In this document: positions 1 to 64,000 of the stretch, in pieces
Layout of the letters: every line of letters starts with the position of its first letter
Position numbering within the stretch: position 1 is the stretch's first letter
Assembly (NCBI GenBank): GCA_947497265.1
Contig: CANMFP010000001.1
Span: forward strand, 1 to 64,000
Length of the DNA stretch: 64,000 nt
DNA from: an uncultured Isoptericola sp.
GTDB lineage: Bacteria > Actinomycetota > Actinomycetes > Actinomycetales > Cellulomonadaceae
Direction: 5' to 3'
The notes under the pieces: generated by a model
Seen by the model: only the letters and a program-made list of their open reading frames with translations
Told to the model about the DNA's origin: nothing
The model's database searches: none
Translations under genes and position numbers: made by a program

Positions 1-60
1 CGCGCGCGGGGGGGGGCCGGGGGGGGGGGCGCGCCGGCCCCCGCGGGGCGGGGGCCCCCC
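1..60. other. low-complexity G/C stretch at contig edge
   Basis: The first 60 bases are almost pure runs of G and C, including two runs of about nine G. No codon structure is visible and the composition is unlike the remaining 64 kb. This looks like low-quality sequence at a contig end, not a biological element. A true G-rich repeat cannot be excluded from sequence alone. Confidence 0.6.
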
Positions 61-65
61 ACCCC

Positions 66-113
66 CGCGCGGCGGACCCGGACGTCCGCTGGCGCGACCT
101 GCCCGAGGGCTGA
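66..113 (+). CDS. possible 3' tail of an unidentified plus-strand gene
   Basis: A short open frame reads AADPDVRWRDLPEG and stops at TGA 111-113. The composition is coding-like and the frame would converge on purH, whose stop lies 53 bases away. Everything upstream is lost in the G/C-only edge, so the product cannot be named and the gene itself is uncertain. Confidence 0.25.
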   Translation, partial: RAADPDVRWRDLPEG

Positions 114-166
114 CCCGGAGCGGGCCGGCGAGTGCAGGGACAGCCCGACCATCAGCTCCAGCGAGC

Positions 167-1810
167 TCAGTGCGCGAAGTGGCGCGTCCCGGTGAGGTAC
201 ATCGTCACGCCGGCTGCTTGCGCGGCCGCGACGACCTCCTCGTCACGGATCGACCCGCCGGGCTGGACGACGGCGCGCACCCCGGCGTCGAGCAGCACCT
301 GCAGCCCGTCGGCGAAGGGGAAGAACGCGTCGGAGGCCGCCACGGCGCCACGGGCCCGCTCGACCGGTCCTGACTCGCCGTCGGCGAGCGTGTTCGCCCG
401 CTCGACGGACAGGCGGCAGGAGTCCACGCGGTTGACCTGTCCCATGCCGATGCCGACGGCGGCGCCGTCGTGGGCGAGCAGGATCGCGTTCGACTTGGCC
501 GCCCGGACGGCACGCCAGGCGAACTCGAGGTCCGCGAGCGTGGCGTCGTCGGCGGCTTCGCCGGCCGCGAGGGTCCAGGACGCCGGGTCGTCGCCGTCGG
601 CCTGGAACCGGTCGACCTCCTGGACCAGCAGGCCGCCCGAGACCGGGCGCACCTCGACCGGCGCAGACGGTGCGCCGTCGACCTCAAGCAGCCGGATGTT
701 CTTCTTGGCCTGCAGCACCTCGAGCGCCTCGGGCTCGAAGCCGGGGGCCACGACGACCTCGGTGAAGACCGGGGCGATCTGCTCCGCCGCGGCCTTCGTG
801 ACCACACGGTTGGCCGCGATCACGCCGCCGTAGGCGGAGACCGGGTCGGTCGCGTGGGCGCGGGCGTGCGCCTGGGCGACGTCCGCCCCGACGGCGATGC
901 CGCACGGGTTGGCGTGCTTGATGATCGCCACCGCCGGCCCGGAGTGGTCGTGGGCGGCACGCCAGGCGGCGTCGGCGTCCACGTAGTTGTTGTAGCTCAT
1001 CGCCTTGCCGTGCAGCTGGGTGGCCTGGGCCAGGCCGCTCGCGCCGTCGGTGCGGCCGTAGAGCGCGGCCGCCTGGTGCGGGTTCTCGCCGTAGCGCAGC
1101 ACGTCGCTGCGCTCCCAGGTGGCACCGGTGACGTCCGGCAGCCCGGACTCGGCGGCGGACTCGTCCGGTGCGTACACCGAGGCGAACCACGAGGAGACCG
1201 CCACGTCGTACGAGGCGGTGTGGGCGAACGCCGCCGCGGCCAGGCGCTTGCGCTGGGCGAACGTGAACCCGCCGGCCTGCGCGGCCGCCACGACGTCGTC
1301 GTACCGCGCCGGGTCGACGACGACGGCGACGCTCGGGTGGTTCTTCGCGGCGGCACGGACCATGGACGGGCCGCCGATGTCGATCTGCTCGACGACGGCG
1401 TCGGGCTCGGCGCCCGAGGCGACCGTCTCGGCGAACGGGTAGAGGTTGACCACGACGAGCTCGAACGCGTCGATCTCCAGCTCGGCGAGCTGGCGCCGGT
1501 GGTCCGCCTTGCGGGTGTCCGCGAGGATCCCGGCGTGCACGCGCGGGTGCAGCGTCTTGACGCGACCCTCGAGGCACTCGGGGAATCCCGTCAGCTCCTC
1601 GACGCGCGTCACCGGGACGCCCCCGTCGGCGATACGTGCTGCCGTCGAGCCGGTGGACACGAGCTCGACGCCCGCGGCGTGCAGGGCGGTGGCGAGCTCG
1701 GTCAGCCCGGACTTGTCATAGACGCTGAGCAGGGCGCGGCGGACGGGCCGCCGGTCGTCGTCGGCGAGCTGGACGTCGGGGGACGTGGGGACTGCGGGTG
1801 CGCCGGACAT
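167..1810 (-). CDS. purH: bifunctional AICAR formyltransferase / IMP cyclohydrolase
   Basis: PurH carries out the last two steps of IMP synthesis: formyl transfer from 10-formyl-THF to AICAR, then ring closure. The 547-residue protein has the N-terminal MGS-like cyclohydrolase domain ([13 protein letters not shown] near residue 20) and the C-terminal AICARFT domain with the KHANPCG catalytic segment; it ends in RHFAH. The ATG at 1810 is preceded by GAGGA at 1821-1825 at 10 nt spacing, so I prefer it to the longer frame that opens upstream. In many actinobacteria purN and purH are adjacent; here a TetR/SDR pair, an MFS/ArsR pair and a hypothetical gene separate them by about 4.7 kb. A TAGGAT hexamer at the tetR stop codon is a candidate promoter. 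Confidence 0.97.
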
Positions 1811-1955
1811 CGTGGTGGTCTCCTCGGTGGTGGCCTTCGCGGAAACCCTGGCACCCAGGCGGGCGGCGCGCACGGTGGACCGGACCGGCGTCGCCGGTCG
1901 GATCGGCCGCTCCCCGGTGGTTGTCCACCCTCGCCAGTCACGACCAGGGCAGATC

Positions 1956-2543
1956 CTACCGGCCGGGGACGGTCACCTTCATCCCCAGGAGCCGCCAGGC
2001 TCGCAGCGCGTAGCGCTCGCGCTCGGCCGCGGGCCGACGGGTGAGGGCGGCGGCGACCATCTCGACGCCGAGGAGGACGTCGTCCGTGGTGGTCCCGGGT
2101 CGCACGTCGCCGTCGGCGAGCGCACGCTCGAGCCGGGAGCCGAGGGCTTCGGCGGTCCGTTCCCGCAGGTCGAGGAGCCGTGGGTCGGGTCGCGACTCCG
2201 GCGACGCCGACGCGAGGTCGATGCTCACCACGGAGTCGATGGCGTGGCGGGTGACCACGCCGAGGAGGTCGGCGAGGGTGACCTCGGGGTCGTGGGCGAT
2301 CTCCTCGACGGTGCTGACCTGCTCCTCGAAGAGCGCGAGCACGAGCGCGATGCGGTCGGGGAAGTGGCGGTAGAGGCTGCCCTGGCCGACGCCGGCGCGG
2401 CGGGCGACGGCGTTGAGGGGCGCCTGCGCTCCGCGCTCGGCGAAGATCTCGCGTGCGGCGGCGAGGAGCGCCGCGCGGTTGCGGGCGGCCGCCCGAGGGC
2501 CGGCGTTCGCCCTCCGCGAGGCCCCGCTCACGTGTGTGCTCAC
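1956..2543 (-). CDS. TetR family transcriptional regulator
   Basis: This 195-residue protein has a typical TetR N-terminal helix-turn-helix (about residues 20-65: [14 protein letters not shown], then [14 protein letters not shown]) and a variable ligand-binding C-terminal half. It is divergent from a short-chain dehydrogenase gene 66 bp away, with a palindrome between them, so it most likely represses that gene and perhaps itself. The start is GTG at 2543. There is no Shine-Dalgarno sequence, but TAAAGT lies six nucleotides upstream, which suggests a leaderless mRNA. It stops with TAG (1956-1958), part of a TAGGAT hexamer. The inducer is unknown. Confidence 0.85.
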
Positions 2544-2548
2544 GGTGC

Positions 2549-2555
2549 TACTTTA
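2549..2555. promoter_or_regulatory. shared AT-rich core: overlapping -10 boxes of tetR and SDR
   Basis: The plus strand reads TACTTTA. Read rightward, TACTTT (2549-2554) is a -10 hexamer for the SDR gene with a start near 2561. Read leftward, TAAAGT (2550-2555) is a -10 box six nucleotides from the tetR GTG. One seven-base core could therefore serve both directions. Confidence 0.5.
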
Positions 2556-2566
2556 GGCGGAGAGAA

Positions 2567-2584
2567 CCGGACAAGCATGTCCGG
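2567..2584. promoter_or_regulatory. 18-bp palindromic operator between tetR and SDR
   Basis: CCGGACAAGCATGTCCGG is palindromic at 16 of 18 positions. It lies between the shared -10 core and the SDR ribosome-binding site, that is in the SDR 5' leader, where a bound TetR dimer would block transcription. Its size and symmetry fit TetR family sites; assignment to this regulator is inferred from position. Confidence 0.65.
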
Positions 2585-2609
2585 CAGTCCGGAAAGGAAG
2601 CCCATCCAG

Positions 2610-3680
2610 ATGTCGGACCTCACCCTGAAGAACACCGTCGCCGAGTGGCTCGCGGACCCGGTCGGCGAGCACGCTCTGACCGAGATGCTCACCGAGGCAG
2701 GCGCGAGCCCCCGCTCGCTGGCACCCGCCCGACGGCTCAGCCTCGCCCGGCTCGTCAAGCTCTCGCGCGGAAAGTTCTCGGCGGAGGCGGCGGACGCCCT
2801 CGTCGCCCGCGCGGCCGAGCTCCGGGCATCGGGCGGCGCCCCCGAGACCTCCGCGACCATGCCCACGACGACGACGGCCGGCACGACGGAGACCGTCGAG
2901 CCCGCCGAGTGGGTCGAGCACGTCTCGCCCGGCCGCTTCGCCGGCCAGACCGTCGTCGTCACCGGCGCGGCCTCCGGCATCGGCCGTGCGACCGCCTCGC
3001 GGGTGGCTCGCGAAGGCGGCCGCGTCGTCGCCGTCGACATGACGCGCGGCGGGCTGGAGGAGCTGGCCGCCGAGCTCCGCGACGCCGGGGCGGGCGCCGA
3101 CGTCGTCCCCGTCGTCGCGGACATCACCGACGACGCCGCGATCGCCGAGATCATGGCGGCCGCCGGAGGCCCGGTCCACGCCCTGGCGAACGTCGCGGGG
3201 ATCATGGACCGGTTCGCCGCCGTGCACACCGTGGACGACGCGACGTGGGAGAAGGTCTTCGCGGTCAACGTGACGGGCACGATGAAGCTCATGCGCGCCG
3301 TCGTCCCCGGGATGCTCGCGGCGGCCGAGGGCCGGATCGTCAACGTCGCGTCCGAAGCGGGGCTGCGCGGCTCCGCATCCGGGGCCGCCTACACGGCGTC
3401 CAAGCACGCCGTCGTCGGCCTGACCAAGAACGCCGCGTTCATGTACACCGGCACGGGCGTGCGGGTGAACGCCGTCGCCCCGGGCGGGGTGGCCACCGGC
3501 ATGCAGCCGCGGGACGTCGACGAGTTCGGCATGGGTCGGGTCCAGTCCGCGATGGGGATCATGGCGGACATCGCGATGCCCGAGCAGCTCGCGGCCTCGA
3601 TCACGTTCCTGCTCTCGGCCGACTCCACGAACGTCAACGGCCAGGTCGTCGCCTCCGACGGCGGCTGGTCCGCCGCCTGA
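2610..3680 (+). CDS. SDR family oxidoreductase with N-terminal helical extension
   Basis: Residues 112-356 form a classical short-chain dehydrogenase: TGAASGIG cofactor motif (118-125), the NVAG-type segment (194-197) and the YTASK catalytic Tyr/Lys (261-265). NAD(P)-dependent alcohol or ketone oxidoreduction is expected; the substrate is unknown. Classical SDRs have about 250 residues, so the first 110 are an addition: a helical module of about 65 residues (EWLADPVGEHALTEML at 12-27) and a Thr/Glu-rich linker. Small modules like this occur on some actinobacterial hydrolases, but I cannot name it. ATG 2610 has GGAAAGGAAG at 2591-2600. The divergent TetR probably controls it. Confidence 0.88.
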   Translation: MSDLTLKNTVAEWLADPVGEHALTEMLTEAGASPRSLAPARRLSLARLVKLSRGKFSAEAADALVARAAELRASGGAPETSATMPTTTTAGTTETVEPAEWVEHVSPGRFAGQTVVVTGAASGIGRATASRVAREGGRVVAVDMTRGGLEELAAELRDAGAGADVVPVVADITDDAAIAEIMAAAGGPVHALANVAGIMDRFAAVHTVDDATWEKVFAVNVTGTMKLMRAVVPGMLAAAEGRIVNVASEAGLRGSASGAAYTASKHAVVGLTKNAAFMYTGTGVRVNAVAPGGVATGMQPRDVDEFGMGRVQSAMGIMADIAMPEQLAASITFLLSADSTNVNGQVVASDGGWSAA

Positions 3681-3707
3681 CCCCGCCCCGCCCCCTCAGG
3701 CGGGGTC
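3679..3707. terminator. bidirectional hairpin between SDR and MFS genes
   Basis: GACCCCGCC (3679-3687) pairs perfectly with GGCGGGGTC (3699-3707) around an 11-nt loop. The stem overlaps the SDR stop codon and the loop includes the MFS stop. The position between convergent genes suggests a shared terminator, although no U-tract follows. Confidence 0.55.
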
Positions 3708-4970
3708 GATCACGTCGTCGGGCCAGGTGGACGGCAGCCCGATGCGCCGCACGGGGCGGGCGCACCACACGGCGACGACGGTCACGCCCAGGAGTGCCGC
3801 GAGGACGGCGAGCGCCGGCCCGATCCCCCAGGTCGCGAGCAGACCGCTGCCCACCAGCGGTGCGACCGGCAGCGCGACCAGCACGGTCAGGTCCATCACG
3901 GAGGCGAACCGGCCCTGCAGCCGGTGCGGGGTGATCGCCGCGGCGTAGCCGGCCAGCCCGGAGTTGGCCGCGGGCACCAGCACCGTCCCGAGCCCCAGGG
4001 CGACGAGGTAGACGGCGAACGACTGGCCCACGGCCATCACCCCGGCCGCGAGCGCCACGAGGGCGAGGGCGACCGGGACCAGCAGCCCGACGCGCACCGT
4101 GGCGACCAGCTTGGGGGCGAGCACCGCGCCGAGGATCATCGACACCCCGATGACGGCGGACAGCACCCCGATCTGCGCCGCGGGCGTGCCCGCGTCGGCG
4201 AGGGAGAGCGTGATGGCCAGGAGCATCCCGGTCAGGGTGATGTTGATGACGACGAAGAGCCCCAGGCACACCCGGAAGAGCGGCACCGACCAGACGTAGC
4301 GGAGCCCCTCGCGCAGCGCGGCGACCGGGTGGACCTGGCGCGCCTCGGTGGTGTCGGCGTTGAGCGGCTCGCGCACGAGCCCTGTGCACACCGCCGTGGC
4401 CAGGTGCCCCACGGCGCCGGCGACGAGCGGCGCGGCGTGCGCGATGCCGTACAGGACCCCGCCCACCGGCCCGGCGACGAGGCTCGCTGCCGCGTCGCGG
4501 CCCTGGGCGGCCGCGTAGGCCGTCGGGAGCTGCTGCTGCGGGACGACGGAGCGGAAGGCGCCGGCCACCGACGGCTCGACGAACGCTCCGGCGACGGAGG
4601 ACACGAGCAGGACGGCGGTCAGGTGCACCGCGGTCAGCTCGCCGGACAGCCCGGCGGCGGCCGCGCTCGCCCAGGCGAGGGCGGCGATCCCGGCGGTGAC
4701 GACGATGAGCCGACGGCGGTCGGTCCGGTCCGCCACGACACCGGCCGGCAGCGCCGCGAGCAACCCGCCCGCGTGCCCGACGGCGGTGATCACGCCGGCC
4801 TGCCAGACCGACTCGGTGAGGGCGAGCGCGAGCAGCGGGACCGCGAACGCGGCGATCCCCGCGCCGAGAGCCTCGGTGGTCAGTCCCGACATGACCAGCA
4901 GGTAGGAGCGGTTGCGCAGCAGGCTGGGCGGCTGGTCCACCGGGGACGCCGGGCCCGTTCGTGTCGTCAT
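3696..4970 (-). CDS. MFS transporter, DHA3-like drug exporter
   Basis: This 424-residue membrane protein shows about twelve hydrophobic segments and the MFS loop-2/3 motif (GVVADRTDRRRL near residue 75), so it is a proton-coupled exporter of the DHA3/EntS type. Start ATG 4970 (MTTRTGPASP) is chosen because TACTGT lies seven nucleotides upstream as a -10 box; the frame stays open further upstream but enters the operator region. An 18-bp dyad covers this -10, and the divergent ArsR-like regulator sits 73 bp away, so the exporter is probably derepressed by a ligand of that regulator. The transported compound is unknown. Confidence 0.85.
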   Translation of the reverse strand: MTTRTGPASPVDQPPSLLRNRSYLLVMSGLTTEALGAGIAAFAVPLLALALTESVWQAGVITAVGHAGGLLAALPAGVVADRTDRRRLIVVTAGIAALAWASAAAAGLSGELTAVHLTAVLLVSSVAGAFVEPSVAGAFRSVVPQQQLPTAYAAAQGRDAAASLVAGPVGGVLYGIAHAAPLVAGAVGHLATAVCTGLVREPLNADTTEARQVHPVAALREGLRYVWSVPLFRVCLGLFVVINITLTGMLLAITLSLADAGTPAAQIGVLSAVIGVSMILGAVLAPKLVATVRVGLLVPVALALVALAAGVMAVGQSFAVYLVALGLGTVLVPAANSGLAGYAAAITPHRLQGRFASVMDLTVLVALPVAPLVGSGLLATWGIGPALAVLAALLGVTVVAVWCARPVRRIGLPSTWPDDVIDPA

Positions 4971-4972
4971 AC

Positions 4973-4990
4973 GCGCAACAGTAGTTGCGC
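4973..4990. promoter_or_regulatory. operator 1 of the MFS/ArsR intergenic region
   Basis: GCGCAAC and GTTGCGC flank four bases in a perfect 18-bp dyad. It contains the MFS -10 hexamer TACTGT (minus strand, 4978-4983), so a bound repressor would directly occlude the exporter promoter. Confidence 0.7.
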
Positions 4991-5000
4991 ACTTAGTCAT

Positions 5001-5032
5001 GCGCAATAGTTCTTGCGCAAGTGTTCTTGCTA
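5001..5032. promoter_or_regulatory. operators 2 and 3 of the MFS/ArsR intergenic region
   Basis: Operator 2 (5001-5018) is GCGCAA-N6-TTGCGC. Operator 3 (5015-5032) overlaps it and reads GCGCAA-N6-TTGCTA, with a weaker right arm. The same element begins at 4973, 5001 and 5015, offsets of 28 and 14 bp. Operator 3 runs into the -10 TAGCAT (5031-5036) of the regulator gene, consistent with autorepression. Confidence 0.6.
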
Positions 5033-5043
5033 GCATGCGGGCC

Positions 5044-5619
5044 ATGGAGGAGACGTTCCTGGTGCAGAGCCCGGAGGCCCTGAAGGCGATCGCGCACCCG
5101 GTGCGGCAACGCATCCTCATGCAGCTCGTCGTCATGGAGCACGCCCGCGCCGCGGACCTCGCGCGTGCCATCGACGAGCCCGCCAACTCCGTGAGCTTCC
5201 ACCTGCGCACGCTGGCGAGGGCCGGGATGGTCGTCGAGGCCCCCGAGCACGCGCGGGACAAGCGGGACCGGGTGTGGCGCAACGTCGCGAAGTCCTACCA
5301 GGTGGACCCGAGCACGCCCGGCGCGGCGGACGAGGCGATGCGTCCCGCGACCGCCTGGCTGCAGCACCTCGTCGCCCGCGCCTCGACGGGGCGGCTACCG
5401 GACGACGACGGGCGGCACCGCCTCCTGCTCGTCAACAACCTCCCCCTCACCGCTGGGGAGGCCAAGCAGTTCGGCGAGGAGCTCGTCGCCTTCCAGGAAC
5501 GGTGGACCGAGCGGACCTTCGAGGCCGCGCGCTCCGACCCGTCCGCCCCGCGCGAGGTCTACCAGCTGCTGATGGCCCTGGGGCCGCGCCACGAGGAGGC
5601 CGACGACGCGGACGGGTAG
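5044..5619 (+). CDS. ArsR-like helix-turn-helix regulator
   Basis: The N-terminal 85 residues form a winged helix of the ArsR type (SPEALKAIAHPVRQRIL, then the recognition region NSVSFHLRTLARAGMV). The remaining 105 residues are unlike metal-sensing ArsR proteins, and I see no cysteine metal site, so an organic ligand or other cue is more likely. ATG 5044 follows TAGCAT by seven nucleotides and lacks a Shine-Dalgarno sequence; an in-frame ATG at 5035 would begin inside that -10 box. It is divergent from the MFS exporter, with three copies of a GCGCAA dyad between them. Stop TAG 5617-5619 belongs to the next gene's -10. Confidence 0.82.
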   Translation: MEETFLVQSPEALKAIAHPVRQRILMQLVVMEHARAADLARAIDEPANSVSFHLRTLARAGMVVEAPEHARDKRDRVWRNVAKSYQVDPSTPGAADEAMRPATAWLQHLVARASTGRLPDDDGRHRLLLVNNLPLTAGEAKQFGEELVAFQERWTERTFEAARSDPSAPREVYQLLMALGPRHEEADDADG

Positions 5620-5622
5620 GTT
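5617..5622 (+). promoter_or_regulatory. -10 hexamer TAGGTT embedded in a stop codon
   Basis: TAGGTT starts with the TAG stop of the ArsR-like gene and ends seven nucleotides before ATG 5630. This is the spacing seen at the leaderless starts elsewhere in the window. Confidence 0.5.
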
Positions 5623-5629
5623 GACCGCG

Positions 5630-6517
5630 ATGCCATCGCCCCGCACGCCGCAATTGAGGCCTCGCCACGTCGCCCTGATCACCCTCGGTGCCCTGGCGCT
5701 GTGCGCCCTGGCCGCCGTGCTCGGGTACCGCTGGTACACGTCGCCCGCGCAGGAGCTCGAGCGGCACCTCGCCGAGGTCGAGGCGCTGCCCGGCGTCGAC
5801 CGGGCTGAGGCTCACGGCGACAGCCCGCTGCTCCCGCGGCTGCACGTCACCCTCGAGGACGCCGTCACGGCCGAGCAGGTCGCGGCCCTCGGCACGTTTG
5901 CCGAGGACGCGCTCTACGTCTCGATGTCCGCCACTCTCGGCACCGCCAGCCTGGACCCCCTGTCCGGGTGGCCGGACGGCGAGTCCGTCGACGCCTTCCT
6001 CCACTCCGCGGGGCTCGACCTGCCACCGGCCACACCCGCGACGCGCGTCGTCAGCGGGCGCACGGTCGAGCTCCTCCATCCGGAGGGAGCCGACCCTCTC
6101 GAGGCCGCGCACGAGGTCACCGCGTTCCTGACCGACGGTGCCGACGACGCGCCGCCGAGCGTCTCGTCCTTCCAGGTACGCCCGGACGTTCCCTCCCGCC
6201 GTCGGATCGCCCTCGACCGCGACCTGCTCGGCCGGGACCCGGGCCTCGTCCGGGCCGCCCTCGAGACCGCGGGGCCGCTGCGGGACCGCCTCCTGGCGCT
6301 GGACGTCCGGGGGCACGAGACCGACGTCGAGCTCTTCCTGGAGCCAGGGTCGACCGCCGACGACGAGCTCGCCCTGCGCGACGAGGTGCGTTCCGTCGTG
6401 GCGGACCTGCCCACCCACGCCGACCTGCCCGAGGGCTACCAGGTCTGGGTCGCCGTCGACATCGGCACGGGGAACGACTACTTCCAGGCCTACCCGGACC
6501 CGACGACGACGTCGTGA
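5630..6517 (+). CDS. membrane-anchored protein of unknown function
   Basis: I do not recognise this 295-residue protein. It begins with a short Arg-containing tail and one hydrophobic segment (HVALITLGALALCALAAVLG, about residues 14-33), followed by a soluble, acidic, presumably extracytoplasmic region rich in Asp, Leu and Ala. No cysteine lipobox is present, so an uncleaved anchor is likelier than a lipoprotein. It follows the ArsR-like gene by ten bases and could be read from that gene's message or from its own TAGGTT promoter overlapping the stop codon. No enzymatic motif is visible. Confidence 0.7.
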   Translation: MPSPRTPQLRPRHVALITLGALALCALAAVLGYRWYTSPAQELERHLAEVEALPGVDRAEAHGDSPLLPRLHVTLEDAVTAEQVAALGTFAEDALYVSMSATLGTASLDPLSGWPDGESVDAFLHSAGLDLPPATPATRVVSGRTVELLHPEGADPLEAAHEVTAFLTDGADDAPPSVSSFQVRPDVPSRRRIALDRDLLGRDPGLVRAALETAGPLRDRLLALDVRGHETDVELFLEPGSTADDELALRDEVRSVVADLPTHADLPEGYQVWVAVDIGTGNDYFQAYPDPTTTS

Positions 6518-6544
6518 CCGTCCGTCACCGCGCTCCGACGGCGC

Positions 6545-7189
6545 TCAGGCGCCGATGACGGCCTGGCGCCCCTCGACGAGCAGCCCCTCGCGCGCGACGC
6601 GCCCCACGGTCTCGACGAGCAGCGACCGCTCAGCCACCTTGATGCGTTCGTGGAGGGACGCCTCGTCGTCGCCGTCCAGCACGGGCACCGCGGCCTGGGC
6701 GATGATCGGCCCGGTGTCGACGCCGTCGTCGACCACGTGCACCGTGCAGCCGGTGACCTTGACCCCGTACGCGAGCGCGTCGCGGACACCGTGCGCGCCC
6801 GGGAACGACGGCAGCAGGGCGGGGTGGGTGTTCACGACCCTGCCGGGGAACTGCTCGAGGAACGTCGGGGCGAGGAGGCGCATGAACCCGGCGAGCACCA
6901 CGTAGGCCGGCTGGAACACCGCGACGGCGTCGGTGAGCCCGAGGTTCCACGCCGCCCGGTCCTCGAAGTCCCCCGGAGCCACCACGACGGACGGCACGCC
7001 GGCCTGGCGGGCCAGCTCGAGCGCCCCCGCCCCCGGCTTGTCGGAGACGACACCGACGACGCGCGCACCGTAGGAGGGATCGTCATGGGCGGCGAGCAGC
7101 GCCGCCAGGTTCGACCCTCCCCCGGAGGCGAGGACCACGAGACGAGCACCGGGCGCGGGTTCGACAGGATGTCCGGAGGGGGTCTGCAC
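6545..7189 (-). CDS. purN: phosphoribosylglycinamide formyltransferase
   Basis: PurN transfers the formyl group of 10-formyl-THF to GAR, the third step of purine synthesis. The 214-residue sequence shows the substrate loop SGGGSNL near residue 25, the HPALLPSFPG segment with the catalytic His, and the VDTGPII segment with the catalytic Asp. The start is GTG 7189; it lies 10 nt after the stop of the DUF6350 gene, and TAGGCT overlapping that stop gives it a possible leaderless promoter. The order sucC-sucD-DUF6350-purN is common in actinobacteria, usually followed by purH. Confidence 0.95.
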   Translation of the reverse strand: MQTPSGHPVEPAPGARLVVLASGGGSNLAALLAAHDDPSYGARVVGVVSDKPGAGALELARQAGVPSVVVAPGDFEDRAAWNLGLTDAVAVFQPAYVVLAGFMRLLAPTFLEQFPGRVVNTHPALLPSFPGAHGVRDALAYGVKVTGCTVHVVDDGVDTGPIIAQAAVPVLDGDDEASLHERIKVAERSLLVETVGRVAREGLLVEGRQAVIGA

Positions 7190-7196
7190 GGCCCTC

Positions 7197-7202
7197 AGCC
7201 TA
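7197..7202 (-). promoter_or_regulatory. -10 hexamer TAGGCT embedded in a stop codon
   Basis: On the minus strand TAGGCT begins with the TAG stop of the DUF6350 gene and lies seven nucleotides before the purN GTG. A GAGG four bases from the GTG could alternatively act as a weak ribosome-binding site. Confidence 0.45.
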
Positions 7203-8447
7203 CGGGTGCCGCACCCGCCCGACCAGGTGGTGGGCGAGCAGGACGATCGCGGCGCCGCCGCCGACCTCCGCCGCGACCAGCCCGCCGGTCAACCACACGT
7301 CGGCGCCCACGACGGCGAGCGCGCCCGCGCCCGCGGACCCGCCGGCCACCCACTGCAGGACGACCGTGAGCGCACCCGCCGCGAGCGTCGTCCCCGTCAC
7401 GATCCAGACGAGGTCCCGCCACGCGACCTGGCTCGGCTCGAGGCGCTGCCACGCGAACCAGCCGCCGACGGCCCCGCACGCGACGACCAGCACGGGCGCC
7501 CAGGCAGCGTACGGCGTCGACCAGGACTCGCCCGGCAGGACGCCCAGGAGCGGGACAGCCGGCAGGGCGGCAGCCTCCGTGGTGGCCGCGGAGAAGGTTC
7601 CGCCCTCACCGACGACGAACCCCGGCCCGGCGATCCACGACGTCGCCCACACCACCAGGTTGGGCACCAGCACCGCCTGGCCGAGCAGTAGGAGCACCAC
7701 ACCGAGACCGCTCGCACCGAGACCGCCGGCGACCAGCGACGCGGTCTCGCGTCCCAGCACCACCCACACGCCGACGAGCAGCCCGCCGAGCCCGACGAGC
7801 AGCGCGACGCCGACGACGGCGGCACGCATCCCCAGACGGAGGGTGTCGGGCAGGTAGGGGTCCATCCGTGGCGCGAGCCCGGCCAGCAACGGACCGTCGG
7901 GCGCCGAGAACATGCCCAGCGCGATCCCGCCGCCCCCGACGACCAGCCCGCCGACGACGGCGGCACCCACCTGGACGACGACGTCCGTCGCACCGCTGGT
8001 CGCCGCGGTCGCCCCGACCACGTCCAGGACGATCGCGAGCGTGGCGGTCGCCGCGGCGTAGGTCACCGTGCCGGCGACCCACGCCGCGAGGGTCGGCACC
8101 GCCGACCGCTTCGCCGCCACGTGCAGGGTGAACAGGGCCAGCGCCGTGATGCCGAGCGGCACCACCGTCAGCGTCGCCCCGGCCGCCGACAACGGCACCC
8201 CGTGGCCGAGCAGCCACAGGCCCGTGGCGACGGCGACGCCCGCGCCGAGCCCGCCGTCGGCCCCGGACGCCGAAGGTGCGTCCAGGACGGCGACCACGGC
8301 GAGCAGGGCCACGACGGCGTACGACAGGCCGATCGACTGCACCGCGGCCCACACCCCGCTCGACCCGAGCGCAAACCGCTCCCGCAGGCGTCCCTGCGCG
8401 AGCTGCTCGACGACAGGGGCGGTTCCGGACCGGGGCGCTGCGCTCAC
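7200..8447 (-). CDS. DUF6350 (PerM-like) integral membrane protein
   Basis: This 415-residue protein has about ten hydrophobic helices rich in Ala, Val, Leu and Gly and short loops, and sits in the conserved slot between sucD and purN. Proteins in this slot belong to DUF6350; the mycobacterial member PerM is linked to cell division and persistence. No catalytic motif is visible. I chose GTG 8447 because GAGG lies just upstream and the hydrophobic core begins about 35 residues later. The frame remains open further upstream, but that stretch is low-complexity and runs toward the sucCD terminator. Confidence 0.8.
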   Translation of the reverse strand: MSAAPRSGTAPVVEQLAQGRLRERFALGSSGVWAAVQSIGLSYAVVALLAVVAVLDAPSASGADGGLGAGVAVATGLWLLGHGVPLSAAGATLTVVPLGITALALFTLHVAAKRSAVPTLAAWVAGTVTYAAATATLAIVLDVVGATAATSGATDVVVQVGAAVVGGLVVGGGGIALGMFSAPDGPLLAGLAPRMDPYLPDTLRLGMRAAVVGVALLVGLGGLLVGVWVVLGRETASLVAGGLGASGLGVVLLLLGQAVLVPNLVVWATSWIAGPGFVVGEGGTFSAATTEAAALPAVPLLGVLPGESWSTPYAAWAPVLVVACGAVGGWFAWQRLEPSQVAWRDLVWIVTGTTLAAGALTVVLQWVAGGSAGAGALAVVGADVWLTGGLVAAEVGGGAAIVLLAHHLVGRVRHP

Positions 8448-8505
8448 GGCCTCATCGTCCCTCGCGCCCGGTGCGGCGTCGTCGTCCCACGCCGGGGACG
8501 GACGA

Positions 8506-8545
8506 CGACGCCCGCCCGTCCGGGAGGCCGGCAGGGCGGGCGTCG
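8506..8545 (-). terminator. sucCD terminator hairpin
   Basis: CGACGCCCGCCC (8506-8517) pairs perfectly with 8534-8545 in a 12-bp stem around a 16-nt loop, nine bases after the sucD stop. A short TCGTCGTCC tail follows on the minus strand. It should separate sucCD from DUF6350-purN at least partly. Confidence 0.7.
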
Positions 8546-8553
8546 CTCGTGGC

Positions 8554-9450
8554 TCAGGCGCCCTGCAGGATCTCCCGCATGAGCGCGGCCGTCTCGGACG
8601 GCGTCTTGCCGACCTTGACGCCGACGGCCTCGAGGGCCTCCTTCTTCGCCTGCGCGGTGCCGGCAGAGCCGGAGACGATGGCGCCGGCGTGGCCCATCGT
8701 CTTGCCCTCGGGGGCGGTGAAGCCCGCGACGTAGCCGACGACCGGCTTGGTGACGTGCTCCGCGATGTAGGCCGCGGCACGCTCCTCGGCGTCGCCGCCG
8801 ATCTCGCCGATCATGACGATCGCCTTGGTCTCCGGGTCGTTCTCGAAGGCCTCGAGCGCGTCGATGTGCGTGGTGCCGACGATCGGGTCGCCACCGATGC
8901 CGATGGCCGTGGAGAACCCGAGGTCCTTCAGCTCGTACATCATCTGGTAGGTCAGCGTGCCCGACTTCGACACGAGACCGATCGGGCCCTTGCCGGTGAT
9001 CGTGTGCGGAGTGATCCCGGCCAGGGACTCACCCGGCGTGATGATGCCAGGGCAGTTCGGGCCGATCATGCGCGTGCTCTTGCCCTGCAGGTAGGCCCAG
9101 ATCTCGGCCGTGTCCTGCACCGGGACGCCCTCGGTGATGACCACGATGAGCGGCATCTCGGCGTCGACGGCCTCGATGGCCGCGTCCTTGGTGAAGGCCG
9201 GCGGCACGAACAGCACGGAGACGTTCGCGCCGGTCTCGGCCATCGCCTCCTTGACCGTGCCGAACACGGGCAGGGTGACGTCGTTGCCGTCGTGGTCCTT
9301 GTGCTCGACCGTGGTCCCGGCCTTGCGGGCGTTGACGCCGCCCACGATCTGCGCGCCCGAGTCGAGCATCAGGGCGGTGTGCTTGGCACCCATCCCGCCG
9401 GTGATGCCCTGGACGATGATCTTCGAGTCGGAGTTGAGGTAGATCGACAT
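8554..9450 (-). CDS. sucD: succinyl-CoA ligase, alpha subunit
   Basis: SucD binds CoA and carries the phosphohistidine of succinyl-CoA synthetase in the TCA cycle. The 298-residue sequence has the N-terminal CoA-binding fold ([16 protein letters not shown]), the [10 protein letters not shown] segment and, near residue 245, [18 protein letters not shown] containing the catalytic His. ATG 9450 gives the standard [10 protein letters not shown] start; AAGAG lies just upstream. It follows sucC by 40 bases in one operon. Confidence 0.97.
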
Positions 9451-9490
9451 GGCTCTTGTGTCTCTGCTTTCGACGTCGTCTCGGGGGCGA

Positions 9491-10663
9491 TCAGGCCGCT
9501 GCGGCCTTGGCGGCGGCAGCGTCCGCGCCACCGTCCATGGTCTCGGCCAGGGTGACCAGCGGGTGCGCGGCGTCGGCCAGGATCTGGCGGCCGAGCGCGA
9601 CGTTGTTGCCGTCCAGCCGGACGACGAGCGGCTTGGTCGCCTCGTCGCCGAGGATCTCCAGCGCGCCGACGATGCCCCTCGCGACCTCGTCGCAGGCGGT
9701 GATGCCGCCGAACACGTTGACGAACACCGACTTGACCTGCGGGTCGTGCAGGATGACGTCGAGCCCGTTGGCCATCACCTCGGAGTTCGCGCCGCCACCG
9801 ATGTCGAGGAAGTTGGCGGGCTTGACCCCACCGTGCTCCTCGCCGGCGTAGGCCACGACGTCGAGCGTGCTCATGACGAGCCCCGCGCCGTTGCCGATGA
9901 TGCCGACCTCACCGTCGAGCTTGACGTAGTTGAGGCCGTTCGCCTTGGCCTTGGCCTCCAGCGGGTCGGCCGCCGCCTTGTCCTCGAGCTCGGCGTGGTC
10001 CGGGTGCCGCACCTCGGAGGCGTTCTCGTCGAGGGTGACCTTCCCGTCGAGCGCGATGATCTCGCCGTCCTCGGTGCGGACCAGCGGGTTCACCTCGACC
10101 AGGGTGGCGTCCTCGGCCGTGAACACGGCCCAGAGCTTGCGGATCGCGTCGGCGACGGGAGCCTTGAGGTCGTCGGCGAAGCCCGCGGCGTCCACGATCT
10201 CGGCGGCCTTGGCCTCGTCGATGCCGACGATCGGGTCGACCGCGACCTTCGCGAGGGCCTCGGGACGCTCGACGGCGAGCTGCTCGATCTCCATGCCGCC
10301 CTCGACGGAGCACATCGCCAGGTAGTTGCGGTTCGAGCGGTCCAGCAGCACCGAGAAGTAGAACTCCTCGGCGATCTTGGCGCCGGCCGCCACCATCACG
10401 CGGTGGACGGTGTGGCCCTTGATGTCCATGCCGAGGATCTCCTCGGCCTTCTGCGCGGCCTCGTCGGGCGAGTGCGCCAGCTTCACACCGCCGGCCTTGC
10501 CACGGCCGCCGGTCTTGACCTGGGCCTTGACGACGACGGTCCCGCCGCCGAGCTTCTCCGCACCTGCACGAGCCTCTTCGGGGGTCGTCGCGACGACTCC
10601 CCCGAGCACGGGCACGCCGTGCTTCTCGAAGATGTCGCGAGCCTGGTATTCGAACAGGTCCAC
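9491..10663 (-). CDS. sucC: succinyl-CoA ligase, beta subunit
   Basis: SucC holds the nucleotide-binding ATP-grasp domain (residues 1 to about 235) and contributes to the heterotetramer with SucD. The sequence starts [19 protein letters not shown] and carries [13 protein letters not shown] and [13 protein letters not shown] in the C-terminal domain. GTG 10663 is preferred to ATG 10681 because AAGGA lies nine bases before it and the family begins exactly here. The length, 390 residues, is normal. An inverted repeat (10719-10740) lies upstream. Confidence 0.97.
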
Positions 10664-10718
10664 CCTGCTGCGTCCTTCCATCGGTTGAGCCCCTGGGTCG
10701 GCAGAGGCCGGCCTGAGC

Positions 10719-10740
10719 GATGTCTCGACGTCAAGACATC
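10719..10740. promoter_or_regulatory. inverted repeat upstream of sucC
   Basis: GATGTCT (10719-10725) and AGACATC (10734-10740) form a perfect 7-bp dyad with an 8-bp spacer, 56 bp before the sucC start. A second overlapping dyad, CAAGA-CA-TCTTG, spans 10732-10743. This resembles a regulator site for the TCA operon; the factor is unknown. Confidence 0.5.
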
Positions 10741-10849
10741 TTGTCCAGAGTAGCCCTCTCACGCTCGACGGCGGTACGCCCCGGCAGAATTCCTGACGAC
10801 ACCGTGACCGATTCCACACGCCCGTCGCCCCCCGGGTCGGGGGAGCCCT

Positions 10850-13453
10850 TCAGAGCTTGGTGACCGGAGTGAAGCGCAGCAGCAGGCGCTTCGTCCCGTC
10901 GGCACCGAAGTCGATCTTCGCCACCGCGTTTCGACCGGCGCCCTCGAGGGACACGACCGTGCCGAGCCCGTACGCGTCGTGGGTGACCTTGTCCCCCACG
11001 TCCAACGACGGGATGTCCGCGTCGTCGCGGGGCGTCGCGGACCCGAAGCTGGCGCTGCCCGACGACGGCGCGCTCTTCCGGGTGGCACCCGTCGCGGACG
11101 AGCGGCGCTCCCCCGACGTCGTGGTCCGACCGGCCCGCGGGCCCCCGTACCCGCCGCCCCAGGCAGACGCACCGCGACGCAACGACTGCGTGGCGGACTC
11201 GGCCCGCCGCCAGTCCCACAGCTCGTCCGGGATCTCGTCGAGGAACCGGCTCGGCGGGAACTCGTTGGCCATGCCCCACGCCGACCGGGTGCCCGCCCGC
11301 GAGATGTACAGGCGCTCCCGGGCGCGGGTGATCCCCACATAGGCGAGACGCCGCTCCTCGGCCAGCTCGGCGTCGTCGTGCAGGGACCGCATGTGCGGGA
11401 ACGTGCCGTCCTCCATGCCGGTGAGGAACACCACCGGGAACTCGAGCCCCTTGGCGGTGTGCAGGGTCATCAGCGTGATGACGCCCGGATCCTCCTGCGG
11501 CTCGGTCTCGTGCTCGGCGCCCCCGTCCGCGACGTCCTCGTCGGGGATCTGGTCCGCGTCGGCCACCAGGGACACCCGCTCGAGGAAGTCCGCCAGGTCA
11601 CCCTCCGGGTCCAGCTCGGTGAACTCGGCGGCGACGGCGTGCAGCTCGGCCAGGTTCTCGACCCGCGTCCCGTCCTGCGGGTCGTCGCTCGCCCGCAGCT
11701 CGGCCAGGTAGCCCGTGCGGTCCAGGACCGCGCCGAGGATCTCGGCCGGGGTGGCGCCGTCGTCCACGAGCGCACGCAGCTCGCCCATCATCGCGGCGAA
11801 GACCCGCAGCGGCTTGAGCGACCGCGTCGTCATGCCGGGGATCTCGTCCACCCGGTCGAGGGCCGCGCCGAACGAGATCCGCTCGGCGTCCGCGAACCCG
11901 GCCACGAGCGACTCGGCACGGTCGCCCAGGCCACGCTTCGGCACGTTGAGCACCCGACGCAGGCTGACGTCGTCGTCCGGGTTGGCGAGCGCACGGAGGT
12001 ACGCGACGGCGTCCTTGACCTCCTTGCGCTCGTAGAAGCGGGTCCCGCCGACCACCTTGTAGGGGAGGCCGACGCGGATCAGCACCTCCTCCAGCGCCCG
12101 GGACTGGGCGTTGGTGCGGTAGAAGATCGCGACGTCGCCCGGGCGCACACCGTGGCTGTCGCCGAGGCGGTCGATCTCCTGGGCGATGAACCGCGCCTCG
12201 TGGTGCTCGTCATCGGCGACGTAGCCGACGATCTTCGCACCGCCGCCCGCGTCCGTCCAGAGCCGCTTCGGCTTGCGGCCCGGGTTGCGCGAGATGACCT
12301 CGTTGGCCGCGGACAGGATGTTCTGCGTGGAGCGGTAGTTCTGCTCGAGCAGGATCGTCGTGGCGTCCGGGTAGTCCTCCTCGAACTCCACGATGTTGCG
12401 GATCGTGGCACCGCGGAACGCGTAGATCGACTGGTCGGCGTCGCCGACGACGGTCAGCTCCGCCGGGTCGAGACCTTGCTCGACCGCATCCTTCGAGGCT
12501 CCGGCGATCTCGCGCACCAGCACGTACTGCGCGTGGTTCGTGTCCTGGTACTCGTCGACGAGGACGTGCCGGAACCGGCGACGGTAGTGCTCCGCCACCG
12601 CCGGGAATGCCTGGAGGAGGTGGACAGTCGTGGCGATGATGTCGTCGAAGTCCAGGGCGTTCGCCTGCGCGAGCCGCGCCTGGTAGCGGCGGTAGACGTC
12701 GGCGAGCACCGCGTCGAACTGGATCGCCCCCGCGTCGGCGAGGCCACCACCCGCGAGCGCCCGCTCCCGCCAGCCGTCGGCCGTGGCGTCGCTGCCCGCC
12801 TGCTGGGCGTAGGTGTCGGGGTCGATCAGCTCGTTCTTCAGGTCGCTGATCCGGTGCGCGAGGGAGCGCGCCGGATACTTCTTCGTGTCCAGGTCGAGCT
12901 CGCGGCACACCAGCGTGATGAGTCGCTGGGAGTCGGCGGCGTCATAGATCGAGAAGCTGGAGCGCAGGCCCAGCGTCTTGGCCTCGCGGCGCAGGATCCG
13001 CACGCACGCGGAGTGGAACGTCGACACCCACATGCGGCTCGCCGCGGGCCCCACGAGCTGGGCGACGCGCTCGCGCATCTCCGCAGCGGCCTTGTTGGTG
13101 AACGTGATCGCCAGGATCTGGCCCGGGTGGGCGCGGCGCGTCGCGAGCAGGTGCGCGATCCGGTGCGTCAGCACCCGCGTCTTGCCCGAGCCCGCCCCGG
13201 CCACGATGAGCAGCGGCGACCCCGAGTGCACGACGGCGGCGCGCTGGTTCGGGTTCAGCCCTTCCAGCAGCGCGTCGGCGGCGGCGTTCTGCTCGGGCTC
13301 GCGCCGGTCTCCCTGCTCCGACGCGGGCGGCTGCGCCCAGTCCGGGGCGCCGTCGTCGTCCCATCGCGGTGCGGTGCGGGGAAGGCGCGCGGTGTCGCCC
13401 GACGGCGGGGCGTCGAAGCCGGGCAGCGAGAGGCTGTCGAAGAGAGAGGTCAT
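10850..13453 (-). CDS. pcrA: ATP-dependent 3'-5' DNA helicase
   Basis: This superfamily 1A helicase of 867 residues acts in repair and in removal of recombination and replication blocks. It has an actinobacterial acidic N-terminal extension (about 65 residues), Walker A GAGSGKT (86-92), motif Ia TFTNKAAAEMRER, motif II DEYQDTNH, GDADQSIYAFRGA, the YRST motif, and motif VI VGITRARERLYIS. The C-terminal 60 residues (VGDKVTHDAYGLGTVVSLEG) are the Tudor-like domain that contacts RNA polymerase in PcrA/UvrD1. A TACCCT box nine bases upstream suggests a nearly leaderless message. Confidence 0.95.
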   Translation of the reverse strand: MTSLFDSLSLPGFDAPPSGDTARLPRTAPRWDDDGAPDWAQPPASEQGDRREPEQNAAADALLEGLNPNQRAAVVHSGSPLLIVAGAGSGKTRVLTHRIAHLLATRRAHPGQILAITFTNKAAAEMRERVAQLVGPAASRMWVSTFHSACVRILRREAKTLGLRSSFSIYDAADSQRLITLVCRELDLDTKKYPARSLAHRISDLKNELIDPDTYAQQAGSDATADGWRERALAGGGLADAGAIQFDAVLADVYRRYQARLAQANALDFDDIIATTVHLLQAFPAVAEHYRRRFRHVLVDEYQDTNHAQYVLVREIAGASKDAVEQGLDPAELTVVGDADQSIYAFRGATIRNIVEFEEDYPDATTILLEQNYRSTQNILSAANEVISRNPGRKPKRLWTDAGGGAKIVGYVADDEHHEARFIAQEIDRLGDSHGVRPGDVAIFYRTNAQSRALEEVLIRVGLPYKVVGGTRFYERKEVKDAVAYLRALANPDDDVSLRRVLNVPKRGLGDRAESLVAGFADAERISFGAALDRVDEIPGMTTRSLKPLRVFAAMMGELRALVDDGATPAEILGAVLDRTGYLAELRASDDPQDGTRVENLAELHAVAAEFTELDPEGDLADFLERVSLVADADQIPDEDVADGGAEHETEPQEDPGVITLMTLHTAKGLEFPVVFLTGMEDGTFPHMRSLHDDAELAEERRLAYVGITRARERLYISRAGTRSAWGMANEFPPSRFLDEIPDELWDWRRAESATQSLRRGASAWGGGYGGPRAGRTTTSGERRSSATGATRKSAPSSGSASFGSATPRDDADIPSLDVGDKVTHDAYGLGTVVSLEGAGRNAVAKIDFGADGTKRLLLRFTPVTKL

Positions 13454-13522
13454 CGTGGATCAAGGGTAGGCGCCGGAGCCGACACGACGGGACCTCAGCG
13501 CGCCGTGCGGGTGCCGCTCGGA

Positions 13523-13528
13523 TACTGT
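13523..13528 (+). promoter_or_regulatory. -10 hexamer TACTGT
   Basis: TACTGT is followed by six bases and ATG 13535, with no ribosome-binding site. It fixes the start of the DUF389 gene. Confidence 0.55.
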
Positions 13529-13534
13529 CGCGCC

Positions 13535-15139
13535 ATGGATCCCGTGGCCCACGGCCCTGACCTGCTGCGGACCCCGTCACGCCTGGTCAACCCTGCCACG
13601 GTCGGCGGTGCGGTCGCCGTCGGCGTCGGCCTCGTGCTGGTGCTCGTCCCGGCGGTCTCGCTCGGTCTGACCGAGACGGTGATCGCCCTCGGCCTGCTCG
13701 TCTCCGGGACGAACGACCTGTGGGACGTCGTGCGGCGCCGCCGGGCGCGGGCCACCGCACGCGCCGCCGCCGTGCTGCGCGGGTCGGCCTCCCTGGTGCT
13801 CGCGGGGGTCTTCCTGCTCTCCGGTCGCGACGCCCTGACCGCCACGCTCCTGCTCGGTGGGACATACCTGCTGTTCCGCAGCGTCGTCACGCTCGTGCTG
13901 GCCCTGTTCAGCCACGACCGGACCCGCCGCGCCCCCCGGTACGCCGGCGGCGCGGTAGGGCTCCTGCTCGGCCTGCTCGTGGTGGCCGCACCAGAGGTCG
14001 TGGAGAACTGGTTCATCGTCACGCTCGGGCTGACCGCGCTCGGTGGGGGCGCCGTCCTCCTGGCCTACGGCTATCGCGTCGCGGCCGGTCTCGTGGCGCC
14101 TCCCGAGGGCATGCGTCCCTCGCTCACGGAGATCCTGTGGACGTGGGTGGAGCGCGTCGACGTCGGCACCCGGCGCCGCGCCGAGCTGGCCGAGCAGCTC
14201 TACCTGGAACGCCCCGAGCGGGCGGCCAAGCAGGTGGCGTGGTGGACCATGCTGGTGCTGAGCGTCTGCATCGCCACCCTCGCCGTGCTGCAGGACTCCA
14301 CCGCGGTGGTCATCGGCGCGATGCTGGTGGCCCCGCTCATGACGCCGATCCTCGGGCTCGCCGCCGCGGTGGTGAGCGGGTGGCCGCGGCGTGCGGCCGG
14401 TTCGCTCGTGCTGATCGTCGGAGGCGCCGCCGCCGCGGTCCTCGTCGCGTACGTCATCGCCTCGTGGGTGCCCGCCGTCGTCCCCTTCGACACCAACAGC
14501 CAGATCGGCTCGCGGGTGGACCCCACGCTGCTCGACATGCTCGTGGCGGTGGCCGCCGGGGCGGCCGGGGCGTTCGCCACCGTCGACCGCCGCGTCGCAC
14601 CGTCGATCGCCGGGGTCGCGATCGCCGTTGCCCTGGTGCCCCCGCTGTCCGTCGTCGGGGTGGCGCTCGCCGCGGCCCGCCCGGGCGACGCGGCGGGAGC
14701 GATGCTGCTGTTCGCCACGAACTTCGTGTCGATCGTCCTGTCGGCCTCGGTGGTCTTCGTCCTGGCGGGTCTCGCGGACCCCCGGCGACTACGGCGCGAG
14801 GGTCGCACGGTGCTGCTCACCCTGGCACCGTTCGTCACGGCGGCGCTGCTGATCCTTGTCCCGCTGCTGCTCACCACGGACGGCCTGCTCAGCACGTCAG
14901 CGGACAGGCGGGCGGCGCAGACGGCCGTGCGGGACTGGCTCGGTGAGGACCCGTCCCTCAGCCCGACGGAGGTAACCGTCGGCGACGCCGTCGTGACCGT
15001 CGAGCTGGCCGGACCGTCCGACGACCTCCCGGCCCTGGAGGACCTGCGCGCGGCGCTCGAGGACGCGCTGGACGGCAGCTACGCCGTCGAGGTCGCCGTC
15101 ACGCCCGTGGTGACGCAGCGGCTGCCGGCGTCCGGGTGA
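13535..15139 (+). CDS. DUF389 family integral membrane protein
   Basis: The 534-residue protein has two membrane parts. The first (about 20-175) has six short hydrophobic helices resembling the HdeD/DUF308 layout. The second (about 225-460) matches the DUF389 core: AVLQDSTAVVIGAMLVAPLM and AGVAIAVALVPPLSVVGVAL. A soluble C-terminal tail of about 80 residues follows. DUF389 proteins are widespread and uncharacterised. The ATG is fixed by a TACTGT promoter; a much longer open frame upstream is antisense to pcrA and is rejected. Confidence 0.8.
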   Translation: MDPVAHGPDLLRTPSRLVNPATVGGAVAVGVGLVLVLVPAVSLGLTETVIALGLLVSGTNDLWDVVRRRRARATARAAAVLRGSASLVLAGVFLLSGRDALTATLLLGGTYLLFRSVVTLVLALFSHDRTRRAPRYAGGAVGLLLGLLVVAAPEVVENWFIVTLGLTALGGGAVLLAYGYRVAAGLVAPPEGMRPSLTEILWTWVERVDVGTRRRAELAEQLYLERPERAAKQVAWWTMLVLSVCIATLAVLQDSTAVVIGAMLVAPLMTPILGLAAAVVSGWPRRAAGSLVLIVGGAAAAVLVAYVIASWVPAVVPFDTNSQIGSRVDPTLLDMLVAVAAGAAGAFATVDRRVAPSIAGVAIAVALVPPLSVVGVALAAARPGDAAGAMLLFATNFVSIVLSASVVFVLAGLADPRRLRREGRTVLLTLAPFVTAALLILVPLLLTTDGLLSTSADRRAAQTAVRDWLGEDPSLSPTEVTVGDAVVTVELAGPSDDLPALEDLRAALEDALDGSYAVEVAVTPVVTQRLPASG

Positions 15140-15155
15140 GGGCCGCCGTCCTGGT

Positions 15156-15647
15156 TCACGGATCGACGGCTGAAGCCTGATCTTCCGCGACGCCGACCCT
15201 CGCCGAGCGGCGCATGGGCACGTGCGGGATGCCGTCCTCGAGGTACTCGGGCCCGTCGACGACGAACCCGAACGTCCCGTACCAGCCGGCCAGCGGAGAC
15301 TGCGCCCCCAGGACCACGTCCGCCTCGGGAGCAGCCGCCGACGCCGCAGCGAGCGCCGCGCGCATCAGTTCGCCCGACGCGCCGGTCCCCCGCACGTCCG
15401 GGTGGCACACGACGCGACCGATCCGCTGGACGTCGCCGTCGTCGAGCACCCGGGCGGTGCCCACGACCCGGTCGCCGTCCAGGAGCACGACATGCCGGGT
15501 GCCCGGCTCGAGGTCCCGACCGTCGAGGTCCGGGTAGGGGCAGTCCTGCTCGACGACGAACACGTCCTGGCGCAGCCGCCAGATCCCGTAGGCGGTGCGG
15601 GGGTCGAGTGCGTCGAAGGACCGGGTGAGGGTGTGCACGGCGGTCAC
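15156..15647 (-). CDS. GNAT family N-acetyltransferase, ElaA-like
   Basis: This 163-residue protein has the ElaA layout: an N-terminal LRQDVFVVEQDCPYPDLDG segment, a central beta sheet (RVVGTARVL), the acetyl-CoA loop RIGRVVCHPDVRGTGASGELM, and a C-terminal GWYGTFGFVVDGPEYLEDGI. The substrate is unknown. Its GTG overlaps the stop of the upstream DUF456 gene by four bases, so the two are translationally coupled. It converges with the DUF389 gene with only 16 bp between them. Confidence 0.85.
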   Translation of the reverse strand: MTAVHTLTRSFDALDPRTAYGIWRLRQDVFVVEQDCPYPDLDGRDLEPGTRHVVLLDGDRVVGTARVLDDGDVQRIGRVVCHPDVRGTGASGELMRAALAAASAAAPEADVVLGAQSPLAGWYGTFGFVVDGPEYLEDGIPHVPMRRSARVGVAEDQASAVDP

Positions 15648-16126
15648 GTGACGAAGAGCCCGACGGCCCAGACCCCGGTCGCGGCGAGCCCGCCGAGGAG
15701 CTGGACGCCGATGGTGATGGCGGTCGCCTGCAGCGCGGCGACCGTCGCGCGCCAGGCCGCCCGCACGTCACGCCGACGCAGGTACTCCATGACCAGCACC
15801 GCGAGCGTGAAGAAGAGGAACAGCCCCACCACGGGGACGACGAAGAAGCCGACGATCCCGGCCAGGCCGCCGACGGCGAGGGTCGACCAGGGCACCTCGG
15901 CGCGGCGCATGTGCCGGCCCGCCAGCAGCCACTGACCGATCTCCGCGAGGACGATCACCAGCGCCGCGACGGCGAAGCACACCCACGCCGCGGTCCCACC
16001 CGTCACCCAGGCCCACACGAGCACCGAGCCGAGCACGAGGACGTTCCCGGGCAGGATCTGGACGACGATACCGACCAGGCCCACGGCGATCGCGAGGCCG
16101 ACGAGGACCTCTCCGAGCATGCTCAC
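15644..16126 (-). CDS. DUF456 family membrane protein
   Basis: The 160-residue protein has four to five hydrophobic helices, with the GIVVQILPGNVLVLGSVLVW segment and the glycine-rich GGLAGIVGFFVVPVVGLFLF hairpin of DUF456. The function of the family is unknown. The start is taken as GTG 16126, with an ATG two codons later as an alternative. It is followed by a coupled acetyltransferase gene. Confidence 0.75.
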   Translation of the reverse strand: MSMLGEVLVGLAIAVGLVGIVVQILPGNVLVLGSVLVWAWVTGGTAAWVCFAVAALVIVLAEIGQWLLAGRHMRRAEVPWSTLAVGGLAGIVGFFVVPVVGLFLFFTLAVLVMEYLRRRDVRAAWRATVAALQATAITIGVQLLGGLAATGVWAVGLFVT

Positions 16127-16169
16127 CGGGCGCGACCGTCCGTGGCGAGCGCCGTCGTCGTCCCGGGGA

Positions 16170-16541
16170 TCACCAGAAGACGGCCACGAGGATGTTGGCC
16201 AGCGTCAGCGCACCGATCGTGTGCTTCAGCCCGGGGCTGACGGCGCCCGTGCCGTTGTCCGCCTTGCTCCCCTGCCGCTTGGCGACAAGGGCGAGGACCG
16301 TGATGACCAGCGCGACGGTGAGCTTGACGCCGATCTTGGGCATGGACGGGCCGTCGTCGCCCCACACGTCGCCCATCTCCGCGGTCCCGACCATGAGGAC
16401 GCCCGCGACCAGCGCGGTCGCCGCCCCGTGGAACACCCCGCGGTACAGGCCTGGGCTGCGCAGCGACGCGAGGTAGCCACCGAGGACGATGGCCCACCCG
16501 ACGAAGTGCAGCACCGTGAAGAGGTTGTAGAGGAACTCCAT
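16170..16541 (-). CDS. small integral membrane protein
   Basis: This 123-residue protein has four predicted membrane helices (LFTVLHFVGWAIVLGGYLA, then a hydrophobic segment after residue 38, then two in the C-terminal half) and a short polar loop. His12 in the first helix resembles small haem- or copper-associated membrane proteins, but I cannot assign a family. ATG 16541 has no Shine-Dalgarno sequence and follows TAGGCT by six bases. Confidence 0.7.
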   Translation of the reverse strand: MEFLYNLFTVLHFVGWAIVLGGYLASLRSPGLYRGVFHGAATALVAGVLMVGTAEMGDVWGDDGPSMPKIGVKLTVALVITVLALVAKRQGSKADNGTGAVSPGLKHTIGALTLANILVAVFW

Positions 16542-16547
16542 GCCGAC

Positions 16548-16553
16548 AGCCTA
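16548..16553 (-). promoter_or_regulatory. -10 hexamer TAGGCT
   Basis: On the minus strand TAGGCT ends six bases before ATG 16541 of the small membrane protein gene, indicating a leaderless start. Confidence 0.5.
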
Positions 16554-16643
16554 TCCGCGCCACGCCGCCGCGGATGGCGTCTCAATCCGTGACACTCGTC
16601 CCAGCATGCGGACCTGGGGTTTCGCGAGATGGTCGTACCGGGT

Positions 16644-16649
16644 TAGATT
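16644..16649 (+). promoter_or_regulatory. -10 hexamer of the sulfur operon
   Basis: TAGATT ends seven bases before ATG 16657. Transcription would start at or next to that ATG, giving a leaderless short ORF and a leader of about 236 nt in front of nirA. Confidence 0.6.
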
Positions 16650-16656
16650 CCTCGAC

Positions 16657-16761
16657 ATGACCACGGCTGCGCCCCACTTCCTCACGACCACCCGTCGTGA
16701 GATGTCCGCGCGCCCCAGCCTGCGCATGCGCATGTGCAGCTGTCAGTGCTGCTGTCGCTGA
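16657..16761 (+). CDS. leaderless polycysteine leader peptide of the sulfur operon
   Basis: This 34-residue ORF ends in MRMCSCQCCCR, with five cysteine codons among its last eight codons and the stop TGA at 16759-16761. The start has a perfect leaderless context. It precedes sulfite reductase and APS reductase genes. Leaderless short ORFs with cysteine runs upstream of sulfur assimilation genes have been described in mycobacteria as cysteine-responsive attenuators: ribosomes stalling on Cys codons when Cys-tRNA is scarce change mRNA folding and raise expression downstream. I infer the same role here. The peptide itself probably has no function. Confidence 0.75.
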   Translation: MTTAAPHFLTTTRREMSARPSLRMRMCSCQCCCR

Positions 16762-16892
16762 TCGCGCCCCACCTCAGCCCCCACCGCCACTGCGGATTCT
16801 GAGCACCGGCGCGCGCCGTCGGTCTCGGCCCATCTCTGCTGAGCCATCGTCGTCGCGCGTCCCGCCCCCGAGGACCCGAGGAACCCCCCAGG
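16762..16892 (+). promoter_or_regulatory. nirA leader with mutually exclusive stems
   Basis: Between the leader ORF and nirA, CTCAGC (16773-16778) can pair through CTCAG with CTGAG (16799-16803), enclosing an inner CCGC-CACT-GCGG stem, or fully with GCTGAG (16838-16843). The two pairings exclude each other. A GC stem spans about 16805-16823. The nirA ribosome-binding site GAGGA is at 16878-16882. Such alternatives suit an attenuator; folding was judged by eye only. Confidence 0.4.
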
Positions 16893-18617
16893 ATGACGAC
16901 GCAGACCACCTCCGCCACGCAGGCCCCCACCGACGCCCCCGCACGCCCGGCACGTGCCGCCCGGCCGAACGGCCAGTGGAAGATCGACGGCACGGCCCCG
17001 CTGAACCACAACGAGGAGTTCAAGCAGGAGTCCGACTCGCTCGCCGTGCGCGAACGGATCGAGAACGTCTACGCCCACGAGGGCTTCGACTCCATCACCG
17101 ACGACGACCTGCACGGCCGTTTCCGCTGGTGGGGGCTGTACACCCAGCGCAAGCCCGGGATCGACGGCGGGCGCACGGCCACGCTCGAGCCGCACGAGCT
17201 CGAGGACCGCTACTTCATGCTCCGCGTGCGCACCGACGGCCAGGCCCTCGACCCGACCGCGCTGCGGGTGCTCGGCGACATCTCGACCGACTACGGCCGG
17301 GGCAGCGCCGACATCACCGACCGGCAGAACATCCAGTACCACTGGATCGAGGTCGAGAACGTGCCGGAGATCTGGCGTCGCCTCGACACCGTGGGCCTCG
17401 AGACGACGACGGCGTGCGGAGACTCCCCCCGCGGGTTCCTCGGCAGCCCGGTCGCGGGCGTCGCCGCCGACGAGATCATCGACCCGACGCCGGTGATCCG
17501 CGAGATCAAGCGCCTTTACATCGGCGACCCCGACCTCGCCAACCTGCCGCGCAAGTTCAAGACCGCGATCACGGGGCACCCCAGCCTCGACGTGGTCCAC
17601 GAGATCAACGACGTCTCGCTCGTGGGCGTGCGACACCCCGAGCTCGGCGCCGGCTACGACCTGTGGGTCGGCGGCGCGCTGTCGACCATGCCCCGCCTCG
17701 GCGAGCGCCTCGGTGTGTTCGTCACCGCCGAGCAGGCGCCCGACGTCTGGCACGGCGTGATCCGGATCTTCCGTGACTACGGGTACCGCCGCCTGCGGAA
17801 CAAGGCCCGCCTGAAGTTCCTGCTCAAGGACTGGGGCGTCGAAAAGTTCCGGAAGATCCTGGAGGACGAGTACCTCGGCTACCAGCTCCCCGACGGTCCC
17901 CCGCCGGCACCGGCCACGCGGCCGGGCGACCACGTCGGGGTCCACGAGCAGAAGGACGGCCGCTTCTACGTGGGGGCCGCGCCCGTCGTCGGGCGGGTCG
18001 GCGGCGGGACGCTCACCGGCCTCGCGGACCTCATCGAGTCGGTCGGTGCGGAGTCGGCCCGGCTGACCGCGCACCAGAAGGTCGTCATCCTCGGTGTCCC
18101 GGCCGACCGGGTGGACGAGCTGGTCGCCGGGCTCGAGCCGCTCGGCCTCACCGCCCGGCCCAGCCTGTTCCGGCGCTCGACCATGGCCTGCACCGGCATC
18201 GAGTACTGCAAGCTCGCGATCGTCGACACCAAGGACACCGCGGCGCGCGTGATCAGCGAGCTCGAGGAACGGCTCGGCGACATCGAGGGTCGCCTCGGCC
18301 GGCCGATCGAGCTCAACGTCAACGGCTGCCCCAACTCGTGCGCCCGGATCCAGACGGCCGACGTCGGGCTGAAGGGCCAGATCATCACCGTCGACGGCGA
18401 GCAGATGCCCGGCTTCCAGGTGCACCTGGGCGGCGGGCTGGTCGACGACGCACGCGAGGCCGGCGAGCTCGGCCGCACCGTGCGCGGGCTGAAGGTGCCG
18501 GCCGCGGACGTCGCCGACTACGTCGAGCGGGTCGTGCGCCGGTACGAGTCCGAGCGCGAGGTCGCCGAGACGTTCGCCCAGTGGGCCCACCGGGCCGACG
18601 AGGAGGCGTTGCAGTGA
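16893..18617 (+). CDS. nirA: ferredoxin-dependent sulfite/nitrite reductase
   Basis: This siroheme and [4Fe-4S] enzyme reduces sulfite to sulfide (or nitrite to ammonia) with six electrons from ferredoxin. Of 574 residues, Cys433, Cys439, Cys479 and Cys483 (TACTGIEYC and NGCPNSC) are the cluster and siroheme ligands. Tyr83 (GLYTQRKPG) and Cys175 (TACGDSPR) match the pair that is cross-linked in Mycobacterium tuberculosis NirA, which is a sulfite reductase. The neighbours cysH, cysG and sirB support the sulfite role. ATG 16893 has GAGGA at ten bases. The stop overlaps the cysH start. Confidence 0.95.
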   Translation: MTTQTTSATQAPTDAPARPARAARPNGQWKIDGTAPLNHNEEFKQESDSLAVRERIENVYAHEGFDSITDDDLHGRFRWWGLYTQRKPGIDGGRTATLEPHELEDRYFMLRVRTDGQALDPTALRVLGDISTDYGRGSADITDRQNIQYHWIEVENVPEIWRRLDTVGLETTTACGDSPRGFLGSPVAGVAADEIIDPTPVIREIKRLYIGDPDLANLPRKFKTAITGHPSLDVVHEINDVSLVGVRHPELGAGYDLWVGGALSTMPRLGERLGVFVTAEQAPDVWHGVIRIFRDYGYRRLRNKARLKFLLKDWGVEKFRKILEDEYLGYQLPDGPPPAPATRPGDHVGVHEQKDGRFYVGAAPVVGRVGGGTLTGLADLIESVGAESARLTAHQKVVILGVPADRVDELVAGLEPLGLTARPSLFRRSTMACTGIEYCKLAIVDTKDTAARVISELEERLGDIEGRLGRPIELNVNGCPNSCARIQTADVGLKGQIITVDGEQMPGFQVHLGGGLVDDAREAGELGRTVRGLKVPAADVADYVERVVRRYESEREVAETFAQWAHRADEEALQ

Positions 18618-19498
18618 CCGCCGTCTCCGTCGCCCTCGGGGTCGGCCCCAACGCGTCCGGTGCACCCTCGGGTCCCGCGTCCTCGCTGGCCGGTGCGGCC
18701 GCGGCGGCCCGGCGTCGTGCCGCGGAACGCGACCGCTCCCGTGCCCGGCACCGCGCCCGCGTCGACGGCCGGGAGCGTCGGCGTCGCTCCGACGCGGAGC
18801 TGAGCCAGATCGCCGCGCGCGGCCGCCGCGAGCTCGGCGGGTCCGGGATCGGGTCGCCCGACGAGGCGTCGGCGCACGAGGTCATCGCCTGGGCCGTCGA
18901 GCAGTTCGGTGACTCCCTCGCCGTCGCGTCCTCGATGACGGACTCCGTCCTCGCCGCGCTGGTCAGCGAGCAGCTGCCGTGGGTCGACGTCCTGTTCGGC
19001 GACACCGGCTACCACTTCGCCGAGACACTCGGCACGCGGGACGCCGTCGAGCACTCGCTCGACGTGACGATCGTCGACGTGCGCCCGCGCCTCAGCGTCG
19101 CGGAGCAGGCCGAGGCCTACGGTCCCGACCTCTTCGCCCGCGACCCGGAGGCCTGCTGCCGCATCCGCAAGGTCGAGCCCATGCGCGACATGCTCGCCGG
19201 GTACGAGGCCTGGGCCACGGGCGTGCGGCGGGCGGACTCGGGCTCGCGCGCCTCCGCCGAGCTGGTCTCCTGGGACGCGTCGAACAACCTGGTCAAGATC
19301 AACCCGATCGCGGCATGGTCGGACGACGAGCTGGTCGGATACGCGCTGGCCAACGGGCTCACCGTGAACCCGCTGCTGAACGACGGGTACCCGTCGATCG
19401 GCTGCGAGCCCTGCACCCGTCGCGTGGCCGCGGGCGAGGACGCGCGGGCCGGCCGCTGGTCCGGCGTCGACAAGTCCGAGTGCGGTCTGCACATCTGA
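18614..19498 (+). CDS. cysH: assimilatory APS reductase (CysH family, 4Fe-4S type)
   Basis: It reduces adenylyl sulfate to sulfite with thioredoxin. The two cysteine pairs Cys181-Cys182 (CCRIRKVEP) and Cys264/Cys267 (CEPC) mark the iron-sulfur APS-reducing branch rather than the PAPS branch, and Cys290 in ECGLHI is the catalytic cysteine. The pyrophosphate-binding segment SSMTDSVLAAL is at 106-116. GTG 18614 overlaps the nirA stop as GTGA and has AGGAGG at seven bases. The first 60 residues are unusual: Ala-rich, then an Arg-rich stretch (33-58) that most CysH proteins lack. Confidence 0.93.
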   Translation: MTAVSVALGVGPNASGAPSGPASSLAGAAAAARRRAAERDRSRARHRARVDGRERRRRSDAELSQIAARGRRELGGSGIGSPDEASAHEVIAWAVEQFGDSLAVASSMTDSVLAALVSEQLPWVDVLFGDTGYHFAETLGTRDAVEHSLDVTIVDVRPRLSVAEQAEAYGPDLFARDPEACCRIRKVEPMRDMLAGYEAWATGVRRADSGSRASAELVSWDASNNLVKINPIAAWSDDELVGYALANGLTVNPLLNDGYPSIGCEPCTRRVAAGEDARAGRWSGVDKSECGLHI

Positions 19499-19517
19499 GC
19501 CGGCGAGGATCATCGAC

Positions 19518-20777
19518 GTGAGCGACCTCTACCCCCTCGGGCTGCGCGTGCGCGGCCGGCTCGTCGTCGTGGTCGGCGGCGGGCCGGTCGCCGGGCGCCG
19601 GGTCCGCGGCCTGCTCGACGCCGGCGCCCAGGTGCGCGTCGTGGCGCCCGGCCTCACCGACCACCTCGCCGCGCTCGTCGCGGACGGCGCCGTCGAGCAC
19701 CGGGCCCGGGAGTACGCCCCCGGCGACCTCGACGGCGCCTGGCTCGTCCACACGGCGACCGGCGTCCCGGCCGTCGACGCCGCGGTGGCGGACGCCGCCG
19801 ACGCGGCCCGCACCTTCTGCGTGGTCGCCTCCGACGCCGCGGCCGCCACGGCCTGGGTGCCCGCAGTCACCGAGCTGCCCGAGGAGCAGGTCACGGTCGC
19901 GGTGCACGCCGGCCGCGACCCGCGCCGCGCGGTACGGCTCCGCGACGGGGTCGCCGCCGCGCTGGAGGCCGGTGAGCTGCCGCTGCGCCGGTTCCGCCCG
20001 GCCGACGGCTCGCGGGACGACGGTGGCCCATCGCCCGGTCGAGTCGCCCTCGTGGGCGGCGGGCCCGGTGCCCCGGGGTTGGTCACCGGCCGGGGGCGCC
20101 GGCTCCTGGCGCGTGCCGACGTCGTCGTCGTGGACCGGCTCGGACCGCGCTCGCTGCTGACGACGCTGGCGGACGACGTCGAGGTGGTCGACGTCGGCAA
20201 GACCTCCGGCAACCACCCGGTACCGCAGGAGCGCATCAACGAGCTGCTGGTGGAGCACGCGCTGGCCGGCCGCGACGTGGTGCGGCTCAAGGGCGGCGAC
20301 CCGTACGTGTTCGGGCGGGGCGGCGAGGAGCTGGCCGCATGCCGTGCCGCCGGGATCGAGGTCGAGGTGGTGCCCGGCGTGACGTCGGCCGTGTCGGTGC
20401 CCGCCGCCGTCGGCATCCCGGTGACGCACCGCGGCGTGGCCGCAGGGTTCAGCGTGCTGACCGCCCACGAGGCGGTGGCCCACGTGCCCGGCGGCGCCGA
20501 CCACACCCTGGTGCTCCTCATGGGCGTGACCCGGCTGGCCCGGACCACGGAGGCTCTCGTCACGGCCGGCAGGCCCGCGTCCACCCCGGTGGCGGTCGTC
20601 GAGGACGGCTACGGCCCGCGCCAGCGCGCCACGTTCGGCACGCTGGGCGACATCGCCGAGCGGGCCGCCGCCGCGGGGGTGCAGCCGCCGGCCGTCACCG
20701 TGGTGGGCGATGTGGTGCGCCTCGCCGCGGGCTGGGCGTCTCACAGCACCGACGGCCAGGCGGTGAGCAGGCCGTGA
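19518..20777 (+). CDS. cysG: siroheme synthase: precorrin-2 dehydrogenase / uroporphyrinogen-III methyltransferase fusion
   Basis: The N-terminal 150 residues are the NAD-dependent precorrin-2 dehydrogenase domain (VVVVGGGPVAGRRVRGLL). From about residue 174 the protein is a CobA/SUMT methyltransferase (RVALVGGGPGAPGLVTGRG; GKTSGNHPVPQERIN; VVRLKGGDPYVFGRGGEE). Together they turn uroporphyrinogen III into sirohydrochlorin for NirA. Iron insertion is probably done by the next gene, sirB. GTG 19518 has GAGG nine bases upstream, 20 bp after cysH. Confidence 0.93.
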   Translation: MSDLYPLGLRVRGRLVVVVGGGPVAGRRVRGLLDAGAQVRVVAPGLTDHLAALVADGAVEHRAREYAPGDLDGAWLVHTATGVPAVDAAVADAADAARTFCVVASDAAAATAWVPAVTELPEEQVTVAVHAGRDPRRAVRLRDGVAAALEAGELPLRRFRPADGSRDDGGPSPGRVALVGGGPGAPGLVTGRGRRLLARADVVVVDRLGPRSLLTTLADDVEVVDVGKTSGNHPVPQERINELLVEHALAGRDVVRLKGGDPYVFGRGGEELAACRAAGIEVEVVPGVTSAVSVPAAVGIPVTHRGVAAGFSVLTAHEAVAHVPGGADHTLVLLMGVTRLARTTEALVTAGRPASTPVAVVEDGYGPRQRATFGTLGDIAERAAAAGVQPPAVTVVGDVVRLAAGWASHSTDGQAVSRP

Positions 20778-20820
20778 CACCCGGTCACGCGGACGTCACC
20801 CCGACGTTCAATCCGGCGCG

Positions 20821-20826
20821 TAGCGT
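20821..20826 (+). promoter_or_regulatory. -10 hexamer TAGCGT
   Basis: TAGCGT ends seven bases before ATG 20834 of sirB and favours this start over an in-frame GTG at 20774 that overlaps the cysG stop. Confidence 0.4.
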
Positions 20827-20833
20827 GGCGCGC

Positions 20834-21538
20834 ATGGCCGCCCCGACCCTGCTCGCGATCTCGCACGGCACCTCGTCGCCCGTCGGCGCCACCGCCGTGG
20901 CCACCCTGGTCGACGCCGTCGCCGCACGTCTCGAGGACGAGGTCCCCGTGCGTGCCGGGTTCGTCGATGTCCAGGAACCCGACGTGCCGACCTGCCTCGA
21001 CGGTCTGCGGGGACGCACGGTGATCGTGCCGCTGCTGCTGTCGGCGGGCTTCCACGTGCACGTCGACCTGCGCCGCGAGATCGACGACGCCGTCGGCTCC
21101 GGTGCCGACGTGGCGCTCGCCGGGGCGCTCGGTCCCGACGGCCGGCTCGTCGACCTGCTCGCGCGGCGGCTGGCGGGGGCGGGCCTGGCCGCCGGCGACG
21201 TCGTCGTCCTCGCCGCCGCCGGGTCGTCAGACGCCCGCGCCGTCGCCGACTGCGAGCGCACCGGCGCGCTGCTCGCCGAGCGCACCGGGCACCCGGTCAG
21301 CGTCGGCTTCATCGCCAACGCCACGCCGCGGGTGCCCGACGTGGTCGCCAGGGCGCGTACCGAGCACCCGGGCGCACGCGTGGTGATCGCGAGCTATCTC
21401 CTCGCGCCGGGCTACTTCCAGACGCTGGCCGAGCGCGCGGGCGCCGACGTGACCACCGGTCCGCTGCTGCTCGCCGACGCCGAGGCGCCGCGCGAGCTCG
21501 TCGACATCGTGATCGAGCGCTACCGCGTCACCGTGTGA
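20834..21538 (+). CDS. sirB: sirohydrochlorin chelatase, CbiX/SirB type
   Basis: This class II chelatase inserts Fe2+ (or Co2+) into sirohydrochlorin. The 234-residue protein has two related halves: LLAISHGTSSPVG with the first metal-site His at the N-terminus, VPLLLSAGFHVHVDL with the second His in the middle, and ASYLLAPGYF in the second half. ATG 20834 places the first beta strand directly at the N-terminus. GTG 20774, which overlaps the cysG stop as GTGA, would add 20 residues and remains possible. Confidence 0.88.
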   Translation: MAAPTLLAISHGTSSPVGATAVATLVDAVAARLEDEVPVRAGFVDVQEPDVPTCLDGLRGRTVIVPLLLSAGFHVHVDLRREIDDAVGSGADVALAGALGPDGRLVDLLARRLAGAGLAAGDVVVLAAAGSSDARAVADCERTGALLAERTGHPVSVGFIANATPRVPDVVARARTEHPGARVVIASYLLAPGYFQTLAERAGADVTTGPLLLADAEAPRELVDIVIERYRVTV

Positions 21539-21562
21539 GCCGCACGCTCGCCTGGTGAGCAC

Positions 21563-22222
21563 TCAGAGCAGGCGGCGCGCCGCCGCCCACCGCGTCAGCT
21601 CGTTGCGGTTGGAGAGCTGGAGCTTGCGCAGCACCGCCGAGACGTGGGTCTCGACGGTCTTGACCGAGATGAACAGGTCCCCCCCGACCTCCCGGTAGGT
21701 GTACCCGCGGGCGATGAGCCGCATGACCTCCTGCTCCCGCTTCGAGAGCCGGTCGAGCTCGTCGTCGGCCACCGCGACGTCCCCCGCCGCGGTGCCGAAC
21801 GCGTCCAGGACGAAGCCCGCGAGGCGCGGCGAGAAGACGGCGTCGCCCGCGGCCACCCGCAGGACGGCCCCGGACAGGTCCGTCGCCGAGATGTTCTTGG
21901 TGACGTAGCCCCGCGCCCCGGCGCGGATCACCGAGACGACATCCTCGGCGGCGTCGGACACGGACAGCGCGAGGAACCGCGTCCCGGCCAGCAGGTCCGC
22001 GCATCGTCGCACCACCTCGGCACCGCCGCCGCCGTTGCCGCCGGGCAGGTGCACGTCGAGCAGGACGACGGGCGGCTGCTCGGCGTGGACGACGGCGACC
22101 GCCTCGTCGACGTCCGCGGCCTCCCCGACCACCCGTACCCGGCCGTCGAGACTCGCCCGCACGCCCGTGCGGAACATGTGGTGGTCGTCCACGAGGACGA
22201 CGGGGACGGGGTTCTCGCTCAC
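21563..22222 (-). CDS. NarL/LuxR-type response regulator
   Basis: The 219-residue protein has a receiver domain (VVLVDDHHMF with the acidic pair, phosphoacceptor Asp in VVLLDVHLPGG near residue 54, Lys in GYVTKNIS) and a C-terminal LuxR helix-turn-helix (LSKREQEVMRLIARGYTYREV ... SVKTVETHVSAVLRKLQ). GTG 22222 overlaps the kinase stop by four bases. It is the output partner of the PspC-containing kinase. Putative binding sites lie in the divergent promoter region at 23551-23629. Confidence 0.92.
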   Translation of the reverse strand: MSENPVPVVLVDDHHMFRTGVRASLDGRVRVVGEAADVDEAVAVVHAEQPPVVLLDVHLPGGNGGGGAEVVRRCADLLAGTRFLALSVSDAAEDVVSVIRAGARGYVTKNISATDLSGAVLRVAAGDAVFSPRLAGFVLDAFGTAAGDVAVADDELDRLSKREQEVMRLIARGYTYREVGGDLFISVKTVETHVSAVLRKLQLSNRNELTRWAAARRLL

Positions 22223-23550
22223 GGGTGGGCTCCTTCGTCGGCTGTCGTGTCGTGCGGGTCGCTCGCACCGGACGGTTCCGGCGCGTCCGGCGGCGTCCCC
22301 GCGCTGTGCTCCTCGCCCGCGTCCCGGGGCACGGACAGCCGTACCTCGGTCCCCCAGCCGGGCCGGCTGACCACCTCGGCCGTCCCCCCGCGGCGGCGCA
22401 CCCGCCCGCAGATGGACTCGCGCACGCCGAACCGGTCGGGCGCGATGTCGTCGAGGTCGAACCCGTCCCCACGGTCGCGCACGAACATCTCCGCCGCGGC
22501 GTCCGTCACCTCGAGGTAGACGGTCACCGGCGGAGCACCGTGCACGACGGCGTTGACGAGCGCCTCGCGCGTGGCCTGCAGCAGCGCGTGGGTCGTCGCG
22601 GTGGGCGGGCAGTCCCCGACGGCCACCAGCTCGATCTCGACGGCGCGGCCGTCCTCCACCTCGGCCACCAGGTCGCGCAGCTCCGTCGCGAGCGACGTAC
22701 CTGGTGCCTGCCGGTCGTCGTAGAGCCACTCGCGCAGCTCGCGCTCCTGGGCACGGGCCATGCGCGCGACCTCCTCCGCGTCGTGCGCGCGGGCGCGGAT
22801 GAGCGCGAGGGTCTGCAGCACGGAGTCGTGCAGGTGGGCGGCGATGTCGGCCCGCTCGGCCTCCCTGGCGCGCGCGGCCCGCTCATCGCCGAGCTCGCGC
22901 ACGAGGCGCAACCACCAGGGCGCCAGCACCAGGGCGACGCCGACCAGCACGGCGAGCGACGCGAGGGTGACGGTGAGCAGCTCCCTCGCCGGTGTGCCCT
23001 GCACGAACAGCAGCAGCACGCCCGCCGTCACGAGGACCAGCCCGCCGATCAGGCGCAGCAGCGTGCTGGAGCGCGACGGCGGCGCGCCCGTCTCCCGCGA
23101 GCGCTGCACGGCGTCGAGCTGGCTCCAGGCCAGACCGGCGCCACCGGCGACGACGAGGAGCGGCAGCCACATGGTGGGCAGGTCCCAGCCCGAGCGCAGG
23201 GCGACCAGCAGCGCCGCCACGACCAGCAGCGCCACACCGATCCCGACGTCCCGCCGGGAGAGCCCGGCGACGGGCCCGCTGCGCCGCAGCCGCGGCGCGA
23301 GGCGTGCCAGGGCAGCCGGCCGGGCCTCGTGCGCCACGTCGTGCGGGTCGCCCGCCGGCACCGTGAGCCACCAGAACACGTAGAGCGCCAGACCCATACC
23401 GCCCAGGAGCACGAGCACGACCATCGCGAGGCGGACCAGCCGGACCGGGACGTTCAGGTGTGCCGCCAGACCGGCGCACACGCCACCGAGCCACCGCCCC
23501 CGCCGGGGACGGCGCAGCGGCAGCCGCGCGGGCATCTGGATGGTCGTCAC
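22219..23550 (-). CDS. sensor histidine kinase with N-terminal PspC domain
   Basis: Residues 1-65 are a PspC domain (RRGRWLGGVCAGLAAHLNVP followed by a membrane helix). Several more helices follow to about residue 215, then a HisKA_3-type dimerisation region (RADIAAHLHDSVLQTLALI with the phospho-His) and an HATPase domain (ALVNAVVHG, VRDRGDGFDLDD). This is a membrane stress sensor pairing with the LuxR regulator. GTG 23550 is chosen; CACGAT lies six bases upstream. ATG 23535 is an alternative. Confidence 0.9.
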   Translation of the reverse strand: MTTIQMPARLPLRRPRRGRWLGGVCAGLAAHLNVPVRLVRLAMVVLVLLGGMGLALYVFWWLTVPAGDPHDVAHEARPAALARLAPRLRRSGPVAGLSRRDVGIGVALLVVAALLVALRSGWDLPTMWLPLLVVAGGAGLAWSQLDAVQRSRETGAPPSRSSTLLRLIGGLVLVTAGVLLLFVQGTPARELLTVTLASLAVLVGVALVLAPWWLRLVRELGDERAARAREAERADIAAHLHDSVLQTLALIRARAHDAEEVARMARAQERELREWLYDDRQAPGTSLATELRDLVAEVEDGRAVEIELVAVGDCPPTATTHALLQATREALVNAVVHGAPPVTVYLEVTDAAAEMFVRDRGDGFDLDDIAPDRFGVRESICGRVRRRGGTAEVVSRPGWGTEVRLSVPRDAGEEHSAGTPPDAPEPSGASDPHDTTADEGAHP

Positions 23551-23574
23551 TCCCTGATCGTGGCACGTCAGGGA
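23551..23574. promoter_or_regulatory. TCCCTGA/TCAGGGA inverted repeat at the kinase promoter
   Basis: TCCCTGA (23551-23557) and TCAGGGA (23568-23574) form a perfect 7-bp dyad directly against the kinase start codon and over its -10 box. Two further TCAGGG units lie 40 bp away. It is a candidate autoregulatory site. Confidence 0.55.
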
Positions 23575-23612
23575 CGCCTCCGGTGCGAGATCCGGGGTTC
23601 TCGGCACCGGTC

Positions 23613-23629
23613 TCAGGGTCGGTTCAGGG
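23613..23629. promoter_or_regulatory. TCAGGG tandem repeat with 11-bp period
   Basis: TCAGGG occurs at 23613-23618 and 23624-23629, exactly one helical turn apart, between the kinase and PspC genes. It shares its core with the dyad at 23551-23574, suggesting that the LuxR regulator binds both. Confidence 0.5.
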
Positions 23630-23674
23630 CTCCACCCCATGGTCCGGCCCGCCGCGGAGGGCCACGATGGAGAC

Positions 23675-25174
23675 ATGACCACGAACGACACCCCAGACCC
23701 GGACGCTCCGGGTGGTGCCGCCGAAGGCGGCACGGACGGCGCCACGGCGCCGCCACCCCCACCGTCGCCGCGACCTGCGGGCGACGGGTTCTTCGACTCC
23801 GTGCGCCGCATCGGCATCACCCGCTCCGACGACCGCTGGGTCGGAGGCGTCGCCGCCGGCATCGCCGACCGGTTCCGGCTCGACCCGCTCCTCGTGCGCG
23901 GCCTGCTGATCCTCAGCTTCTTCGTCGCGGGTGCGGGCCTCGTCCTCTACGGCATCGCGTGGGCGCTGCTCCCCGAGCGCTCGGACGGCAGGATCCACCT
24001 GCAGGAGGCGATCCGCGGCACCTTCGACGTCGCCATGGTCGGGGCAGGGGTGACCGTGCTGCTGGGCATGATCTGGGGCAGCGGGTTCTGGCCGTGGTGG
24101 GGTGGACCCGCCGAATGGGTCGCCGTGCTGCTGTGGATCGCGTTCTGGGTCGTCGTGGTGTGGCTGATCGTCAAGCTGGTGCGTTCTCGCAGCAGCGCCT
24201 CCGGCCCGCCGTCGGGCGGCGTCGCCGCCCCGGGCACCTACCCGACCGACGTGCCGCCGTCGGCCCCTTACCGACAGGAGACCGGCATGAGCCCTTCGGA
24301 GCCGTTCAGCCCCGCGCCGCAGGCCCCGTACGTCGCCCCTGCCGCGCCTCCGGCCGGCGGCACCGGTGCGGCCGCCCCCATGCCGCCGGCACCGCCCGCT
24401 CCCTACCAGCAGACGGGCGCTCCGCAGTACGCGGCGCCCCCGTCCGTCCCGCCCGTCCCGGCGGCACCGGCGGCACCGCGGCCACGCCGTACCGTCGGCG
24501 GAGGGACCGTCAGCGCGGTCGTCGGGCTCGTGCTCCTGGCCGGTGCCGCGCTGCTCGTGGCAGACCGGGTGCTGGGGATCTCCGTGCCGCTGTGGCCCAC
24601 CTGGGTGGGCAGCGCCGTCGTCATCATCGGTGCGGGCATCGTCATCGGTGGCCTGCGCGGCCTGCGCGGCGGCTGGCTGACCGTGCTCGCCTGGTTCGGC
24701 ATCCTCACGGCCGCGACCGTGTGGCCGAACGCCGCCGACGACGGCCCGTTGCCCTGGGAGGACACCCAGATCTCCACGATGTCCGGGACGGCGATCAGCG
24801 AAGGAACCGTCACCCCCCGGTCCGTCGCGGCGGCCGAGGACGGCATCCGGGTCCACTTCGGGGAGGCGGACATCGACCTCACCCGGCTCGACCTGTCCGA
24901 CGTGACCCCGGGCGAACCTGTGGAGGTCCCGATCGACATGACCGCGGGCCGCACGGTCGTGGAGGTCCCGGCCGACACGGCCGTCGCCATCTCCGCCGAC
25001 GTCAACGCGGGCAGCCTCGTGATCGAGCTCGACGACGAGCGGACGGTCACGTCCGGATTCACCGGCGGCCCCGCCCACTACGAGACCGACGAGGTCGCCG
25101 AGCTCGACGGCCCCGTGCTGCAGCTCGACATCGACGCCCGTGCGGGCGAGATCGTCATCCAGGAGGAACGATGA
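23675..25174 (+). CDS. PspC domain protein with C-terminal toastrack-like domain
   Basis: After a Pro/Gly-rich N-terminal tail, residues 55-115 hold a PspC domain (SDDRWVGGVAAGIADRFRLD and a helix). More membrane segments follow, then a long Pro/Ala/Gln-rich linker (about 180-275), two further helices, and a beta-rich C-terminal domain (about 370-499) resembling the LiaF/DUF2154 toastrack fold. Proteins of this design work with PspC kinases in envelope-stress signalling in actinobacteria. It is divergent from the kinase and overlaps the next gene as ATGA. CACGAT is six bases before ATG 23675. Confidence 0.82.
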   Translation: MTTNDTPDPDAPGGAAEGGTDGATAPPPPPSPRPAGDGFFDSVRRIGITRSDDRWVGGVAAGIADRFRLDPLLVRGLLILSFFVAGAGLVLYGIAWALLPERSDGRIHLQEAIRGTFDVAMVGAGVTVLLGMIWGSGFWPWWGGPAEWVAVLLWIAFWVVVVWLIVKLVRSRSSASGPPSGGVAAPGTYPTDVPPSAPYRQETGMSPSEPFSPAPQAPYVAPAAPPAGGTGAAAPMPPAPPAPYQQTGAPQYAAPPSVPPVPAAPAAPRPRRTVGGGTVSAVVGLVLLAGAALLVADRVLGISVPLWPTWVGSAVVIIGAGIVIGGLRGLRGGWLTVLAWFGILTAATVWPNAADDGPLPWEDTQISTMSGTAISEGTVTPRSVAAAEDGIRVHFGEADIDLTRLDLSDVTPGEPVEVPIDMTAGRTVVEVPADTAVAISADVNAGSLVIELDDERTVTSGFTGGPAHYETDEVAELDGPVLQLDIDARAGEIVIQEER

Positions 25175-25656
25175 ACAACGACCCCCAGGCACGCCCCGAC
25201 GGTCCGGAGCGGGACGAGCGCACCGCCGACAGCGCGGTGCCGCCCACCCAGCAGCTCCCGTCCGACGAGGTGCCCGCGACGTCGGCCCTGCCCGCGGCAC
25301 CGTCGTCGGACGACCCGCTCGCCGTCTTCGACGAGCCGGTCCGCTCCCCCGAGCCTGCGCCGATGAAGGCCGGGTCGAGCACCAGCGCCGACGACTCAGG
25401 TCACGACGCCGGAGCGGGTTCCGATGCCGGTGCGACGGCGGCCGCGGCGCCCCTCGTGCGGACCGGGCCGCGCACCACCACCATCGTGTGGGGACTCATC
25501 GTCGTCGCGATCGGTGTCGGCCTGCTCTCCCTCAGCGCCGGCGCGACCATCGACGTCGAGCTCGCCGCGATCCTGGTGCTCGGTGCGGCCGGTCTGCTGC
25601 TCGTCGTCGGCTCCGTGGCCGGTGGCGTGCGACGCCGTCGGCAGACCACGGCCTGA
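25171..25656 (+). CDS. small membrane protein of the PspC locus
   Basis: The 161-residue protein has a disordered acidic, Pro/Ser-rich N-terminal half and two membrane helices (TTIVWGLIVVAIGVGLLSL and LAAILVLGAAGLLLVVGSVA) ending in a basic tail. ATG 25171 overlaps the PspC gene stop and has a perfect AGGAGG (25161-25166). No known motif is visible; coupling to the PspC gene suggests an accessory role in the same stress module. Confidence 0.75.
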   Translation: MNNDPQARPDGPERDERTADSAVPPTQQLPSDEVPATSALPAAPSSDDPLAVFDEPVRSPEPAPMKAGSSTSADDSGHDAGAGSDAGATAAAAPLVRTGPRTTTIVWGLIVVAIGVGLLSLSAGATIDVELAAILVLGAAGLLLVVGSVAGGVRRRRQTTA

Positions 25657-25685
25657 GGCCCGTCAGCACGAGGACGGGACGCGAA

Positions 25686-25733
25686 GCACGAGGCGCGGGC
25701 CTCCACCAGACGGTGGGGCCCCGCGCCTCGTGC
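25686..25733. terminator. strong bidirectional terminator hairpin
   Basis: A 14-bp stem beginning GCACGAGGCGCGGG (25686-25699) closes with its complement ending at 25733. An inner CCACC-AGAC-GGTGG stem continues it. It lies between the convergent PspC-locus gene and the membrane protein gene at 25748. Confidence 0.8.
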
Positions 25734-25747
25734 GGTCCACGAGCCGG

Positions 25748-26344
25748 TCAGGCGCGCGGCGGCTCGGTCCGGTCCGGCGGCGGCGCGTCCGTGGGACGGG
25801 TCGAGTGCCGGGTCGGCGGCGTGGCGTCACCCGCCGGCAGGTCGGCGCCGTGCCGCGGCGGGGCGGACACATCGCCCTGGGACGTGTTGCCCGGCGTCTC
25901 GACCGCGACCATCGGTCCCCCGGCGAGACGCCGCAGGGCGGCACCGATCAGGATGAACAACAGCCCCAGCCCGATCACCAGCGCGCACACGCCGAACGCC
26001 ACGACGGACGTGAACAGCGACGCGCGCAGGAACGACGCGTTCATGACCGTCGCGCGCACCGGATCGTCCTGGTCCAGCTCGGCGTAGGTCGCTCCGCCCG
26101 AGGCCTCCAGCGCGTGCCGGTCGATCACGTCCGCCTGCGCGTAGGCCGTCAGCGGACCGGCGACCTGCTGACCGGCGAACATGCTCGCATCGTCGGCCAC
26201 GGTGATCTGCTCGTCCGCGAGCGTCATCGCGACGACGATCCAGACCACCACGCCCGCGAGGACGAGGAGGATGCCGGCGATGATCGCGATCAGCCCGATC
26301 CCGCGGGATCCTCGGGCGGGACTGACGGTGAGGGTGCTCGACAT
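25748..26344 (-). CDS. two-helix membrane protein of unknown function
   Basis: This 198-residue protein has an N-terminal membrane segment (GLIAIIAGILLVLAGVVVW), an extracytoplasmic loop of about 75 residues, a second helix (VVAFGVCALVIGLGLLFIL) and a hydrophilic Pro/Thr/Asp-rich C-terminal tail. Similar proteins are common in actinobacteria without assigned function. ATG 26344 has GGAAGGCG eight bases upstream. A TAGGTT box about 50 bases upstream may be its promoter. Confidence 0.7.
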   Translation of the reverse strand: MSSTLTVSPARGSRGIGLIAIIAGILLVLAGVVVWIVVAMTLADEQITVADDASMFAGQQVAGPLTAYAQADVIDRHALEASGGATYAELDQDDPVRATVMNASFLRASLFTSVVAFGVCALVIGLGLLFILIGAALRRLAGGPMVAVETPGNTSQGDVSAPPRHGADLPAGDATPPTRHSTRPTDAPPPDRTEPPRA

Positions 26345-26458
26345 GGGTACGCCTTCCGTGGGGCAACGCTCGAGGTCAGGTCTCCGCCAACCTAGCGCGC
26401 CGCACACCGGGAAGCACAGTGGAACCTCAGGTCACAGCGGCCGAGGGACCCTTCGGGC

Positions 26459-28048
26459 TCACTCCCACTCGATGGTTCCCGGCGGCTTGCTCGTCACGTC
26501 GAGGACCACCCGGTTGACCTCGCTCACCTCGTTGGTGATGCGGGTCGAGATCACCGAGAGGACGTCGTAGGGCAGGCGCGTCCAGTCGGCCGTCATCGCG
26601 TCCTCGGACGAGACCGGCCGGAGCACGACCGGGTGGCCGTAGGTGCGGCCGTCGCCCTGCACGCCCACCGATCGGACGTCGGCGAGGAGCACGACAGGGC
26701 ACTGCCAGATGTCGTCGTCCAGGCCCGCCCTGGTCAGCTCGGCGCGAGCGATCGCGTCCGCCTTCCGCAGGGTCTCGAGGCGGTCCGCGGTGATCTCGCC
26801 GACGATGCGGATGCCGAGGCCGGGGCCGGGGAACGGCTGGCGAGCGACGATCTCCTCCGGCACGCCGAGCTCGCGCCCGACCGCACGCACCTCGTCCTTG
26901 AAGAGCGTGCGCAGTGGCTCCACCAGGTCGAACTGCAGGTCGTCGGGCAGGCCGCCCACGTTGTGGTGGCTCTTGATGTTCGCCGCGCCCTCACCGCCGC
27001 CGGACTCCACGACGTCGGGGTAGAGGGTGCCCTGCACCAGGAACTTCACCTGCTCGCCGTGCTCACCGGCGTCCGCGACGATGTCGCGCGCGGCGTCCTC
27101 GAACACGCGGATGAACTCGCGGCCGATGATCTTGCGCTTCGTCTCCGGGTCGCTGTGGCCGGCGAGCGCGGCCAGGAAGCGCTGCCGCTCGTCACGCACC
27201 ACGAGGTTGACGCCGGTGGCGGCCACGAAGTCCCGCTCGACCTGCTCCACCTCGCCCTCGCGCAGCAGACCGTGGTCCACGAACACGCAGGTGAGCTGGT
27301 CACCGACCGCCTGCTGCACCAGGGCCGCGGCGACCGAGGAGTCGACGCCGCCGGACAGCCCGCAGACGACGCGCGCGTCGCCCACCTGCGCACGGATCGC
27401 GGCGACCTGGTCGGCGATGACGTTCCCCGGCGTCCAGTCGGGCGCGAGCCCGGCGCCGGAGTAGAGGAAGTGCTCCAGCACGGCCTGCCCGTGCGCCGAG
27501 TGCTTGACCTCCGGGTGCCACTGCACGCCGTAGAGCCGGCGGCCGGCGTCCTCGAAGGCGGCGACAGGCGACCCGGACGACGTCGCGAGGACGTCGAAGC
27601 CCTCCGGCGCGGCGTGCACGGCGTCGCCGTGGCTCATCCAGGTGGTCTGGTGCTCCGGGGTGCCCGCCAGCAGCACGCCGGCCGAGCACACCTCGACCTC
27701 GGTGCCGCCGTACTCGCGCGTGCCGGTCTGCGCGACCTTCCCGCCGAGCGCCTGCGCCATCGCCTGGAACCCGTAGCAGATGCCGAGCACCGGCACGCCC
27801 GCCTCGAACAGCTCCGGGTCCACGAACGGTGCGCCGGTGGCGTACACCGACGACGGCCCGCCGGACAGGATGATCGCGGCCGGGTCCTTGGCGAGCATCT
27901 GCTCGGTGGTGAACGTGTGCGGCACGATCTCGGAGTAGACCTTGGCCTCGCGCACGCGCCGCGCGATGAGCTGCGCGTACTGGGCGCCGAAGTCGACGAC
28001 GAGGACGGGGCGTGGAGTTTCCGCGGATGCAGCGGCGGGAGATGTCAC
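26459..28048 (-). CDS. guaA: GMP synthase (glutamine-hydrolysing)
   Basis: GuaA converts XMP to GMP using glutamine and ATP. The class I amidotransferase domain spans about residues 15-205 ([18 protein letters not shown]; nucleophile Cys in [18 protein letters not shown]), followed by the ATP pyrophosphatase domain ([18 protein letters not shown]) and the dimerisation domain ending in TIEWE. GTG 28048 is chosen over GTG 28054 because TAGGAT ends exactly six bases before it. The length is normal at 529 residues. Confidence 0.96.
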
Positions 28049-28054
28049 CGGCAC

Positions 28055-28060
28055 ATCCTA
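28055..28060 (-). promoter_or_regulatory. -10 hexamer TAGGAT of guaA
   Basis: On the minus strand TAGGAT abuts the upstream GTG (28054) and lies six bases from the second GTG (28048), so it decides for the second as a leaderless start. Confidence 0.55.
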
Positions 28061-28083
28061 TCCAGCGCCGAGGCGGATCGGTG

Positions 28084-28950
28084 TCACGCAGGTACCGGCC
28101 AACGGAGGGTGACGCCACGGGAGCGCAGACGCCGCAGCTCCCAGACGGCGAGCGCCGCGACGAGCAGTGGCCCGCCGAACGACAGGCAGAGGCGCATCAG
28201 GAGGGGCACCTCGTGATCGGCGCTCGCGTCGACCCATCGCAAGGTCGCCATGGCCACGAGGACGGAAGCCAGACCCAGCGCCAGGAGCGCCCGCATCGTC
28301 GGGTGCCCGTCGATCGCGCGGCAGTAGTGCGCGACCATCAGCGGCAGCGTGTAGAACATCGTGATCATGAACCATGGGATCGCCACCGCGGCGACCGCCA
28401 GGTGGGCGACGACCATCGCGAGGATCAAGCCACCGGACGGCTCTCCAGCGGATCCCCACGACGCGCCGAGCACCAGCAGGGGCTGTCCCCCGACCAGTAC
28501 GGTGAACGTCCCGACGACGAGTCCGACCGCGCCGGCCGGAGCGCCGAGAGAGACGAGCAGAGGTTTGCGGTGGCCACGCCTGGCGAGCCCCACGAGCAAC
28601 AGCGACACGGCAACGAAGAGCGCGACGAGCCACGTGGCGTTCTGGTACACCGCGGCGAGCTGGTGATCGGCGATGTTGCTCAACGCATCGAACCTGGCGT
28701 CGCGCCAGACAATGTCGACAACCACGAGCAGGATCAGTCCGACGACCGAGCGCGCGACTGCCAGCCTTTCGACGAGGGGATCGGGCGTCATGTGCCGGTG
28801 GGTCGGTCGGACCACACGCTGGTGGAGCCGGAACATCGGGCGTACGACCCGGTACCACCACCAACGGAACGCGCTGCCGAGCACCACCCAACCTAGATAC
28901 AGGAAGAGAGCGACGAACACGCCGTCGGGTTCGCTCCGTCGTCGTGCCAT
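28084..28950 (-). CDS. polytopic membrane protein of unknown function
   Basis: The 288-residue protein has an N-terminal helix, a Trp/Arg/His-rich stretch (WWWYRVVRPMFRLHQ near residue 30), and about six further hydrophobic helices. I recognise no family. Base composition looks slightly lower in G+C than in neighbouring genes. It lies between guaA and the DUF3817 gene on the same strand, but a TAGGTT box nine bases before ATG 28950 suggests its own promoter. Confidence 0.65.
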   Translation of the reverse strand: MARRRSEPDGVFVALFLYLGWVVLGSAFRWWWYRVVRPMFRLHQRVVRPTHRHMTPDPLVERLAVARSVVGLILLVVVDIVWRDARFDALSNIADHQLAAVYQNATWLVALFVAVSLLLVGLARRGHRKPLLVSLGAPAGAVGLVVGTFTVLVGGQPLLVLGASWGSAGEPSGGLILAMVVAHLAVAAVAIPWFMITMFYTLPLMVAHYCRAIDGHPTMRALLALGLASVLVAMATLRWVDASADHEVPLLMRLCLSFGGPLLVAALAVWELRRLRSRGVTLRWPVPA

Positions 28951-29034
28951 CGATCGACGAACCTACCGACCGTCCTGAGTCCGCGCACGTCAGGGACGTC
29001 GTCTGCCTCCGGGCCGCGGACGCCCGTCCGTGCG

Positions 29035-29463
29035 TCAGGACGTCGGGTCGCTCACGCCGTACCGCTGCTCGAGCGCGGTCAGCTTCGCCTCCGCCTCGGC
29101 GTGCACCTTCTTCTCCAGGACGAAGGACATGACGGGCACCACGCCGGCGATCACCATCGTCACGAGCCGTCCGTACCCCCAGCGCATCTTCGCCCAGAGG
29201 TCCAGCACGGTGACGAGGTAGACCACGTACACCCAGCCGTGCGCGAACGGCACCCAGCCCAGGTACGCCATGACGCCGTCGACGTCCACGAAGTGCCCGA
29301 CCACATACTTGATGGTCAGCTCCACGCAGAGCACGAGCAGCATGGTGCCGGTCACCAGCGCCAGCCAGCGGTAGCGCGCCAGCGACCCGCGCGCCTTGCG
29401 GATCGCGGTGGCGGCCTGCTCGGAGGTGGACGTCGGGGCGGTGGGCTCGGGGGCGGAGGTCAC
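29035..29463 (-). CDS. DUF3817 family integral membrane protein
   Basis: This 142-residue protein has three membrane helices with the conserved GWVPFAHGWVYVVYLVTVLDL region of DUF3817 and a charged C-terminal tail. DUF3817 genes often sit near guaA in actinobacteria, as here; their function is unknown. GTG 29463 has a leaderless context with TACCAT six bases upstream. Confidence 0.8.
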   Translation of the reverse strand: MTSAPEPTAPTSTSEQAATAIRKARGSLARYRWLALVTGTMLLVLCVELTIKYVVGHFVDVDGVMAYLGWVPFAHGWVYVVYLVTVLDLWAKMRWGYGRLVTMVIAGVVPVMSFVLEKKVHAEAEAKLTALEQRYGVSDPTS

Positions 29464-29469
29464 CCCACG

Positions 29470-29475
29470 ATGGTA
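29470..29475 (-). promoter_or_regulatory. -10 hexamer TACCAT
   Basis: It lies six bases before GTG 29463 of the DUF3817 gene on the minus strand, with no ribosome-binding site. Confidence 0.5.
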
Positions 29476-29513
29476 GGCGGGAAAATGCGGTGCTCGATGT
29501 CAGCAGGGCGTCC

Positions 29514-29519
29514 TACTCT
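29514..29519 (+). promoter_or_regulatory. -10 hexamer TACTCT
   Basis: It lies eight bases before GTG 29528 and would drive the two-gene ABC exporter operon from a leaderless start. Confidence 0.45.
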
Positions 29520-29527
29520 CAACAACT

Positions 29528-31324
29528 GTGCGACCCCTCCCCCTGCCCGACCCGGGCAACCCTCCCCTGACGTCCGCGTCACGGCTGCTCACCTGGCAGG
29601 CGTGGCGTCAGCGTGACGTCCTGCTCCGGTCGATGGCCGTGGGCACCGTCTCCATGCTGGCCGCAGGCAGCTCACCCCTGCTCCTCGGCCAGGCCGTCGA
29701 CTCCGGCCTGGCCTCAGGGTTCGGCAGCGAGCTGCTCCTCTGGTGCGGGTGGATGCTGGTCGCCGCCGCGACCATCGTCGTCTCCGGCGTCTTCAGCCAC
29801 ACGTGGGACGTCGAGAACTGGCTGCGGGCCGCGTTCTCGTTCTCCGGCCTCGTCGGGGAGAAGGCCACCCGAGCCGGCCAGGCGATCACCCAGCGGCTGC
29901 CCACCGGCGAGGTCGTCGCCGCAGTCGCCAACGACGCGCTGCGGGTGGGCGACATGTTCGCCATGGCCGGACGCTTCACGGGCGGCGTGGTCACGTACGC
30001 GGTGGTCGCGGCCTACATGCTCTCCCAGGACCTCACCCTCGGGCTGGTCCTGGCGCTCGGCGTCCCCGTCGTCGCGGCGGTCCTCGCGCTGCTGGTCCGC
30101 CCGCTGCAGGCGCGCCAGCGCGTGCACCGCGAGTCCACCGGACGCCTGACCGCGCTCGGTGCCGACACCGTCTCCGGCCTCCGGATCCTGCGGGGCATCG
30201 GTGGCGAGGAGGTCTTCGCGGGTCGGTACGCCCGGCAGTCGCAGGAGGTCCGCCGGCGTGGCGTGCGCGTCGCCGCCGTGCAGTCCGTCCTCGACGGCCT
30301 GCAGGTCCTCCTGCCCGGGCTGCTGATGGCGCTCGTGCTGTGGCTCGGCGCCCGCGCCGTGGTGCGCGGCGACCTCACGAGCGGCCAGCTCGTCACGTTC
30401 TACGGCTACGCCGCGTTCCTCGCCTGGCCGGTGCAGATGGCCACCCAGATGCTGCAGATGACCACGAACGCCCTGGTCTCGGGCCGCAAGATCCTCGACG
30501 TCCTGCGGGTGACCGAGGCGACGCCGCAGCCGTCGACCCCGGCGCCCGCGCCGCCGTCGGGCAGCGAGCTCGTGGACACCACGAGCGGACTCGTCCTGCG
30601 CCCCGGCCGGGTGGTCGGTCTCGTCTGCGCCGACCCGGACGTCTCGGCGCGGCTCGCGACACGGCTCGGCCGGGTCGACGACGCCGTCGAGGCCGGCACG
30701 CCCGTGACCCTCGGCGGGGTGCGGCTCACCGCGCTGGACAAGGAGACGCTGCGGCACCGCGTGGTCGTGGCGGAGGCCACCGGGCACCTGTTCTCGGGAA
30801 TCCTCGGCGAGGAGCTCGACGCGCGCGGTCGCGCGACGGAGGCCGAGCTCATGGCCGCCGTCCTGGTCGCGGACGCCCACGACGTGCTCGACTCCGTGCC
30901 CGCAGGCCTGGCCGGCGAGCTGCCCGAGAAGGGCCGGTCCTTGTCCGGCGGGCAGCGCCAGCGCGTGGCCCTCGCCCGTGCCCTGCTGACCGATCCGGAG
31001 ATCCTGGTGCTGGTCGAACCCACCAGCGCCGTGGACGCGCACACCGAGGCGCGGATCGCCGCCCGGGTCGCCGAGGCGCGGCGCGGACGCACCACCCTCG
31101 TCGTCACGGCGAGCCCGCTCGTGCTCGACCACGTCGACGAGGTCGTGCTGCTCTCGACCTGCGGGTCCGTCGTCACCTCCGGCGCCCACGGCGAGCTGCT
31201 CGCCCGGGCGGACGACGACGGCGCCGCCTACCGCTCCGTCGTCGGCCGCAGCATGGACGAGGAGACCGCGACGACCGCCGCACCCGACGGCCGTGACCCC
31301 ACCCTGGAAGGAGCCGCGCGATGA
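29528..31324 (+). CDS. ABC exporter half-transporter with degenerate ATP site
   Basis: The N-terminal 330 residues form a six-helix type I exporter domain; the C-terminal part is the nucleotide-binding domain. The Walker A lysine loop is absent: the position reads LVCADPDVSARLATRLG (about 366-382). The Walker B Asp is Val496 (LVLVEPTSAVD), with Glu497 kept, and the H-loop His is lost (TASPL). The signature SLSGGQRQR is intact. The subunit can therefore supply a signature motif but cannot bind ATP canonically, as in heterodimeric exporters. It overlaps its partner by ATGA. The substrate is unknown; multidrug or peptide export is plausible. Confidence 0.88.
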   Translation: MRPLPLPDPGNPPLTSASRLLTWQAWRQRDVLLRSMAVGTVSMLAAGSSPLLLGQAVDSGLASGFGSELLLWCGWMLVAAATIVVSGVFSHTWDVENWLRAAFSFSGLVGEKATRAGQAITQRLPTGEVVAAVANDALRVGDMFAMAGRFTGGVVTYAVVAAYMLSQDLTLGLVLALGVPVVAAVLALLVRPLQARQRVHRESTGRLTALGADTVSGLRILRGIGGEEVFAGRYARQSQEVRRRGVRVAAVQSVLDGLQVLLPGLLMALVLWLGARAVVRGDLTSGQLVTFYGYAAFLAWPVQMATQMLQMTTNALVSGRKILDVLRVTEATPQPSTPAPAPPSGSELVDTTSGLVLRPGRVVGLVCADPDVSARLATRLGRVDDAVEAGTPVTLGGVRLTALDKETLRHRVVVAEATGHLFSGILGEELDARGRATEAELMAAVLVADAHDVLDSVPAGLAGELPEKGRSLSGGQRQRVALARALLTDPEILVLVEPTSAVDAHTEARIAARVAEARRGRTTLVVTASPLVLDHVDEVVLLSTCGSVVTSGAHGELLARADDDGAAYRSVVGRSMDEETATTAAPDGRDPTLEGAAR

Positions 31325-33105
31325 GCGCCACCCGTGTGCCGCCGTCCGCGGCCGACCCCCGCCGCCTGCCCGTGGCCGACGGCGGCGAGGTCAAGCGCAC
31401 GGTCGGACGTCTGTTCCGCCGCCACCGGGGTGAGCTGGGCGGTGTCGCCGTGCTGCACACCGTGGCGGCGGTCGCCGGGCTCGCCGGCCCGTTCCTGCTG
31501 GGCCGGTTCATCGACGAGGTCGCGGGCGGGACCACGCTGGCCCGCGTCGACACCCTCGCCCTGATCCTCGTGGCTGCCGTGCTCGTCCAGGCCGTGGTGA
31601 CCCGGTTCGCGCAGCGGCTGTCGATGATCTTCGGCGAACGGGTCTTCGCCGAGCTCCGCGAGGAGTTCATGGACACCGTCACCCGGCTGCCCCTGTCCAC
31701 CGTGGAGAAGGCCGGGACGGGCGACCTCGTGGCCCGCACCACCAACGACGTCAACAAGCTGCAGCACGCGGTCCGCTTCGGCGTGCCACGGGTGCTGGTG
31801 TGCGTCGTGACCATCGGGCTCACCCTGGTCGCGTCGTTCCTCACCGACCCCGTCGTGGCGCTCGGGATCCTCGTCGGCGTGCCGGTCATCTGGGTCGCCA
31901 CCCGGTGGTACCTGCGCCGGGCCACGCCGGGCTACCTGCGCGAGTCCGCGGCCTACGCCACCCTCAACGGCACCATCACCGAGGCCGTCGAGGGCGCCCG
32001 CACCACGGACGTCCTGTGGCTCGGGTCCCGGGTGCGCCGCCGGCTGCGCCGCGACCTGTCGGAGGCGTTCGCCGCCGAGAGCTACACGCTCGGCCTGCGG
32101 CTGCGGCTCATCCCCTCGCTCGACGCCGCCGTGGCGGTCGCGCCGATCTCCGTCGTCCTCTGGGGCGCCTGGCTCGCCTCGCAGGACCTCGCGAGCGTCG
32201 GCACCGTCGCGACCGTCGCGCTGTACGCCTACCAGATGGGCGGGCCCGTCTTCGACCTCGTGTTCTGGCTCGACGAGCTGCAGGTCGCCGCCGTCGCGCT
32301 CGCCCGCGTCGTCGGCGTCGGCCTGGTCGGGCCGGACCGCGTCGCCTCGGGCGAGGTCCCGGCCTCCGAGAAGGTGCACGCCCACGACGTGCGGTACGCC
32401 TACCGCGAGGGGCACGACGTGCTGCACGGGATCTCGGTGGACCTGCGGCCGGGCGAACGGCTCGCCGTCGTCGGGCCGTCCGGCGCGGGCAAGTCGACGC
32501 TCGGACGCATGCTGTCCGGCGTCCACCCACCCACCGGCGGCTCGGTGACGGTCGGCGGCGTCCCGCTGGTCGACCTGCCGCTGGAGGACCTGCGCGGCCA
32601 CGTCGCGCTGGTGACCCAGGAGCACCACGTGTTCGTCGGGACCCTCGCGGAGAACCTCCGGCTGGCGGACACCACCGCCCCCGACGACGCGTTGCGGCGT
32701 GCTCTCGAGGCCGTCGACGCGCAGGCCTGGGCCGACGCCCTGCCCGCCGGGCTCGACACCGAGATCGGCTCCGGCGGGCACCCGCTGAGCCCGGCGCAGG
32801 CGCAGCAGGTCGCGCTGGCCCGGCTCGTGCTGCTCGACCCGCACACGCTGGTGCTCGACGAGGCCACGTCGCTGCTCGACCCGCGCGCGGCCCGGCACCT
32901 GGAGCGCTCGCTCAACGCCGTGCTGACCGGCCGGACCGTCGTGGCGATCGCGCACCGGCTGCACACCGCGCACGACGCCGACCGCGTCGCCGTCGTCGAC
33001 GCGGGCCGGATCGCCGAGATCGGGCCGCACGACGAGCTGGTGGCGGCCGGTGGCGACTACGCACGGCTCTGGCACTCGTGGCAGCACGACGGGACGACCT
33101 CGTAG
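31321..33105 (+). CDS. ABC exporter half-transporter with catalytic Walker A
   Basis: This 594-residue partner has an exporter membrane domain (about 30-325) and an ATPase domain with canonical Walker A GPSGAGKST (385-393), Walker B LVLDEAT (Asp513, Glu514) and H-loop His545 (IAHRL). Its signature is degenerate, LSPAQ (489-493) in place of LSGGQ. Paired with the upstream subunit, one composite ATP site is fully canonical and the other degenerate on both faces. ATG 31321 overlaps the upstream stop and has GGAAGGAG. Stop TAG 33103-33105 forms the first half of the next gene's -10. Confidence 0.9.
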   Translation: MSATRVPPSAADPRRLPVADGGEVKRTVGRLFRRHRGELGGVAVLHTVAAVAGLAGPFLLGRFIDEVAGGTTLARVDTLALILVAAVLVQAVVTRFAQRLSMIFGERVFAELREEFMDTVTRLPLSTVEKAGTGDLVARTTNDVNKLQHAVRFGVPRVLVCVVTIGLTLVASFLTDPVVALGILVGVPVIWVATRWYLRRATPGYLRESAAYATLNGTITEAVEGARTTDVLWLGSRVRRRLRRDLSEAFAAESYTLGLRLRLIPSLDAAVAVAPISVVLWGAWLASQDLASVGTVATVALYAYQMGGPVFDLVFWLDELQVAAVALARVVGVGLVGPDRVASGEVPASEKVHAHDVRYAYREGHDVLHGISVDLRPGERLAVVGPSGAGKSTLGRMLSGVHPPTGGSVTVGGVPLVDLPLEDLRGHVALVTQEHHVFVGTLAENLRLADTTAPDDALRRALEAVDAQAWADALPAGLDTEIGSGGHPLSPAQAQQVALARLVLLDPHTLVLDEATSLLDPRAARHLERSLNAVLTGRTVVAIAHRLHTAHDADRVAVVDAGRIAEIGPHDELVAAGGDYARLWHSWQHDGTTS

Positions 33106-33108
33106 GGT
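33103..33108 (+). promoter_or_regulatory. -10 hexamer TAGGGT embedded in a stop codon
   Basis: TAGGGT begins with the TAG stop of the ABC gene and ends six bases before GTG 33115 of the adenylyltransferase gene. Confidence 0.5.
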
Positions 33109-33114
33109 CGAGGC

Positions 33115-34353
33115 GTGAGCAGCACCGACCCGACCGCCCCGTCCCTGCCGCCGCTCGTCGCGCCCGGCCGCGAGCTGACCGCCGAGCAGATCAGCCGGTT
33201 CGCCCGGCACCTGTCCCTGCCCGGGATCGGTGTCGAGGGCCAACGGCGCCTCGCGGCGGCCCGGGTGCTGGTGGTCGGTGCCGGTGGCCTCGGCAGCCCC
33301 GCGCTGCTCTACCTCGCGGCGGGAGGCGTCGGCACGCTGGGCGTGGTGGACGACGACGTCGTGGAGACCTCGAACCTGCAGCGCCAGGTCCTGCACGGCA
33401 CCGGCGACGTGGGGCGGTCCAAGACGGCTTCCGCCCGCGAGGCCGTGGCCGACGTCGCCCCGCACGTCACCGTCGTCGAGCACCGCGAGCGTCTGACCTC
33501 CGCCAACGCGGTCGACCTGCTGCGGGGCTACGACCTCGTGCTGGACGGGGCGGACAACTTCGCGACGCGCTACCTGGTGTCGGACGCCGCGGAGATCGCG
33601 GGCGTCCCCGTCGTGTGGGGCGGCATCTACCGCTACCAGGGCCAGGTCGCGACGTTCTGGGCGGCGCCGCCCGGGGACGGCGGCGCGCCGGAGGGCGTGA
33701 CGTACCGCGACGTCTTCCCCGAGCCGCCGCCGGCCGCGCTGGCCCCTGACTGCGCCACCGGCGGGGTGCTCGGTGCGATGTGCGGCACGATCGGGTCGGT
33801 CATGGCGACCGAGGCGATCAAGCTGATCACCGGCGCCGGCCGCACGCTGCTCGGGCGGCTCGCGGTCTACGACTCGTTCGACCTCACCTGGCGCCACCTG
33901 GACGTCCGCCCGGACCCGTCGCGGGAACCGGTGACCACCCTGCCCGACGACGCCGCGTACGCCACGTTCTGCGGGCTGACCCCGGCCGAGGTCCCCGACC
34001 AGGATCCCGTCACCCCCGCAGCGGTGGCTGCCCTGCGGGCGGCCGCGGCAGCCGGCGACGGCGCCGATCCGTACATCGTGGACGTGCGTGAACCGTGGGA
34101 GGTGGAGATCGCGTCCGTCGCCGGGGCGGACCACGTCAACCTGGGCGAGCTGCTCGGCCCGGCCCGGGACGACGCCGTCGTCCACGTGGCCGCCCGTGCC
34201 CAGGGACGCCCGGTGCACGTGCTGTGCAAGGTGGGCGGTCGCGCCTCGCGGGCCGCTGCGGTGCTCCGCGACGCAGGGCTGCCGGCGCGCGTGATTGCCG
34301 GCGGCATCCTCGCGTGGTCCCGCGACGTGGACCCGTCCGTCCCCGTGTACTGA
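33115..34353 (+). CDS. MoeB/ThiF-family adenylyltransferase with C-terminal rhodanese domain
   Basis: This E1-like enzyme adenylates the C-terminal GG of a small sulfur carrier. The nucleotide-binding segment LVVGAGGLGSPALLYLAAGG is near residue 50; DGADNFATRYLVSD and DCATGGVLGAMCGTIGSV follow. From about residue 310 a rhodanese domain (YIVDVREPWEVEIA; active-site Cys in HVLCKVGGRAS) could hand sulfur to the carrier. The convergent thiOSG operon encodes ThiS without its own ThiF, so this protein probably serves thiamine synthesis, perhaps also molybdopterin or cysteine synthesis. GTG 33115 has a stop-codon-embedded -10. Confidence 0.85.
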   Translation: MSSTDPTAPSLPPLVAPGRELTAEQISRFARHLSLPGIGVEGQRRLAAARVLVVGAGGLGSPALLYLAAGGVGTLGVVDDDVVETSNLQRQVLHGTGDVGRSKTASAREAVADVAPHVTVVEHRERLTSANAVDLLRGYDLVLDGADNFATRYLVSDAAEIAGVPVVWGGIYRYQGQVATFWAAPPGDGGAPEGVTYRDVFPEPPPAALAPDCATGGVLGAMCGTIGSVMATEAIKLITGAGRTLLGRLAVYDSFDLTWRHLDVRPDPSREPVTTLPDDAAYATFCGLTPAEVPDQDPVTPAAVAALRAAAAAGDGADPYIVDVREPWEVEIASVAGADHVNLGELLGPARDDAVVHVAARAQGRPVHVLCKVGGRASRAAAVLRDAGLPARVIAGGILAWSRDVDPSVPVY

Positions 34354-34361
34354 CCGGCCGC

Positions 34362-34426
34362 GTTCGGCAGTTCCAGCCCTGTTCGGCAGTTCAAGGTGCC
34401 GAACAAGGCAGGAACTGCCGAACAGG
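34362..34426. repeat. inverted repeat element between convergent genes
   Basis: GTTCGGCAGTTC occurs at 34362-34373 and 34381-34392 in direct orientation and at 34412-34423 inverted. CCTGTTCGGCAGTTC (34378-34392) and its complement (34412-34426) make a perfect 15-bp stem. A partial copy (GTGCCGAAC) lies in the loop. It can terminate both moeB-like and thiG transcripts, yet the repeated unit looks like an intergenic palindromic repeat. Confidence 0.7.
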
Positions 34427-34432
34427 GCGACG

Positions 34433-35464
<1,032 letters not shown>

Positions 35465-36640
35465 TCAGGCTCCTTCGAGGACGGGGGCAAAACGGTCGGG
35501 GTCGGCGACGCGCAGGGCGTCCGGCAGGGCGGCACCGGTCAGACCGGCGACGACGGCCTCGGCCGTCAGCGGTGCGAGGAGCACCCCGCCACGATGGTGG
35601 CCCGTCGCCAGGTGCAGGCCCGGCGTGGCCGTCGGCCCCACGAGCGGCAGGTTGTCGGGGGTGGCGGGTCGCGCCCGCAGCGTCGCCTCGACGAAGGCGG
35701 CCTCGTCGAGGGCCGGCACCAGCGCCCGGGCGTCCCGCAGCAGCGCGAACACTCCCCCGGCCGACGGGCGGTGGTCGTCCGGGCCCTCCTCGCTGGTGGC
35801 GCCGACGACGACCTCCCGGTGCTCCGCCGTCGTCCCCGGACCTGATCCCGTCCCGGGCTCCCGCGGCACCACGTAGACCGGGCGGCCCTGCACCCGGCCG
35901 CGCACGACATGCCCGGGGGCGGACCCGGGCGGAGCGTCGAGCCGGAGCGTCTGGCCCCGCACCGGCCGGACGGGCACGTCGACCAGCTCGCCGGACCGCC
36001 ACCCGGCGGCCAGGACCACCGCCCCGGCCCGGTGCAGCGTGCCCGCCTCGTCGAGGACACCGACGACGGCGCCCCGGTCGCGTTCGAGGCGCACGGCGGC
36101 ACGCTGGACGACGGCGGCACGGGGGTGGGCGTGCAGGGCGACGTCGAGCGCGGCCCTGGTCGCGCGCGGGTCGGCAACATGGTCACCCGGCACCCAGGCG
36201 GCTCCGGCGACGTGGTGCCCGAGGAGCGGTTCGCGGCGCCGTGCCTGGGCACCGGTGAGCTCGTCCGGCTGCACGCCGAGCTCGGCGTGCAGGGCGAGCC
36301 AGCGCCGCAGGTGCGCGACGTCGTCGGCGTCGTAGGCCGCCACCAGCGTGCCCGTCTCGCGCAGCCCCGAGCCGAGGCCCGTCGCGCGCAGGAGGTCAGC
36401 CGCGAAGCGGGGCCATGCGGCGAGGCCGGCCAGGCCCAGACGGGCGAGGGCGGACTCGCCGAACCACGACTCGCTGACCGGTGCGAGCATCCCGGCGGCG
36501 GCGTGCGTGGCGCCGTCCCCCGGGCTCGGGTCGAGCAGGACGACCGTCAGACCGGCCTCGACGGCGCGCCAGGCCACCGCCGTACCGACGATGCCACCGC
36601 CGACGACCACGACGTCCGGCAGCGTCCCAGGCGTTCTCAT
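35465..36640 (-). CDS. thiO: glycine oxidase ThiO
   Basis: ThiO is an FAD-dependent D-amino-acid-oxidase-type enzyme that oxidises glycine to dehydroglycine for thiazole synthesis. The 391-residue protein opens with the FAD-binding fold (VVVVGGGIVGTAVAWRAVEA), then GATHAAAGMLAP, and near the C-terminus PLVGPTATPGLHLATGHHRG. ATG 36640 follows the AAGGGAG ribosome-binding site that is also the 3' end of the TPP riboswitch. An in-frame ATG 36661 would begin inside the riboswitch and is rejected. Confidence 0.93.
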   Translation of the reverse strand: MRTPGTLPDVVVVGGGIVGTAVAWRAVEAGLTVVLLDPSPGDGATHAAAGMLAPVSESWFGESALARLGLAGLAAWPRFAADLLRATGLGSGLRETGTLVAAYDADDVAHLRRWLALHAELGVQPDELTGAQARRREPLLGHHVAGAAWVPGDHVADPRATRAALDVALHAHPRAAVVQRAAVRLERDRGAVVGVLDEAGTLHRAGAVVLAAGWRSGELVDVPVRPVRGQTLRLDAPPGSAPGHVVRGRVQGRPVYVVPREPGTGSGPGTTAEHREVVVGATSEEGPDDHRPSAGGVFALLRDARALVPALDEAAFVEATLRARPATPDNLPLVGPTATPGLHLATGHHRGGVLLAPLTAEAVVAGLTGAALPDALRVADPDRFAPVLEGA

Positions 36641-36645
36641 GCGTG

Positions 36646-36728
36646 CTCCCTTCGCTGGCATGACCCAGATCAGGTTCGACGGTCGGCGGACCTCGCCCTC
36701 TCAGCCCCGACGGGGCTCCCGTGCTGCG
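36646..36728 (-). promoter_or_regulatory. TPP (THI-box) riboswitch of thiO-thiS-thiG
   Basis: Read on the minus strand, the conserved THI elements appear in order: CACGGGAGC, then GGGGCTGAGAGGG, then GACCGTCGAACCTGATCTGG, then GTCATGCCAGCGAAGGGAG. The last element contains the thiO ribosome-binding site, so thiamine pyrophosphate most likely represses translation by sequestering it. Spacing and strand fit a complete aptamer. Confidence 0.93.
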
Positions 36729-36731
36729 GCC

Positions 36732-36737
36732 ACTGTA
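36732..36737 (-). promoter_or_regulatory. -10 hexamer TACAGT of the thi operon
   Basis: On the minus strand TACAGT lies just upstream of the riboswitch; initiation about seven bases later would start the transcript at the aptamer 5' end. No convincing -35 box is visible. Confidence 0.45.
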
Positions 36738-36749
36738 CTGCCGCGTGGT

Positions 36750-36755
36750 TACGCT
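36750..36755 (+). promoter_or_regulatory. -10 hexamer TACGCT of thiE
   Basis: It lies seven bases before GTG 36763 and implies a leaderless thiE mRNA outside control of the divergent riboswitch. Confidence 0.5.
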
Positions 36756-36762
36756 GGCGGCC

Positions 36763-37449
36763 GTGTCCCCCTCCACGCCGTCCGCCGACGCCCGCACCCG
36801 GCTCGCCGACGCCCGCCTGTACCTGTGCACCGACGCCCGGTCCTCGACCGCCGACCTGGAGGACTTCCTGCACGCGGCCCTGCGCGGCGGTGTCGACGTG
36901 GTCCAGCTCCGCGACAAGTCTCTGGACGCCGCGCGCGAGCTCGAGCTGCAGGAGCTCGTGGCGGGCGTCGCCACCGCCCACGGTGCGCTGTGGGCTGTCA
37001 ACGACCGGGCCGACGTCGCCTCGCTGGCCGGGGCGCCCGTGGTGCACATGGGCCAGGGCGACCTGCCGACGTCGGCGGTGCGCAGCCTGCTCGGGACCGG
37101 CCCCGTGCTCGGACGCTCCACCCACTCCGCGCGGCAGGCCGCGGCCGCCGACGCGGACCCCGGCGTCGACTACTTCTGCGTGGGGCCGCTGTGGGCCACG
37201 CCCACCAAGCCGGGACGGGAGGCTGTCGGGCTCGACCTGCTGCGCGAGGTCGCGGCGTCGGACCCGGCCACCCCCTGGTTCGCGATCGGCGGCATCGACC
37301 GCGAACGGCTGGACGCCGTGCTGGACGCCGGTGCGCGGAGGGTCGTGGTCGTGCGCGCGATCACGGCGGCGGCCGACCCGGAACGGGCCGCGCGGGAGCT
37401 GCGTGCGCGGCTCGTCGAGCGGCTGCAGGATCAAGACGGCACGAAGTGA
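36763..37449 (+). CDS. thiE: thiamine phosphate synthase
   Basis: ThiE joins thiazole phosphate and HMP pyrophosphate to thiamine phosphate. The 228-residue TIM barrel has [55 protein letters not shown] and [15 protein letters not shown], all family signatures. GTG 36763 has a leaderless context; an in-frame GTG at 36721 would add 14 residues and overlaps the divergent riboswitch. It is divergent from thiO. Confidence 0.94.
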
Positions 37450-37483
37450 CCTGATCGGCAGCTCGGACTGCCGACCAGGTCAC
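37446..37483 (+). terminator. thiE terminator hairpin
   Basis: GTGACCTGATCGGCAG (37446-37461) pairs with 37468-37483 with one mismatch around a CTCGGA loop. The stem includes the thiE stop codon. The unit resembles the palindrome at 34362-34426 (CGGCAG/CTGCCGA core). Confidence 0.75.
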
Positions 37484-37509
37484 CGTCCGCCGATCGGATC
37501 CGACGTCGG

Positions 37510-38418
37510 CTACCCGGCCGGCAGGCCCGCGATCCCGGTACCCACGGGGTCGTCCTCGCCGTCGCCACGCGGCCGACGTCGCGAGCCACGCGTGCCGCCC
37601 GCCATCTCGTCGCGCACCAACCGCACCCACAGCGCGACCGCGAACAGCCCGAACACCCACCACTGCAGGGCGTAGAAGAAGTTCTGCAGGTTCACGTCGG
37701 TGCCACCCTCGAGCACGGGGCGCGGCAGCGGCGCGGGACCCCCGGCGTCGGCGGGCACCTGCTCCGGGGACGAGCCGGTGTGCACCACGTAGGCGGTGTA
37801 GATCGGTCCGTCCCACGTGTTCGCCAGCGCGCTGGAGGCGATGTCCTGGGTCAGCGGCGGGCCACCGGGGTTCTCGGGGACGGTGCCGGTACGCACCGTC
37901 GACTCGGAGGCCTGCAGCCAGCCGTGCAGCGACACCTCCCCCGCCGGGACCTCGAGGGCCGCGTCCCCGGGCGTCGGGGAGTCGACCCAGCCGCGCACCA
38001 CGGGGAGCACGGGCTCCCCGGACAGGGCCGCCCACGACGCGCCGCCCGTGCCGTCGTCCGACACGCGCAGCGGGGTGAGGACCAGATAGCCGTCGACGCC
38101 GTCCAGGGACCGCCCGGTGACGAGCATCTGGCCCGCCGGCTCGTACGTCCCGGTGACCTCGACCTCGCGCCCGACCAGCTCGCCGGGGAACGAGGACTGC
38201 GGTACGAGCACCTCGCCGAGGTCGACGGGTGCCGCCGCGGCCGCCTCTGCCGCCTCCTGCGCGGCGGCGAGGTTGGCCCGCTCGTACGCGCGGTCGATCT
38301 GCCAGACGCCCAGCCGGCCGCACACGGCCGCAGCGGCGAGGAAGATCAGCAGGATCACGATCATCCGCGGCTGGCGGGCGACCGCCCAGAAGGATCGGCG
38401 CACAGGCGGGTTCGGCAC
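37510..38418 (-). CDS. SURF1 family protein
   Basis: SURF1 proteins assist assembly of the aa3-type cytochrome c oxidase. The 302-residue protein has the expected two membrane helices (MIVILLIFLAAAAVCGRLGVWQ near residue 20 shown in part by LGVWQIDRAYER, and NFFYALQWWVFGLFAVALW near residue 250) enclosing an extracytoplasmic beta-rich domain with VRGWVDSPTP. A basic, disordered tail follows. GTG 38418 has TACCGT six bases upstream. It is transcribed away from xfp. Confidence 0.88.
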   Translation of the reverse strand: MPNPPVRRSFWAVARQPRMIVILLIFLAAAAVCGRLGVWQIDRAYERANLAAAQEAAEAAAAAPVDLGEVLVPQSSFPGELVGREVEVTGTYEPAGQMLVTGRSLDGVDGYLVLTPLRVSDDGTGGASWAALSGEPVLPVVRGWVDSPTPGDAALEVPAGEVSLHGWLQASESTVRTGTVPENPGGPPLTQDIASSALANTWDGPIYTAYVVHTGSSPEQVPADAGGPAPLPRPVLEGGTDVNLQNFFYALQWWVFGLFAVALWVRLVRDEMAGGTRGSRRRPRGDGEDDPVGTGIAGLPAG

Positions 38419-38424
38419 GGGGCC

Positions 38425-38430
38425 ACGGTA
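38425..38430 (-). promoter_or_regulatory. -10 hexamer TACCGT
   Basis: It lies six bases before GTG 38418 of the SURF1 gene on the minus strand. Confidence 0.45.
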
Positions 38431-38523
38431 TCGGTGCCCGCGGCCTCTCCTGGAATCGCGTGGCGAAGGTCACCGTGCCGCGCGGCGGGCCGCTCGTGTC
38501 TCACGCTGCGCCGGGGACCGCCG

Positions 38524-38538
38524 TGCGATGGAATGAGC
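38524..38538 (+). promoter_or_regulatory. shared upstream motif, xfp copy
   Basis: TGCGATGGAATGAGC lies 38 bp before the xfp start. A copy differing at one base, TGCGATGGAATGGGC, lies 32 bp before pta. It may be a common promoter element or activator site of the phosphoketolase operon. Confidence 0.45.
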
Positions 38539-38575
38539 ACGAACATGATCGTCCCTCTGCCCGTAGGAGCGTCAG

Positions 38576-41071
38576 ATGAGCACCTCGACCGCCGATCCCA
38601 CCACCTGGCCCGCCACCGGAGTCGCGGAGCTCTCGGACACGGACGTCGAACGTCTCGACCAGTGGTGGCGTGCCGCCAACTACCTGTCGATCGGCCAGAT
38701 CTACCTGCTCGACAACCCCCTGATGCGCCGGCCCCTGGACCGCGACCACGTCAAGCCGCGGCTCCTCGGGCACTGGGGCACGACTCCGGGCCTCAACTTC
38801 CTCTACGCCCACCTCAACCGCGTCATCCGCGAGCGTCAGCAGTCCACGGTCTACGTCGCCGGCCCCGGTCACGGCGGTCCCGGGCTCGTGGCGAACACCT
38901 ACCTCGAGGGCACCTACTCGGAGATCTACACCGACGTGACCCAGGACGACGAGGGGATGCGCCGGCTGTTCAAGCAGTTCTCGTTCCCCGGGGGGATCCC
39001 CTCGCACGTGGCGCCCGAGACGCCCGGCTCGATCCACGAGGGCGGCGAGCTCGGGTACGCGCTGTCGCACGCCTACGGCGCCGCGTTCGACAACCCGGAC
39101 CTGCTGGTGGCGGCGGTCGTGGGCGACGGCGAGGCGGAGACCGGCCCGCTGGCCACCAGCTGGCACTCCAACAAGTTCGTCAACCCGGCGCAGGACGGCG
39201 TCGTGCTGCCGATCCTGCACCTCAACGGCTACAAGATCGCCAACCCGACGGTGCTGGACCGCATCAGCGACGACGAGCTGCACGCCCTCATGGTCGGCTA
39301 CGGGCACACGCCGTACTTCTTCACGGGCGGGTTCGACGGCGAGGACCACGCGGCGGTGCACCGCCGGTTCGCCCAGCTCCTCGACGAGGTGATGGACCAC
39401 ATCGCGCGGATCAAGGCGGACGCCCGGGACGCGTCGCCGGGCGAGGAGCAGCGCCCCGCGTGGCCGATGATCGTCTTCCGCACACCGAAGGGCTGGACCT
39501 GCCCGCCCGAGATCGACGGGAACAAGACCGAGGGCTCCTGGCGTGCGCACCAGGTGCCGCTCGCGAGCGCCCGCGACACGCCGGAGCACCTCGAGGTGCT
39601 CCGCGACTGGCTGGAGTCCTACCGGCCGCACGAGCTCTTCGACGACGACGGCGCGCTGCGGCCCGAGATCGCGGCGGAGGCTCCGCAGGGCGAGCTGCGC
39701 ATGGGCGCCAACCCGCACGCGAACGGCGGGCTGCTGCTCAAGGACCTGCGGCTGCCCGACTTCCGCGACTTCGCCGTCGACGTCCCCGAGCCGGGGGCCG
39801 CCCTGGCTGAGTCGACCCGGGTGCTCGGCAGCTGGCTCACCGAGGTGATCCGCCGCAACCCGGAGAACTTCCGCATCTTCGGACCGGACGAGGTGGCCTC
39901 GAACCGTCTCCAGGCCGTCTACGACGTCACCGACAAGCAGTGGAACGCGGAGTACCACGGGCCCGACGTCGACCAGCACCTCGCGCGCGTCGGCCGCGTC
40001 ATGGAGATGCTGAGCGAGCACCAGTGCCAGGGATGGCTGGAGGGCTACCTCCTGACGGGCCGGCACGGCCTGTTCACCAGCTACGAGGCGTTCATACACA
40101 TCGTCGACTCGATGTTCAACCAGCACGCCAAGTGGCTCAAGGTCACCAACCACATCCCGTGGCGCCGGCCGATCGCGTCGCTCAACTACCTGCTGTCCAG
40201 CCACACGTGGCGCCAGGACCACAACGGCTTCTCCCACCAGGACCCGGGCTTCATCGACCACGTGGTCAACAAGAAGGCCGAGATCGTGCGGGTCTACCTG
40301 CCGCCGGACGCGAACACCCTGCTGAGCACCTACGACCACTGCCTGCGCAGCCGCCAGTACGTCAACGTGGTGGTCGCCGGCAAGCAGCCCGGACCCCAGT
40401 TCCTGTCCATGGACGCCGCGATCGCCCACTGCACGCGCGGGCTGGGCATCTGGGAGTGGGCCGGCACGGAGGTCCCGGGCGAGGACCCGGACGTGGTGCT
40501 CGGCTGCGCGGGCGACATCCCCACGCTCGAGGTCCTGGCGGCCGCCGACATCCTGCGCCGCGAGCTGCCGGACCTCAAGGTCCGCGTCGTCAACGTCGTG
40601 GACCTCATGCGGCTGCAGGACGAGCGGGAGCACCCGCACGGTCTGGCGGACAAGGACTTCGACGGGCTGTTCACGCCCGACCGGCCCGTGATCTTCAACT
40701 ATCACGGCTATCCGTGGCTCATCCACCGCCTGACCTACCGCCGCAACAACCACGGCAACATCCACGTGCGCGGTTACAAGGAGGAGGGCACCACCACCAC
40801 GCCGTTCGACATGGCGATGCTCAACGACATCGACCGGTACCACCTGGTGCTCGACGTCATCGACCGGGTCCCCGGGCTGGGCTCCACGGTCGCCGGCCTG
40901 CGTCAGCGGATGGTCGACGCGCGCCTCGCCGCCCGGCAGCACACCCGCGAGCACGGCGAGGACATCCCCGAGGTGCGCGACTGGGTGTGGCCCGACGCCG
41001 GGCAGACGGCCACGGAGGAGGGCGGTCCGATGTACGACGCCGGCACGGCCACCGGCGGTGACAACGAGTGA
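38576..41071 (+). CDS. xfp: xylulose-5-phosphate/fructose-6-phosphate phosphoketolase
   Basis: This thiamine-diphosphate enzyme cleaves Xu5P (or F6P) with phosphate to acetyl phosphate plus G3P (or E4P). The 831 residues match the family, with [18 protein letters not shown], the PGHGGPG loop, [21 protein letters not shown], the ThDP motif [11 protein letters not shown] and HKNS-like [12 protein letters not shown] 38576 has AGGAG eight bases upstream. With pta and ackA it makes a route from pentose phosphates to acetate and ATP. In this window thiamine synthesis lies immediately upstream. Confidence 0.97.
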
Positions 41072-41128
41072 AGCACGTCCGGGAGTGACCAAGCCGACGC
41101 CCCGCAACCGGTGCGCCGTCGTCGTGCA

Positions 41129-41143
41129 TGCGATGGAATGGGC
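41129..41143 (+). promoter_or_regulatory. shared upstream motif, pta copy
   Basis: TGCGATGGAATGGGC matches 14 of 15 bases of the element before xfp. Its presence in the 103-bp xfp-pta gap suggests pta has its own promoter or the same regulator site. Confidence 0.45.
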
Positions 41144-41174
41144 GTGACGTCCGACGCGAGCGAACAGGCAGGCA

Positions 41175-43301
41175 GTGAGCACACGCAGCATCTACATCGC
41201 GTCCCCCGAGGGGGACACCGGCAAGTCGACGGTCGCGCTCGGGGTGCTCGACCTCCTGGTCCGCCAGGTCCAGCGCGTGGGCGTCTTCCGGGCGGTCTCC
41301 CGGGTCCCGGAGCGGCCGGCGGCCGACGGCGGCACGGGAGTACGTGACCACGTCCTGGAGATGATGCTCGCCCATGACGGCATCGACCTGGACTACGCGG
41401 ACGCCGTCGGGGTCACCTACGACGACGTCCACGCCGACCCGGACGGGTCCCTGGCCAGGATCGTGGCGCGGTACCACGCCGTCGCCGACCGGTGCGACGC
41501 CGTCGTGGTGCTCGGCACCGACTACACGGACGTCTCGGGAGCGACCGAGCTGGCGTTCAACGCGCGGGTGGCCGCCAACCTGGACGCCCCCGTGCTGCTC
41601 GTCGTCTCCGGCCGCTCGCGCGGGATCGACGACGTCGCGACCCTGACCCGGCTCAGCGTGGCGGAGCTGCGGGCGAGCCACGCCCAGCCGATCGCCGTGG
41701 TCGTCAACCGGGCCGAGGACGCCGTGACGGACGCGCCCACCGCGGTGCGCGAAGGGATCAGCGGCGAGGACCTGCCGACCTGGGTCATCCCGGAGGAGCC
41801 GTTCCTCGGCGCGCCGACCGTGGCCCAGCTCGCCGACGCCGTCGACGGCACGCTGCTGCTCGGCGACCGTGACCTCCTGGCCCGCGAGGCCCTCGACGTG
41901 ATCGTGGGCGCCATGACGTTCGAGCACATGCTCGGCCACCTCGCGGACGGCACCGTGGTCATCACGCCCGGGGACCGCACGGACGTGCTGCTCGGGCTGC
42001 TGTCGGTGCAGACGGCGCAGCGCTTCCCGTCGCTCGCGGGGCTGATCCTCACCGGCGGGTACCGCCCGTCGGGCCGGTCCGGGCAGCTCGCGGCCGCCCT
42101 GGAGCCGCACGTGCCGATCATCGCCACCACGATGGACACCTACGAGGTGGCCGGTGTCGCGGCGCGGACCCGCGGCGCGATGACGGCGACGGCGCAGCGC
42201 AAGCACGACGTCGCCCGGGCCATGTTCGAGCAGCGGGTGGACGGCGCCGAGCTGCTGGCCCGCCTCGCCGTCGAGCGCACCCCCGTGGTCACCCCGCTCA
42301 TGTTCGAGCACGAGCTGGTCGAACGGGCCCGCGGCGACCGCCGGCGCGTGGTGCTGCCCGAGGGCGGCGACGACCGCATCCTGCGTGCCGCCTCCACGGT
42401 GCTCGCCCGCGGCATCGCCGACCTGGTGATCCTCGGCGACGAGACGACGATCCGCGCCAGGGCCACCGAGCTGGGCCTCGACATCGACGCCGCCGAGGTG
42501 CTCTCCCCCACCGACGCCGAGCACGTGGAGCGGTTCGCCGCCGAGTACACCCGGCTGCGGGCGCACAAGGGCATGACCGTCGAGCGTGCGCGGGAGATCG
42601 TCACCGACGTGTCCTACTTCGGCACGATGATGGTCCACCTCGGGCTGGCCGACGGCATGGTCTCCGGGGCCGCGCACACCACCGCGCACACGATCCGTCC
42701 GTCGTTCGAGATCATCAAGACGAAGCCGGGCGTGTCCGTGGTGTCCTCGGTGTTCCTCATGTGCCTGCCCGACCGGGTGCTCGTCTACGGCGACTGCGCG
42801 GTCAACCCGGACCCGACGGCGGAGCAGCTCGCCGACATCGCAGCGTCGTCGGCGGCCACGGCCGAGCAGTTCGGCGTGCAGCCGCAGGTCGCCATGCTGT
42901 CCTACTCGACCGGCACCTCCGGCACCGGCGCTGACGTCGACAAGGTGCGGTCCGCCACCGACCTGGTGCGCGAGCGCCACCCCGAGCTGAGCGTCGAGGG
43001 CCCGATCCAGTACGACGCCGCGGTGGACGTCTCGGTCGCGGCCTCCAAGCTGCCCGAGTCGTCGGTGGCCGGGCGGGCGAGCGTCTTCATCTTCCCGGAC
43101 CTCAACACGGGCAACAACACGTACAAGGCGGTGCAGCGCTCGGCCGGGGCGGTCGCCGTCGGCCCCGTCCTGCAAGGACTGAACAAACCGGTCAACGACC
43201 TCTCCCGTGGCGCCCTGGTCCCGGACATCGTCAACACCGTGGCGATCACCGCGATCCAGGCGCAGTCCGTCGGCACCCCCTCGAACGGAGCCCGAGCATG
43301 A
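41175..43301 (+). CDS. pta: phosphate acetyltransferase, long form
   Basis: Pta interconverts acetyl-CoA and acetyl phosphate. The 708-residue long form has an N-terminal P-loop-like domain (IYIASPEGDTGKSTVALGVL), a central DRTGG regulatory domain (about 215-330), and the C-terminal catalytic PTA_PTB domain (RRVVLPEGGDDRILRAA; MVSGAAHTTAHTIRPSFEII; GPVLQGLNKPVNDLSRG). GTG 41175 follows AGGCAGGCA. Its gene overlaps ackA by ATGA, so the two enzymes are made together. Confidence 0.97.
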   Translation: MSTRSIYIASPEGDTGKSTVALGVLDLLVRQVQRVGVFRAVSRVPERPAADGGTGVRDHVLEMMLAHDGIDLDYADAVGVTYDDVHADPDGSLARIVARYHAVADRCDAVVVLGTDYTDVSGATELAFNARVAANLDAPVLLVVSGRSRGIDDVATLTRLSVAELRASHAQPIAVVVNRAEDAVTDAPTAVREGISGEDLPTWVIPEEPFLGAPTVAQLADAVDGTLLLGDRDLLAREALDVIVGAMTFEHMLGHLADGTVVITPGDRTDVLLGLLSVQTAQRFPSLAGLILTGGYRPSGRSGQLAAALEPHVPIIATTMDTYEVAGVAARTRGAMTATAQRKHDVARAMFEQRVDGAELLARLAVERTPVVTPLMFEHELVERARGDRRRVVLPEGGDDRILRAASTVLARGIADLVILGDETTIRARATELGLDIDAAEVLSPTDAEHVERFAAEYTRLRAHKGMTVERAREIVTDVSYFGTMMVHLGLADGMVSGAAHTTAHTIRPSFEIIKTKPGVSVVSSVFLMCLPDRVLVYGDCAVNPDPTAEQLADIAASSAATAEQFGVQPQVAMLSYSTGTSGTGADVDKVRSATDLVRERHPELSVEGPIQYDAAVDVSVAASKLPESSVAGRASVFIFPDLNTGNNTYKAVQRSAGAVAVGPVLQGLNKPVNDLSRGALVPDIVNTVAITAIQAQSVGTPSNGARA

Positions 43302-44578
43302 GCATCATCCCCGAGCCGGACCGACCCAACCCGTTCAGCGCGTACGGTGCGCACGGCTCGGTGCTCGTGCTGAACTCCGGCTCGTCGTCGCTGAAGTACC
43401 AGCTCGTCAACCCGGTCGGCGGCGAGGCGATCGCCGCGGGCACGGTCGAGCGCATCGGCGAGGCCGGTGGCGCGACGGGCATCGTGACGCACACGTTCGC
43501 GGGCAACCGCACCCGCCGCGAGCTCGAGGTGCCCGACCACGGCGAGGCGCTGCGGTTGGCCCTCGACCTGTTCGACGAGATCGGGCCACGGCTCGCCGAC
43601 GCCGGCATCTACGCCGTCGGGCACCGCGTGGTGCACGGCGGGGCGGAGTTCTCCGGACCGGCCGTCGTGGACGACGAGGTGGTGGACCGCATCGAGGCGC
43701 TCGTGCCGCTCGCCCCGCTGCACAACCCCGCCAACGTCCAGGGCATCCGGGTGGCACGCGAGCTGCTCGGCGACGTGCCGCACGTCGCCGTGTTCGACAC
43801 GGCGTTCTTCCAGGCGCTGCCCGCCGAGGCCTACACCTACGCCATCGACCGCGACGTCGCCGCGGCGTACGACGTGCGCCGCTACGGGTTCCACGGCACC
43901 AGCCACCAGTACGTCACCGGCAAGGTGGCCCGCGTGCTGGGCCGGCGCGTGCAGGACCTCAACACGATCGTGCTGCACCTCGGCAACGGGGCCTCGGCGT
44001 CGGCCGTGCGGGGTGGCGTCCCCGTCGACACGTCCATGGGGCTGACGCCGCTCGAGGGTCTCGTCATGGGGACGCGGTCGGGCGACATCGACCCGGCCGT
44101 CGTGTTCCACCTCGCGCGCAACGCCGGGATGGACGTCGACGAGCTCGACACGCTGCTCAACAAGCGCTCCGGCATGCTCGGGCTCGCCGGCGTCAACGAC
44201 TTCCGCGAGCTGCGTCGGCTCATCGACGACGGCGACGAGGACGCGGCGCTCGCCTTCGACGTCTACGTCCACCGCCTGCGCAAGTACGTGGGCGCCTACG
44301 CGGCCCTGCTGGGCCGTGTGGACGTCATCGCGTTCACCGCGGGCGTCGGGGAGAACGACCCGGTGGTGCGGGCCGCCGTCTGCGAGGGCCTCGAAGGCTT
44401 CGGGATCGCCGTCGACGCGGACCGCAACGCCGCGCGCGGTGGCGAGCGCATCGTCTCGCCGGACTGGACGTCCACGCTGGTCATGGTGATCCCGACCATG
44501 GAGGAGCTGGCGATCGCCCGTCAGTGCGTCGAGGCGGTCGACGGCCGCGAGCCGACAGCGGCGGTCACCTCCGGCTGA
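43298..44578 (+). CDS. ackA: acetate kinase
   Basis: AckA converts acetyl phosphate and ADP to acetate and ATP. The 426-residue protein carries LVLNSGSSSLKYQLV near residue 27, VGHRVVHGG, the FDTAFFQALP segment, YGFHGTSHQYV, LHLGNGASASAV and AFTAGVGENDP. The N-terminus is about 25 residues longer than in many homologues. ATG 43298 overlaps the pta stop, with GGAG upstream. It closes the xfp-pta-ackA operon. Confidence 0.97.
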   Translation: MSIIPEPDRPNPFSAYGAHGSVLVLNSGSSSLKYQLVNPVGGEAIAAGTVERIGEAGGATGIVTHTFAGNRTRRELEVPDHGEALRLALDLFDEIGPRLADAGIYAVGHRVVHGGAEFSGPAVVDDEVVDRIEALVPLAPLHNPANVQGIRVARELLGDVPHVAVFDTAFFQALPAEAYTYAIDRDVAAAYDVRRYGFHGTSHQYVTGKVARVLGRRVQDLNTIVLHLGNGASASAVRGGVPVDTSMGLTPLEGLVMGTRSGDIDPAVVFHLARNAGMDVDELDTLLNKRSGMLGLAGVNDFRELRRLIDDGDEDAALAFDVYVHRLRKYVGAYAALLGRVDVIAFTAGVGENDPVVRAAVCEGLEGFGIAVDADRNAARGGERIVSPDWTSTLVMVIPTMEELAIARQCVEAVDGREPTAAVTSG

Positions 44579-44643
44579 GCCGCTCACGCCCGGCGGTCGA
44601 CCGCACGGCGCTTCGACCTGAGCCGGACGTGCGCCACCTGCGC

Positions 44644-46026
44644 TCAGGCGACGGCGAAGATCACCCCGGCGATCGCGAAGCCCATCACGCCGATGCCCGT
44701 CTCCATGACGGTCCAGGTGCGCAGCGTGGTGCGCACGTCCATGTCGAAGAACCGGCCGACCAGCCAGAAGCCCGAGTCGTTGACGTGGCTGAGCACGACG
44801 GACCCCGCGGCCACGGCGACCACGATCGCGGCCAGCTCGACGGAGCCGTAACCGCCCGCGGCCACGGCGGGCGCGATGAGTCCCGCAGCGGTGGTCAGCG
44901 CGACGGTCGCGGAGCCCTGGGCCACGCGCAGCACCGCGGCGATGACGAATCCGGCGACGATGACCGGCAGGCCCATGTCGCCCAGCACCTCGGCCAGGGC
45001 GTCGCCGATGCCGGAGGCGCGCAGCACGCCGCCGAACATGCCACCGGCCCCGGTGATGAGGATGACGGAAGCGACCGGCCCGAGCGCGGAGTCCAGCGTC
45101 TTCTCCAGGGCGGTGCCCTCGACCCCCCGGCGGCGGCCGAGCACCCACGCGGCCACCAGGACCGTGACGAGCAGCGCGACCGGGGTGGCGCCGACCAGGC
45201 CGGCGACCGCCACGGCCGTCGAGCCCTCGGCGACCCAGCCGGCCGACGCCGCGGTCTCCAGCCCGGTGTTGGCGAAGATGAGCACCAGGGGCAGCAGCAG
45301 GATGCCGACGACGGCGCCGAAGCGCGGTGGGTTCGCGATCTGGGCGTCATCGGCGCGGCCGAGGATCTCGGGCACGGGCAGCTCGAAGCGTCGTCCGGAC
45401 CACCGGCCGAACAGGTAGGCGGTGACGTACCAGGTCGGCAGCGCGGCCACGAGGCCGACGAGCAGCACCGCCGCGACGTCCGCCCCGAGGAACTCGGACG
45501 CGGCCACCGGTCCGGGGTGCGGCGGCACGTAGATGTGCATCACGGAGAACGCACCGGCGACCGGCAGCCCGTACAGCAGCACGGACCCGCCGAGCCGCCG
45601 AGCGACCGCGAACACGATGGGGAGCATGACGACGAGGCCGGCGTCGAAGAAGATCGGGAACCCGAACAGCAGCGAGGCGATACCGAGCGCGAGCGGTGCG
45701 CGGCGCTCCCCGAACCGGGAGACGAGCACGTCGGTGAGGACCTTGGCGCCCCCGCTGGTCTCGACGAGCCGGCCGAGCATCGCCCCGAGCCCGACGAGCA
45801 GCGCGACCGCGGCCAGCGTCGAGCCGAACCCGTCGAGCAGCACGTCGACGATGCCGCCGCTCGGCAGACCCGCGGCGACGGCGGTCAGGAGACTGACGAG
45901 GATCAGGGCGACGAACGCGTGCAGGTGGACCTTGATGATGAGGAAGAGCAGGAGCGCGACGGCGACCGCCGCGATGGCGAGCAGCGGCCCGGCCGTGAGG
46001 GTCTGGGTCCAGTCGTCAGGCGTCAT
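44644..46026 (-). CDS. gntP: gluconate:H+ symporter, GntP family
   Basis: This 460-residue permease has about twelve membrane helices, with the GntP signatures FDAGLVVMLPIVFAVARRLG, MHIYVPPHPGPVAASEFLGAD, the TGAGGMFGGVL loop and GSATVALTTAAGLIAP. ATG 46026 has GGAAGGACC and overlaps the gntK stop (ATGA). It imports gluconate or a related sugar acid for the kinase next to it. Confidence 0.93.
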   Translation of the reverse strand: MTPDDWTQTLTAGPLLAIAAVAVALLLFLIIKVHLHAFVALILVSLLTAVAAGLPSGGIVDVLLDGFGSTLAAVALLVGLGAMLGRLVETSGGAKVLTDVLVSRFGERRAPLALGIASLLFGFPIFFDAGLVVMLPIVFAVARRLGGSVLLYGLPVAGAFSVMHIYVPPHPGPVAASEFLGADVAAVLLVGLVAALPTWYVTAYLFGRWSGRRFELPVPEILGRADDAQIANPPRFGAVVGILLLPLVLIFANTGLETAASAGWVAEGSTAVAVAGLVGATPVALLVTVLVAAWVLGRRRGVEGTALEKTLDSALGPVASVILITGAGGMFGGVLRASGIGDALAEVLGDMGLPVIVAGFVIAAVLRVAQGSATVALTTAAGLIAPAVAAGGYGSVELAAIVVAVAAGSVVLSHVNDSGFWLVGRFFDMDVRTTLRTWTVMETGIGVMGFAIAGVIFAVA

Positions 46027-46613
46027 GGGTGGTCCTTCCGGGTGGTCGGGCCGGAGCATCGTGCGACGACGTCGTCCACGATCTCCTCGGGCGGTGCGGC
46101 GACGTCGGCGGCCAGCCCGTCCTCGTCGTCGTCAAGGGGTTCGAGCGTGGCGAGCTGCGACGGGAGCAGCGAGGTCGGCATGAAGTGGCCCGACCGCCCG
46201 GTCATCCGCTCGGCGAGCAGCTCGGGCGACCCGTGCAGGTGCAGGAACCACACGCGGCCGCGGGCGGCGCGCAGCACGTCGCGGTAGGAGCGCTTGAGGG
46301 CGGAGCACGTGACGACGGCGGTCCGTCCGGCATCGGCCTCGTCGCTGAGCCAGTCGCGGATCGCGGCCAGCCAGGGCGCCCGGTCGGCATCGGTCAGCGG
46401 GGTGCCCGCACTCATCTTGGCGATGTTCGCCTCGGAGTGGAACTGGTCGGCCTCGGCGTACTCGACGCCGATCCGGTCGGCCAGCAGCTGGGCGATCGTG
46501 GTCTTGCCCGAGCCGGAGACCCCCATGACGACGACGTGCGTGACGGCGTCGGCCGCCGCGTCGCGGGGGTGCTGCTCGGGACTCTGTGCGGCGGGTGTGA
46601 CGTCGGTGTCCAT
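46023..46613 (-). CDS. gntK: gluconokinase
   Basis: GntK phosphorylates gluconate to 6-phosphogluconate. The 196-residue protein has a 23-residue N-terminal tail, Walker A GVSGSGKT (31-38), the ADQFHSEANIAKMSAGTPLT segment typical of the family, TCSALKRSYRDVLR, and HFMPTSLLPSQLATLEP. ATG 46613 has GGAAG eight bases upstream. Two GntR-type operators lie 48-80 bp upstream. Confidence 0.95.
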   Translation of the reverse strand: MDTDVTPAAQSPEQHPRDAAADAVTHVVVMGVSGSGKTTIAQLLADRIGVEYAEADQFHSEANIAKMSAGTPLTDADRAPWLAAIRDWLSDEADAGRTAVVTCSALKRSYRDVLRAARGRVWFLHLHGSPELLAERMTGRSGHFMPTSLLPSQLATLEPLDDDEDGLAADVAAPPEEIVDDVVARCSGPTTRKDHP

Positions 46614-46660
46614 CGGTTCGACTTCCGTGTCGGCGGGTCAGTTCCACGAGGATGCACGAT

Positions 46661-46671
46661 TGGTAGCACCA
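46661..46671. promoter_or_regulatory. GntR/FadR-type operator, proximal to gntK
   Basis: TGGTAGCACCA fits the TGGT-N3-ACCA core bound by FadR-subfamily GntR regulators. Its centre is 22 bp, two helical turns, from the second copy. Confidence 0.8.
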
Positions 46672-46682
46672 TTGCAAGCGAT

Positions 46683-46693
46683 TGGTGCTACCA
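46683..46693. promoter_or_regulatory. GntR/FadR-type operator, proximal to gntR
   Basis: TGGTGCTACCA is the second TGGT-N3-ACCA dyad, extended to TTGGT/ACCAA. It lies 24 bp before the gntR -10 box. The two dyads together form a larger near-palindrome of 36 bp, fitting two cooperating dimers. Confidence 0.8.
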
Positions 46694-46716
46694 ATGGCGC
46701 CCGGCATCGACCTCGG

Positions 46717-46722
46717 TAGGCT
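46717..46722 (+). promoter_or_regulatory. -10 hexamer TAGGCT of gntR
   Basis: It lies six bases before ATG 46729 and implies a leaderless regulator mRNA. Confidence 0.5.
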
Positions 46723-46728
46723 CACCCC

Positions 46729-47439
46729 ATGCCGCCCCCCGCCCTGCACAGCGCCGTCCTCGACGCCGTCGGCCGGGCCATCACCAGCGGCGACATCGCC
46801 CCCGGGGCCCCGCTCACCCTCGAGTCGATCGGAACACAGCACCAGGTCTCTCGCACCGTGGCCAGGGAAGTCATGCGGATGCTCGAAGGGCTGGGGCTCG
46901 TGCGCTCCCGCCGACGGGTCGGGCTCGTCGTGCTCCCCATCGCGGAGTGGAACGTGCTCGACCCGCGGGTGATCCGCTGGCGCCTGGCCGGACCTGGCCG
47001 CGACGAGCAGCTCCGCACGCTCACCGAGCTGCGCCACGCCGTCGAGCCCCTGGCCGCCTCGGGTGCGGCGCGGCACGCGTCCCCGGCCGAGCGCGCCGAG
47101 CTCGTGGACCTCGCCGCCCGGATGCGGGTGCTCGGCGCCCGGGGCGACCTCACCGAGTTCCTCGCGCTCGACGTCCGGATGCACGAGCTGCTCCTGCGCG
47201 CGAGCGGCAACGAGATGTTCGGCGCGCTGGCCGCCGTCGTCGCCGAGGTGCTCGCCGGCCGCACCCACCTCGGCCTGATGCCCGCCGCACCCGTGCCGGA
47301 GGCGCTCGACCAGCACCAGGCCGTCGCGCACGCGGTCGCCGACGGCGACGCACCGGCTGCCGAGGCCGCGATGGCCGCGCTCGTCGGGGAGGTCCGCCGC
47401 GCTCTCGACACGGCACCGACCGGCGAGGAGACGCCGTGA
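46729..47439 (+). CDS. GntR family regulator, FadR/FCD subfamily
   Basis: Residues 1-70 form the winged helix (IGTQHQVSRTVAREVMRMLEGLGLV) and residues 85-225 the all-helical FCD ligand-binding domain (RTLTELRHAVEPLAA; ALDVRMHELLLRASGNEM; HQAVAHAVADGD), whose Asp/His residues usually hold a metal that contacts a sugar acid. It is divergent from gntK-gntP with two matching operators between, so it is the likely gluconate-responsive repressor. Its stop overlaps the next gene as GTGA. Confidence 0.92.
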   Translation: MPPPALHSAVLDAVGRAITSGDIAPGAPLTLESIGTQHQVSRTVAREVMRMLEGLGLVRSRRRVGLVVLPIAEWNVLDPRVIRWRLAGPGRDEQLRTLTELRHAVEPLAASGAARHASPAERAELVDLAARMRVLGARGDLTEFLALDVRMHELLLRASGNEMFGALAAVVAEVLAGRTHLGLMPAAPVPEALDQHQAVAHAVADGDAPAAEAAMAALVGEVRRALDTAPTGEETP

Positions 47440-48377
47440 CCGTCCTGCTCGACCCGCCGGCCTGGCCCGCGCACGGCCGCCTCTGGTCGCACCTCGTCTC
47501 CGACGAGTCGCTGCACGAGCTGCGGACGTTCGCGCGGGCAGCCGGCATCCCCGACCGCGCCTTCGACCTCGACCACTACGACGTGCCGGAGGATCGCCAC
47601 GACGACCTCGTCGCCGCCGGCGCGACCCCGGTGGACGGCGGCGAGCTGGCCCGACGCCTCGCCGCCTCGCACCTGCGGGTCCCCGGCCACGAACGACGGC
47701 GGGCCAGGCGGCCGGCGCTGCGAGCCCGGTGGGAGGCGCTCTGGCCCGACGTCGGTGACCGGTCGGCGCCCGCCGCCGGTATCGCCGTCGTCGGTGAGGA
47801 CCTCGTGGACCGGTGGCGTGAGCCGCACCGGGTCTACCACGGCCGCCTCCACCTGGCCGACGTCCTCGACGCCCTCGACCTCTTGGCCAGCCAGTCCGGT
47901 GCCCCCGGCCGGGAGGCGTGGCTCGCCGCCGTCGCGCTCTGGTTCCACGACGCGGTGCACGACGGCGCCACCCCGGACGACGAGGAGCGCTCCGCCGCGC
48001 TCGCCGGCAGCCACCTGGGACCGCTCGCGCAGCACGGCGCGCTGCCGGACCGGGACGTCGCCGAGGTCGGGCGGCTCGTGCGGATGACCGCCGGGCACGA
48101 CCCGGACGCCGACGACCCCGCAGGCCGCCTGGTCAGCGACGTCGACCTCGCGGTCCTCGGGGGCGACCCCGGCCGCTACGCACGCTACGTGGCCCAGGTA
48201 CGCGCCGAGTACGGCGACGTCGGCGACGCGGACTTCCGCGCCGGCCGCGGCGCGGTGCTCGAACAGCTGCTCACCCTGCACACGGGGCCGGGGCTGTACC
48301 GGACCCCCGCCGCACGGCACCGTTGGGCCGACGCCGCCGAGCGGAACCTGCGCGCCGAGCTCGCCCGGCTGCGCTGA
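47436..48377 (+). CDS. DUF4031 - HD domain fusion protein
   Basis: Residues 1-90 match DUF4031 (VTVLLDPPAWPAHGRLWSHL ... DHYDVPEDRHDDLVAAG). Residues 110-313 are an HD-type metal-dependent hydrolase with His135 (EPHRVYHGRLHL), the His171-Asp172 pair (WFHDAVHD), a His in VRMTAGHDPD and Asp in VSDVDLAVLGG. HD proteins of this kind may act on nucleotides; substrate unknown. GTG 47436 overlaps the gntR stop and has GAGGAG upstream. The stop abuts the convergent aldehyde dehydrogenase stop with no gap. Confidence 0.85.
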   Translation: MTVLLDPPAWPAHGRLWSHLVSDESLHELRTFARAAGIPDRAFDLDHYDVPEDRHDDLVAAGATPVDGGELARRLAASHLRVPGHERRRARRPALRARWEALWPDVGDRSAPAAGIAVVGEDLVDRWREPHRVYHGRLHLADVLDALDLLASQSGAPGREAWLAAVALWFHDAVHDGATPDDEERSAALAGSHLGPLAQHGALPDRDVAEVGRLVRMTAGHDPDADDPAGRLVSDVDLAVLGGDPGRYARYVAQVRAEYGDVGDADFRAGRGAVLEQLLTLHTGPGLYRTPAARHRWADAAERNLRAELARLR

Positions 48378-50000
48378 TCAGGGCCGGCGCAACCGCCGCA
48401 TCACCCGTATCGCCTCGGTGAGGACCTTGCTGGGCACGTCCCCGCCGAGCGCGTACAGGGTGTCCATCGACAGCCCCGCGCTCAGGCCGCGCTGCGCCAC
48501 GACGCTCTGCACCTCGGTGACCGCCTCGATGGCCTCCCGGCCGTGCCGTCGTCCGAGGCCGGAGGCCTTCATCCCGCCCATCGGCGCGCCCGCCGACCCC
48601 CAGGCCTGCAGGTAGCCGTCGTTGATGACGACGGTGCCCGCCTCGACCCGCGCGGCGATGCGCCGTGCCCGGGCGACGTCCCGCGACCAGAGGGAGGCGT
48701 TGAGGCCGAACTCGGTGTCGTTCATGACCCGGACGGCCTCGTCGTCGCTGGCGACGCGCGAGACCGCCACGACCGGGCCGAACGTCTCCTCGTGCAGGCA
48801 GACGGCGTCGTGAGGGACGTCGTCGAGCACGGTCGGAGCGTAGAAGTACGGGCCGACGTCGGAGCGGTGCACCCCGCCGGCCAGGGCACGCGCTCCCTTG
48901 GCCAGGGCGTCGTCGACGTGCGCGACGACCTTGTCGAGCTGTGCGCCGGAGACCAGCGAGCCGACGTCGGCCGTGTAGTCGAGGCCGGCACCGAGGGCGA
49001 GCTCGCGCACCGCCGGGACGAACCGCTCGAGGAACTCGTCGGCGATGCGCTCGTGCAGCACGAGCCGCTCGATCGACATGCAGAGCTGACCGGCGTTGGA
49101 GAAGCAGGCCCGCACCACGCCCGGCACGGCGGCGTCGAGGTCGGCGTCCGCCGCGACGTAGAGCGGGTTCTTGCCGCCCAGCTCGAGCGTCGCGCCGATG
49201 AGCCGCTCCCCCGCCCGCGCGGCGACCTTGCGCCCCGTCGCGGTGGAGCCGGTGAACGCGATGTGGTCGACGTGGTCCACGAGCGCGGACCCGACCTCGC
49301 CCCCACCGGCCACGACCTCCAGCAGGTCGTCCGGGAGGCCCGCCTCGGCGAAGAGCTCGGCGGCCCACAGCGCGGAGAGCGTCGTCTGCGGGTCCGGCTT
49401 GAGCACGACGGCGTTGCCCGCCAGCAGCGCGGGGATCGCCTCGGAGAGCGCCAGCGTGAGGGGATAGTTCCAGGGGGCGATGACACCCACGACGCCGACG
49501 GGACGCCGGTGCACCCGCGCGCCCGTCAGCACGGGCAGCGCACCCGGCACACGACGGTCGGCGAGGTAGCGCGCCCCCCGCACCACGTAGTGGCGGCAGG
49601 TCTGCGCGACGTCGGCGACCTCCTCGAAGGCGTTGCGCCGCGACTTGCCGGACTCCATCTGGATCAGGTCGAGGATCTCCGACTGCCGGTCGAGCACCAG
49701 CGTGCCGAGCCGGTCGAGCACCCGGGCGCGCTCAGCGATCGGCCGCGCGGCCCAGTCGTGCTGGGCGGCCCGTGCCCGCTCGACGGCGCGGGCGACGTCG
49801 TCGGGACCGGAGAGCGGGACCGCAGCGAGCGGGGCGCCGGTGTACGGCAACGTGCTGCGGTGGGTGCCGGCGTCGTGGGAGGTGACGATCCTCTTGACCA
49901 GCGGGGACACGACCTCGGGTTCGAGGACGTAGGTGGACGAGGGCAGCTCTGGATCGATGAGATCGCCCAGAGCGCCGTCGCTCTCGTGCGCGGTTGCCAT
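48378..50000 (-). CDS. succinate-semialdehyde dehydrogenase-like aldehyde dehydrogenase
   Basis: This NAD(P)-dependent enzyme of 540 residues has the ALDH cofactor site (GVIAPWNYPLTLALSEAIPA; FTGSTATGRKVA), catalytic Glu in TLELGGKNPLY and catalytic Cys in FSNAGQLCMSIERL. The sequence and the C-terminal extension resemble the actinobacterial GabD2 group that oxidises succinate semialdehyde; other aldehydes are possible. ATG 50000 is chosen over GTG 50009 because TAGAGT lies seven bases before the ATG and would overlap the GTG. Confidence 0.88.
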   Translation of the reverse strand: MATAHESDGALGDLIDPELPSSTYVLEPEVVSPLVKRIVTSHDAGTHRSTLPYTGAPLAAVPLSGPDDVARAVERARAAQHDWAARPIAERARVLDRLGTLVLDRQSEILDLIQMESGKSRRNAFEEVADVAQTCRHYVVRGARYLADRRVPGALPVLTGARVHRRPVGVVGVIAPWNYPLTLALSEAIPALLAGNAVVLKPDPQTTLSALWAAELFAEAGLPDDLLEVVAGGGEVGSALVDHVDHIAFTGSTATGRKVAARAGERLIGATLELGGKNPLYVAADADLDAAVPGVVRACFSNAGQLCMSIERLVLHERIADEFLERFVPAVRELALGAGLDYTADVGSLVSGAQLDKVVAHVDDALAKGARALAGGVHRSDVGPYFYAPTVLDDVPHDAVCLHEETFGPVVAVSRVASDDEAVRVMNDTEFGLNASLWSRDVARARRIAARVEAGTVVINDGYLQAWGSAGAPMGGMKASGLGRRHGREAIEAVTEVQSVVAQRGLSAGLSMDTLYALGGDVPSKVLTEAIRVMRRLRRP

Positions 50001-50007
50001 GGCCGAC

Positions 50008-50013
50008 ACTCTA
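50008..50013 (-). promoter_or_regulatory. -10 hexamer TAGAGT
   Basis: It lies seven bases before ATG 50000 and decides the aldehyde dehydrogenase start. Confidence 0.5.
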
Positions 50014-50069
50014 TGCGGCGCAGGTGACGGCCCCGTGAACGATGCGTCAGATGTCCGTGTCGTTCGCTC

Positions 50070-50516
50070 TCAGCGGGAGACGTCGAGAGTACGCCCGAGC
50101 ACGGTGCACTCGACGTCCGCGTACCCGAGCGTCGCGTAGAACCCCTGGACGGCGGTGTTCGTGGTGCGGACCATCAGGCGCACCCTGCTCGCACCGGCGT
50201 CCCGCAGCCACTCCTCCGCGGCCGTGACGAGCCGTCGGCCCAGACCCGTGCCCTGGAGCTCGGGACGCACGGCCACGTAGTAGAGCCACCCGCGGTGCCC
50301 CTCGTACCCGGCCAGCACCGAGCCGACGACGGCGGAGGTCGCGTCGAGCGCGACGAGCACCGTGGACGTGGGGTTGCGCCGCGCGTCGGCGATGTCGCGG
50401 TGAGGGTCGTTCCACGGACGCGTCAGGTCGCAGTCGCGCCACAGCGCGACCACCTGCTCGACGTCGTCGTCCCTGATCTCCCGCAGGCGCGTCCCCGCCC
50501 CGACGGGATCGCTCAC
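50070..50516 (-). CDS. GNAT acetyltransferase, YpeA-like
   Basis: This 148-residue protein matches YpeA-type acetyltransferases: REIRDDDVEQVVALWRDCDL, LTRPWNDPHRDIADA, YYVAVRPELQGTGLGRRLV (acetyl-CoA loop) and VQGFYATLGYADVECTVLGR. The substrate is unknown. GTG 50516 overlaps the guaB3 stop by four bases, so it is translationally coupled to a purine-type enzyme. Confidence 0.86.
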   Translation of the reverse strand: MSDPVGAGTRLREIRDDDVEQVVALWRDCDLTRPWNDPHRDIADARRNPTSTVLVALDATSAVVGSVLAGYEGHRGWLYYVAVRPELQGTGLGRRLVTAAEEWLRDAGASRVRLMVRTTNTAVQGFYATLGYADVECTVLGRTLDVSR

Positions 50517-51637
50517 CGCGGCTGGTAGGGCGACATGACGACCTCGACCCGCTGGAACTCCTTGAGGTCCGAGTAGCCGGTCGTGGCCATCGCCCGGCGC
50601 AGGGCACCGACCAGGTTCGTGGTGCCGTCCGCCTGGCGGCCCGGGCCGAAGAGGATCTCCTCGAGGGTGCCGCCCGAGCCCACCGAGACCCGCTCGCCGC
50701 GCGGGAGTTGCGAGTGGTGCGCCTCGGGGCCCCAGTGCCAGCCCCGGCCGGGCGCCTCGGACGCCCTCGCGAGCGCCGCGCCGAGCATGACCGCGTCGGC
50801 GCCGCACGCCACGGCCTTGACGATGTCGCCCGACTGCCCCACCCCGCCGTCGGCGATGACGTGCACGTACCGGCCGCCGGACTCGTCGAGGTAGTCGCGT
50901 CGTGCGGCCGCGACGTCGGACACCGCGGTCGCCATCGGCGCGTGGATGCCCAGGCTGACGCGGGTGGTGTGGGCCGCCCCGCCGCCGAAGCCGACGAGCA
51001 CGCCCGCAGCACCGGTGCGCATCAGGTGCAGCGCCGCGGTGTAGGTCGAGGCACCGCCGACGACCACGGGCACGTCGAGCTCGTAGATGAACCGCTTGAG
51101 GTTCAAGGGCTCGGCGTTGCCGGAGACGTGCTCCGCGGAGACGGTGGTGCCGCGGATGACGAACAGGTCGACCCCGGCGTCCACGACCGTCTGGTAGTGC
51201 TCCTGGGTGCGCTGGGGGGACAGCGCGCCGGCGACCGTCACACCCGCCGCGCGGACCTCCTTGAGGCGCTGCGTGATGAGCTCCGGCTTGATCGGCTCGG
51301 CGTAGATCTCCTGCATGCGGCGCGTCGCCTGGTCGGCGGGCAGCTCGCAGATCTCGGCGAGGAGCGTCTCCGGCGACTCGTACCGCGTCCACAGGCCCTC
51401 GAGGTCGAGGACGCCGAGCCCACCGAAGCGGCCCAGCGCGACCGCGGTGTCCGGGCTCATCACCGAGTCCATCGGCGCGGCCATGATCGGCAGGTCGAAG
51501 TGGTAGGCGTCGATCTGCCACTCCGTGGAGACGTCCTTCGGGTCGCGCGTCCGGCGCGAGGGCACCACCGCGACGTCGTCGAAGGAGTACGCACGGCGAC
51601 CGCGCTTGCCACGTCCGATCTCGATCTCGTTGCTCAC
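50513..51637 (-). CDS. guaB3: GuaB3 family IMP dehydrogenase-related protein
   Basis: This 374-residue TIM-barrel protein lacks the CBS pair and is the usual actinobacterial GuaB3 paralogue (RRAYSFDDVAVVPSRRTRD; ADGGVGQSGDIVKAVACGAD). At the IMPDH catalytic loop it reads GFGGGAAHTTR, so the nucleophilic Cys is His. It therefore cannot run the normal IMPDH thioimidate chemistry; its real reaction is unsettled. GTG 51637 has TACGCT six bases upstream. The true guaB lies less than 1 kb away. Confidence 0.92.
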   Translation of the reverse strand: MSNEIEIGRGKRGRRAYSFDDVAVVPSRRTRDPKDVSTEWQIDAYHFDLPIMAAPMDSVMSPDTAVALGRFGGLGVLDLEGLWTRYESPETLLAEICELPADQATRRMQEIYAEPIKPELITQRLKEVRAAGVTVAGALSPQRTQEHYQTVVDAGVDLFVIRGTTVSAEHVSGNAEPLNLKRFIYELDVPVVVGGASTYTAALHLMRTGAAGVLVGFGGGAAHTTRVSLGIHAPMATAVSDVAAARRDYLDESGGRYVHVIADGGVGQSGDIVKAVACGADAVMLGAALARASEAPGRGWHWGPEAHHSQLPRGERVSVGSGGTLEEILFGPGRQADGTTNLVGALRRAMATTGYSDLKEFQRVEVVMSPYQPR

Positions 51638-51643
51638 CCCGCA

Positions 51644-51649
51644 AGCGTA
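51644..51649 (-). promoter_or_regulatory. -10 hexamer TACGCT of guaB3
   Basis: It lies six bases before GTG 51637 on the minus strand. Confidence 0.5.
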
Positions 51650-51742
51650 CCGGGCACCGCGGGCGGGCTCCGGACGGTTGCCGGTGGCTGTCGGTGGCTG
51701 GTGGCATCGTCAGCGGCGAGGACACGAGGGAAGGAGTCCGGA

Positions 51743-52465
51743 ATGGACGACACCGCCTGGACCGGTGGCCCGCTGCTCGGTTTCGACACCGAGACCACCG
51801 GGGTGGACGTGCACACCGACCGCATCGTCACCGCTGCGGTCGTGCTGCGCACGGCGACCACGACGGACGTGCGCACCTGGATGATCGACCCCGGGGTCGA
51901 GATCCCCGCCGAGGCCGCGGCCATCCACGGCGTGACCACGGAGCACGCCCGCGCCCACGGGGTGCCGCCCCGCCAGGCCCTCGCCGAGATCGCAGCGGTC
52001 CTCGCCGAGCACACCCGCGCCGGGGTACCCGTCGTGGCGTACAACGCGGCGTTCGACCTGACGCTCCTGGACGCCGAGCTGGCGCGCCACGGGCTCACCA
52101 CGCTCCCCGAGCTGCTCGGCCGGCCTGTGTCCCCCGTCCTGGACCCGTTGGTCATCGACCGGTGGCAGGACCGCTACCGCCGCGGCAAGCGGCGCCTCGG
52201 CGACCTGGTCGAGCTGTACGGCATCACCGGGGAGGGCGAGCTGCACAGCGCGGACGTCGACGTCCTGGCGACCCTCGACGTGCTCGACGCCCAGCTGCAC
52301 CACTACCCGGAGCTCCGGGCGGTCGCCCTGGACGCCCTGCACTCGGCCCAGCAGGACGCCCACCGCCGGTGGGCGACGAGCTTCAACGAGTGGCGACGCA
52401 CGAAGGGCCTCGACGGCCCGGGAGCCTCGACGGCGTGGCCGGTCGAGCCTCCCGCGGCCGGCTGA
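51743..52465 (+). CDS. DEDDh-type 3'-5' exonuclease, DnaQ-like
   Basis: This 240-residue protein has the exonuclease motifs of the DNA polymerase III epsilon family: LGFDTETTGVD (Exo I, Asp/Glu), VVAYNAAFDLTLLDAEL (Exo II Asp) and LHSADVDVLATLDVL (Exo III His and Asp). It is a stand-alone proofreading-like nuclease, with no polymerase or helicase fusion. ATG 51743 has AAGGAG six bases upstream. It converges with guaB with only six bases between stops. Confidence 0.9.
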   Translation: MDDTAWTGGPLLGFDTETTGVDVHTDRIVTAAVVLRTATTTDVRTWMIDPGVEIPAEAAAIHGVTTEHARAHGVPPRQALAEIAAVLAEHTRAGVPVVAYNAAFDLTLLDAELARHGLTTLPELLGRPVSPVLDPLVIDRWQDRYRRGKRRLGDLVELYGITGEGELHSADVDVLATLDVLDAQLHHYPELRAVALDALHSAQQDAHRRWATSFNEWRRTKGLDGPGASTAWPVEPPAAG

Positions 52466-52471
52466 GCCGGG

Positions 52472-54004
<1,533 letters not shown>

Positions 54005-54075
54005 CGGCGCACCCCGAGGCCCGCGGAGGTGCGGTCCGTCACGCAGGACGGGCCGCCGGCTCCGGGTGTCCGCGC

Positions 54076-55188
54076 TCAGGTGGAGACCACGGCGAGCACC
54101 TCGTGCAGCAGGCCCGTGAAGGACCGCACGCGCTGCACCTGCGCGGCGAGGGGGATCTCGGTCGCGACGTCGTCGCGGCGGAGCCCGACGAAGATCGGCA
54201 GGTCGGGGAACCCCTCGTGCACCGCGTGGACGACGTCGATGTCCGGCCGCCGCTGGGTCGTCGCCAGGACCAGGGCGGCGGGGCGCACCATCGTCACCAG
54301 CTCGAGGGAGCGCCGGGTGCTCGCGGGGCCGGTGACGATCCGTGCCGTCTTCCCCTTGGCGGTCAGGGCGGCTGCCAGCGCGTGCGCGGAGAGCGGCACG
54401 GCCTCGTCGGGCGCCGCGAAGATGAGGACGATGTTGCGCATCCGGCTCGGGTGGTTGGCCGGCGGCCCGCCGTTCTGCACCACCGCCTGCTCGAAGGCCT
54501 CGGTGAAGGACCGCAGGGCGTGCAGGGCGGCGGTGGCGAGCACGACCTCCGGCACGGCCCCCGGACCGGCGAGCACGGTCCGCTCGGCGACCCGGCTCCA
54601 GGCCGGCTCGAGGAGGTTCGCCCACCAGACGGCGGGATCGCCCTGGGCGGGGATCCGCAGCAGGTCGTCGCAGCGGCCCTGGTCGTAGGCGAGCGCCGCG
54701 TCGACGACGGCGGACACCTTGCCCGACGCGTTCTGACCCGCGCCGTGGCCCGGCGCGGCGTGCGCGCCCTGCCCCCCGCCGGGGAGCGCGCGCAGGTGCG
54801 CCCGGCCGGGTCGTCCGGCGCTCTCGCCGTCCTCGCGCACGGGGGGCGCCTCCGGTTCGGAGCTGCTCTCCGGGGGCACCGGCGGGCCGGACCTCTGCGC
54901 CTCGTCGAGCTCCTCGACGTCGGCCTCGAGCGCCGCCTGGGCGGCGTCGACGGGCGCGACGCCCTCGAGCGTGAGGCGGCGCATGACGAGCAGCCGGGCG
55001 ACGTCGTCGGGGGTGTACCGCCGGTGCGAGCCGGCCGTGCGGTCGGAGGGGCCGAGCCCGTACCGCCTGTCCCAGGTCCGCAGCGTCGCCGGGGCCACGC
55101 CGAGACGGCGTGCGACGGCTGCGACAGCCAGCCCGGGGCCTGACGGGCGTGACCCGCCCGAGTCCTGGGCCGGTCGCGAGGTGGTCAT
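54076..55188 (-). CDS. MerR-type regulator with cobalamin-binding-like C-terminal domain
   Basis: Residues 20-90 are a MerR helix-turn-helix (VAAVARRLGVAPATLRTWDRR ... HRRYTPDDVARLLVMRRL). A disordered acidic and Gly-rich linker (about 95-155) leads to a helical domain and a Rossmann-like domain (about 245-365) arranged as in CarH/LitR light- or B12-sensing regulators. The DxHxxG cobalamin motif is absent, so it probably does not bind B12. It is divergent from whiB with several dyads between. A relaxed -10, CAGAAT, lies six bases before ATG 55188. Confidence 0.75.
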   Translation of the reverse strand: MTTSRPAQDSGGSRPSGPGLAVAAVARRLGVAPATLRTWDRRYGLGPSDRTAGSHRRYTPDDVARLLVMRRLTLEGVAPVDAAQAALEADVEELDEAQRSGPPVPPESSSEPEAPPVREDGESAGRPGRAHLRALPGGGQGAHAAPGHGAGQNASGKVSAVVDAALAYDQGRCDDLLRIPAQGDPAVWWANLLEPAWSRVAERTVLAGPGAVPEVVLATAALHALRSFTEAFEQAVVQNGGPPANHPSRMRNIVLIFAAPDEAVPLSAHALAAALTAKGKTARIVTGPASTRRSLELVTMVRPAALVLATTQRRPDIDVVHAVHEGFPDLPIFVGLRRDDVATEIPLAAQVQRVRSFTGLLHEVLAVVST

Positions 55189-55265
55189 GCCTCGATTCTG
55201 CCAGTGCTGCGCGTGACCGCCACTGCGGCCTGCGGCGCGTCACGATCCCGGCGAGGATCCCCGAC

Positions 55266-55292
55266 CGAAACGAGTCACTCGTTTCGCGAAAC
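55266..55292. promoter_or_regulatory. overlapping CGAAAC/GTTTCG dyads between merR-like gene and whiB
   Basis: CGAAACGAGT (55266-55275) and ACTCGTTTCG (55277-55286) form a perfect 10-bp inverted repeat around one base. The right arm overlaps a second perfect palindrome, GTTTCGCGAAAC (55281-55292). The element lies about 80 bp from one start and 100 bp from the other and is a strong operator candidate for the MerR-like protein. Confidence 0.65.
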
Positions 55293-55336
55293 CGGTTCAC
55301 GACCTGGTCAGCCCCACATCGAACACCCAGCGTGCC

Positions 55337-55375
55337 CAACTTGCTCCAGCCCCTTGAACAACTTCTGCACAACTT
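55337..55375 (+). promoter_or_regulatory. three CAACTT direct repeats phased 22 and 11 bp
   Basis: CAACTT occurs at 55337-55342, 55359-55364 and 55370-55375, offsets of two and one helical turns on the same face. The last copy ends one base before the whiB -10. GAACAAC (55356-55362) and GTTGTTC (55380-55386) add a wider inverted repeat. An activator site array is likely. Confidence 0.55.
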
Positions 55376-55376
55376 G

Positions 55377-55382
55377 TAGGTT
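55377..55382 (+). promoter_or_regulatory. -10 hexamer TAGGTT of whiB
   Basis: It lies seven bases before ATG 55390 and implies a leaderless whiB mRNA. Confidence 0.55.
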
Positions 55383-55389
55383 GTTCGCC

Positions 55390-55680
55390 ATGACGGAGAT
55401 CTCGAGACTGCCTGGGCCAGTCATGGAGTTGTGGGAGTGGCAGTACCAGGGCGCGTGCCGCGACGCGGACGACACCCTGTTCTTCCACCCCGAAGGTGAG
55501 CGCGGGTCGACCCGGCGGCGACGTGCGGAGGCCGCGAAGGCCATCTGCCACTCGTGCCCGGTGATGATGCAGTGCCGCGAGCAGTCGCTGCGGGTCCGCG
55601 AGCCGTACGGCGTCTGGGGCGGGCTCAGCGAGGACGAGCGCACCGCCGCGCTGGCCGGCCGCGACCGCAAGGCCGGCTGA
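55390..55680 (+). CDS. WhiB-family iron-sulfur regulator, WhiB3/WhiD type
   Basis: This 96-residue protein has four conserved cysteines, Cys23, Cys53, Cys56 and Cys62 (GACRD ... CHSCPVMMQC), that hold a redox-sensitive [4Fe-4S] cluster, then GVWGG (74-78) and a basic tail. The FFHPEGERG segment and the EPYGVWGGLSE context match the WhiB3/WhiD branch, linked to redox homeostasis and, in Streptomyces, late sporulation. WhiB proteins act through the sigma factor region 4. ATG 55390 is fixed by TAGGTT. Confidence 0.93.
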   Translation: MTEISRLPGPVMELWEWQYQGACRDADDTLFFHPEGERGSTRRRRAEAAKAICHSCPVMMQCREQSLRVREPYGVWGGLSEDERTAALAGRDRKAG

Positions 55681-55700
55681 GACTCCCCCCACGTACACGA

Positions 55701-55734
55701 CGAGGCCCCGCATCACGGATGATGCGGGGCCTCG
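55701..55734. terminator. bidirectional terminator between whiB and groES
   Basis: A perfect 15-bp stem starting CGAGGCCCCGCATCA (55701-55715) closes over a CGGA tetraloop. It lies between the convergent whiB and groES genes. Confidence 0.85.
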
Positions 55735-55758
55735 TACGTCAGCGTCGAGAGCTGGGGA

Positions 55759-56055
55759 TCAGCTCACGACGACGGCGAGGATGTCGCGCGCGGAGAGCAC
55801 CAGGTACTCCTCGCCCGCGTACTTGACCTCGGTGCCGCCGTACTTGCTGTAGATGACCTTGTCGCCGACCTTCACGTCGACCGGGACGCGGTTGCCCTGG
55901 TCGTCGAAACGGCCGTCGCCGACCGCCAGGACCTCGCCCTCCTGGGGCTTCTCCTTGGCGGTGTCCGGGATGACCAGGCCGGAAGCGGTCGTGGTCTCGG
56001 CCTCGACGGCCTTGACGACGATCCGGTCCTCGAGCGGCTTGATGGGGACCGACAC
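55759..56055 (-). CDS. groES: co-chaperonin GroES
   Basis: GroES caps the GroEL folding chamber. The 98-residue protein is typical: [19 protein letters not shown], the mobile loop [17 protein letters not shown] and [21 protein letters not shown] 56055 has the strongest ribosome-binding site of the window, AAGGAGGT. No groEL follows; the next gene is the convergent whiB after a terminator. A CIRCE operator lies upstream, so HrcA should repress it outside heat shock. Confidence 0.97.
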
Positions 56056-56165
56056 GTCGGACCTCCTTGTTCGCGATGACTAGCTGGACTGGGACGCACC
56101 CTGTCGCTGGCCGTCGTCGCGGGTGCCGGCACAGCGTGAGCGCTGGGACCAAATCTAGGCAGCCG

Positions 56166-56192
56166 TTAGCACTCTGACAAGTCGAGTGCCAA
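56166..56192. promoter_or_regulatory. CIRCE operator (HrcA site)
   Basis: TTAGCACTC (56166-56174), nine bases, GAGTGCCAA (56184-56192). This matches the CIRCE consensus TTAGCACTC-N9-GAGTGCTAA at all but one position. It lies 111 bp upstream of groES. Confidence 0.92.
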
Positions 56193-56237
56193 GATTCCTC
56201 CCACGGCGCACCGGCGCACCGCCGCCCCCGCTCCTGA

Positions 56238-56243
56238 GACGAT
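56238..56243 (+). promoter_or_regulatory. relaxed -10 hexamer GACGAT
   Basis: It lies six bases before ATG 56250 with no ribosome-binding site; the first base departs from TANNNT. Confidence 0.3.
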
Positions 56244-56249
56244 GACCCC

Positions 56250-57521
56250 ATGGACGCGGCCTCCCTCACCAAGCTGCTCAGCCCCGAGGGCTGGGCGCTG
56301 CTCAACGCCCTGCCACCGTACGACGAGCACCAGGCGATGGTGCTGGCCACCCGGCTGCGCTCCGAGGGTGTCGACCCCGACCTCGCCGCTGCGGCCCTCA
56401 CCCAGTCGCGGCTCCGCGCCCGCGCCCGCGGCAAGCTCGGGTCCTTCGCGGACGGCATGCTCCTCACCTCCGCCGGCCTCGAGCAGGCCACCCGCCTCCT
56501 CGTCGCTGCGCAGCACGCCCGCCGCTACCTCGCCGCGGGTGTCACCAAGGTCGCCGACCTCACCTGCGGCATCGGCGCGGACGCCCTCGCCTTCGCCGGC
56601 GTGGGCCTCGACGTCCTGGCCACCGACGTGGACGAGGTCACCGCCGCCCTGGCCACGGTCAACCTGCGCGCCTTCCCCGAGGCGACGGTCCGGCACGCCG
56701 ACGGGCTCGGTCTCGACCTCGCCGGCGAGGGTGTCGACGGCGTGTACGCCGACCCCGCCCGCCGCACCCGGGGCGGGCGGCGCATCTTCGACCCCGCCGC
56801 CTACGCACCGCCGCTCGATGCCGTGTGGGCCCTGCGCGCCCAGGTGCCGGCGCTCGGCATCAAGGTCGGCCCCGGCATCCCGCACCACGGCCTCCCGGAC
56901 GACGCCGAGACCCAGTGGGTCTCCGTCGACGGCGACGTCGTCGAGGCCGGGCTCTGGTTCGGCCCCCTCGCACCCGACGGTCCCGGCCGCTCGGCGCACG
57001 TCCTGCGCACCGGCGTCGCACCGGCGGACGACGGCGCACCCGACGGGGCCGACGGTTCCGGCACGGTGACACGCACCCTGCGGACGGGACCGCAGGACGC
57101 CGACCTGGTGCCCGACGTCGGGGCGGTCGGCGCCTACCTGTACGAGCCGGACGGCGCCGTCGTGCGGGCCGGCCTGGTGGCGCACGCGGCCGCCGAGCTC
57201 GGCGGCCGGCTCGTCGACCGGACCATCGCCTACGTCACCACCGATGCCCTCGCCCTCGCGCCGCCGTCGGGCACCGCTCCCCTCGCCACCGGCTACCGGG
57301 TGCTGGACGTCATGCCGTTCAACCTCAAGAAGCTCAAGGCGTACCTGCGCGAGCGCGGCGTCGGGCGGCTGACCGTCAAGAAGCGCGGCACCGCCGTCAC
57401 CCCCGAGCAGCTCCGCTCGCAGCTCGCACTCAAGGGTGACGCGGCCGCCACCCTCGTCCTGACGCGCGTGGCCGGGCGCCAGCACGTGCTCGTCGTCGAG
57501 CCGCTCGCCACCGGTTGGTAG
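56250..57521 (+). CDS. class I SAM-dependent methyltransferase with THUMP-like domain
   Basis: The 423-residue protein has an N-terminal helical part (LLSPEGWALLNALPPYDEHQ), a Rossmann methyltransferase core (VADLTCGIGADALAFAG, about residues 106-122; YADPARRTRGGRR) and a C-terminal THUMP-like region (VMPFNLKKLKAYLRERGVG; LTVKKRGTAVTPEQLRSQL). Nucleic acid, probably RNA, is the likely substrate; no specific target is known to me. It is divergent from groES. Confidence 0.82.
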   Translation: MDAASLTKLLSPEGWALLNALPPYDEHQAMVLATRLRSEGVDPDLAAAALTQSRLRARARGKLGSFADGMLLTSAGLEQATRLLVAAQHARRYLAAGVTKVADLTCGIGADALAFAGVGLDVLATDVDEVTAALATVNLRAFPEATVRHADGLGLDLAGEGVDGVYADPARRTRGGRRIFDPAAYAPPLDAVWALRAQVPALGIKVGPGIPHHGLPDDAETQWVSVDGDVVEAGLWFGPLAPDGPGRSAHVLRTGVAPADDGAPDGADGSGTVTRTLRTGPQDADLVPDVGAVGAYLYEPDGAVVRAGLVAHAAAELGGRLVDRTIAYVTTDALALAPPSGTAPLATGYRVLDVMPFNLKKLKAYLRERGVGRLTVKKRGTAVTPEQLRSQLALKGDAAATLVLTRVAGRQHVLVVEPLATGW

Positions 57522-57561
57522 GACCCCGGCAGCCACCCCCGTGGCATGGAAGCATGGCCCC

Positions 57562-58710
57562 ATGTCGCTGGACTTCGCGCCGTCCCGCCGCTCGAGCGTC
57601 GGCCTCGAGTGGGAGCTGGCGCTCGTCGACGCCGACTCCGGCAACCTGCGCCAGGTCGCGCCCGCCGTGATGGCGGCGCTCGGCCCCGACGAGCGGGCAC
57701 GCTTCGTCAAGCCGGAGTTCCTGCGCAACACCCTCGAGGTCGTCTCGGACGTGTGCGACACGGTCGGGGCCGCCATCGTCGACCTGGAAGCCGGGATCGC
57801 CGCGATCCGGGACGTCGTCGAACCGATGCGGGTCGAGATCATGGGCGCCGGCACCCACCCGTTCGCGCACTGGTCGCAGCAGCAGGTCACCGACAAGCAG
57901 CGGTACGCCACCGTCGTCGACCGCACCCAGGTGTGGGGACGCCAGCAGGTCGTCTACGGCGTGCACGTGCACGTCGGGATCGAGGACCGCGCCAAGGTCC
58001 TGCCGATCGTGCGGTCACTGATGGTCTACGTCGCCCACCTGCAGGCGCTGTCGGCCTCGTCGCCCTACTGGGGCGCCGACGACACCGGGTACGCCTCCAT
58101 GCGCGCGCTGATCTTCCAACAGCTGCCCACCGCCGGCCTGCCGTACCAGTTTTCCGAGTGGAGCCAGCTCGAGCAGTACGTGGACGACATGCTCAAGACC
58201 GGGGTCATCGACGACTTCACCGAGGTCCGCTGGGACGTGCGGCCCGCGCCCCACTTCGGCACCGTCGAGGTGCGGGTGTGCGACGGCACCTCCAACGTGC
58301 TCGAGCTGGCGGCGCTCGGGGCGCTCGTGCACTGCCTCGTCGAGCACTTCTCCACGCTGCTCGACGAGGGCCGGTCGCTGCCCGTCATGCCCCCCTGGTT
58401 CGTCCACGAGAACAAGTGGCGTGCCGCGCGGTACGGCATGGACGCGATCATCATCCTGGACGCCGACGGCAACGAAGAGCTGATCACCGACGCCCTGCCG
58501 CGGCTGCTCGACGAGCTCGCACCGGTCGCCGCGCGGCTCGGCTGCTCCGCCGAGCTGGACGGCATCCACGAGATCCTGCGGGCGGGCGCCTCCTACCAGC
58601 GCCAGCGCGCCGTCGCCGCCGCGCACGGCGGCGGGCAGGCCGGGCTCGAGGCCGTGGTGCGGTCGCTGGTCGGCGAGCTGCGGGCGGGGCGACCGCTGCC
58701 CCTCGGCTGA
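57562..58710 (+). CDS. GCS2-type carboxylate-amine ligase (YbdK family)
   Basis: The 382-residue protein belongs to the glutamate-cysteine ligase family 2: SVGLEWELALVD at the N-terminus, VYGVHVHVGIED, EVRWDVRPAPHFGTVEVRVCD and NKWRAARYGMDA. These ATP-dependent enzymes join glutamate to an amine; YbdK shows weak gamma-glutamylcysteine activity, and the true substrate in mycothiol-making actinobacteria is open. ATG 57562 has a relaxed -10 (AAGCAT) six bases upstream, 40 bp after the methyltransferase gene. Confidence 0.88.
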   Translation: MSLDFAPSRRSSVGLEWELALVDADSGNLRQVAPAVMAALGPDERARFVKPEFLRNTLEVVSDVCDTVGAAIVDLEAGIAAIRDVVEPMRVEIMGAGTHPFAHWSQQQVTDKQRYATVVDRTQVWGRQQVVYGVHVHVGIEDRAKVLPIVRSLMVYVAHLQALSASSPYWGADDTGYASMRALIFQQLPTAGLPYQFSEWSQLEQYVDDMLKTGVIDDFTEVRWDVRPAPHFGTVEVRVCDGTSNVLELAALGALVHCLVEHFSTLLDEGRSLPVMPPWFVHENKWRAARYGMDAIIILDADGNEELITDALPRLLDELAPVAARLGCSAELDGIHEILRAGASYQRQRAVAAAHGGGQAGLEAVVRSLVGELRAGRPLPLG

Positions 58711-58775
58711 CGGCCGCCTGGGCGCTTGGAAATGCGCCGTCAGCAGATTCGGCCCCTTCATCGTGCGTGGATCCG

Positions 58776-58781
58776 TAGGGT
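58776..58781 (+). promoter_or_regulatory. -10 hexamer TAGGGT
   Basis: It lies seven bases before ATG 58789 and fixes the hydrolase start. Confidence 0.5.
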
Positions 58782-58788
58782 CACTGAG

Positions 58789-59529
58789 ATGAAGAGCTCA
58801 GGTGTTCCGGTGGAGCTGGTATTCGTTCATGGCGCTCTGGTCCGCGACGGGGAATGGTGGTGGCGGCGAGCAGCGGACCTGCTCCGGGAACGTACTGGGA
58901 TCCAGAGCCGAGCCCTCGCGCTGCCGTCGTGCGCAGAGACCGCACCCGAGCAGGTCGCGGGCGGCCTCGTCGCCGACGCGGCGGCGCTGCGCCGTGAGCT
59001 CGACGACATGGACTCCGCGATCGTCGTCGGTCACTCCTACGGGGGCACCGTCATCGCCGAAGCCGGCCGGCACCCCGCGGTCTCGCACCTGCTCTACGTC
59101 TCGTCCTACCTGCCCGAGGTCGGGCAGTCGCAGGCCGCCATCATGAGCGGTGAGGACGACCCGGTGTCGATCGGCGACAACGGTGACGGCACGCTGAGCG
59201 TCTCCGGCTACGACGCTCCCTCGTTCGGAGCCCGGTTCCTGCAGGACGCGGACGACGCGACCCAGCGTCAGGCGTGGGAGCGGGTGGCCCCGCAGGCGGC
59301 CGGCGCGTTCGTGACGCCAACCAGTGCTGCCGGCTGGCGCGGAGTCGACTCGACGTACATCGTCTGCGGGAACGATCGCAGCACCTCGGTCGAGCTGCAA
59401 CGCATCCACGCGGGTCGAGCGACGCGCTCCGTCGAGCTGCCGACCGGGCACCACCCGTTCGTCTCCCACCCCGACCTGGTGGTCGATCAGGTGCAGGCCT
59501 TGCTGGAGCAGGCACCCCACCCCTCGTGA
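58789..59529 (+). CDS. alpha/beta hydrolase
   Basis: The 246-residue protein has the oxyanion segment LVFVHGALVRDGEWWWR, the nucleophile elbow GHSYGG (81-86, Ser83) and a C-terminal catalytic His in PTGHHPFVSHP. It resembles small soluble esterases of the hydroxynitrile lyase-like group; the substrate is unknown. Start ATG 58789 is chosen on the leaderless promoter. G+C appears a little lower than in the flanking genes. Confidence 0.85.
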   Translation: MKSSGVPVELVFVHGALVRDGEWWWRRAADLLRERTGIQSRALALPSCAETAPEQVAGGLVADAAALRRELDDMDSAIVVGHSYGGTVIAEAGRHPAVSHLLYVSSYLPEVGQSQAAIMSGEDDPVSIGDNGDGTLSVSGYDAPSFGARFLQDADDATQRQAWERVAPQAAGAFVTPTSAAGWRGVDSTYIVCGNDRSTSVELQRIHAGRATRSVELPTGHHPFVSHPDLVVDQVQALLEQAPHPS

Positions 59530-59566
59530 AAGCCCGTGACCTGCGCGGGCGCATCACCACCCGGCG

Positions 59567-60262
59567 TCAGAGCCTCTGCTCGTGCCGGACGGGCCGCAGC
59601 CGCGCGGGCGCCGTCGTCGCCTCCGGGTACTCGCAGGTGAACGTCCCGTCGTAGCCGAAGAGGAACCCGAACAACCGGTTGCGGACCTCGAGGTCGATGC
59701 GGAAGACGCCGGCATCGTCGTCGTAGCTCTCGCGCAGCGTCGCCCGGCCGGAGAAGAGCATCGGGAAGCGGAAGCTGAGCGGACCCTCGTAGAAGCGCTG
59801 CGCGCCGGAGCGCAGGAGCAGCGACCCGTCCGGCTCGACCCGCAGGTCCAGGTCGACGGCGAGGTGCTGGTGCGTGCCGAGGTAGTCCACGATGACGCCC
59901 CGGCCGGGGTCCAGGACCATCGTCGCGTCGAAGCGGCTCGGGCGCCGCTTGCCCGGGACCCAGTACTCCCGGACGAACGTGACGGTCTCGCGCCCGTGGG
60001 GGTCGCGGTAGGGGTAGTTCTCGACGGTGAAGGGCACCTCGTCGCCGACGTCCGCGACGAGGATGTTGCGCAGGCGGCCGATCTGCAGGAACGGCACCGT
60101 CCACCACGGACCGCGACGGATCCGGCGCATCACGCCCCGGCCCACGCAGGCGTACCCGCCGTCGGTCGACACCCCGAAGCGACGCCGGAGTTGGGGGTGC
60201 AGCCGGTCGAACTCCGTGCCCAGCGCGCGGCGGAAGATGCTCTCGGACGGCGTCTCGGTCAC
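59567..60262 (-). CDS. DUF4166 domain protein
   Basis: The 231-residue protein matches DUF4166, a beta-rich domain often attached to saccharopine-dehydrogenase-like proteins: IFRRALGTEFDRLHPQLRRR, TVENYPYRDPHGRETVTF and LRSGAQRFYEGPLSFRFPM. The function is unknown; the barrel-like pattern suggests lipid or hydrophobic ligand binding. GTG 60262 overlaps the upstream SRPBCC gene stop by four bases. Confidence 0.8.
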   Translation of the reverse strand: MTETPSESIFRRALGTEFDRLHPQLRRRFGVSTDGGYACVGRGVMRRIRRGPWWTVPFLQIGRLRNILVADVGDEVPFTVENYPYRDPHGRETVTFVREYWVPGKRRPSRFDATMVLDPGRGVIVDYLGTHQHLAVDLDLRVEPDGSLLLRSGAQRFYEGPLSFRFPMLFSGRATLRESYDDDAGVFRIDLEVRNRLFGFLFGYDGTFTCEYPEATTAPARLRPVRHEQRL

Positions 60263-60858
60263 GGTGCCTCCAGGGTGTCGAGCGCGGCCGGGGCGTCGTG
60301 CATCGGGTCGCGGCCCGGGCGCCGGGTGACGCAGCGGGACGCCCGGGGCCGGTCCCGCCGCCAGAACGCCAGGACGGAGACGAGGGGCCACCGCTCGGGC
60401 GGCGTGCCCGTCTCGGCCCAGATCCGCAGGCGGTCGAAGCTCCACGCCGTCATCCACAGCACGACGGGGCGCAGCACCCGGTCCGCGGCGCGGCCGAAGC
60501 CCGGCGTGTAGTCGTAGCCGGTGACGAACCGGGTACCGCCGTCGACCGGGACGTACCGCCAGTAGCCGCGCCCGTCCCGCAGCGGCGAGGTGCGGTCGTC
60601 GGTGTCGAAGCGCAGCGCGGACGTGCAGGTGCCGTCCGGGCCTTGGCGTTCGCCCAGGGAGGTGCCGGTGCCGCGGATCGTGTGCGGGCCGACCGCCCGC
60701 TCGTAGCGGAACCGCGTGCCGCCGCCGGGCAGTTCGCCGACGGGGACGATCCGGCTGAACCGCAGGTCCCAGCGCACGTGCTGCTCCGGGTCCTGGGTCA
60801 GCTCCCAGAGCCGGTCCGTCGTCGTGCGGACGACGGTCTCCACGTACAGCGCGCGCAC
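60259..60858 (-). CDS. SRPBCC (START-like) ligand-binding protein
   Basis: The 199-residue protein begins VETVVRTTTDRLWELTQDPE and continues HVRWDLRFSRI, the pattern of a polyketide-cyclase/START-like barrel with a hydrophobic pocket, followed by a basic helical tail. No enzyme residue stands out. It starts four bases after the tsaD stop and is coupled to the DUF4166 gene, so the two probably work together on one hydrophobic compound or at the membrane. Confidence 0.78.
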   Translation of the reverse strand: MRALYVETVVRTTTDRLWELTQDPEQHVRWDLRFSRIVPVGELPGGGTRFRYERAVGPHTIRGTGTSLGERQGPDGTCTSALRFDTDDRTSPLRDGRGYWRYVPVDGGTRFVTGYDYTPGFGRAADRVLRPVVLWMTAWSFDRLRIWAETGTPPERWPLVSVLAFWRRDRPRASRCVTRRPGRDPMHDAPAALDTLEAP

Positions 60859-60862
60859 GCGC

Positions 60863-61921
60863 TCAGACCGTGATGGCGGTCAGCGGCATGGACGAGTCGA
60901 CGCCGATGTCGAGGTCCGACGGCGCCACCCCGGCCCGCACGACGGCGGAGCCCAGCGCCGCGATCATCGCCCCGTTGTCGGTGCAGTAGCGGATCGGCGG
61001 GATGCGCAGGTCGATCCCGGCGGCCGCACACCGCTCCGCCGCCATCTCGCGCAGCTGGCTGTTCGCGGAGAAACCGCCGCCGATCACCAGGGTGTCCACG
61101 TCGTGCGCACGGCAGGCCGCGATCGTCTTGGCGGTGAGCACGTCGACGACGGCCGCCGCGAAGGAGGCCGCGACGTCGGCCACCGGCACCTCGCGCCCCT
61201 CGTCCTGGCAGGTCTCGACCCACCGGGCCACCGCCGTCTTGAGCCCGGAGAAGCTGAAGTCGTAGGCGTGCTTCGCCTGGTCCTTGCGCGCGGTGAGCCC
61301 GCGCGGGAACCGGATCGCCTCGGGGTCGCCCTCGCGGGCGAGCCGGTCGATGTGCGGGCCGCCCGGGTAGGGCAGGCCGAGCAAGCGGCCGACCTTGTCG
61401 AAGGCCTCCCCGGCCGCGTCGTCGAGCGTGGAACCGAGCTCGGTGACGTCGGTGGCGATGTCGTCGACGAGGAGCAGCGAGCTGTGGCCGCCGGAGACGA
61501 CCAGGGCCATCGAGCGCCCGGCGAACGGGCCGTCGACGAGCTGGTTGACCGCGGCGTGGCCGATGACGTGGTTGACGCCGTACAACGGCTTGGCGAGTCC
61601 GATGGACAGCGCCTTCGCGGCGCTCGCGCCGATGGTCAGCGGGCCGACCAGGCCGGGGCCGGCGGTCACGGCGACGGCGTCGATCTCCGACAGGTCGACG
61701 TCGGCCTCGGCGAGCGCGCGGCGGATCGTCGGGACCATCGCCTCGAGGTGGGCGCGGCTGGCGACCTCCGGGATGATGCCGCCGTAGCGGGCATGTTCGT
61801 CCATCGAGCTGGCGACGGCGTCGAACAGCAGCGTGTCCCCGCGCACCAGCGCGACCCCCGTCTCGTCGCAGGAGGTCTCGATCCCGAGCACCAAGGGATC
61901 GCCACCGGTCTGGTCAGTCAT
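60863..61921 (-). CDS. tsaD: tRNA N6-adenosine threonylcarbamoyltransferase
   Basis: TsaD transfers the threonylcarbamoyl group to A37 of ANN-decoding tRNAs (t6A). The 352-residue ASKHA-fold protein has [16 protein letters not shown], the metal-binding [10 protein letters not shown] (His118, His122), [12 protein letters not shown] and [17 protein letters not shown] 61921 gives the usual short N-terminus; ATG 61930 adds three residues. The partner rimI is 1.7 kb away, separated by two other genes, which is unusual. Confidence 0.96.
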
Positions 61922-62045
61922 GGCACCCATGATCGCATCGCGCGCGGGGCGGGCTCGGCGGGCTCGGGCCGGTCGGTCCAGCGACGTGTCGGACGTCACC
62001 GCCGTTCCAGGAATCATGCGAACGCATGGAAATGTTGGGCCGGGC

Positions 62046-62666
62046 ATGACCGACACCGTTCTGGAGACCGCGCCGCTCGCCATCGACGAGGCCGCGGCAG
62101 ACCTGCTCTTCCGCGACGCCCGCACCACCTCGCAGTGGACCGACGCCGAGGTGCCCGACGCTCGGCTCGAGGCGGCCTGGGATCTCGCCAAGCTGGGCCC
62201 GACGGCGATGAACTCCCTGCCGCTGCGCCTGCTGGTGGTCCGCTCCGGTGAGGCCAAGCAGCGTCTGGTCACGCACATGGCCGACGGCAACAAGGCGAAG
62301 GTCGACGCGGCGCCCGTGTCCCTCGTCCTGGCCTCCGACCCCGCGTTCCACGAGCACCTCGACGAGCTCTTCCCCGTGTACCCCGGCATCCGCGAGCAGC
62401 TCGCGCCCGCCGTCGATGCCCGTGAGCAGATGGCCCGCACCAACGCCCTGATCCAGGCGGGCTACCTCATCGTCGCGCTGCGTTCCGTGGGCCTCGCGGC
62501 CGGCCCGATGAACGGCATGGACTTCGCCGGTGTCGACGCCGAGTTCTTCGCCGACTCCGGCTGGAAGTCGTTCATGGTGGTCAACGTCGGTGTGGCCGAC
62601 GGCGAGGGGTCGCCGTACCCGCGGAACCCGCGCCTCGCCTTCGAGCAGGTCGCCGAGATCCTCTGA
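62046..62666 (+). CDS. malonic semialdehyde reductase-like nitroreductase (RutE/HadB family)
   Basis: The 206-residue protein matches the FMN-dependent RutE-like group: [55 protein letters not shown] and [13 protein letters not shown]. Members reduce malonic semialdehyde, quinones or nitro compounds. I see no clear ribosome-binding site and no TANNNT box, so the promoter is unassigned. The gene ends just before a 22-bp palindrome. Confidence 0.88.
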
Positions 62667-62678
62667 CCCACCTCCCGT

Positions 62679-62754
62679 GCGTTGTGGGCGCGATTTCTGG
62701 GCGAAATTTCTGCCTCAAAAGGGCATATCGGGCCAGAAATCGCGCCCACAACGC
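62679..62754. repeat. 22-bp perfect inverted repeat between convergent genes
   Basis: The arm 62679-62700 (starting GCGTTGTGGGCGCGATTTCT) is perfectly complementary to 62733-62754. The 32-base loop is AT-rich for this genome and holds another ATTTCTG. It ends one base before the MST stop codon. It could terminate both convergent genes, but its length and composition suggest a dispersed palindromic element or small mobile remnant. Confidence 0.75.
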
Positions 62755-63633
62755 TCAGGGGTCGGTGGCGACGGGGCGGGCCGGGTCGTTCGACCACTGG
62801 GACCACGACCCGGGGTACAGCGCGGCGCTGACACCCACCGAGGCCAGCGCGGCCACCTCGTGCGCTGCCGTCACGCCGGACCCGCAGTAGACACCCACCG
62901 GCCGGTCCGCCGTCGCGCCCAGCGCCGCGAACCGCTCCGCCAGCTCGGACCCCGGCCGGAACGTCCCGTCCTCGGCCAGGTTCTCGACCGTGGGGGCCGA
63001 GACGGCTCCCGGGACGTGACCCGCACGCGGGTCCACCGGCTCGACCTCGCCGCGAAACCGCTCGCCCGCCCGCGCGTCGAGCAGCACACCGTCCGCCGCG
63101 AGCTCCGCGGCGTCGCCGGCGTCCAGCACGGGCATCCCGCCGGGGTGCACGACGACGTCGCCCCGCTCGCGCTCGACGGATCCCGCCTCGAGCGGGTGGC
63201 CGGCCCGCACCCAGGCCGCCAGCCCGCCGTCGAGGATCCGCACCCGCGGATGCCCGAACCAGCGCAGCAGCCACCAGGCACGCGCGGCAGACGTGCCGCC
63301 CACGGCGTCGTACACGACGACCCGCGAGCCCGTGCTGATCCCCCAGCTCCGCGCCGCCTCCTGGAAGGCGGTCGCCGACGGCAGCGGGTGGCGCCCCTCG
63401 GCGGCCGACGGCGGCGCCGCCAGGCCGGTCTCCAGGTCGACGAACACCGCGCCCGGCAGGTGGCCCGCCTCGTACTGCTCGCGGCCGTCGGCCCGCCCGA
63501 GCTCCCAGCGCACGTCGAGCAGGACGGGGGCACCCCCGGCCGGGTCCTCCAGACCGCCGAGCTGCAGGTCCGCGGCGAGCGTGGCGGCATCCACCAGCAC
63601 CTCGTGGCGGGGACCGCCCGCCCACTCGCTCAC
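62755..63633 (-). CDS. sseA: 3-mercaptopyruvate sulfurtransferase (two-domain rhodanese)
   Basis: The 292-residue protein has two rhodanese domains. The N-terminal domain is inactive (VVVYDAVGG, no Cys). The C-terminal domain carries Cys250 in CGSGVTA, the loop typical of mercaptopyruvate rather than thiosulfate sulfurtransferases (CRKGVTA). It moves sulfane sulfur to acceptors in the cytosol. GTG 63633 overlaps the rimI stop by four bases, so the pair is translationally coupled. Confidence 0.9.
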   Translation of the reverse strand: MSEWAGGPRHEVLVDAATLAADLQLGGLEDPAGGAPVLLDVRWELGRADGREQYEAGHLPGAVFVDLETGLAAPPSAAEGRHPLPSATAFQEAARSWGISTGSRVVVYDAVGGTSAARAWWLLRWFGHPRVRILDGGLAAWVRAGHPLEAGSVERERGDVVVHPGGMPVLDAGDAAELAADGVLLDARAGERFRGEVEPVDPRAGHVPGAVSAPTVENLAEDGTFRPGSELAERFAALGATADRPVGVYCGSGVTAAHEVAALASVGVSAALYPGSWSQWSNDPARPVATDP

Positions 63634-64000
63634 GCGGCGTCCCCGGGCGCCGTCGTGCCCGCCTCCGGCACGGCCAGATCCATCCGCATCGTGTAGGCGT
63701 CCTTGTCCTCGGGCTGGTAGTAGCGCTTGCGCACCCCGAGGCGCTCGAACCCGAACTGCTCGTACAGGGCGATGGCGTGGGCGTTGTCCACCGCGACCTC
63801 GAGGAACAGCGCCCGGGCACGCAGCTCGCGGGACCGGTCGACGAGTGCCTGCAGCAGCAGCCGCCCGACCCCTCGGCTCTGGTACCTCCGCGCGGTGCCC
63901 AGGGTCATCACCTGGGCCACCTCGCCGTCGAACCACAGGCCCGCGTACCCGACCACGGGTCGCCGCCCGACGCCGTACCGCTCGGCCGCGTCGGCAGGCT
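63630..64000 (-). CDS. rimI: ribosomal protein S18-alanine N-acetyltransferase, 5' end cut off
   Basis: The visible 122 codons cover the C-terminal part of a RimI-type GNAT enzyme: TLGTARRYQSRGVGRLLLQAL (acetyl-CoA loop), LFLEVAVDNAHAIALYEQFGF and RKRYYQPEDKDAYTMRMDL. RimI acetylates the N-terminus of S18. The reading frame stays open to the window edge, so the gene starts outside. tsaB is often immediately upstream. Confidence 0.92.
   Translation of the reverse strand, partial: PADAAERYGVGRRPVVGYAGLWFDGEVAQVMTLGTARRYQSRGVGRLLLQALVDRSRELRARALFLEVAVDNAHAIALYEQFGFERLGVRKRYYQPEDKDAYTMRMDLAVPEAGTTAPGDAA

Follow-up and report, generated by a model that had tools for sequence, protein, structure and literature searches.

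A poly-cysteine leader ORF upstream of nirA in Isoptericola and its relatives: a putative cysteine-responsive leader with a conserved RNA stem inside its coding sequence

Leader open reading frames (ORFs) that carry runs of Cys codons were predicted in 2005 before the cys operons of Mycobacterium and P. acnes and before cbs in B. longum and, no terminator hairpins having been found, a Rho-dependent mechanism was suggested for the mycobacterial cys leaders (Seliverstov, PMC1262725). A Cys-enriched leaderless upstream ORF (uORF) before nirA/Msmeg_4527 was later named by Shell 2015 (PMC4633059), and short leaderless ORFs with contiguous Cys codons are reported to regulate the genes downstream of them by attenuation in M. 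smegmatis (Canestrari 2020, as related in PMC9031893, PMC13236596 and PMC9094748), a species whose cysteine genes are described as being under translation attenuation (PMC13236596). Both nirA as a target and the principle of attenuation are, as far as the consulted sections of these papers extend, already published for mycobacteria. Here, we analyze a leader of this general kind in a 64-kb stretch of DNA (the window) and compare it with its counterparts in related genomes. The nearest named nirA loci are those of Isoptericola halotolerans and I. cucumis, with NirA 88% identical in each over the best segment, and the genus referred to below is for this reason taken to be Isoptericola.

The operon in question comprises four genes, whose domains bear out the gene order nirA-cysH-cysG-sirB given in a preliminary description of the locus:

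16893..18617, plus strand: nirA, sulfite/nitrite reductase (NIR_SIR domain)
18614..19498, plus strand: cysH, PAPS/APS reductase (PAPS_reduct domain), with a probable GTG start overlapping the nirA stop
19518..20777, plus strand: cysG, siroheme-synthase-type fusion (TP_methylase and NAD_binding_7 domains)
20834..21538, plus strand: sirB, CbiX-type chelatase (CbiX domain), with a probable start

The siroheme genes (cysG and sirB), whose possible control along with sulfur reduction the preliminary description had suggested, sit behind nirA-cysH within one gene run. Elsewhere in the window, a TPP riboswitch (RF00059, 57.7 bits) occupies positions 36629-36732 of the minus strand.

Directly upstream of nirA, and hence of this cysteine-biosynthetic operon, are the following elements:

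16644..16649, plus strand: −10 element TAGATT of a leaderless-type promoter, with the ATG 7 nt downstream (spacer of 7 in 17/17 readable genus genomes)
16657..16761, plus strand: poly-Cys leader ORF (the uORF), 34 codons plus stop, recognized from its sequence, its conservation and shuffles
16735..16755, plus strand: Cys codons C27, C29, C31, C32 and C33 (sequence and alignment)

A renewed direct reading of the letters agrees in every particular with the geometry first described: TAGATT is followed by the seven bases CCTCGAC and the ATG at 16657, the stop codon TGA falls at 16759-16761, and 131 nt separate it from the nirA ATG at 16893. The encoded peptide of 34 residues, MTTAAPHFLTTTRREMSARPSLRMRMCSCQCCCR, ends in CSCQCCCR*, so that five of its final eight codons specify Cys. 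It is the only ORF of 10-60 codons in the window with the arrangement TANNNT-N7-ATG. In 100 dinucleotide shuffles of the window there were 35 such ORFs in total, 26 having no Cys and nine a single Cys in the last eight codons, and none having more than one. This result, together with the conservation in relatives described below, contradicts the notion of a chance ORF behind an unrelated promoter, in favor of which there is its small size alone and which we regard as scarcely credible.

Judged from the letters of the genome, leaderless-type promoter geometry is common in this organism, and it is by this geometry that the uORF would have a leaderless-type start. TANNNT-N7-ATGAC occurs at 46 sites in its own genome, as against 0 for the reversed control pattern. 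Thirty of these sites were read, and at 27 the ATG begins a frame of at least 96 codons; by inspection some of these frames resemble WhiB, methionyl-tRNA synthetase and EPSP synthase, and the nirA uORF is the sole short Cys-rich ORF among the thirty. A scan of 68 genome loci around Cys-codon patterns (8 of 25, 30 of 130 and 30 of 114 places, a partial coverage of the genome) revealed no leaderless poly-Cys ORF other than that of nirA; such scans are blind to leaders headed by a Shine-Dalgarno (SD) sequence such as that of cysK, which was found by a targeted look. No leader was seen within the flank examined at cysN, where the start of the operon sits further upstream.

The Cys run and the leaderless start geometry are kept in relatives, as the preliminary description had anticipated; the lack of conserved Cys codons that would have told against it is not what the alignments reveal. 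An ORF with an ATG, a spacer of exactly 7 and four to five Cys in its last eight codons is present in 17/17 readable genomes of the genus (own included), and in an eighteenth, whose contig ends inside the region, the visible part reads CCCR*. More distant loci were scored by a mechanical rule (TANNNT, 6-8 nt, ATG or GTG, 14-59 codons, and three or more Cys within the final 15 residues). By this rule 42/70 loci of the family have a leader, with a spacer of 7 in 35, of 6 in five and of 8 in two; the 70 loci are a nonrandom set, composed of the 30 best matches (own included) and 40 chosen to cover genera out of matches in 146/200 family genomes, and they overlap with a second set of 80 named loci. 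In the latter, 12/80 have a leader, 11 of them labeled Isoptericola, Promicromonospora, Sanguibacter, Cellulosimicrobium, Luteimicrobium or Oerskovia and the twelfth a metagenome-assembled genome (MAG) labeled Actinomycetales. Named loci labeled Arthrobacter, Microbacterium, Knoellia and Brachybacterium have no leader by this rule, which misses Cys-rich frames that have no promoter match, so that a miss is not proof of absence. None of 68 class-level loci (28 returned by the search and 40 hand-picked; L159-L226) has a leader by the rule, and 50 of the 68 have before nirA a short frame with an RRHVD-like core. The suggestion of a wide spread in Actinobacteria is supported as regards the presence of the leader in the genus and in part of the family; the site before nirA and Cys-run leaders outside the mycobacteria were already in print (PMC4633059 and PMC1262725, in the portions consulted).

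Some loci depart from this pattern. Five of Myceligenerans type (L018, L112, L115, L117 and L121) have upstream of nirA a leaderless-type ORF of 32 codons with a GTG start (MIRSMR...RMC.C...), in which a Cys pair lies in the middle of the peptide and not at its end. In seven family loci (L147-L153) short frames rich in Cys lie near nirA but lack the TANNNT-start arrangement; these may be a third type of leader. One genome (G063) has two nirA matches, the first of which (L139) has an upstream poly-Cys leaderless-type ORF, while in the second (L140) the same scan revealed none.

Between relatives the uORF differs in length and in the number and spacing of its Cys codons. A small functional Cys-rich protein that binds metal or thiols and is encoded in the operon would account for the Cys content and the conserved position, but this variability, and the absence of any Pfam or NCBIfam match, make such a protein very improbable. 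The core of the peptide is equally inconstant: the RRHVD that precedes the Cys cluster in class-level leaders matching the family model is absent, being replaced by LTTTRRE here and by LVTxRHE in many relatives, and within the family it degenerates into forms such as LVTTRHE, LTTTRRE, LATRRE, EATSRRA and PTAVGRG. The peptide is less well kept than the geometry of the start, the Cys codons and the RNA elements. The expectation in the preliminary description that all but the Cys run and the start would vary holds only in part: a stem within the uORF and several blocks past its stop match the Cys codons in conservation.

The same description had remarked that the peptide differs from the mycobacterial leaders, and comparison with family models confirms this. 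The model NF042936 (leader_Ms4527A; cut-off 45 bits) gave no match at E up to 10 with the window peptide (P0002) and three relatives, nor did any other NCBIfam model, and the window peptide has no Pfam match; three more relatives were likewise unmatched by NF042936 (E up to 1), one of them giving a sub-cut-off match to an unrelated selenoprotein model. The leader from one class-level genome scored 57 bits against the NF042936 cut-off of 45, and four other class-level leaders fell below that cut-off and match NF042934 or come near it. When family and RRHVD-type peptides were compared as profiles (14 each), hhalign aligned them weakly (P 1.7e-4, probability 49%), and a common origin of the two types of leader is plausible from their sequences. 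This weak alignment, and the retention of an RRHVD-type core before nirA in the class-level loci, would suit an arrest peptide that acts through its own amino acid sequence. We consider such a peptide improbable, however, since in the family it is the core that degenerates while the codons keep a base-paired stem.

This stem occupies the following segment of the uORF:

16681..16701, plus strand: stem-loop within the uORF, CTCACGAC/GTCGTGAG, with compensatory changes in relatives

An 8-bp hairpin is formed by the codons for LTTTRRE or LVTxRHE. The alignment of this stem has 29 sequences, 17 belonging to the genus and 12 to other genus-level groups, of which there are at least three; in it 98.2% of cells pair, and four of the eight pairs have changed on both sides. 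For this stem taken with a second helix (13 pairs), double changes occupy 21 cells where shuffles give 5.3, and the covariation score of 0.260 compares with 0.150 in shuffles; neither value was reached by any of 500 shuffles. Pairs with double changes number four, as against 2.5 (reached by 13/500), and the number of pair types was not above that of the 500 shuffles. The codons themselves tell a similar story. From 54 ORFs found by the rule, 15 without the Arg-Arg/His anchor were dropped, and in all of the 30 distinct ORFs that remain the facing codons are exact reverse complements when two registers are allowed (GTG/CAC in 20, ACG/CGT in six and GCG/CGC in four); the neighboring Arg codon is CGT in 30/30, compared with 14/173 Arg codons in three window genes. 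Against a null of synonymous codons drawn from the same three window genes, the stem is longer at P<=0.05 in 25/44 distinct ORFs; among the remaining 19 are three from the genus and the majority of the more distant ORFs. The rows entering these stem statistics are related, and their independence is to that extent overstated. The four inner pairs are also present in 19/45 rows of RRHVD-type leaders elsewhere; for the 40 distinct ones outside the family the figure is 19 as against 4.0 expected from synonymous codons. The codon table behind that expectation was drawn from long frames, non-coding ones among them, and the rows are again related, so that these sequences give only a hint of a stem outside the family. 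A helix at the 5' end of the RNA, GACCACGGC:GCCGUCGGUC, is not claimed: 96.2% of its cells are paired, yet it has no double change and equals its shuffles.

Past the stop codon of the uORF lie further candidate elements:

16762..16892, plus strand: C-rich, G-poor interval between the uORF and nirA (62 C and 36 G of 131)
16763..16768, plus strand: E1, CGCGCC, one base past the stop codon; a possible partner of E2, with a duplex strength not above shuffles
16808..16815, plus strand: E2, GGCGCGCG, a potential partner of E1 or E3, lying inside the conserved block GGCGCGCGCCGTCGGTC
16854..16861, plus strand: E3, CGCGCGTC; could pair with E2

The order after the stop is CGCGCC (E1), CTCAG/CTGAG, GGCGCGCGCCGTCGGTC (E2), TCGGC/GCTGA, CGTCGTCGCGCG (E3) and the SD region. 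Within the genus these blocks vary little or not at all, and they can be recognized in Cellulosimicrobium, Oerskovia and one further locus (L127). The block GGCGCGCGCCGTCGGTC (window 16808-16824) is nearly invariant across genera, which seems more than pairing needs, and a similar one, GGCGCGCGCCCCCGTCGG, is present in the organism's own cysK leader.

The latter leader is an ORF headed by an SD sequence and ending in ACCCR*, before cysK on contig C14 of the same genome (L321, 1187-1297, with cysK at 1477). All 18 genomes of the genus have such an open frame, closed by TAG and with between two and six Cys among its final 15 codons, and in every one of them the stop codon is also where a conserved hairpin starts. 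In these 18 sequences 98.5% of the hairpin's cells pair, three pairs have wobble changes, and a single pair has changed on both sides (A-U in eight sequences and G-C in ten). Since one double-change pair was reached by 406/500 shuffles, the support for this hairpin comes from the paired cells and from slid controls. Rfam gave no match at E up to 1 either in the cysK leader stretch or in 16550-17000, which holds the nirA leader.

Taken together, the chance test, the conservation, the common leaderless promoters, the cysteine-biosynthesis genes downstream, the blocks past the stop and the second poly-Cys leader before cysK argue that the 34-codon ORF is a cis-acting, cysteine-responsive, ribosome-stalling leader for nirA-cysH-cysG-sirB, whichever way the stall is read out, and we assign to this reading a probability of about 0.78. 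Transcription would start, from the promoter geometry, at or beside the ATG, and a ribosome would initiate on the uORF without a Shine-Dalgarno sequence. Under a shortage of Cys-tRNA this ribosome would be expected to slow on the five terminal Cys codons, and its position relative to the conserved RNA blocks past the stop would then decide the expression of the operon.

How that position might be read is a separate matter. By analogy with the mycobacterial translational attenuators, E1, E2 and E3 may exchange partners and in this way set the access to the nirA start; we hold this to be the likeliest readout, at somewhat under an even chance, with Rho-dependent termination in the C-rich interval nearly as likely. 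In favor of an exchange, E2 and E3 are pairable in 99.6% of cells in the 29 sequences. Furthermore, two constrained states were compared, one in which E2:E3 was forced while the uORF was occupied and one in which E1:E2 was forced on ribosome-free RNA. In 26/28 sequences the nirA ribosome-binding site (RBS) was cheaper to open in the first than in the second, with means of 6.1 and 10.1 kcal/mol, respectively, for states that differ in ribosome occupancy as well. Other results count against it. The variation that preserves E2:E3 is one-sided, with no double changes in the 29 sequences, and equals its shuffles; with the ribosome footprint in place E2:E3 costs at least 4 kcal/mol in 23/28 sequences; and E1:E2, which is near the free ensemble in most sequences, is not a stronger duplex than its shuffles (combined P 0.075, 21 loci). 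A modeled footprint on the first Cys codons ends short of E1, and a stall there would therefore not melt it. Equilibrium folding of 17 genus sequences (40 shuffles each) gave no release of the RBS by queued or single ribosomes, the mean opening cost being 9.72 for the free RNA, 10.13 with ribosomes up to the penultimate Cys and 9.59 with a single ribosome there, and a footprint placed on each codon from the sixth onward yielded flat or mixed profiles and no release. The cysteine-responsive attenuator of the preliminary description keeps its poly-Cys leader geometry before a cysteine operon and obtains no support from equilibrium folding for a release of the RBS.

The Rho-dependent alternative has the same cysteine sensor, and only the readout differs: when cysteine is plentiful the ribosome would leave at the stop, exposing the C-rich, G-poor interval to Rho, whereas a stalled ribosome, or a structure formed during the stall, would protect it. 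The excess of C over G in this interval is above that of 99.7% of 131-nt windows (step 10, both strands, 64-kb window). Mean C and G are 0.503 and 0.279 in 17 genus nirA intervals and 0.475 and 0.283 in 18 genus cysK intervals, compared with 0.328 and 0.297 in roughly the corresponding stretch before nirA, its bounds being approximate since they were taken from the start of the match, of 66 named loci that have no leader. No intrinsic terminator (hairpin and U run) was found in 16400-17000, and Rho has the precedent proposed for the mycobacterial leaders (PMC1262725, in the part consulted). Base skew is nevertheless weak evidence, and the translation attenuation reported for M. smegmatis (PMC13236596, likewise in part) speaks against Rho; we regard termination of this kind as a possibility of less than even odds.

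A broader and more speculative reading, which we put forward tentatively, concerns the history of these leaders. In the cellulomonad lineage an RNA stem, with its paired codon changes, might have replaced the peptide core of the nirA leader, which would thus act as a structured RNA with a ruler of Cys codons and not as a peptide; together with the SD-led cysK leader and the hairpin that starts from its stop codon, it could form a small cysteine regulon read by ribosome position. The present leader would extend cysteine-responsive leaders to a lineage in which the peptides go unrecognized by the current family model. It suggests that peptide sequence turns over rapidly in such switches, whose RNA elements and Cys codons persist along with the geometry of the start, and it allows one to test whether a stem within a coding sequence can replace a conserved peptide motif. 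Annotation that is based on peptide similarity will miss such leaders.

In the portions of the literature consulted, we found no cysteine leader described for nirA or cysK in this lineage; apparently new are the peptide, the internal stem with compensating changes where other leaders keep a peptide core, the cysK partner, the conserved blocks past the stop, and the C-rich, G-poor interval. Like the classical trp-type attenuator, the locus has its sensing codons just before the stop and possible alternative pairings downstream, but the terminator hairpin with its U run that belongs to that attenuator was not found here. The ORFs of NF042934 (cis_reg_atten, "putative leader peptide") are likewise short actinobacterial leaders, also before nirA, but those seen in this analysis carry one Cys or two toward the end, and the window ORF has no match to that model. 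The leaders predicted in 2005 (PMC1262725) are similarly short, with Cys runs near the stop and without an intrinsic terminator; that report, in the part consulted, gives no conserved hairpins able to act as terminators, whereas here there are conserved blocks past the stop and a stem within the ORF. With the polycysteine leaderless attenuators encoded by small ORFs, the uORF shares a terminal cluster of conserved Cys codons and a cysteine-metabolic operon downstream. Ms4527A of mycobacteria (NF042936; PMC4633059, in part) has in common with the uORF nirA downstream, a leaderless-type start and a Cys cluster near the C-terminal end; the difference is that here the RRHVD core has degenerated and the region it would occupy is taken up by a stem with compensatory changes.
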